This document shows positions 1 through 34,045 of a stretch of 34,045 nucleotides of DNA, piece after piece. Numbering within the stretch: position 1 is the stretch's first letter; each line of letters opens with the position of its first letter. The DNA is from Syntrophomonadaceae bacterium (lineage in GTDB: Bacteria > Bacillota > Dethiobacteria > DTU022), in the NCBI GenBank assembly GCA_007131435.1, contig SLQM01000188.1:1-34045 (forward strand). The letters are read 5' to 3'. Position numbers and translations under genes: made by a program. The notes beneath the pieces were generated by a model, which did not search any database, had not been told where the DNA came from, and was given only the letters and a program-made list of their open reading frames with translations.

Positions 1-281
1 ATCTCACCGCCAAAAAGCTGTAAGCTCTGCTGGCAGGCTATAATTTCAATGCCCTGCTCTGCAGTCTGCTTCAATACTTCAAAAAGCGTTGGGAATTCGC
101 CAATTTTTACTTTTTCCGCTTCACCTTTGACCAGGTTTTTTAAACCCAGCCCCAGGAAATATACTGTGGCATCCTGTCCCATTGCCTTTGCTGTCTGGGC
201 CAAAATCAATGGTGAATAAAGCCTTTCAGGGGTATCTGTCCCACTTGTCTGCACGTAAAGGATCTTATTTGCTTCTGCCAT
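1..281 (-). CDS. DsrE family protein, partial (C-terminus outside window)
   Basis: Open minus-strand frame from ATG (279-281) to window edge: MAEANKILYVQTSGTDTPERLYSPLILAQTAKAMGQDATVYFLGLGLKNLVKGEAEKVK..., DsrE-like fold pattern; directly adjacent to tusA-like gene. Confidence 0.75.
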   Translation of the reverse strand, partial: MAEANKILYVQTSGTDTPERLYSPLILAQTAKAMGQDATVYFLGLGLKNLVKGEAEKVKIGEFPTLFEVLKQTAEQGIEIIACQQSLQLFGGE

Positions 282-282
282 C

Positions 283-639
283 TCAAGAATCCTCCTTTCC
301 ACCTTTTTGAACCAGGAAGTGATACTCGTCTCCATCCTGTCTCATGGTAACCAGCTGATGCCCTGCCCTTTTAGCCCAGCGCGGTATGTCTTCTGCTGAA
401 GCCGGATCATCGGCAACCAGTTCCATCAGGTTGCCTTCTTCCAGGGTATCTATTTCTTCCTTGGCCCGCATGACAGGCACCGGGCAATAAAGACCGACAC
501 AATCAACCAGGTGTATTTTCAACTTGTCATCACTTGTGCACCTGTATCTTCCATCTTCAGGATCGGGACAAATAGGTTTGTCACAAAAAGGGCAGCTGCA
601 ACCTTTTGCCTTATCCTGTTCTTGTTTATTCATGTTCAT
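283..639 (-). CDS. TusA/SirA-family sulfurtransferase with N-terminal Cys-rich extension
   Basis: VDCVGLYCPVPVMRAKEEID is the TusA CPxP motif; N-terminal CSCPFCDKPIC looks metal-binding. Confidence 0.85.
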   Translation of the reverse strand: MNMNKQEQDKAKGCSCPFCDKPICPDPEDGRYRCTSDDKLKIHLVDCVGLYCPVPVMRAKEEIDTLEEGNLMELVADDPASAEDIPRWAKRAGHQLVTMRQDGDEYHFLVQKGGKEDS

Positions 640-684
640 TAAAATGACCTCCCATAATAGCTTTTTAAAACCACCTAAACCTGC

Positions 685-1068
685 TTAGTTTTCTGCTTTC
701 ACCTTTGCCCTGTAATCTTCAATTGCTTTATGCAGGGCATCGGCACCCAGGTTAGAGCAGTGCATTTTATTCCCGGGAAGCCCTTCCAGCTCTTCAGCAA
801 CCTGTTTATTGGTAATTTTCATTGCTTCATCAAGGGTTTTACCCTTGGCCATTTCAGATACCATACTTGAAACGGCTATTGCTGCACCACATCCAAAGGT
901 TAAATACTTAATATCTTCAATCCGGTCATCTTTAACTTTAATTGTGAACTTCATCATATCGCCACAAACGGGGTTTCCTACTTCTCCCGTACCATCGGGG
1001 TTATCGAGCTCTCCAATATTGCGCGGCTTGGTGAAATGCTCCATTACTTTATCGCTATACTCAGGCAT
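685..1068 (-). CDS. Fe-S cluster assembly scaffold, NifU/IscU N-terminal family
   Basis: YSDKVMEHFTKPRNIGELDNPDGTGEVGNPVCGDMMKF and FGCGAAIAVSSMVSEMAKGK, three conserved Cys. Confidence 0.93.
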   Translation of the reverse strand: MPEYSDKVMEHFTKPRNIGELDNPDGTGEVGNPVCGDMMKFTIKVKDDRIEDIKYLTFGCGAAIAVSSMVSEMAKGKTLDEAMKITNKQVAEELEGLPGNKMHCSNLGADALHKAIEDYRAKVKAEN

Positions 1069-2248
1069 TCTGTTTAGCCTCCTTCATAAACTGGTGGTAA
1101 AGCGGAGACATGCTCCGCAAAATATTGGTAACTTCAGCCAGCTGTTCGGTAATGTATGGAATATCTTCTACGCTGCTTCCCGGCCCCGCGGTAAGCTGCA
1201 GGGAGCCCTGGGCCAGCTCGGGAGGAACACCGATCGCTGATAAAACATGAGATGATTTTAAGGCCTGCGAAGTACAGGATGAGCCGCTTGAAACGCTGAT
1301 GCCGGCCATGTCTAAACGCATCAGCAGGGCTTCTCCTTCAACAAAGCTAACTGATATGTTAAGGTTTCGCGGCACCCTCTTCTCCGGGTGGCCGTTTAAA
1401 TGTAAATATGGTATGGCGCTAAAAAGACTCTCTTTTAGCTTATCCCTGAAAAAAGCAGCTTCTTTTGCACGTTCTTCAAGCTGAACGGCTGCAATGCGCG
1501 CCGCTTCGCCAAGGCCGGCAATGAGGGCAACATTTTCTGTTCCGGCCCGCAGCCCTTTTTCCTGGGTCCCCCCTTCAACCAGGGGTGTTAACCTTACTCC
1601 ACGCTTGACAAATAGCGCCCCTGTACCTTTGGGCCCGTAAAACTGGTCTCCCGCCAGTGAAAGCATATCTATACCGAGCTTTTGAACATCAACAGGAATC
1701 CATCCTACTGCTGCTGCTGCATCGGTGTGAAAAACAACATTACTTTCTTTTGCTACAGCTACCAGTTCTGCGAGGGGTTGTATGGTCCCTATTTCCTGGT
1801 TAGCGGCCTGGATAGTGACCAAAATAGTCTCGCCTGTAATCGCGTCGGCCAGGTCCCGGGGGTGAACCAGCCCGTATTCATCTACCGGAAGCTCTGTTAT
1901 AGAAAACCCTTCCTTTTTCAAGGTTTTAAGCTGGTTAAGAATAGAAAAATGCTCAACCGGAGAAGTGATAATGTGCTTCCCCTTCTTCATATTGGCTTTT
2001 GCAAAACCTTTAACTGCCAGGTTGTTTGCTTCCGAAGCAGATGCAGTAAAAATAATATTTCCTGCATCTGCACCTATTAGCCGTCCTACATTTTCCCGGG
2101 CCTCCTGCAGGGCTTTACGGGGCATTTCCCCTAAACTATGACCACTTGAAGGGTTACCATAATGCTCGGTTAAAAGTGGAAGCATCTTCTCTATAATTGC
2201 TTTTTCAACAGGGGCTGCTGCTGTATAATCAAGGTTTATTTTTTTCAT
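1061..2248 (-). CDS. Cysteine desulfurase, NifS/IscS family
   Basis: PLP-binding HTDAAAAVGW...LSLAGDQFYGPKGTGALF and active-site SGSSCTSQ; the ORF track starts at 2266, but MKKINLDYTAAAP at 2248 has an AGAGGGA Shine-Dalgarno; overlaps the nifU-like start. Confidence 0.93.
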   Translation of the reverse strand: MKKINLDYTAAAPVEKAIIEKMLPLLTEHYGNPSSGHSLGEMPRKALQEARENVGRLIGADAGNIIFTASASEANNLAVKGFAKANMKKGKHIITSPVEHFSILNQLKTLKKEGFSITELPVDEYGLVHPRDLADAITGETILVTIQAANQEIGTIQPLAELVAVAKESNVVFHTDAAAAVGWIPVDVQKLGIDMLSLAGDQFYGPKGTGALFVKRGVRLTPLVEGGTQEKGLRAGTENVALIAGLGEAARIAAVQLEERAKEAAFFRDKLKESLFSAIPYLHLNGHPEKRVPRNLNISVSFVEGEALLMRLDMAGISVSSGSSCTSQALKSSHVLSAIGVPPELAQGSLQLTAGPGSSVEDIPYITEQLAEVTNILRSMSPLYHQFMKEAKQNA

Positions 2249-2312
2249 TTTAAACATCCCTCTCAAAGCTTTCAGCTGAGTCTTGACTAATTCATCAAAT
2301 AATTATATAATT

Positions 2313-2329
2313 CCTATAAGAATTATAGG
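2313..2329. promoter_or_regulatory. Palindromic operator candidate over the -10 element
   Basis: CCTATAA-GAA-TTATAGG, 7-bp perfect arms, covers TATAAT of the nifS promoter. Confidence 0.6.
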
Positions 2330-2350
2330 TTATTTATAGCGGCGTGTCAA
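2322..2350 (-). promoter_or_regulatory. Sigma70-type promoter of the nifS-nifU-tusA-dsrE operon
   Basis: Minus strand: TTGACA (2350-2345), exact 17-nt spacer, TATAAT (2327-2322). Confidence 0.85.
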
Positions 2351-2516
2351 GGGCATCAAGGGTTAAAATAATATTGCAGTAGGAATATTTAAAAAACCTT
2401 GGCTGCTAGGATATAATAAATTTTAAAGGGCTTTCCCTTTAAGCTGATCAACCTGGTTGCACTTAGAAGGTAACAATCAGGCCCAGCAAATAAAACTAAA
2501 AGGAGCGAATTAAAGA

Positions 2517-3014
2517 ATGAAAACAAAGGAAAATCTGATGGCAGCTTTTGCCGGGGAATCACAGGCTAACAGGAAATACCTGGCCTTTTCCAAAAAGGCA
2601 GAAAAAGACGGTTTCAAGAATGTTGCCCGTATTTTTAAGGCTATTGCCGAAGCTGAAACTATTCATGCTTTAAAACACTTTGAAATTGCCGGTAAAGTAA
2701 ATGACACCCTTGAAAACCTGAAAGCTGCAGCTGAAGGTGAACACTATGAATTCTCGGAAATGTATCCTGAATTTATTGAAACAGCCAAACAGGAAGGAGA
2801 TAATAAGGCACTTCAGAGTTTTGAGTACGCCAATGCAGCAGAAAAAGTGCACGGCGGAATATTCAATGATCTAAAAGAAGCGGTTGCCAAAGGTTCTGAC
2901 TCAGAAGACAAAAATGTTTACCTCTGTCCCGTATGCGGGTGGGTAGGCTTTGATCCCGTTCCCGATAAATGCCCGATCTGTAATACGGCAAAAAAAGCTT
3001 TCCAGCAGTTTTAA
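2517..3014 (+). CDS. Rubrerythrin
   Basis: N-terminal ferritin-like diiron domain (GESQANRKYLAFS, EAETIHALKH) and C-terminal rubredoxin-like YLCPVCGWVG...CPICNTAK. Confidence 0.95.
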   Translation: MKTKENLMAAFAGESQANRKYLAFSKKAEKDGFKNVARIFKAIAEAETIHALKHFEIAGKVNDTLENLKAAAEGEHYEFSEMYPEFIETAKQEGDNKALQSFEYANAAEKVHGGIFNDLKEAVAKGSDSEDKNVYLCPVCGWVGFDPVPDKCPICNTAKKAFQQF

Positions 3015-3032
3015 ACAACTTGCTAAATCTTA

Positions 3033-3059
3033 AAGGGGCACTTTTTATAAGTGCCCCTT
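3033..3059. terminator. Bidirectional terminator between rubrerythrin and the CotH-domain gene
   Basis: AAGGGGCACTT...AAGTGCCCCTT hairpin, T-rich flank. Confidence 0.8.
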
Positions 3060-3074
3060 CTTAATTATCCTCAC

Positions 3075-6000
3075 CTAATTCCATTCATCAAAGATAAACA
3101 TTTCCTCTTCACTTAGGTTAAAGTAACTTTTTAAGTGGTTTAGAACATGCTCCTGGCGAAGTTCGGCAAAATTGCGCAGAACTTCCACCTGCCTGTGCCA
3201 GCGGTCCATTGACCCTCCCCACCTGTCCAGGTGCCTTGGCATTTCCGGCTCGATATTGGATGCCAGTTCATCAATCTTTTCTATAACCCTTTCTGTCTTG
3301 AAGGTATTATTGAGATGGAAGGCTGAGCGCTCGATAAACCTTTCCCTGAAATCGGAGTTGCGAAGTAACCCGTTAATCAGGTCGGTATTCAGGTTGCGCC
3401 ACGGCCCGGTCCCCCCCGGCAGGGTTGCATAAGCCAGGGTGTTGTTTGCATGATTGCCCTCCCAAAAGCCCCAGTCAAGGTCGAAAGTAATCCAGCGCCA
3501 TTTGCCATCTTCGTTCTGTTCACGCCAGAAACGGATATTAGCCAGGTCGGTCTGGGCAAAGTAGATTTGTGCTATCCAGTAATCTATATAGTTATCAATA
3601 TCCATCATGGCCGCCACGTGATTATAGCTATCCGGGTTTGAAAGGTCATTGCTGCGCACAAAATCAAGCATATCCCTGTAATGATCGTTGGAGCCAGTCC
3701 GTACCCAACCGTTACCCTGCAGCAGGTCTACCCGGTCAGGATCAACCCCATGATTGTAATGAAGATAATGATTGTTTATCCTTTCCCGCAAGTTATAAAT
3801 ACCCCAGTACTGCCCATTGATATAAAGAACTGTCTGACGGTAAGCCTGGTAATCATAATGCTCCAGGTCCAACAGGCTTGTCATAAAAATATCCCTGATC
3901 TTGGAAAACTGCCAGTCCTGGCCAGAAGTGCGCAGGGTTAGGCCTTTATTTGAAAGCGGCTTTTCGGGATAGAAGTCGGGGAAAAAGGGATAGGTAAATT
4001 CGTTATACCCGTAAATGTTGCGGGCAAAAAGGTTAAAAGATTTCTGCGGCTCTGCCCGGCTATACTGGCCGGCAATTCTTAAACCAAGGTCAAAACTGAA
4101 TCCTGCCTCGCCACCCGGTTCAAAAAACTCCATGTGGACGGGAATTTCTATATTTTGCCAAAAATTTGCACCCCGGTAGGGGAAATATGATGCGCCCCCC
4201 CGCCCTTTCATGTAGATGCCCCGAACAGGATCAAAAAAATCATCCGGGTCACCCATAATTGATATAACTGGCAGGTGGTGATCATCGCCGATGAAAAATG
4301 TACGGTTTACCGTCGGACCGGGCAGTTTTCCTTCTTCAAAAACCCTGGCCCTCAAAACAGTGGTCTCTGTTATTTCGATAGGCCCGCTGTAAAGTTTGCC
4401 TTCTTCATAAGAGGGGGTTTGAAGCCTGGTGTCTTCAGTAATAAATATCTGTCCATTATAGCGGGATAAATGAGCAGCTGGCTCCCTACCGTTTAAAGTG
4501 TAACGAATTTCTGCATCCGGTGAATCGGTAAAAAGCTCCACCGTTACTGGGTTGTCAAAAAAACCGCCCTGGGAAGATACCCGGGTAATGGCACCAAAAC
4601 CGCTGAAGACTTCCCCCTCATTCGGTGCGCCCGGAGAAGCTTTCTTAAAGAAAGTGCGGTTCCCACTCCCGCCCGGGCAGTGGCCTACAGATAAATCAGG
4701 CAGCAGTTTGCCGGAATGCAGGCTGTCTAACACCAGGCCGGTTGGATGGGTCAGGGATATGGTTTCACCTGTCGCCTGGATCTGGTAATTAGTGTGCAGG
4801 TAGTCATTTTCAGGATCCCTGCGATCTTTACGGGAAGCAAATACAAGCAGGTAATCACCTGGATTAATTTCGACAGAGGGCAGTACCCAGCGGAACAGAT
4901 CATCCTCATCATCTGAGAGGCCGAAACCTTCAAGATTTACCGGCTCAGTGCCCTGGTTGTGCAGCTCAATCCAATCCGGGTAGTCTCCATCTTCATCGGC
5001 GATTGTGGTCAGGTTCTCAGCCATAACTTCACTAATTATCAGGGTTCCCTCTTCTACTGCAGGATAAGCAGCCAACTCTTCATAGCCCATTGTTTTATTA
5101 ACTTCGCCGGGTGTGGGACGGGGAAAGAACAGCCAGGAATCTGGATCACCGGGATCGCGGCCGTATGAAATATCATCATGCTGAGCTCGTATGGGGATCA
5201 AATCAATAGTTTTTCCATCTGGTGTTTTAAATACCAGTTCATCATCTCGATCATTTAAACCAAAGTTAACATGCAAAAAGGGGTTGTCAGGATCATCAAT
5301 GTTCTTACCCGAGGCAAAAATAATTAGGTATTCCCCGGGCCCGATTGTAACACCGGGAAACCTCCACTTGAAAGGGTTACTTTCTTTATCTGAGAGCCAG
5401 TATCCTTCGAGATTAATATTTGCATCTCCGGAATTATAAAGTTCAATCCACTCATGCAGTTCGCTGTCTTCATCCATTATGGAAGTATAATTGCGTACTA
5501 AAAATTCATTAATATAAACGGGGTGGTCTTGGGCTCCAGGCAGATTAAAAACATCTTCATAAGGCTCTTTTTCGTTCGGTTCTCCCGGAGTGGCATCCAG
5601 GAAATAAGCCCATTCATCACCATAAGGCTGAGGGCGACCGAATGAAATATTTGATGGAATTTTTTCTTCGAAAACGATCTCATCCAGTATACGGCCGTCA
5701 ATATGACCAAACACCACGGCATCACCGCTGCGGTTGATTCTAAAATCGGTATGCAGGTTTTCACGATCAGGGCTTGACCGATTTTTACCGGATGCAAAAA
5801 CAACCAGGTGTTCACCGGGTTCTATGACAATACCTGGGAACATCCACTGCATGGGTTCATCAGGATCATTGGATAGCCAGTAGCCCTCAAGATTGATGGC
5901 CCTGCTCTTCGGGTTATGTATCTCGATCCAATCCGGGTAATCTCCATCTTCGTCCTGCAGCACAACCCTATTGCTGGCCATTATTTCGGTTATCATTAAA

Positions 6001-6116
6001 TCCTTACCGTCTACACTTAAAGCAACCAGCAGTAAGATAAGCACAATAAAAAAAACCAGAAGCCCAAATGTCATCCAACCTCTTTCAGTTTTACGGGGCT
6101 TATTTCTATAATACAT
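3075..6116 (-). CDS. Membrane-anchored protein with three lamin-tail (LTD) domains, chitobiase-C-like domain and CotH kinase domain
   Basis: One N-terminal TM; three repeats of DEDGDYPDWIE(I/L)HN...NLEGYWLS...PGEYLxxFASGKN; CotH-like ...LRTSGQDWQ...RDIF..., NGQYWGIYNLRERI and ITFDLDWGFW. Confidence 0.87.
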   Translation of the reverse strand: MYYRNKPRKTERGWMTFGLLVFFIVLILLLVALSVDGKDLMITEIMASNRVVLQDEDGDYPDWIEIHNPKSRAINLEGYWLSNDPDEPMQWMFPGIVIEPGEHLVVFASGKNRSSPDRENLHTDFRINRSGDAVVFGHIDGRILDEIVFEEKIPSNISFGRPQPYGDEWAYFLDATPGEPNEKEPYEDVFNLPGAQDHPVYINEFLVRNYTSIMDEDSELHEWIELYNSGDANINLEGYWLSDKESNPFKWRFPGVTIGPGEYLIIFASGKNIDDPDNPFLHVNFGLNDRDDELVFKTPDGKTIDLIPIRAQHDDISYGRDPGDPDSWLFFPRPTPGEVNKTMGYEELAAYPAVEEGTLIISEVMAENLTTIADEDGDYPDWIELHNQGTEPVNLEGFGLSDDEDDLFRWVLPSVEINPGDYLLVFASRKDRRDPENDYLHTNYQIQATGETISLTHPTGLVLDSLHSGKLLPDLSVGHCPGGSGNRTFFKKASPGAPNEGEVFSGFGAITRVSSQGGFFDNPVTVELFTDSPDAEIRYTLNGREPAAHLSRYNGQIFITEDTRLQTPSYEEGKLYSGPIEITETTVLRARVFEEGKLPGPTVNRTFFIGDDHHLPVISIMGDPDDFFDPVRGIYMKGRGGASYFPYRGANFWQNIEIPVHMEFFEPGGEAGFSFDLGLRIAGQYSRAEPQKSFNLFARNIYGYNEFTYPFFPDFYPEKPLSNKGLTLRTSGQDWQFSKIRDIFMTSLLDLEHYDYQAYRQTVLYINGQYWGIYNLRERINNHYLHYNHGVDPDRVDLLQGNGWVRTGSNDHYRDMLDFVRSNDLSNPDSYNHVAAMMDIDNYIDYWIAQIYFAQTDLANIRFWREQNEDGKWRWITFDLDWGFWEGNHANNTLAYATLPGGTGPWRNLNTDLINGLLRNSDFRERFIERSAFHLNNTFKTERVIEKIDELASNIEPEMPRHLDRWGGSMDRWHRQVEVLRNFAELRQEHVLNHLKSYFNLSEEEMFIFDEWN

Positions 6117-6250
6117 CTAAACAACCTTTCTTTTAAATCGGCCTAACAGTCATCAGTTTTATTAGTTTGACCTGGTAGTAACTATGAGCTATTATCTTAA
6201 TAATAAAGCCTGTAAAGGCTAAAGACAACCCTAACGAGGAGGAATATTTA

Positions 6251-6424
6251 ATGCAAAGCTACGTATGTGAACTCTGTGATTATACTTATGACCCGGGTAT
6301 AGGAGACATAGAAAATGGTGTTGCCCCGGGAACAGCTTTTGAAAACCTGCCCGACGACTGGAAATGCCCCGTATGCGGTGCAGAAAAGGATGAGTTCCAG
6401 GCTGTCCCTGACAAATCGCTATAA
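6251..6424 (+). CDS. Rubredoxin (57 aa, absent from the supplied ORF track)
   Basis: [57 protein letters not shown]; CxxC...CPVCG pair; GAGGAGG Shine-Dalgarno. Confidence 0.95.
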
Positions 6425-6486
6425 AAATCAGGGCGGCTCATACTTCGTTTGAAAATACTATCCACCTGACTTGCAATATACGACAA

Positions 6487-6513
6487 GCGGGACAGTTACA
6501 GTAACTGTCCCGC
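6487..6513. terminator. Perfect inverted repeat / likely intrinsic terminator of rubredoxin
   Basis: GCGGGACAGTTAC-A-GTAACTGTCCCGC, 13-bp perfect arms followed by ATAATTTTTT on + strand. Confidence 0.65.
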
Positions 6514-6599
6514 ATAATTTTTTAAATAGTTTAACTTGTTTCATACCTGTTATCTCTGAACATTGGCAGTCGTTAAGAGAGGTGAATAGTTCCGTTCCC

Positions 6600-6878
6600 T
6601 CAATGATCAAGCTGTTCTACTACATACTGGCCAAACACCCAAAACCCTACCCAGCTTATATTATATTTTTTGTCAACCATATCCTTACGGATATAAAAAG
6701 GTATACCCTCTACTTCAGTTTTCTCAAAATCATTTTCCTCTGCTGGTTTGCCTGCTCGCACGGCAGGGATATATACACAGCCACCTCAGCCGCCGCGGCT
6801 TGCCATGTAGAGAACGTGAGGGCCGCCCGCTTTTTTCATTTTTTCCAGCGCTGCTGCAGAAACTGACAGGTTAGACAT
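6600..6878 (-). CDS. HesB-like selenoprotein (92 aa; UGA at codon 31 read as Sec)
   Basis: Minus strand: MSNLSVSAAALEKMKKAGGPHVLYMASRGG-U-GGCVYIPAVRAGKPAEENDFEKTEVEGIPFYIRKDMVDKKYNISWVGFWVFGQYVVEQLDH; GGGAGG Shine-Dalgarno 7 nt before ATG; frame open both sides of UGA 6788-6786; Sec sits where HesB/IscA proteins have the conserved Cys of a GGCxG-like motif; SECIS-like hairpin follows. Confidence 0.82.
6751..6788 (-). promoter_or_regulatory. Bacterial SECIS-like element
   Basis: mRNA UGA-18 nt-CCUGC(CGUGCGA)GCAGG; 5-bp stem with GU-containing loop. Confidence 0.7.
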
Positions 6879-6977
6879 TATAAAACCTCCCGGAAATATT
6901 TGTAGTTTCTTAATCAAACAAAAGCAATTAAGAATCATTACTAAAATTATATCATAAAGGGAAGGCTTGTGCTGTTT

Positions 6978-8120
6978 TCAGGAACCGCCATTTATAAAAC
7001 CCTCTTCTTTCAAAATTCCGTGAAAGGCCTGCCTGGCATCGCTGATCGCTTTCAACCGCCACTTCTCCTCCAGGGGATAAAAAAGCTCGCTAAAATCAGC
7101 TATTGCCTGCTCAGCAGCTTTAGCGCTAACCGCACCGTAATGATAAACCCGGTTCTCATTAATCATCGCTTCAAGGCTTTTTAAGGCAGCGGGCAGAGAA
7201 TCGCCGTAAGTGCCAAACTCAAAACTGGTTGCATAAAATGGCTTTTCGGGGTAAAGATCTTTCATCAACAGGTAAAAGTAATCGATCATATCGCCCTGCA
7301 TCTGGTAAAATTCTTCAGGGTTTGTTTTAACTACCAGCGGATAATTAAATTCCTTTACCAAGTCACCGGAGGCACGGCTTTCATGGACTGAGTTGACCAA
7401 AGTCATCTGGTAACGCGGCCCATAACCGCTGTGCATGTCGATAAAAAGAACCTTCTTATAAGGTTCAATGGTATTATAGAAAATATTATTCATGATCACG
7501 GCTGACTCTTCAAAGCTTTTTCCCCCGTAATAGAGGCCCTTTGGATTAACATATTGGCCCATGTGCACAGCTTCACGGAAAGATCCTGATCCCATTCTCA
7601 CGTAGCGACCCAAAAGCTGAAGGAAGAAAAATAACCCCCTTACCTGCTTCAACGGCGAAGGAGGGTTTAAGAATAGTTCTAATTCACTGTAGCGCGCGTT
7701 AACATGATCACGAACCAGTTGGGGATCATAGATAAAATTACGGTTTAAATCAACGTTATTCTCATTAACCCTACGACGTTTATCCATGCCCCAGGGGTTG
7801 ATGGGAGATGCGAAGATTAAACCAGTTGTCTCAGGGTTCAGACAGTGAAGATACTCTTCTGCAAAAAGCCTTATCACGGCATTACCGATATAGCCTTCAA
7901 TACCGTGCAGTCCGCAGGAAAGCATTAGCAGGAGATCATTATCTCTAAGCGGAGCTGCTTCGATAACCTCTGTTGTCAATTGATCCTCAAAACCTCTAAG
8001 TGGGTGGCTTTTCAGGCATGCTTCCGGCCAGTAATCTTTCACTTTAGTTAAAAGGGCACGAAATTCGGCCCTATTATCTAAATATGTCTCAGCAAAGAAT
8101 CGGTGATCGCTTTTTTCCAC
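6978..8120 (-). CDS. DUF2817 / M14-like zinc carboxypeptidase family protein
   Basis: LMLSCGLHGIEGYIGNAV (HxxE), NNVDLNRNF, FIDMHSGYG; the ORF track starts at 8201, but a GTG at 8120 has a strong GGAAGGAG Shine-Dalgarno. Confidence 0.82.
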   Translation of the reverse strand: MEKSDHRFFAETYLDNRAEFRALLTKVKDYWPEACLKSHPLRGFEDQLTTEVIEAAPLRDNDLLLMLSCGLHGIEGYIGNAVIRLFAEEYLHCLNPETTGLIFASPINPWGMDKRRRVNENNVDLNRNFIYDPQLVRDHVNARYSELELFLNPPSPLKQVRGLFFFLQLLGRYVRMGSGSFREAVHMGQYVNPKGLYYGGKSFEESAVIMNNIFYNTIEPYKKVLFIDMHSGYGPRYQMTLVNSVHESRASGDLVKEFNYPLVVKTNPEEFYQMQGDMIDYFYLLMKDLYPEKPFYATSFEFGTYGDSLPAALKSLEAMINENRVYHYGAVSAKAAEQAIADFSELFYPLEEKWRLKAISDARQAFHGILKEEGFINGGS

Positions 8121-8286
8121 GAACCATGCTCCTTCCAGGTCATTACAATTAGAGTGTTTATAATTTATCAATAATTTTACATAGTGATTGTATCCCATCA
8201 AAAATAATTAGACAATATAGAAATAATGATTTTTCTTTGCAGGAGGAATTAGTAAAGCTGTAGAAAATTGTTTCCATCCTTTAATC

Positions 8287-9435
8287 TTGGGGGGTAACGC
8301 TATAAAAATTTTAATTGCTCCTGATAAATTCAAAGGCTCTATGACCGCCATAGAGGCCGCTAATTCCATCGCCCTGGGCATAAAAAAAGTTAACCCAGGC
8401 GCTAAATTGGTTAAGCTTCCACTATCTGATGGTGGAGAAGGGCTTGTCGATGTCATGGTCAATGCAGCTGGCGGAACCGTAATTGAGACGATGGTAACTG
8501 GTCCACTGGGCAACCCGGTCAAGGCAAAATGGGGATTGATTGAAGATAAGGTGAAAGCCGTTATTGAGATGTCTGCTGCCTCAGGCTTAAACCTGGTTTC
8601 TGAAAGCAAACGAAATCCTTCAATTACCAGTACTTATGGAACAGGGGAGCTAATTAAGGCTGCCATGGATCATGGGTGTAATGAGATTATAGTCGGGATT
8701 GGCGGCAGTGCAACAAATGATGGTGGAGCAGGCATGGCCCGGGCCCTGGGCGTTAAATTTAATGACTTTAACAAAGAACCGTTAGCTGAAGGTGGAAGCG
8801 AATTAATAAAACTTGAAAGCTTAGATTTGAAAGAAATAGACCCCCGCTTAGAAAGAACAAAAATTCTTGTAGCCAGTGATGTTGACAACCCCCTTATCGG
8901 CCCACGCGGAGCTTCAATTGTCTATGGACCGCAAAAAGGCGCATCAGCGGAGATGGCAAAAAACCTTGACCGGGCCCTTGAAAATTACGCTTCAGTGATC
9001 AAAAGGGAAATTGGAATTAATGTCGACCAGCTGCCGGGCGCCGGGGCCGCCGGCGGACTAGGCGCTGGCTTAATTGCCTTCCTCGGGGCAGAATTACAAC
9101 CGGGCATTGAGCTGGTGCTTGACGCATTGAATTTTGACCGCCACCTGGAAGGCTGCTTTCTCTTGGTAACGGGGGAGGGCAGGCTTGACGGGCAATCGCT
9201 GCACGGCAAGTCGCCGATAGGCGCAGCCAGGAGGGCAAAGAAGAGAAATGTTCCCGTACTTGCCCTGGCCGGCAGTATTTCAGGCAGCCGGGAAAGCTTT
9301 CACCGTGAAGGTATAACCGCCTGTTTCGCCATTGCTGATGGGCCGCTTAGCCTGGAAGAATCAGTGGCAAGGGGCCCTGAGCTGTTAAGTAAAAAAGCCG
9401 CAGAAGTAATGCGGCTTATCAGTAGGATTTCATAA
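8287..9435 (+). CDS. Glycerate kinase (GarK/GlxK family)
   Basis: IKILIAPDKFKGSMTAIEAANSIALGIKKV, PLSDGGEGLVDVM, VGIGGSATNDGGAGMARALG, TGEGRLDGQSLHGKSP; true start may be nt 8302. Confidence 0.93.
   Translation: MGGNAIKILIAPDKFKGSMTAIEAANSIALGIKKVNPGAKLVKLPLSDGGEGLVDVMVNAAGGTVIETMVTGPLGNPVKAKWGLIEDKVKAVIEMSAASGLNLVSESKRNPSITSTYGTGELIKAAMDHGCNEIIVGIGGSATNDGGAGMARALGVKFNDFNKEPLAEGGSELIKLESLDLKEIDPRLERTKILVASDVDNPLIGPRGASIVYGPQKGASAEMAKNLDRALENYASVIKREIGINVDQLPGAGAAGGLGAGLIAFLGAELQPGIELVLDALNFDRHLEGCFLLVTGEGRLDGQSLHGKSPIGAARRAKKRNVPVLALAGSISGSRESFHREGITACFAIADGPLSLEESVARGPELLSKKAAEVMRLISRIS
9391..9417 (-). terminator. Terminator of the minus-strand lipoprotein gene, inside glycerate kinase CDS
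   Basis: Minus strand: AAGCCGCA-TTACTTC-TGCGGCTT followed by TTTT. Confidence 0.75.
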
Positions 9436-9443
9436 TTGCCCAG

Positions 9444-10079
9444 TTATTCCTGGCCTATTGTAATGGTTGAACCCTCTTCAATTTCTATTTCACTATGCCC
9501 GAATACTACTTCCAGGTCATAATTCAGGCCAATAAAATCGTAAACCCCGGGCAATAAAAATATAAATCGGCTAAGACCAGCCGGTAAAACTTCGTCACCC
9601 AGCATGTCGGCATCAAATATTTTATCCACCACTTCTTCGTCCAACGTTTCTTCTTCAAAATCAATACTGCCGCTTTCGAGGATAGATAAAAAGGCAATAT
9701 CTCCCTCGGTCAGGTTTCTGAACAGAACCGGCACTTTCTCTTCCCCACCAATTTGGATACTAATGCTTTCATCAAAATTCCTGGCCGCATTAATAATATA
9801 GTTCTCAAAAGTAAAAAATAGAACCGTGTATTGTCCTTCGGGAAGCAGGAAAGTGTAAGTTTCACCGGGTTCTATTACTTCATCACCTAAAAGTTCTTCT
9901 CCCCATTCATCGAGATTATCACCATAAAATACTGCAAAAGAAACGATTATTTCTTCTGTCCTATTTGACACTTCGACAGATATTTCATCTTCGGCAATAT
10001 TTGGTTCTTGATTACCACAGGCAGCTGCCATAAGCAGGCAGGCAATTAAAATAAGAGATAATATTATCTTTTTTGTCAT
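9444..10079 (-). CDS. Predicted lipoprotein of unknown function
   Basis: MTKKIILSLILIACLLMAAACGN signal peptide with lipobox; acidic mature part; two possible repeats of a vxNxTee...ILPxGxYtv pattern. Confidence 0.7.
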   Translation of the reverse strand: MTKKIILSLILIACLLMAAACGNQEPNIAEDEISVEVSNRTEEIIVSFAVFYGDNLDEWGEELLGDEVIEPGETYTFLLPEGQYTVLFFTFENYIINAARNFDESISIQIGGEEKVPVLFRNLTEGDIAFLSILESGSIDFEEETLDEEVVDKIFDADMLGDEVLPAGLSRFIFLLPGVYDFIGLNYDLEVVFGHSEIEIEEGSTITIGQE

Positions 10080-10272
10080 AAGGAACCTCCGTTATACTTA
10101 ATCCTGGTCAGCTCAGAAAAAATCTAAACTAAAAAATTTTATTAAAAAATTTTCAGCTTGCCTTTGTCATTTTATCATATCTGTTTTTATAATCAAGTTA
10201 TACTGTCTAAAAAAAAGCTTTCAAGTATAATAGTACCCAGATGCTTTATTATCAAAAGAATGAGGTGCAGCT

Positions 10273-11538
10273 TTGCTTGACTGGTTAACTAGAGACTTTA
10301 TAGAAGGAGCAGGAGTTATAATCTCAATATTTTTGATTATTTACCTGATCCGTAACAAGTGGAAAATGTACTGGGTTTTGCTGATCGCCATAACTGTCCT
10401 GGCTTTTACCAATAACAACAATTTTTCTGAAAACCTGGCCATTCTATATTATTCATTAACAAGCTATACAGCTTTCTACCTGGTAACAATGGTTGCAGCT
10501 ATTGTCCTGTTGGGACACCTACACCAGGAAATTGGCGCCATGGAGCAACTGGTTAACAACTTGCGCTACCTTGTACGAGATCCAAGGGCCTTATTAATGA
10601 TTTTCCCGGCAGCAATCTCACTTTTCTCGACAGTTCCCGGTGGGGCAATCATTTCAGCGCCCATGGTTGAAGAGACGGGGCATAAGCTAAGGATGTCGCC
10701 CACAGAACTGGCCATGTCGAACATGGTATACCGCCACCTTGTTGTACTGATCACCCCCTTTAACTCCAGCCTGGTTTTAGCATCAGGCATTACCGGCATC
10801 AGCATAGCCGGTTACCTGGGATTTACCGTTCCCGTTATTGCCATTGTATTCTTAATTGCCACCATCATCCTTCTCTACCGCTACCCGCGCAGCAGCATCG
10901 AGCCGCTGGAAGCCCGCGAAAGCGGGAGAACCGGGCAGGCCTTAGCTGCCGTTTTAGTTTCCGCGTCCCCTTACCTGCTGGCCATGGTCCTTGGCCTGGC
11001 GCTTGGAGTTTTTTTCCCCCTGGCCCTGCTGGCAGGAATTGCGGTCTGCTTACTGATTAATTTACCGGCCAGGGAAAGAACAAAAGCCCTGGGTAACCGC
11101 CTGGCAATTCTTCTTAAAGGTTTTAACTGGCCCATAGCGCTGTCAACCCTGGCCATTGTTGTATATAAAGATTTTATGCTGGAAGCAGAATCCTTTCAAC
11201 AGGCAGTTTATTTTCTTGTTGAACAGGGACTCCCCCTGATGGTGCTTATCGTGGTTTTACCATTCATTACCGGGTTCATTACCGGCAACAATACAGCGTC
11301 GCTCGGAATCGCCCTGCCCGTTCTAATTCCCTTTTTTGGCCCGGATATGTTCTCGGTACGCTATTTCGGAATCATTTATTTAAGCTCATATGCCGGGTAT
11401 TTCGGCTCCCCTGTTCACCTCTGCACTTACCTGACCAATGAATATTTTAAAACCCCACTCTACTCCCTGATTAAGCAGGTAAACATTTACGGGGCAATCA
11501 TGCTAACCGTGGGTCTGATCCTGGCAATTTTTTACTAA
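10273..11538 (+). CDS. DUF401-like integral membrane protein
   Basis: Multi-TM protein with PGGAIISAPMVEETG and FITGNNTASLGIALPVLIPFF; TTG start with GAGGTG Shine-Dalgarno. Confidence 0.75.
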   Translation: MLDWLTRDFIEGAGVIISIFLIIYLIRNKWKMYWVLLIAITVLAFTNNNNFSENLAILYYSLTSYTAFYLVTMVAAIVLLGHLHQEIGAMEQLVNNLRYLVRDPRALLMIFPAAISLFSTVPGGAIISAPMVEETGHKLRMSPTELAMSNMVYRHLVVLITPFNSSLVLASGITGISIAGYLGFTVPVIAIVFLIATIILLYRYPRSSIEPLEARESGRTGQALAAVLVSASPYLLAMVLGLALGVFFPLALLAGIAVCLLINLPARERTKALGNRLAILLKGFNWPIALSTLAIVVYKDFMLEAESFQQAVYFLVEQGLPLMVLIVVLPFITGFITGNNTASLGIALPVLIPFFGPDMFSVRYFGIIYLSSYAGYFGSPVHLCTYLTNEYFKTPLYSLIKQVNIYGAIMLTVGLILAIFY

Positions 11539-11646
11539 TGGCTATAATACCAGTATTCATTCACTTCTTTAATAAAATTATTTATTCCTCTCTAACTTGA
11601 AAACCTTTAACAGCAAAGGGAAGAAACCGGGTAAGAAAATTAATAT

Positions 11647-11675
11647 TTGTCGGCACCTATTATCCATGGTAAAAT
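11647..11675 (+). promoter_or_regulatory. Sigma70-type promoter of the TraB-family gene
   Basis: TTGTCG-17 nt-TAAAAT about 37 nt before the start codon. Confidence 0.45.
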
Positions 11676-11711
11676 CCTTATGTTACAGCAATTTTAAAAG
11701 GCAGTGATCGG

Positions 11712-12884
11712 TTGATAAGCGAAAACATACACCGCATAGAGTTAAATAACCGCCAGATAATCCTGATCGGTACAGCTCATATATCCAAGAAGAGCGCAGA
11801 CGAGGTTAAAGAGGTAATAGAATCTGAAATCCCGGATACGGTTTGTATTGAGCTATGCCAGGCCCGTTACCAGGCGATGGTTGATAAAAACAGATGGAAA
11901 AACACTGATATTTTTAAGATCCTCAAGGAGCGTAAAGCCTTTCTGCTGCTGGCTAATTTGATAGTATCCTCCTACCAGAAAAGGCTGGCCAGGCAATTCG
12001 GCGTAGAGCCCGGACTGGAGATGAAACAGGGTGTCCTTTCTGCTGAAAAAGTAGGAGCGAGAATTTGTCTGGCTGACAGGGATATCCAGGTAACTATGCT
12101 CAGGTTGTGGCGCAACGTCGGTTTTTATGGCAAGCTGAAACTTTTTTTTCAACTTATGTTCAGTCTTTTTATGGGTGAAGAACTGACCGAGGAAGACATT
12201 GAAAAAATGAAAAGCAAAGATATGCTTAGTGCCGCCCTTGATGAGTTGGCAGGTTCTTTTCCCCGGCTTAAATCGATAATCATTGACGAGCGCGACAAAT
12301 ACCTTGCCCAGAAAATCAAAACAGCTCCCGGTGAAAAAATTATTGCAGTCCTGGGTGCTGGTCATATCCCGGGCATTAAAGAAGAAATCTACAAGGAACA
12401 TGACCTTGAAGAGCTGTCAAAAGTTAAGCCTGCATCAAAATCAACAAAGGTTATTGCCTGGATGATCCCCCTTTTAATAATTAGCATTATTGCCGCCACC
12501 TTTTCAGTTGACCGGGCAACGGGGATTGAACAGGTGATCAGCTGGGTTTTGTGGAACGGGTCGCTCGGAGTGCTTGGTGCAGCGCTCGCTCTTGCTCACC
12601 CCCTGGCCATTTTAACTGCATTTATTGCCGCTCCGATCAGTTCGCTTAGCCCCCTGCTGGCTGCAGGTTGGTTTGCTGGAATTACGGAAGCTTTTATGAG
12701 AAAACCTAACGTAGAAGATTTTGAAAATCTTTCTGAAGACATTCAGACTTTAAAGGGTTTCTGGCGTAACAGGGTTACCCATATCCTGCTGGTCGTTGTT
12801 TTTGCCAACCTGGGCAGTACTATCGGAACGATTATTGGCGGAGCCGATGTTTTCAGAAGGTTTGTTAATACTTTTTTCGGTTAA
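11712..12884 (+). CDS. TraB/PrgY-family membrane protein
   Basis: IILIGTAHISKKSADEV, VCIELCQARYQ, ERDKYLAQKI, VLGAGHIPGI, C-terminal TM region; TTG start. Confidence 0.9.
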   Translation: MISENIHRIELNNRQIILIGTAHISKKSADEVKEVIESEIPDTVCIELCQARYQAMVDKNRWKNTDIFKILKERKAFLLLANLIVSSYQKRLARQFGVEPGLEMKQGVLSAEKVGARICLADRDIQVTMLRLWRNVGFYGKLKLFFQLMFSLFMGEELTEEDIEKMKSKDMLSAALDELAGSFPRLKSIIIDERDKYLAQKIKTAPGEKIIAVLGAGHIPGIKEEIYKEHDLEELSKVKPASKSTKVIAWMIPLLIISIIAATFSVDRATGIEQVISWVLWNGSLGVLGAALALAHPLAILTAFIAAPISSLSPLLAAGWFAGITEAFMRKPNVEDFENLSEDIQTLKGFWRNRVTHILLVVVFANLGSTIGTIIGGADVFRRFVNTFFG

Positions 12885-12914
12885 GGCCATTTGGCGAACC
12901 AACAGTAATGAAAA

Positions 12915-12939
12915 AAAACCAGCCGTGTTGGCTGGTTTT
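12915..12939. terminator. Bidirectional intrinsic terminator
   Basis: AAAACCAGCC-GTGTT-GGCTGGTTTT between convergent genes. Confidence 0.9.
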
Positions 12940-12964
12940 GTAATAAAGTTATGAAAACAGGTCT

Positions 12965-14071
12965 TTATGCACTTCGATCTGCAAGAAAATAGGCAGAAAG
13001 CGCTGCTGTTATGGGAACTGAGAAAATCAGGCCAATGCTGCCAGCTATGCCACGGACAAATTCCGTTGCTATAAGGTCCATGTTGATCACTTTCAGGTAA
13101 TCGATTTCATAGCCCATTACCAGCAGCAGCATGGGTATTGCTGCGCCCACATAAGCCAGGATCAGGGTATTGGCCATGGTTCCCATTACATCTTGCCCTA
13201 CATTTAGAGCACCTTGAAAAAGTTCCCGGGGTTTTATATCCGGGCAGGCTTGCCTTATCTCTGCCGCAGCTGAAGCTACGGACATCCCTATATCAATAAT
13301 TGCTCCCAGGGAACCGATTATAATTCCAGCAAAAAGAAGCCCCCTGAAATCTATGGTGTGATCCATAAAGTAAAGCATCTGCGCTTCGTGGGTCCCAAAA
13401 CCGGTCAACCTGGCGAGACTGCCAGCCCAAAAAGCCATTAGGCCGGCAATTACGACCCCGCTTACCGTTCCGACAATTGCCACAACAGATTTTTTGTTAA
13501 AACCGCCAATAACAAAAAGGGTAAATGTAACAGCCATTATAGCAGTAAATACAGCAAGCAATATTGGGCTGTACCCTACCAGGAGCAGGGGAAGCAGGAA
13601 CCTGAAAACCAGTAAAATTGTAACACCAAGGGTGATAATAGTCTTTAAGCCCTTCATCCGCCCAACGAGCAGCAGCGCAACAAGGAACACGGCAATCAGG
13701 TAATAAACCCCGCGATCACGGGCCATGTCCTGGACATAAGCCCGTTCGAAGTTACCTTCTTCTCCCACTGCTACAACAATTACCTCCTGGCCCTCTTCCA
13801 GGAGGAAGTCAAACACAGGGTCTCCGGCAAAAAAAGTATTCACAATTGTTATCTCTTTACCGCTGTAAGGGCCGCTTGTCAGGCGAACAATAACCTCCTG
13901 CTCAATGATAGTATAATAATCATGCTCCTCTTCTTTACTCTCATCAACTTCCAGCACGCGGCCCCGGTAAAAGAATTCTTTTTCCGGCTCATAATAATCA
14001 TTATCAAACTGGGCCCCTACCGGAAGTGCAATTATCAAAATTGTCAATAAAGAACAAATAGCTATTTTCAT
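12965..14071 (-). CDS. YibE/F family membrane protein
   Basis: Extracytoplasmic N-terminal domain, then TM helices with GSLGAIIDIGMSVASAAAEI and GQDVMGTMANTLILAYVGAAIP. Confidence 0.9.
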   Translation of the reverse strand: MKIAICSLLTILIIALPVGAQFDNDYYEPEKEFFYRGRVLEVDESKEEEHDYYTIIEQEVIVRLTSGPYSGKEITIVNTFFAGDPVFDFLLEEGQEVIVVAVGEEGNFERAYVQDMARDRGVYYLIAVFLVALLLVGRMKGLKTIITLGVTILLVFRFLLPLLLVGYSPILLAVFTAIMAVTFTLFVIGGFNKKSVVAIVGTVSGVVIAGLMAFWAGSLARLTGFGTHEAQMLYFMDHTIDFRGLLFAGIIIGSLGAIIDIGMSVASAAAEIRQACPDIKPRELFQGALNVGQDVMGTMANTLILAYVGAAIPMLLLVMGYEIDYLKVINMDLIATEFVRGIAGSIGLIFSVPITAALSAYFLADRSA

Positions 14072-14111
14072 ACCTAAACCTCCCGTCCGTACTTAGAAGC
14101 CGGGCAAACAA

Positions 14112-14154
14112 AAAAGAACAGTTCCCTGGATTAAAAATAATTAACTGTTCTTTT
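14112..14154. terminator. Terminator-like inverted repeat
   Basis: AAAAGAACAGTT-19 nt-AACTGTTCTTTT just after the CAP-domain gene stop (minus strand). Confidence 0.55.
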
Positions 14155-14156
14155 CT

Positions 14157-14951
14157 TTAGCGTCCCACAAACAGCTGGGTATAGTAATGGCTGCCGTCAC
14201 TTTTTACGTGAATACCGATACCCACAAACCTGTAGCTACTGCCTAATATGTTATCCCTGTGCCCGGGCGAATTCATCAGGGAATTATGGGCGGCACTAAC
14301 TGATCCGCTGGAATTCATGGCCAGGTTTTCTCCGGCAGAACGGTAACTAATTCCAAAGTTTCTTAATAATCCTTCCAGGCCACCGTAACGCGGAGACGTA
14401 TGGCTGAAATAGTTGTTATCAATCATATCTTTACTTTTTGCCCTGGCAGCACGGGTAAGTTCACTGCAGACCTGGAGTTGGGAAAGCCCGGCATTGCTAC
14501 GGGCCTGGTTAACAAGGTTTAGCATCTCCTGCTCCTTGGCGCTCAGCGAGGAGCTGCTGACGGTTGTCCCGGATGCCACCTGGTTTGAAGCTGAAGGTTT
14601 ATCCGGCTGTGTTTCAACCTGCTGCCTGATTACCGGAATAGAATTGTCACATTCACTTTCAGAAAGCTGTGTTTTTAAATCAGGCGCTTTCTCAGCATCC
14701 AGCTCTTCGCTGGGATGTTTTATACTAAAAACCAGTTTATCCTTATTATACCGGTAAACCAGGGTATAATAATTTGTTCGTTCGAGGTCATGTTCTCCAG
14801 GCAGACCACCGTCTCCCTCAATTGCATGCATGATAAAATCAGGGTTTATGATTTCCACCATGTATAGCAGCGCTGGTAAAAACAGAAGTAAACCTAAAAA
14901 AAGGGCCAGGTGCAGGTATCTTTTTAACTTCATCTGCCGGAGTCCTTTCAT
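14157..14951 (-). CDS. CAP-domain (SCP/PR1-like) exported protein
   Basis: EQEMLNLVNQARSNAGLSQLQV, YFSHTSPRYGG, AGENLA, LMNSPGHRDNILGSSYRFVGIGIH; N-terminal TM. Confidence 0.92.
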   Translation of the reverse strand: MKGLRQMKLKRYLHLALFLGLLLFLPALLYMVEIINPDFIMHAIEGDGGLPGEHDLERTNYYTLVYRYNKDKLVFSIKHPSEELDAEKAPDLKTQLSESECDNSIPVIRQQVETQPDKPSASNQVASGTTVSSSSLSAKEQEMLNLVNQARSNAGLSQLQVCSELTRAARAKSKDMIDNNYFSHTSPRYGGLEGLLRNFGISYRSAGENLAMNSSGSVSAAHNSLMNSPGHRDNILGSSYRFVGIGIHVKSDGSHYYTQLFVGR

Positions 14952-15129
14952 TGTGCTGCATTAGTAGATAAGCTGAGATAACTACTACTGAGCAAAATAA
15001 TATATTTCTAAAACTACGACAATTATTATGACAGCTCTTCCTGGATCAATTTAATACCCAATCATCACAATCATCAAATATTCACCAAAACCCATTGTTA
15101 ATCCTGCCTGGTTATTATACCAGAGATGG

Positions 15130-16638
15130 TTAAGCTTTGCTGATTAGGCTTAAATAGAACTTCACGACCCCACTTAGCTTTACAACAGGAATCCTCTCAT
15201 CCACCCCGTGAATACTGCGCAGTTCCTCTTTGCTCATCCGGATTGGAGAAAACCTTAAAATGCTGTCGCATATGGCGCAGTAGTGACGGGAATCTGATGC
15301 GCCCAGCATAATATAGGGAGTTACAATAGTTCCCGCGAAAGTTTCCTCTATGGTTTCCCTGAGCTTTATATACGCGGTTGAAGATGTGCTTGTCGATGGT
15401 GAAGCGTTATGACCGTGAACAATATTTACTTCTAACTGGTATGGTTCCCTGGCTCTCAGCGATTTCCCGGCCGCTTTTTCCGCGTGCACTTTTACATGCG
15501 TAAGTGCGTCATCAATGGGATTAACAGCCGCCAGGCGCAGGTTGGCAACCGCCCTTGCCTTTTCCGGGAGAACATTACTGGCCCTGCTTCCCTCCGCCAT
15601 TGTAAATACACATGTAGTCCTGCAGAGGGCATTAAGTTCTCTGCTTAAACGGGGCAACACAACTTTCAACAAGGGTTTAAATAGCCAGAGGTTGGCAAAA
15701 ATAATCTTAAAACCGAAGGGCATGTGCCTGCCAAGCACTGAGAACATTTCCAACACTTCGCCGGGAAGATATACTGGGAAGGGTTTTTTATTCAGGCGCA
15801 GGATAATTTTACTAAGCTCGCTTAAAGGAGTTAGCGGGCCCGGTGTGGAGGAATGACCTCCGCTGCCGCGCAGCAGAACTTCAATGTCGGCTACCCCTTT
15901 TTCTGACATACCCACAACCGCGATCGGCGACTTTACCCCGGGGAAAACACCTTCTACAATGGCCCCTCCCTCATCTAATACAGCGGCAGGGCGGATGCCT
16001 TGATCCCTTAAATGTTCAACTATGGAGAAAGTTCCATTGCCCATCGTTTCCTCGTCATGGCCGAAAGAAAGATATATATCTTGCTGCGGTGTAAAACCAT
16101 CCTTAATCAACTGCTCGACGGCTTCAAAAATGCCGCACAGGGTTGCTTTCGTATCGAGGGTGCCGCGACCCCAGATTACTTCATCTTCAATAATCCCCTC
16201 AAAGGGAGGATATTTCCAATCTCCGGAATCGGCCGGTACAACATCATAGTGAGCCATTAAAACCAGCGGATTATCTTCAGACTCGCCTCTCCACCTGTAA
16301 AGCAGTGAGTGACCGCTAATCAGCACTTTTTTAAGAACCCTGTGGCTTTCAGGATAAAACTCCTCAAGCAGGCTGCGAAACTTAACAAATTCGCCGTAAA
16401 GCTCTTCTTTTCCCGACGAGCTGGTGCCGTTGTCCTGATTTTCCTTTAAACCGGCGGATATAGTTTTGCAGCGTACCATTTCAGCCAGGTGTTCTGCTGC
16501 AGCTGTTTCATTTATTTTTCGCTCAGGTGCCGCTTCGTTTTCAACATGTCCTTTTATTTCTGGCCTGTGAAGCGCTGCCCTGGTTACAAGAATTGCAGCC
16601 AGCAGTGCCAGCAGGCCCAATATTACAGCTATTGCCAT
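15130..16638 (-). CDS. M20-family metallopeptidase (PM20D1-like carboxypeptidase)
   Basis: VLMAHYDVVPA, WGRGTLDTKATLCGIFEAVE, SFGHDEETMG, GSGGHSSTP; N-terminal TM. Confidence 0.9.
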   Translation of the reverse strand: MAIAVILGLLALLAAILVTRAALHRPEIKGHVENEAAPERKINETAAAEHLAEMVRCKTISAGLKENQDNGTSSSGKEELYGEFVKFRSLLEEFYPESHRVLKKVLISGHSLLYRWRGESEDNPLVLMAHYDVVPADSGDWKYPPFEGIIEDEVIWGRGTLDTKATLCGIFEAVEQLIKDGFTPQQDIYLSFGHDEETMGNGTFSIVEHLRDQGIRPAAVLDEGGAIVEGVFPGVKSPIAVVGMSEKGVADIEVLLRGSGGHSSTPGPLTPLSELSKIILRLNKKPFPVYLPGEVLEMFSVLGRHMPFGFKIIFANLWLFKPLLKVVLPRLSRELNALCRTTCVFTMAEGSRASNVLPEKARAVANLRLAAVNPIDDALTHVKVHAEKAAGKSLRAREPYQLEVNIVHGHNASPSTSTSSTAYIKLRETIEETFAGTIVTPYIMLGASDSRHYCAICDSILRFSPIRMSKEELRSIHGVDERIPVVKLSGVVKFYLSLISKA

Positions 16639-16653
16639 CGCTCCGGAACCTCC

Positions 16654-17352
16654 TTAAATCATTTCACGCTTATACATCAACCTTGCGGCACCGATAGCCG
16701 ACAGGGCACTGACAGGTATGAGGATTCCTACCGGTGCAGTGGGTACAATCAAGAAAATAATAACCATCAGGGTGACGGGAACAACCGCTAGCTTCCAATT
16801 CTTTGATATATATAGATAACCCAGCGCTCCAAAGAGGGCGGGAAGTATATTTTCAAAAGCCGGCTGCAGGGTTGGTGAAGCTAAAATGGGGGTTAGCTGG
16901 ACAAAAAGGAGAACCCCCAGGACTAAAACCAGGTTGGTGACCATGGAAGAAGTAGCTACGGCGATGGTTGATAAAATTTCACCCTGCCCTGAGCCCGGTT
17001 CAGTCTCGGTAATTTCCAGGGCGTTTAAAGCACAGGGCACTTTTAAATTAGTCAGATTGCCGGTAGTAAAGGCCAGGTAGGTCGCGCCGCTTCCCAGCAT
17101 TGGCGAAAAGGTAATCACCTCGATAATACCGATGGGAACATAAATCATCATGATCGGCAGCAGGCCGCCCAGCAGGGGCCCCGCTGCAGGCCAGGTATTA
17201 AAAAACAGGGAGATGGAGACAGGAACAGCAAAGATAACCAGGATTGCAATGCTCATCCAGATTCGGCCCATGCGGTGAATTGTAACTTCATAGGCGGCGT
17301 TGCCGGATTGATTGTTGATAATGCTATTTTTTTTTGCTGCATGATCAGTCAT
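16654..17352 (-). CDS. Multi-TM membrane protein, partner of DUF5058-like protein
   Basis: Hydrophobic ORF; ATG at 17352 has GGGAGG Shine-Dalgarno, better than the ORF-track start at 17376. Confidence 0.7.
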   Translation of the reverse strand: MTDHAAKKNSIINNQSGNAAYEVTIHRMGRIWMSIAILVIFAVPVSISLFFNTWPAAGPLLGGLLPIMMIYVPIGIIEVITFSPMLGSGATYLAFTTGNLTNLKVPCALNALEITETEPGSGQGEILSTIAVATSSMVTNLVLVLGVLLFVQLTPILASPTLQPAFENILPALFGALGYLYISKNWKLAVVPVTLMVIIFLIVPTAPVGILIPVSALSAIGAARLMYKREMI

Positions 17353-17356
17353 ATCT

Positions 17357-18064
17357 TTAACCTCCCAGCAATCCACTATATAGTATTGACAGAGCCATGG
17401 CCCCGATCATGCTTAATGGCAGGGCAAAATCTTTAAAAGCTTTCAAACCTGCCCGCTGCTCAACTTGGATGCAGATCACCATCAGCAGGGCGGAGGAAAA
17501 AAGGGTGAGAATTGAAACCACTCCACCTGCCAGGGCACTGCCTAAAAAAGATGATATCAGGCCTACAAACATGGCCGATACCAGCAGGGCTCCCCAGCGA
17601 TTATCTTCAGCCTTGATCTTATTTACCTTTCCCTGGAGCTTTTTAAAGTAAGCAATAATAAATATCGGTCCGGACATGATACCAAGAGTCATAACCCAGA
17701 CAATCACCGAAAAAACATCTACCGGCACGGCAGCGCCCATCAGGCTGGCCCCTGTGGCCTGGGCTGCCGCTTCCGCTGCAGGCAGTTCATAAGTAATGGC
17801 CCCGATTACCGAAAGACGGATCCAGGGCAGGGCCAGGCCTAATGCCCCGGAGAGGGTTAGCATAGTCAGCAGGATTGACATTGAGGGAACAAGGGTAAAA
17901 ACAGCGCTCGATAAAACCGTTTTGCGCATTTTTTCTTCAGGTACCCCTCTTCTTTTTCCTTCCTGCCAGGCTTTGCGTAAAAAAACTATGCACTGAACTG
18001 TAACGAATAAGGCAACAATTGCTCCAAGCACAAACATGAAGGCACTATTCCTGTAATCATCCAC
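17357..18064 (-). CDS. DUF5058-like membrane protein
   Basis: MDDYRNSAFMFVLGAIVALFVTVQCIVFLRKAWQEGKRRGVPEEKMRKTVLSSAVFTLVPS; family name from pattern memory. Confidence 0.65.
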   Translation of the reverse strand: MDDYRNSAFMFVLGAIVALFVTVQCIVFLRKAWQEGKRRGVPEEKMRKTVLSSAVFTLVPSMSILLTMLTLSGALGLALPWIRLSVIGAITYELPAAEAAAQATGASLMGAAVPVDVFSVIVWVMTLGIMSGPIFIIAYFKKLQGKVNKIKAEDNRWGALLVSAMFVGLISSFLGSALAGGVVSILTLFSSALLMVICIQVEQRAGLKAFKDFALPLSMIGAMALSILYSGLLGG

Positions 18065-18284
18065 CGCGCTTCCTCCTCTAATATTTTGATCATCTCCGAG
18101 ATTTAAAATCTTTTAAAAATATATTCATATATTATTGCTTTTTTGCTTCAATTACAAGGATAATCAGCGCATCTTTCACGTTAAGGGCCTTTGCCGGAAC
18201 CGTTAGATATTAGCGCCATTGAGTTTGACCCGGTCTGCACCAGTTATGGTATGATATTCATGTCCAAAAAAGGGGGAATTACTA

Positions 18285-18668
18285 ATGACCGACTGCGTAT
18301 TTTGCAACAGGGAAACACTGGATGTTGTAGCTGAAAATGACCTGGCCCTGGCTTTTTACGATGACTGCCCGGCCAGCAAGGGGCACCTGCTGGTAATCCC
18401 TAAACGCCACGTGGAAACCTATTTTGATGCCTCTGCCGATGAGCATAATGCTATCAGGGAACTCATTTTTCAGCTAAAAGCTTTTCTTGATCAAAAATAT
18501 AACCCCGATGCTTACAACATCGGGGCCAACATCGGCCATTTCGCAGGCCAAACAGTTTTTCATTTCCACATGCATATCATTCCACGCTACGAGGGAGATG
18601 TTAAAGACCCGCGCGGCGGGGTTAGAAAAGTTATTCCCACCCGCAGCTGCCATCGACATCGCAGGTAA
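18285..18668 (+). CDS. HIT-family hydrolase
   Basis: [45 protein letters not shown] (HxHxH triad). Confidence 0.93.
18503..18525 (-). terminator. Terminator-like hairpin antisense within HIT CDS
   Basis: Minus strand: CCCCGATG-TTGTAAG-CATCGGGG followed by TTATATTTTT, downstream of the YyaL-like stop. Confidence 0.5.
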
Positions 18669-20523
18669 ATTTTTTCCCTGCCTCTGAAACAGAAAAATCA
18701 AGGGCAGAGAGAAGATAGGCAAACCCGGTAGGATAGCGATCTACCCTGTCAAGCTGGGCAATAATCAGGCTAATTCCTTTTTCCTCCAGCTTGCTGTCCT
18801 GGAACATTCTACCTAGCTGCAGCAAGTTCATAGCCGCTACTGAAACTCCTGATGGAGTAGCGCCATCATAGGCCTCCGCTTTTTCGGCAAAATCACTTTC
18901 GCCTTCACTATGGGCAGCATAATTTAGAAAACCATCGCTCCTGTCAAAAAGCTCCAGCATTTTCCTGCCGAGCGTTTCAGCCTGATCAAGATACTCTTTT
19001 TCTCCACCGGCCTTGTATATTTCAAGCATCCCCCAGGCCAGGTTTGCATAGTCATCAAGGAAAGCATCAATAGCTGCTTCGCCTTCACGGTAACGCCGCA
19101 CAAGACGCCCGTCGGGCAGGGCCATCCTGTCCAAAATGAAGGAGGCAGCTTTTTTAGCCGTTTCAAGGTATTCCTTATCTTCAAGCACAACGGAGCCCCT
19201 GGCCAGGGCGGCAATTAACATTCCATTCCAGGAAGTTATAATTTTATCATCAAGAAACGGTCTTTCGCGCTTGCCGCGGGCAGATAACAGCTTCTCCCGG
19301 GCACCTTCAAGGATGGCATCTAACTCTTCAACTGTCATACCTTTTGCTTTTGCGAACTCATGATCATCATACTGCCTGTGCATAATACTTCTATTCCCCT
19401 CGAAATTGCCGTTCCCGGTAACCCCGAAATATTCATTAACCAGGATTGCCTTTTCACTGCCCAGAATACGAACTATTTCTTCAGGGCGCCAGACATAAAA
19501 AGTCCCCTCTTCACCTTCACTGTCTGCATCTTCTGCAGCATAGTAAGCCCCTTCTTCAGATTGCATATCCCTGTTAAGGTAAGAAAATATTTTTCGGGCA
19601 AACAGGGCCATTTCCGGTTCGCCGGATGCCCTGAAAGCTTCAAGCGCTGCTAAGGCTATAAGAGACTGGTCGTAGAGCATTTTTTCAAAGTGTGGGACCA
19701 GCCATTTTTCATCTACCGAATACCTGTGCAGGCCAAACCCTAACTGGTCAAAAATTCCTCCGCGGTGAATTTTTCGCAGGGTTTCTAAAACCATATCTCT
19801 TGCCTCTTGTTTTCCTGACCTCTTCCAGTAGCGCAGTAAAAATAGCAATTGATGAGGCGCTGGAAACTTGGGGGCACTACCAAAACCCCCGTAATCACTA
19901 TCATAGCTTTTCTTAAAGCTTTGATAGGCTCTATCTAAAAGATCGGCAGCCGGCAGTTCTTCTAAACTGCTTACTTTTTTTACCTGCCCACCATCATCGG
20001 CTGACATTTTTCGCAGGGCATCTACCAGTTCATCTGCTGCCTTAACCACCCTGTCACGATCTTCTTCCCAAAATTCTTTTAAACGGGGCAGTATCTCCAT
20101 TAACCCGTTTATTCCGTACCTGGAAGTTTTGGGGAAAAAAGTTCCAGCATAAAATGGTTTCTTTTCTGGGGTCAGAAATACAGTTAAAGGCCAGCCTCCC
20201 TGCCCGGTAAGCGCCTGGCATGCCGCCATGTACTTTTGATCAATATCCGGCCTTTCTTCACGGTCAACTTTTACCGGGACAAAATACTTGTTTATCAAAC
20301 CTGCTACTTCGACATCTTCAAATGAATCCTTCTCCATCACATGACACCAGTGACAGGTTGAATATCCTACACTGAGGAAAACGGGCTTATTTTCTTTCTT
20401 TGCTTTTACAAAAGCCTCTTCACCCCAGGGATACCAGTCAACGGGATTGTAAGCATGCTGAAGCAGGTATGGTGATCTTTCATTTATCAAGCGGTTTGCT
20501 TTTTTACTATTACTGCTATTCAT
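18631..20523 (-). CDS. Thioredoxin-domain protein, YyaL/SPATA20 (DUF255) family
   Basis: [75 protein letters not shown]. Confidence 0.95.
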
Positions 20524-20796
20524 TATTTAGCAACTCCTATTATTTAGACTTAATTTATAGAAACTATCTATTTAGTACATTCCCATAAAATTTTTATAAT
20601 ATTTCCTATAGACTTAGTATATTATAGCACATTATCAACTTTAAAAAAAGTGATCAAAATATGCAGTTTTTCGCAAATAAAAAAGAGGGTTTTGAGGTAT
20701 AATAATTAATAATAGTTGTCACCCGCTTGACTTCAGAATTCTTACTCACATACCAGAAGGCGGTTCTGATCACAATAATCACCTGGAGAGATTTTA

Positions 20797-22995
20797 TTGT
20801 ATCGCTTAACGAGGAACCTTTACATGCTTTCTTTTATAACAATCATTATCCTCTTCAGCGGATGGTATTATCAGCATTATTCAACTAACAGAAGCATGCA
20901 TGAAAATGCCAGGAACATGGCAGAACTATCAGCCAAATCTATCAGCGATGACATTAGTGGCTACCTGACTGTTCAAGCAAGGTTAATAGAAGCTGCTGCA
21001 ATATTTATTTCACTTAACCAGTGGGATGATGATCAGATTTTTGCATACCTGAATTCACTTTTAGAAACAAGTGACCATTTTGTTTCAATTTATTTTGGGA
21101 CTACCGATAACAGCATGATTAATGCCAATGGCTGGAAAACTCCGGCAGGGTTTGACTTAAGCCAAAGGTCTTGGTACATAAAAGCACAAGAGCATGGACA
21201 GACCGTTTTTACTGAAGCATTCATTAATGCCAGTCTTGATAAAATTATTGTCACTGTAGCCTGCCCCGTATACTTCCAGCAGGATCAATTCGCCGGAGTG
21301 GTGGGTGGAGATATTTATATGTCCACTATTACTGAAATTGTCACAGAACGCAACGGCAGCAATGCCGGGTTTGCATTTCTTGTTGATATCAGGGGTAATA
21401 TATTAGCCCACCCTGAGATTGAATATAGCCCCGGTACTGATTTTATAAAAATTTCAGACTACTACAGCGAATATGCTGCACTTAATGGGAACAGCAAGCT
21501 GGATGAGTACACCATCCTGGTAGATGAACAGGAAGGTTATCTCTCCTACTTGCCTGTCAGTGATACTGACTGGTATCTTGCTTCATTTATGCCTTACAGT
21601 GATTTAGCTCCTGCAGTTGATCAAATGACTGTTAAAGCAGTAATGGCCGGCATTGCTATTGTGCTGGTCTTCATGCTTTTTGTTCTTTATTCGCACTTAT
21701 ATGTTTACAGGCCTTTGCTAATTTTTGAAAATAACTTAAAAAAAATAAATGTGGAAGCAGATCCCTCTTACAGGCTCCCTGTCAATAAAAACAGTGAACT
21801 ATCAACCCTTGGAAATTCTATCAATAATGTGCTACAAAAGGTACAAAGCTACCTTACCACCCTGGAGGAAAAAGAAAAATCGCTAAAAAAAGCCAACAGG
21901 GAGTTAAAAACATTAATTGAACAGTTAAGTACTGCCGAAGAAGCTCTTGACTACAGCGAAGAAAGACTATACTACCTCAGTTACCATGACCAGCTGACAG
22001 GCCTCTACAATCGCTTCTTTTTTGAAGCAAAACTGAGGTATCTCAGCCAGAAGCCAGAATACCCAGTAACAATTATATCCGCTGATATTGATGGCTTAAA
22101 GCTGATTAATGATACTATCGGTCAGAGCGCAGGAAACAGCCTGCTCAAAGCATGTGCAAATCTTATCAGCGATGCGCTTGACGGTGAGGGAATACTGGCC
22201 CGGGTAGGAGGAGACGAGTTTTCAGTAATTCTACCGCTTGTCAACAAGGAAGAGGGCGAAAGAGTGGCCCGCCAGATTCGCTACCAGCTTTATCTTTACA
22301 ACCAGGAACATGTTAACTTACCTCTCAGCCTTTCTCTTGGCGTTGCCACGGCAGAAAACAGCAGCACTTCCTTGAAACTTCTTTTCAAACTGGCTGATGA
22401 TCAAATGTTCAAGAACAAGCTGCATCGTAGTAAAAGCGCCCGCAATGGTATTGTTCAAAGCTTGATTAGAACTCTGGCTGAAAGAGATTTTTTCACTGAA
22501 GGCCATGCTGTCAGACTTGAAAAGTTATGCCTGAAGGTTGGTGAAAAAATGGGGTTATCATCACGACAACTTTCCGACCTGGCACTGCTGGCCCAGGTAC
22601 ATGACCTGGGAAAGGTGGGAATACCGGATAAAATTCTCTTTAAATCAGGACCTTTAAGTGAAGAAGAGTGGCAGCTTATGAAGGAACACTCTGAAAAAGG
22701 ATACCGCATTGCATCTTCGTCCACCGATATGCAGGATGTTGCTGAGCTAATTTTGAAGCACCACGAAAACTGGGATGGCAGTGGCTATCCTTTAGGGCTT
22801 AAAGGTGAGGTAATACCTGTTGAATGCCGTATTTTTGCAGTTATAGATGCCTATGATGCCATGACAAATGAACGACCATATAAAAAATCTTTAAGTCATG
22901 AGGAAGCTATTCAAGAACTGGAAGCTTGCGCTGGAAACCAGTTTGATCCCAATATTGTGAAGGTATTTGTTCAACTTTTGACTAATAGACATTAA
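20797..22995 (+). CDS. dCache sensor with GGDEF and HD-GYP domains (c-di-GMP signalling)
   Basis: Two TMs flanking a Cache-like domain; HDQLTGLYNR...ILARVGGDEFSVILPL; HDLGKVGIPDKIL...HHENWDGSGYPLGLKGE; TTG start with GGAGAG Shine-Dalgarno. Confidence 0.93.
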   Translation: MYRLTRNLYMLSFITIIILFSGWYYQHYSTNRSMHENARNMAELSAKSISDDISGYLTVQARLIEAAAIFISLNQWDDDQIFAYLNSLLETSDHFVSIYFGTTDNSMINANGWKTPAGFDLSQRSWYIKAQEHGQTVFTEAFINASLDKIIVTVACPVYFQQDQFAGVVGGDIYMSTITEIVTERNGSNAGFAFLVDIRGNILAHPEIEYSPGTDFIKISDYYSEYAALNGNSKLDEYTILVDEQEGYLSYLPVSDTDWYLASFMPYSDLAPAVDQMTVKAVMAGIAIVLVFMLFVLYSHLYVYRPLLIFENNLKKINVEADPSYRLPVNKNSELSTLGNSINNVLQKVQSYLTTLEEKEKSLKKANRELKTLIEQLSTAEEALDYSEERLYYLSYHDQLTGLYNRFFFEAKLRYLSQKPEYPVTIISADIDGLKLINDTIGQSAGNSLLKACANLISDALDGEGILARVGGDEFSVILPLVNKEEGERVARQIRYQLYLYNQEHVNLPLSLSLGVATAENSSTSLKLLFKLADDQMFKNKLHRSKSARNGIVQSLIRTLAERDFFTEGHAVRLEKLCLKVGEKMGLSSRQLSDLALLAQVHDLGKVGIPDKILFKSGPLSEEEWQLMKEHSEKGYRIASSSTDMQDVAELILKHHENWDGSGYPLGLKGEVIPVECRIFAVIDAYDAMTNERPYKKSLSHEEAIQELEACAGNQFDPNIVKVFVQLLTNRH

Positions 22996-23068
22996 GAAAA
23001 CAATGATGGTTATACGGCCCTTATAATATGTCATAATAATATTCGGAGTTATTAATTCAGAAAGTTCA

Positions 23069-23089
23069 CCAGTAACCAAAAGTTACTGG
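23069..23089. repeat. Inverted repeat, possible terminator of the HD-GYP gene
   Basis: CCAGTAAC-CAAAA-GTTACTGG, no clear T-run. Confidence 0.45.
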
Positions 23090-23107
23090 GTTCACATTGA
23101 AGCAAAA

Positions 23108-23130
23108 GGGCAGGGATACAACCCCTGCCC
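23108..23130 (-). terminator. Intrinsic terminator of the ZIP transporter gene
   Basis: GGGCAGGG-N7-CCCTGCCC; minus strand followed by TTTTGCTT. Confidence 0.75.
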
Positions 23131-23141
23131 TGGTCATGTAT

Positions 23142-23906
23142 TTAAATAACAGACAAGAGCAAGATACCGGCGATTGTGCCGAAAACGGCTCCAAAAGTTC
23201 CTGAATAACCCTTTTCCGAATTTTGGGCACCCGGGATCAGCTCACCAAAAATAATATACAACATGGCTCCCCCGGCAAATCCAAGAGCCAGGGATAAGAA
23301 AAAGGGCGAGACAGCGCCGATGCTGGCACCGATGAAAGCGCCCAGCCCCATGGGAACACCGGCCATTGCCGTGTAAAGTAATATGCCACGCAGGCGCATT
23401 CCGCCTGCGCACAGGGGGCAGGCCATGGCGATGCCCTCGGGTATATTATGCAGTGCAATTGTAACTGCCAGGGTAAATCCTAAAGCCGGCGAAGCCACGT
23501 AACTTGCCCCGATAGCTATCCCTTCGGGCAGGTTATGCATGGCAATTCCCAACCCCAGTATAGTCCCGGCCCTCAGAAAACGGGACATTTCCTCTGTTGC
23601 TTCAAAAAAGTGAAAGTGGGGCATTTTTAAATCAAGGAGCAGGATAAATAATGCGCCAACCACAAGCCCGGTAAAAGCCAAAAAGAAGTTACCGGCCTCA
23701 ATTGATTCAGGCAGTAGGTCGGTAAGCACTATCGCCAGCATAATACCCCCGGCGAATCCCAGGATAAACCCGAGCACAGCCTTACTCGGCTGCCTGAAAA
23801 AGAGCGAAATAAAAGCTCCTGAACCGGTTCCGATAACCCCGGCCCCCAGGCCAATTAGAGTAATCTGTAAAATATCGTTCATTTTTTCAATCCCCCTATA
23901 ATACAA
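23142..23906 (-). CDS. ZIP-family metal transporter
   Basis: GIAMHNLPEGIAIGASY and ALHNIPEGIAMACPL (HNxPEG motifs). Confidence 0.94.
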   Translation of the reverse strand: MYYRGIEKMNDILQITLIGLGAGVIGTGSGAFISLFFRQPSKAVLGFILGFAGGIMLAIVLTDLLPESIEAGNFFLAFTGLVVGALFILLLDLKMPHFHFFEATEEMSRFLRAGTILGLGIAMHNLPEGIAIGASYVASPALGFTLAVTIALHNIPEGIAMACPLCAGGMRLRGILLYTAMAGVPMGLGAFIGASIGAVSPFFLSLALGFAGGAMLYIIFGELIPGAQNSEKGYSGTFGAVFGTIAGILLLSVI

Positions 23907-24256
23907 TCCTTACAACTGCTGATTATACACAAACAATAGTTAGTTGTAAATAACTTTTTTCAGATAAGTTGTTAATAAATCTTAAAATCCATTCCACAAA
24001 AATGCCTTTTTCTAAGCTTATACTAAAACGGTATTATATATGGGAGGTAAAAAATGAAAACTAAAATTTTGGCCATAGCACTTTCCGGGTTTCTTATTTA
24101 ATCAATTTCAAATCAATTTCAATAACACCCATTTATGAAGGATTGTCAATGATATTATAGCATTATCAGTGAATACCTGTTGAGGGTCCAGCGGCAAACG
24201 CTGCTGTTTTGACGAGCGGTTTGAACTGAAATTGCAAACAACTCCTTTCAGGCACT

Positions 24257-25093
24257 TTAACTATTTTCCTTTGGCGCAGACGGATAGACCGGGCCGGGAC
24301 TGTATTCCACGCTTGGCCTGGAGGTTCGCGGTTGCGGGAACATGCTCATCAGGCTGTATATTTCGCCCGGCATATCGGTATTAACATTGATGCCCATTTC
24401 GGCAATCTGGTCTACATCGATTGGGTAATCGTGGGTCCAGGTTCCCTGGGTCAACTTGTCTGCTGTCGTCTCTGCCTTTTCATCATCCATGTGCTTGGCT
24501 AGCAGCTTTTGAACGGTTATTTTAACTTGCTGTAGGGCTTTGCCTGCCACATCGGCCAGGATAACTGTCTGGTCGTCAATATCCTTGATCGGCTTAGTTT
24601 CCATTACCTTGATCAGCGAGGCGGCGGGGTACTGTCCCAACTGGGGGTCGAGGGGACCTAAAACAGCGTTCTGATCCATTACCAGTTCATCAGCAGCAAG
24701 GGCTATTAAGGTGCCTCCTGACATGGAATAGTGGGGCACAAAAACGGTCACCTTGCCTTCATGACGCAGAAGCGCTTCCGCGATCTGTTCAGATGCTAAT
24801 ACCAGGCCACCGGGGGTATGGATAATTAAATCAATTGGGCAGTCTTTACAGGTAAGGCGAATAGCCGTTAAAACCTGTTCGGAATCTTCGATATTGATGT
24901 AGCGGGTTAACGGAATGCCAAGAATGCTTAAAGCTTCCTGGCGGTGGATAAGAGTGATTACCCTGCTTCCGCGCTTTTTTTCAAGCTCAACCATCTTGCG
25001 GGTGCGCGCCGAGCGCAGCAACTGCTGCTGCAGGTAGGGTGTTAAAGCAGAGATGATGATAAATATCCAGAACAACTGAGACAGGTTTTCCAA
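24257..25093 (-). CDS. SDH/ClpP-fold membrane serine protease (SppA-like)
   Basis: N-terminal TM; IDLIIHTPGGLVLASEQIAEAL, HYSMSGGTLIALAADELVMDQNAVLGPLDPQLG. Confidence 0.88.
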   Translation of the reverse strand: MENLSQLFWIFIIISALTPYLQQQLLRSARTRKMVELEKKRGSRVITLIHRQEALSILGIPLTRYINIEDSEQVLTAIRLTCKDCPIDLIIHTPGGLVLASEQIAEALLRHEGKVTVFVPHYSMSGGTLIALAADELVMDQNAVLGPLDPQLGQYPAASLIKVMETKPIKDIDDQTVILADVAGKALQQVKITVQKLLAKHMDDEKAETTADKLTQGTWTHDYPIDVDQIAEMGINVNTDMPGEIYSLMSMFPQPRTSRPSVEYSPGPVYPSAPKENS

Positions 25094-25162
25094 TTCAACT
25101 CACTCCTTATACTTTTCACTGCACCAAGTCAATAGTCATGCCAGCCCATTCCAAAGAATGCG

Positions 25163-25840
25163 CTAACAGTAATCGCGCCAGCACTCCCAGAAGGGATCTG
25201 CCTTGTAGATCCTCTTGGGGCGCAGGAATAATACTAACACCAACCCTAAAAAGAAGCCGCCGATATGGGCCCACCAGGCAATGCCTGCCACATCGATAAA
25301 AACATAGAAAAACTGCAGAATAATCCAGTAGCCGAGGTAGATGGGAACAGGTAGCCAGAAGAAAAAAAATATAAATGGTGGAATGATTGTTAAAACACGT
25401 GCTCCAGGGAAGAGCAGCAGGTAAGCCCCGAGTATTCCTGAAACTGCCCCGGAAGCACCAACCATGGGGATAATGCTATCAGGAAGAGCAAATCCCTGGG
25501 TCAGCGCTGCTGCCACGCCGGATAGCAGGTAGAGCAGCGTAAATTTACGAAAACCCAGGCGCCCTTCCACCGCCGGGCCGAAAACCCACAAAAACCAAAC
25601 GTTGCTCAAGAGGTGCATAAACGAGCCGTGCACGAACATGCTCGAAAATATGGTGTAGAATTCACCCACCGGGTTCTGAAAAAAAGCGTAAGGGATGAAG
25701 CCAAAAGCATAAAAAATATCGGCTTGCAGTTCGATACCCAGGGAAAACTGGTAAAAGAAAACAAGGCCGTTTAAAACAATCAGGCCAATTGTAGCTATAG
25801 TGGCGCCATGATAAGTTATGGTATCGCGCAGGGGAAACAT
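25163..25840 (-). CDS. Rhomboid-family intramembrane serine protease
   Basis: FVHGSFMHLLSNVWFLWVFG, MVGASGAVSGILGAY (GxSG), WWAHIGGFFLGL. Confidence 0.94.
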   Translation of the reverse strand: MFPLRDTITYHGATIATIGLIVLNGLVFFYQFSLGIELQADIFYAFGFIPYAFFQNPVGEFYTIFSSMFVHGSFMHLLSNVWFLWVFGPAVEGRLGFRKFTLLYLLSGVAAALTQGFALPDSIIPMVGASGAVSGILGAYLLLFPGARVLTIIPPFIFFFFWLPVPIYLGYWIILQFFYVFIDVAGIAWWAHIGGFFLGLVLVLFLRPKRIYKADPFWECWRDYC

Positions 25841-25981
25841 TTAAAGGGACCTGCCTTTCTATTGCACTTTAAAAGCCTAACGATTTTTATTATATCATAA
25901 TGCCCTACTGGGAGATAATGATCGAAGGAAAGATATAAGTCAATAGATTTGTGATATGATATAGCAAACTTTATAAACAGT

Positions 25982-26072
25982 CCTTCCTCGGCAGGGAGGG
26001 CAGTTTTTTGTATACTGTGACAGGAGCAATCTTCTTGATGAGAATATTCCCCCATCGGAAGAATGTCTCCTG
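25982..26072 (+). other. Structured intergenic element (terminator-like hairpin plus long imperfect hairpin), function unknown
   Basis: CCTTCCT-CGGC-AGGGAGG then GCAGTTTTTT; then CAGGAG..TCTTCTTGATG-loop-CATCGGAAGA..CTCCTG. Confidence 0.45.
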
Positions 26073-26134
26073 AATGAACAATAAGGTGACATCTGTGAAT
26101 CACCAGTAATAGAAAGAATCTTATTTAAAGGGGT

Positions 26135-27382
26135 TTGAACAATATCTTTAGTTTTGTCTTAGAAATAGCTCTGCTTTTTGCCCTGGGCTTAATCGGCTGG
26201 TTCCTTCTATCCTTAGTCCGCATGCCTGCATCAGAGGTTTTAGGGCCAGCCCTGCTGATCGGGGCTCTGAGGGTAATGGAAATTGACCTGCCCACTTCTC
26301 CCGGCTTCCTCTTCCAGGGCGCACAGGTAGTAATCGGTATTTTTGTCGGTTCCATGCTGACCAGGGGTACCCTGCGTGAACTAAAGCCAATGGCCCTATC
26401 GGCAATGATTATAGTATCCTGGGCACTTTCTATTGTCTTCTTTATCGGTTTTGCCCTTTCCCGCTATTCCGAACTGGATCTCTACACTGCCATGCTTTCT
26501 GCCAGCATGGGTGGTCTGCCTGAGATTACAGTGATTGCCATCGCCTCGGGAGCAGGAGTGGCTGTAATCGTGATCATGCAACTACTGCGACTGCTGGGCA
26601 CCATATTTATCTTCCCGCTGGTACTGGGTCACATTGACAAAAAAGATAATATGTCAAAAAAAGAAAACTTCGGAGGCTTACCAGGAAAGACTCTTAACCG
26701 CTCTGCTTGCAAGAATGATATTGAAATTAAAAAGGATAGCAACAGAGATCTGGAAGAAAAAGCTAAAAGGGGAAAAATCAGTAATGCTGGTATAAATGCT
26801 AGTTTTATTACATATTACGAAAAGTTAACGGCTCATTTCACTTACGAAAAGCTGGCACATTTTATTTATTCCATCAGGGAGTCCTGGTTACGGGTTATCG
26901 TTACCCTGGTTATCGCTTCGGCGGGAGGTGTTCTGGTTGAGTGGATTGGGGTTCCGGCCGGCCTATTAGTTGGCTCCACCGTTTTTGTCGGCACAGCCTC
27001 TGTTCTTGGGGTACCGGTCAGCAGACTTTCAACCACTCTTTTTAACTTATTGCTGGTCTTGATCGGCATTACAATCGCCGACATCGTTACCCCTGATACT
27101 TTCGCCCCAATGGGCGAAGCAGCTTTTTTGGTACCGATCCTGCTGGCAACAGCCTTCATGTTTGCCACCTCTTTTTTAGTGGCTTGGATAATTTACCGGA
27201 TAACCAGCTGGGATTTTGCTACCAGCTTTCTGGCCGCGGCCCCGGGTGGTTTCACGGTTATGACCGCCCTGGCGATCAAGTATAACCGCGATCCCTTTAA
27301 AGTTTCGATGCTACATCTCTGCAGGCTGCTGTCGATCAACATTTTCATTCCGCTGGTCTTCATGTTTTTGATGAGGCGCTAA
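26135..27382 (+). CDS. AbrB-family (duplicated membrane domain) protein
   Basis: Two copies of a membrane domain (ASEVLGPALLIGALR...; PAGLLVGSTVFVGTA...) and AAPGGFTVMTALAIKYNRDP; TTG start. Confidence 0.85.
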   Translation: MNNIFSFVLEIALLFALGLIGWFLLSLVRMPASEVLGPALLIGALRVMEIDLPTSPGFLFQGAQVVIGIFVGSMLTRGTLRELKPMALSAMIIVSWALSIVFFIGFALSRYSELDLYTAMLSASMGGLPEITVIAIASGAGVAVIVIMQLLRLLGTIFIFPLVLGHIDKKDNMSKKENFGGLPGKTLNRSACKNDIEIKKDSNRDLEEKAKRGKISNAGINASFITYYEKLTAHFTYEKLAHFIYSIRESWLRVIVTLVIASAGGVLVEWIGVPAGLLVGSTVFVGTASVLGVPVSRLSTTLFNLLLVLIGITIADIVTPDTFAPMGEAAFLVPILLATAFMFATSFLVAWIIYRITSWDFATSFLAAAPGGFTVMTALAIKYNRDPFKVSMLHLCRLLSINIFIPLVFMFLMRR

Positions 27383-27384
27383 AA

Positions 27385-27412
27385 CGCGCCGTGAGAATAA
27401 TCTCACGGCGCG
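27385..27412. terminator. Terminator between AbrB-like and formate dehydrogenase genes
   Basis: CGCGCCGTGAGA-ATAA-TCTCACGGCGCG, perfect 12-bp stem; minus strand followed by TTTT. Confidence 0.8.
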
Positions 27413-27441
27413 CATTAATAATCACTCCCGATAACCAACAC

Positions 27442-30114
27442 TCAGGCTTTTTCGATGCTGATGGCGCAAACCTTTGTCTCCGGCGTTTTGGCTACCGGAT
27501 CGAGGGCCGAGCTGGTCAGTAAGTTGGTCGGACACTCGGCAAAGTGGAAACTTAAAGCAGCTACTCCGGGTTGGCTACGCCTGGTAATCCTGGCCTTTAC
27601 TTCCAGTTCACCGCGTCGTGATTTTACCTTAACCAGGTCGCCGTCTGCAATGCCCATCCTCTCGGCATCAGCCGGGTTGATCTTGATATGTTCGCCACCG
27701 CTCAGCTCATCCAGCCCCTCTGAATAACGGGTCATGGTACTGTGGAACTGGTAGAGGCTGCGCTCGGTGGTCAGGATCAAGGGAAAGTCAAAATCACAGC
27801 AATCTTCAGAAGGCCTGTAGGAAAGTGGCATCAGCTTGCCCTTGCCGGACGGGGTATTGAACTTTTCCGTATGAAGGACCGGGGTGCCCGGGTGATCTTC
27901 TGCCGGGCAGGGCCACTGGATTCCACCATGCTCAAGTCGCTCGTAAGTAATTCCGGCATAGCTGGGGGTAACCGCAGAAATCTCCCTGAAAATATCGGCT
28001 GCGCTGTTGTAGGCAAAACCTTCAGCTCCCATTTCATTGGCGATGGCGCTGATAATCCACCAGTCTGGTTTCGCTTCACCGACCGGTTCAATAACCTTGC
28101 GTACCCGCTGCACGCGGCGCTCGGTATTGACAAAAGTGCCGTTTTTCTCGGCAAAAGAAGCTGCCGGAAGAACAACATCTGCCTTCTGGGCGGTTTCGTT
28201 CAGGAATATATCCTGGACAACGAAGAATTCCAGCTTTTCCATCGCCTCGATGGAATGCGAGGCATTGGCCTCAGTCAGCACCGGGTTTTCGCCAACCAGG
28301 TAAAGGGCTTTGACATCGTTCCTGTAGGCGGCATCGAAAATCTCAGTGTGGGTGAGGCCCGGTTTGGGGTTCAGCTCAATTTTCCAGCTGCCCTCAAATT
28401 TTTGCCTTGCCCCTTCATCTTCTACCTTCTGGTAACCGGTGTAAACGTTGGGCAGCGAACCCATGTCGCAGGCGCCCTGCACGTTGTTCTGTCCGCGCAG
28501 GGGATTAACCCCGCCAGAAATGTTGCCCAGGTTACCGGTAATCAGGGCCAGGTTGCTTAAGGCCAGCACGTTGTCCGTGCCGTGGGAATGCTGGGTAATA
28601 CCCATGCAGTAGAGCAGCGATGCCGGGCTGTTCTGGGCATACATTCTTGCCGCTTCAACTATTTTTTCTTCCGGTACGCCGGTTATATCGCTGACAAAAT
28701 CAAGGCTAAACTCCGAGAGCGATTCTTTAAAGGCCTCAAAGTTTTCAGTGCGCTCCTCTATATATTGCTGGTTGTGCAGCCCTTCCTCGACAATCACGCG
28801 GGCCATGCCCATCAGCAGGGCAACGTCGCTGCCCGGCCTGATCTGGAGGAAAAGATCGGCAAAGCGGACCAGCGGAACTTCCTGCGGATTCGCAACAATC
28901 AGCTTTGCCCCGCGGCGCACCGCTTTTTTAACCTGGTAGCCAATAATCGGGTGCGCCTCGGTAGTGCTTGTGCCGATAGCCATGATGCAGGCTGAATCGG
29001 ATACTTCACCAATCGTGTTGGTCATTGCCCCGCTGCCCAGTGTAGTGGCCAGACCGGCCACGGTGGGAGCGTGTCAGAGACGGGCGCAGTGATCGATATT
29101 GTTGGTGCCCATCACCGCGCGGGTAAATTTCTGCAGCACATAGTTATCTTCCACGGTGCACTTGGCTGAAGCAATAGTTGCGAACTGGTCACCTTTATAC
29201 TGGCCAAGTTTTTCGGAAATCAGTGAAATGGCCTCTTCCCAGCTGGCTTCAACAAGCTCACCGTCCCTGCGGATCAGCGGGGTGGTAAGGCGCTCGGGGG
29301 AATTAACAAAACTGAGGCCATAGCGCCCCTTAACGCAGAGGCTGCCGCCGCTGACCGGGCTGTCCTCCACCGCCGTGGAGCTGACAAGTTTGCCGCCTCT
29401 GGCCCCGACCAGGATGTTGCAGCCGCAGCCGCAGAAGGGGCAGACCGTTTCAACTTCGTAGGTCGGTTCAATCGCCTTTTGAGGAACAAGTGCCCCAACA
29501 GGGCAGCGCGACACACACTCGCCGCAGGTGACACAGGTGGAATCGATAATCGGCTTGTCGCCAAGCACGCTGATCCGCGTTTCAATACCGCGGAAGGCGA
29601 AATCGATACATTCATCGCCCTGGATCTCTTCACAGGTGCGCACGCAAATGCCGCATAAAACACATTTGTTCATATCACGCTGGTAATAGGGGTTTGAATC
29701 ATCAATCGGAAAATCGAGCGCCGGTGCGCGCATGGCGCTAATCCGCTCTTCATCGATCCCGACGTAGCGGGTCAACTCCTGCAGTTTACAGTAGCTATTC
29801 TTGGCGCAGTTCTGGCAGTCGTAATCATGGTGAAGAATGAGCAGTTCCATGTTTACCTTGCGGGTCATATCCAGCTCTTCGCTGGAAGTGGTAACCACCA
29901 TTCCTTCTTCTACCGGGGTCATACAGGATACTGTCGGCCGGCGCCCTTCAATTTCAACCAGGCAAACCCTGCAGATGCCGACCGAGGTCAGGTCTTGATG
30001 ATCGCAGAGGTGGGGAATATAGATGCCGTTCTCCAGGGCTGCCCTCAATATAGAGGTGCCCTTTTCCGCCTTTATCTCCACACCATCTATGGTTAAGGTA
30101 ATTAACTCTGACAT
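27442..30114 (-). CDS. Selenocysteine-containing formate dehydrogenase, catalytic subunit with NuoG-like N-terminal Fe-S domains (890 aa)
   Basis: ORFs 29074-30114 and 27442-29061 are one frame interrupted by UGA 29074-29076: [31 protein letters not shown], the FDH active-site context; CPFCGCGCN and 2Fe-2S/4Fe-4S motifs upstream. Confidence 0.95.
29045..29076 (-). promoter_or_regulatory. Bacterial SECIS element of the formate dehydrogenase
   Basis: mRNA UGA-CACGCUCCCACC-GUGGCC(GGUCU)GGCCAC; 6-bp stem, GGUCU loop. Confidence 0.88.
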
Positions 30115-31976
30115 TTACAACCCTCCTCGCATACTTCAACTTCTTCTTCAGTCTTTAAACCCTCCGAGACAACCACTACTGCGCTCACTTTCTTCGGGCA
30201 GGCATCGAAACAGGCTGAGCACTGGGTGCAAAGCTCCTGGTCGATCTCGTGCGGTTGTTTCTTTTCCCCTGTAATTGCATCGACCGGGCAGGCCTTGATG
30301 CAGCGCTGGCAGCCTATACACTTTTCAGCATCAATGTAGTACTGCAGGAGGGGCTTACAGACCAGGGCAGGGCAGCGTTTCTCGTTAACGTGTGCTTCGT
30401 ACTCGTCGCGGAAGTAGCGCAGCGTGGTGAGAACCGGGTTGGGCGCAGTCTGGCCCAGGCCACACATTGAGCCTTTCTTCACCGCCGTGGCCAACTCTTC
30501 GAGCAAAGCAACGTCTTCTGGTTTACCGCGCCCCTCGGTTATATCCTCTAAAATATCGTACATCTGGTTTGTGCCGATCCGGCAGGGGATACACTGCCCG
30601 CAGGATTCTTTCTTGGTGAAACTTAAGAAATAGCGAGCCAGGTCGACCATGCAGGTATCTTCGTCAACCACAACCAGTCCACCGGAACCCATCATCGCCC
30701 CGGCAGCGGTCAGGGAATCGAAGTCAATCGGCAGATCGAGGTGTTCTTCTGGTATACAGCCACCCGAAGGTCCGCCGATCTGGGCTGCCTTGAATTTCTT
30801 GCCAAACCTGATTCCGCCGCCGATATCGAAAACGACCTCGCGGATGGTGATACCCATGGGCACTTCCACCAGGCCGGTATTGTTAACCTTGCCGGTCAGG
30901 GCAAAAACCTTGGTCCCCTTACTGCCCTCGGTGCCGACGGAAGCAAACTGCTCGGCGCCGCGGCGCAAAATTAGCGGCACGTTGGCTAATGTTTCCACGT
31001 TGTTGATCACAGTTGGCTTGTTCCAGAGTCCCTCGACTGCAGGAAATGGCGGGCGGTGACGGGGCACGCCTCTTCTACCCTCGATTGAGGCAAGAAGTGC
31101 AGTTTCTTCACCGCAAACGAAAGCACCTGCTCCTTCCTTGATTTTCACCTTGAAGTTAAAACCAAATCCTAAAATATTTTCACCCAGCATGCCGTATTCT
31201 TCAGCCTGCCTGATAGCGGTGCGCAGGCGCTGGATAGCCAGTGGGTACTCGGAACGGACATAGATATAGCCTTCATCAGCATTTATTGCCTGGCCGGTAA
31301 TCATCATCCCTTCCAAAACAGCGTGGGGATCGCCTTCGAGCAGGGAACGGTCCATGAAGGCCCCGGGATCGCCTTCGTCAGCGTTACAGACAACATACTT
31401 TTTAGCTCCCTCACTGCTCAGGCAAAACTGCCACTTCATCCCGGTAGGGAAACCTGCTCCACCGCGGCCACGTAGGCCGGAGCTTTTAATTTCTTCAACC
31501 ACCTCAGACGGCTCCATCTTCAGGGCATTTTTAAGACCCAGGTAACCGCCTCGTATTATATATTCGTCTATATTTTCAGGGTCTATAACCCCGCAGTTGC
31601 GCAGCGCCAGGCGCTGCTGCTTGCTATAAAACATGATCTTATCATGGTTAATAACAATTTCCTCCGATACAGGGTCCTTGTAGAGCAGGCGCTCCACCAT
31701 GTTGCCCTTTATCAGGTATTCTTCAACTAATTCAGGTACATCTTCAGCCTGGACCCCGCAGTAGAATACATCTTCAGGGAAAACGATAAAAAGCGGGCCC
31801 TTTTCACAGAAGCCGTGACAACCGGACATGATGATCCGCACTTTATCCTGCAGGTTGTGTTCCTGCAAAGATTTTATAAGCGCTTCCTGGACCTTGTCAG
31901 CGCCCGAGGAGATACAGCCCGTTCCGGCACAGATCAGAATATGTCTTTCATACACTTTGGTCTTCTCTCCTTTCAA
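30102..31976 (-). CDS. NuoF-like NADH-binding subunit with N-terminal thioredoxin-like 2Fe-2S and C-terminal 2x4Fe-4S domains
   Basis: GRGGAGFPTGMKWQFC, GAGAFVCGEETALLASIEGRRG, ESCGQCIPCRIGT, CIGCQRCIKACPVDAITG, CTQCSACFDACP. Confidence 0.95.
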   Translation of the reverse strand: MKGEKTKVYERHILICAGTGCISSGADKVQEALIKSLQEHNLQDKVRIIMSGCHGFCEKGPLFIVFPEDVFYCGVQAEDVPELVEEYLIKGNMVERLLYKDPVSEEIVINHDKIMFYSKQQRLALRNCGVIDPENIDEYIIRGGYLGLKNALKMEPSEVVEEIKSSGLRGRGGAGFPTGMKWQFCLSSEGAKKYVVCNADEGDPGAFMDRSLLEGDPHAVLEGMMITGQAINADEGYIYVRSEYPLAIQRLRTAIRQAEEYGMLGENILGFGFNFKVKIKEGAGAFVCGEETALLASIEGRRGVPRHRPPFPAVEGLWNKPTVINNVETLANVPLILRRGAEQFASVGTEGSKGTKVFALTGKVNNTGLVEVPMGITIREVVFDIGGGIRFGKKFKAAQIGGPSGGCIPEEHLDLPIDFDSLTAAGAMMGSGGLVVVDEDTCMVDLARYFLSFTKKESCGQCIPCRIGTNQMYDILEDITEGRGKPEDVALLEELATAVKKGSMCGLGQTAPNPVLTTLRYFRDEYEAHVNEKRCPALVCKPLLQYYIDAEKCIGCQRCIKACPVDAITGEKKQPHEIDQELCTQCSACFDACPKKVSAVVVVSEGLKTEEEVEVCEEGCKCQS

Positions 31977-31994
31977 TAAACATGGGAATTATAT

Positions 31995-32174
31995 TTAGTG
32001 TTCCCGGAAAGCGGAACTGTGTGAATATTTTTCAACTATCTCCTGGCGGGCTTTTTTGCAGGGCTCGCTTTCATGGCAGAGCGGCCCTTCCAGGCAGCAC
32101 TCCACAAAGACATCACACCGCTTTTCTTCACTGTTGAAGCATTTCTCACAGCAGTGATCGATGAATTTTTCCAC
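31995..32174 (-). CDS. Small Cys-rich protein (59 aa, absent from the ORF track)
   Basis: GTG start directly after the NuoE-like stop: MEKFIDHCCEKCFNSEEKRCDVFVECCLEGPLCHESEPCKKARQEIVEKYSHSSAFREH; 8 Cys; fills the nuoE-nuoF gap. Confidence 0.85.
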   Translation of the reverse strand: MEKFIDHCCEKCFNSEEKRCDVFVECCLEGPLCHESEPCKKARQEIVEKYSHSSAFREH

Positions 32175-32651
32175 TTATGCTTCCCCCCCTTCCGCATCTT
32201 CGCCGAAGGTTGCCAGAATTTTTTTCATTTTATCGGGATCTAGCTTGCCGAAGGTGGTTTTGTCAATGGTCATCACGGGAGCCAGGCCGCAGGCCCCGAT
32301 ACAGGCCACTTCTTCATAGGTAAACTTCATGTCTTCGGTTGTGCCGTTTACCTCTACATCCAGCTCAGTCTTGATCCTGTCGGCAATCTTGCTGGCCCCG
32401 CGCACGTGGCAGGCCGTTCCGCAGCAAAGGCGGATTATATGATTACCCCGGGGTTGGAGGTGAAAGCGGGCATAAAAGGTTGCCACGCCGAATACTTTAC
32501 TTTCAGGCACCCGCACAAAACGAGCCACTTCGCGCATTGCTTCCTCGGGTAGGTAGCCTATCTCTTCCTGCACATCCTGCAGGACGGGGATCAATTCATT
32601 TTTTTCGCCCTTGTATGAAGCAAATACTGTATTTAATTGTTCTTCCATCAT
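32175..32651 (-). CDS. NuoE-like thioredoxin-fold 2Fe-2S subunit
   Basis: LIPVLQDVQEEIGYLPEEAM, FGVATFYARFHLQPRG, LCCGTACHVRGA, VACIGACGLAPVM. Confidence 0.95.
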   Translation of the reverse strand: MMEEQLNTVFASYKGEKNELIPVLQDVQEEIGYLPEEAMREVARFVRVPESKVFGVATFYARFHLQPRGNHIIRLCCGTACHVRGASKIADRIKTELDVEVNGTTEDMKFTYEEVACIGACGLAPVMTIDKTTFGKLDPDKMKKILATFGEDAEGGEA

Positions 32652-32678
32652 TTCACTCCCTTTAGTGCATATTCTTGG

Positions 32679-32695
32679 TTTAAGGCGGCCTTAAA
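32679..32695. promoter_or_regulatory. Palindrome upstream of the formate dehydrogenase operon
   Basis: TTTAAGGC-G-GCCTTAAA, 8-bp perfect arms, 28 nt upstream of the NuoE-like start. Confidence 0.4.
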
Positions 32696-32992
32696 ATTTA
32701 ATCCCTCTTTGTCAGGTTAAGCCCGATACTATAAATAGCCAATCATACTGGACATAAACAGACCTCACCTTATTCTCTTTTTGCTGATGTGAATCCTGCC
32801 AAAAAGGTTGAAATAATTGAGAAAAACAAAAGACGCAATATTTCAAAGGTTGGTAAAGTAGCAAAATCCTAATTTTACAGATTCGTGTAGTGTATCTTAA
32901 TATGTTGCCTTAATTAGATCTTCGTAATATAATTATATACAGTTATGCGTAAATCATGTTTCCTGATCTTTATTGAAGGAGGAAGAAACTAA

Positions 32993-33499
32993 ATGTTATC
33001 TAAAAAGTTATTAACCAAACTGAATGAACAGATTACCCATGAATTTTTTTCGGCTCACTATTACCTGGCTATGGCCGCCTATTTTAAGAAGGAAGACCTT
33101 GATGGTTTTGCCAACTTCTTCGAGGTACAGGCCGAAGAAGAACGCTTTCATGCCATGAAATTTTTTAACTTTATTTATGACCAGGGTGAAGAAGCAGTAA
33201 TAACCGGCTTTAAAGATCCCAAGCGCGATTTCGAATCAGCCGAAGAAATTTTCGGCCTGGCCCTGGAGCATGAAAAGCTGGTCAGCAGCCTGATCAATGA
33301 GCTGATGAGTATTGCCCAGGAAGAACAGCACTACCCCAGCATCAGCTTTTTGCAGTGGTTCATTGATGAACAGGTGGAAGAAGAAGCAGGCATGAGCAAG
33401 CTTTTAAGCACAGTTAAACGGGTAGGAGAGAAGGGCCACGGCATCTTAATGCTTGACAGGGAACTGGCAGCCCGGACTTTTACCCCCGAAAGTGAATAA
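32993..33499 (+). CDS. Ferritin
   Basis: MLSKKLLTKLNEQITHEFFSAHYYLAMAAYF, EEERFHAMKFFNFIYDQG, FLQWFIDEQVEEEA; GGAGGA Shine-Dalgarno. Confidence 0.95.
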   Translation: MLSKKLLTKLNEQITHEFFSAHYYLAMAAYFKKEDLDGFANFFEVQAEEERFHAMKFFNFIYDQGEEAVITGFKDPKRDFESAEEIFGLALEHEKLVSSLINELMSIAQEEQHYPSISFLQWFIDEQVEEEAGMSKLLSTVKRVGEKGHGILMLDRELAARTFTPESE

Positions 33500-33521
33500 T
33501 CCTTAATCATTCGCATAGCAT

Positions 33522-33546
33522 AAGCCCGTCTGAAAATGACGGGCTT
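33522..33546. terminator. Intrinsic terminator after ferritin
   Basis: AAGCCCGTC-TGAAAAT-GACGGGCTT followed by GGCTTT. Confidence 0.75.
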
Positions 33547-33612
33547 GGCTTTAAAATACAATATTCTAGCCTAATATAAATGTTAGCCGTACCGGCAGGC
33601 GAAAGGTAAATA

Positions 33613-34045
33613 TTACTCAACCAGCAAAATAGCGTAACGATTCATTTCTTCATCGTAGCTGCGCAATACTTTAATCGGGTAACCAACGCTGCGCACGGTA
33701 CTGAAAAGATCAACAGCCAGAGATTCCGGGCCGGGACGGGCATCATCCTTATTTATGCAGGTAGTCCTTTCTCCCGTACAGGTAGAACAAAGGCGGCACT
33801 CATCCATAAAGAGCATAAAGGCTTTGTGGTAACCGGACAGGAAAACCTCCCTCTCAAGCTTTACCAGTTCCTTGCTCAGCTCCCTGCTCCAAAGAACCCG
33901 GTCTTCAGGACGTTCTACAGTTTTCTCGAAGCGGAAGATAACCGCGTCAGTGTATTCGGAGAAAAAAGCCCGGCACTCTTCAACAGAAGGGACCTGCGGA
34001 GGACAGGTTCCTTTTTTACCGAAACTACTGCATCCAAAGGTGCAT
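33613..34045 (-). CDS. DUF2284-like metal-binding protein, partial (N-terminus outside window)
   Basis: CTFGCSSFGKKGTCPPQVPSVEECRAFF...DECRLCSTCTGERTTCINKDDARPGPESLAVDLF; open to the window edge. Confidence 0.85.
   Translation of the reverse strand, partial: CTFGCSSFGKKGTCPPQVPSVEECRAFFSEYTDAVIFRFEKTVERPEDRVLWSRELSKELVKLEREVFLSGYHKAFMLFMDECRLCSTCTGERTTCINKDDARPGPESLAVDLFSTVRSVGYPIKVLRSYDEEMNRYAILLVE

Follow-up and report, generated by a model that had tools for sequence, protein, structure and literature searches.

A stand-alone CCxxC NuoF-prefix protein, putatively a small metal-binding subunit, encoded between nuoE and nuoF in a formate dehydrogenase operon of a Syntrophomonadaceae bacterium

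A small gene inside the nuoE-nuoF-fdhA operon of a Syntrophomonadaceae bacterium codes for a 59-aa protein that, judged by its match to a curated protein family, is the stand-alone form of the "CCxxC motif-containing NuoF prefix domain" (NCBIfam NF040902). The window, that is the whole stretch of DNA analysed, comprises 34,045 nucleotides. The gene is located on the minus strand at positions 31995 to 32174, starts with GTG, ends with TAA, and its product, MEKFIDHCCEKCFNSEEKRCDVFVECCLEGPLCHESEPCKKARQEIVEKYSHSSAFREH, has eight cysteines in its primary sequence. An earlier note on this DNA had listed it as a missed GTG-start open reading frame (ORF) for a 59-aa, 8-Cys protein that is flush with the NuoE stop and just below the length cutoff of the ORF track. 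The ORF was found as described, the cysteine spacing given there matches the translation, and 59 amino acids are indeed below the listing cutoff of 60. The NuoE-like ORF ends at 32175 and its stop codon directly adjoins the GTG of the small ORF; both are in the same reading frame, and a Shine-Dalgarno-like sequence (GGAAGGGGGGG) is present just 5′ of the GTG, within the 3′ end of nuoE. A gap of 197 nt to NuoF, as noted before, fits roughly with the longest NuoF ORF, which begins with TTG at 31976, but it amounts to 219 nt if NuoF starts with the GTG at 31955, which appears the more likely start and lies shortly 3′ of AAAGGAGAG.

The neighbouring genes, all on the minus strand, resemble those of electron-bifurcating enzymes. 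Upstream is the NuoE-like (HydC/BfuC) [2Fe-2S] thioredoxin-like subunit (32175 to 32651; PF01257, E = 3.4e-51; NF005722 above cutoff), and downstream the NuoF-like (HydB/BfuB) FMN/NADH subunit (30102 to 31955), recognised by PF01512, PF10589, Fer4 and a weak 2Fe-2S_thioredx match. This NuoF has a thioredoxin-like N-terminal domain and a C-terminal domain for 2x[4Fe-4S]; its best PDB match is the NiFe-HydB chain 7t2r_B (879 bits), with an alignment from chain residue 3. The third subunit (27442 to 30114) combines NuoG-like N-terminal clusters with the formate dehydrogenase alpha subunit (BfuA/FdhA), as seen from domain matches and the read-through HCARLUHAPTVAGL. A single TGA at 29074-29076 (...NNIDHCARL-TGA-HAPTVAGL) interrupts what is otherwise one frame from the NuoG-like ORF through FdhA, and it stands at the usual selenocysteine site of formate dehydrogenase. 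This subunit is thus likely an 890-aa selenoprotein with TGA read as selenocysteine; the draft genome gave a single match for tRNA-Sec that was only marginally above the cutoff and was not confirmed by ARAGORN. The operon is flanked by a gene for a DUF2284 predicted metal-binding protein (33613-34044, minus strand), which runs off the end of the window, and by an ORF on the plus strand (32993-33499) that looks ferritin-like by eye only. In the BfuABC/HydABC family of electron-bifurcating enzymes, BfuB corresponds to NuoF/HydB and BfuC to NuoE/HydC, and Type 1 Fdh-Bfu is one of its types (PMC9304861). The operon described here is similar to Type 1 Fdh-Bfu in having NuoE, NuoF and a fused NuoG-FdhA subunit, and in a NuoF with a thioredoxin-like domain at its N-terminal end and one for 2x[4Fe-4S] at its C-terminal end, but it has the 59-aa gene in addition. 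No mention of such a domain was found in the searched passages of the Bfu family paper (PMC9304861), nor was a description of the CCxxC prefix domain found in the open-access literature.

The 59-aa protein scored 52.6 bits against NF040902, above the curated cutoff of 45, with residues 1-49 aligned. It shares with the family the CCxxC start, the Cys/His spacing and the constant adjacency to NuoF, but it is encoded by a separate gene directly upstream of nuoF rather than preceding NuoF within one polypeptide. The model is of the type 'domain' and a fusion is not required to score; we therefore file the gene as a split variant. Alignment with 33 diverse homologues, gathered without using the motif, revealed ten invariant residues (C8, C9, C12, C20, C26, G30, P31, C33, H34 and C39). 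They make up the core CC-x2-C-x7-C-x5-C-x3-GP-x-CH-x4-C (32058 to 32153, minus strand), which occurs once in the window, with none expected in shuffled sequences. A site of eight cysteines, as proposed earlier, is therefore only partly borne out: seven cysteines are invariant, but C27 is Cys, Arg or another residue among the 33 homologues, and the invariant histidine is the eighth potential ligand. The ligand set is likely seven Cys and one His (C8, C9, C12, C20, C26, C33, H34 and C39) rather than eight Cys. Compared to NF040902, C27 is a feature of the lineage; family members often have P19 and H14, whereas the window protein has R19 and N14. Searches of Pfam (no match at E <= 1), PHROGs (nothing meaningful) and PDB sequences (no relative and no chain carrying the domain) yielded nothing for the 59-aa protein, and no Fe-S family was matched among the 33 homologues.

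The ORF is short, falls under the usual length cutoffs and lacks a Pfam match, and one might regard it as a chance ORF or as the functionless remnant of a decayed gene fusion. The match to a curated family, the broad conservation and the invariant ligands speak against this. A homologue is present in 55 of 100 relatives, usually encoded by a short ORF of comparable length, with best matches reaching E = 2e-35. Pairwise comparison of ten close homologues gave dN values of 0.007-0.22 with synonymous sites near saturation, and omega (dN/dS) was about 0.01-0.09, far under 1, wherever dS could be computed. Over 20 sequences, on average 86% of the synonymous but 19% of the non-synonymous sites differed. 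The 59-aa ORF is thus a genuine gene, highly conserved and under strongly purifying selection, and conservation in related operons and selection, the two points on which the earlier note had suggested to check it, both came out in its favour. A chance ORF is ruled out by the conservation data, and we consider the probability that the gene is without function as next to nil. In 12 split loci, including the window, the start codon of the small ORF follows the NuoE stop without any gap; since the frame is shared and only a stop stands between, read-through from NuoE was also considered. Across these loci the start is ATG, GTG or TTG, the stop is TAA or TAG, and a purine-rich ribosome-binding sequence is kept. 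The variable stop, together with the Shine-Dalgarno-like sequence before the start, argues for independent initiation.

Most relatives carry the domain in a different form. NF040902 was found above cutoff in 28 of 300 Bacillota genomes, in most cases within frames some 650 aa long, in which the domain is fused ahead of NuoF. Scanning GTDB species genomes with a DNA motif of the ligand core gave at least 117 loci; invariance within these holds by construction and is not counted as evidence. Among the matches listed, 94 are fused and at most 22 are split (the scripted count was 23, but the L177 locus is cut by the end of its stretch). NuoE is upstream in 109/110 and NuoF downstream in 101/101 of the listed loci that have enough flank. 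The same holds for 60 homologues found without the motif, with NuoF directly downstream in all 60 and NuoE upstream in 57. In three related Bacillota (L050, L051, L054), in which the prefix is joined to NuoF within a long frame, no NuoE was detected upstream. That the gene belongs with the NuoE/NuoF module of the operon, as the earlier note had it, is thus substantiated, NuoF being next in every testable homologue. It did not turn out to be an unnamed family specific to this formate dehydrogenase: NF040902 was already named, and the downstream partners among the motif loci listed are FdhA-like in 29 cases and H-cluster [FeFe] hydrogenases, almost all of them Ignavibacteria-type, in 14; the remaining loci have other partners or too little flank. 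According to host names in the tree, the domain is spread over about 15 bacterial phyla, including Bacillota, Acidobacteriota, Actinomycetota, Armatimonadota, Fermentibacterota, Ignavibacteriota, Myxococcota and Planctomycetota, and three archaeal ones (Thermoproteota, Bathyarchaeota, Nitrososphaerota), the host genomes being mostly MAGs of which some may be mis-binned.

On a tree of the NuoF core with 126 rows, the split state is one change (SH-aLRT 84). The split clade unites both copies of this genome with relatives that bear the labels Syntrophomonadaceae, Dethiobacter or Bacillota, and around it fused and prefix-less NuoFs are interleaved. The simplest reading, with moderate support from the tree, would be one fission followed by duplication. 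The second stand-alone copy (L185, G000:C85:10065-10226) is 48% identical, also between nuoE and nuoF, and near a contig end. Of the five full-length NuoF-like genes in the genome, two have the domain and three lack it. A further frame of 1068 aa (L182, G000:C23:3544-5346) appears, by eye, to join an aldehyde:ferredoxin oxidoreductase-like start, NuoE and NuoF; it is without the CCxxC domain.

AlphaFold2 predicted the 59-aa protein alone with a pLDDT of 89 and a pTM of 0.69, with helices at residues 23-29 and 37-50, and the same two helices were seen in the model of a 650-aa fused homologue (pLDDT 91.4, pTM 0.90). The fused model matched chains of the HydB type from T. kivui, A. woodii, C. saccharolyticus and S. 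ovata; in a Foldseek search the isolated domain model had no match in the PDB at E <= 10, and none of the solved HydB/BfuB chains carries the domain according to the PDB sequence search. The models thus predict, with confidence, a small fold that is without match among solved structures.

What could be the function of this protein? We propose that it is a separate small metal-binding subunit of the NuoE/NuoF/FdhA complex, which would be an electron-bifurcating formate dehydrogenase of the HydABC/Bfu type, and that it is the split-off version of a domain that is covalent at the N terminus of NuoF in most relatives. Cys and His ligands are common to zinc and Fe-S sites, and adjacent ligand pairs such as CC and CH rarely bind one metal. 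Since the eight ligands within 32 residues include both pairs, they would form two four-ligand sites. Zinc appears more likely than Fe-S, given that no Fe-S family was matched, one of the ligands is an invariant histidine and the domain is absent from enzymes with the same core reaction. The two putative sites would organise some 50 residues as a two-helix knuckle. This knuckle would sit next to NuoE on the N-terminal thioredoxin-like domain of NuoF and act as a structural clamp that holds the mobile NuoE-NuoF interface together. In the NiFe-HydABCSL complex, the N-terminal domain of HydB stabilises the C-terminal domain of HydC and is released upon FMN/NADH binding (PMC8880783); the covalent place of the prefix before the thioredoxin-like domain of NuoF would put it at just this domain. 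The role of the prefix is not tied to the adjacent [2Fe-2S] cluster, and the two sites are not coupled, since the prefix ligands are intact in 69/69 fused proteins (partly by selection of the set), whereas in 49 of them the neighbouring thioredoxin-like [2Fe-2S] motif lacks its C-x4-C half. Membership of the complex, the type and number of metals, the docking site and the clamp function are what we infer from these data. We hold it about an even chance that the protein is a structural subunit with two four-ligand zinc sites that caps the NuoF thioredoxin-like N-terminal domain beside NuoE. The "extra subunit" with a metal site suggested in the earlier note is plausible and gains support from the domain being a covalent part of NuoF in most lineages.

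A serious rival is that the domain bears an additional redox-active Fe-S cluster, perhaps plus one zinc, and serves the NuoEF core as a point where electrons enter, leave or are stored, with ferredoxin as one possible partner. Seven invariant cysteines, the constant position beside an electron-transfer module with many clusters and hosts that, judged by their names, are largely anaerobes would go well with such a function. However, neither a Pfam Fe-S family nor a PDB chain was matched, the invariant histidine and the adjacent CC and CH pairs suit zinc at least equally, and a domain that is absent from the solved bifurcating enzymes is no required relay. The proposed clamp has a point against it too: three of the five full-length NuoF paralogues of this genome and all solved HydB structures are without the domain, which is thus dispensable for the core reaction. 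We regard the redox cluster as possible, and favour the clamp. The "cluster-loading factor" put forward earlier, that is, an assembly factor for the NuoE/NuoF/FDH complex that is not a stable subunit, would suit a small, separate, Cys-rich protein within the operon. But the same domain is covalent in the mature NuoF of most relatives, which points to a permanent part; fusion would be unusual for a loading factor that acts transiently, and the split form arose once within the family. This makes a loading factor improbable.

A comparable metal site has been described. HydB of T. maritima has a Zn site with 3 Cys and 1 His (PMC9499530), and its equivalent in the A. mobile enzyme was assigned as [2Fe-2S] cluster B2 (PMC8880783). 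The similarity is that of a Cys/His metal site on a NuoF-type subunit near mobile domains. However, that site is within HydB itself, whereas the prefix forms a distinct domain apart from it, and NuoF of the window has candidate residues of its own for such a site (the YEAH His, C528 and C533).

The family as such is already named in NCBIfam (NF040902). What is new is its stand-alone occurrence, a refined set of ligands, its range of partners and phyla and its absence from all solved structures. The domain is strictly conserved in many anaerobes, including archaea, along with formate dehydrogenases and hydrogenases, yet it is present in no solved structure of the HydABC/Bfu type. It is tempting, though at present rather doubtful, to speculate that this very widespread, uncharacterised extra domain of the electron-bifurcating NuoEF core binds one or two metal centres unseen in these structures and adds a point of control or electron transfer, and that it became a separate subunit in one lineage. 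The free 59-aa form, but not the fused one, allows separate expression, measurement of metals and addition to or omission from the complex. Since ORF cutoffs of 60 aa drop the gene, complexes rebuilt from such annotation would be without a likely subunit.
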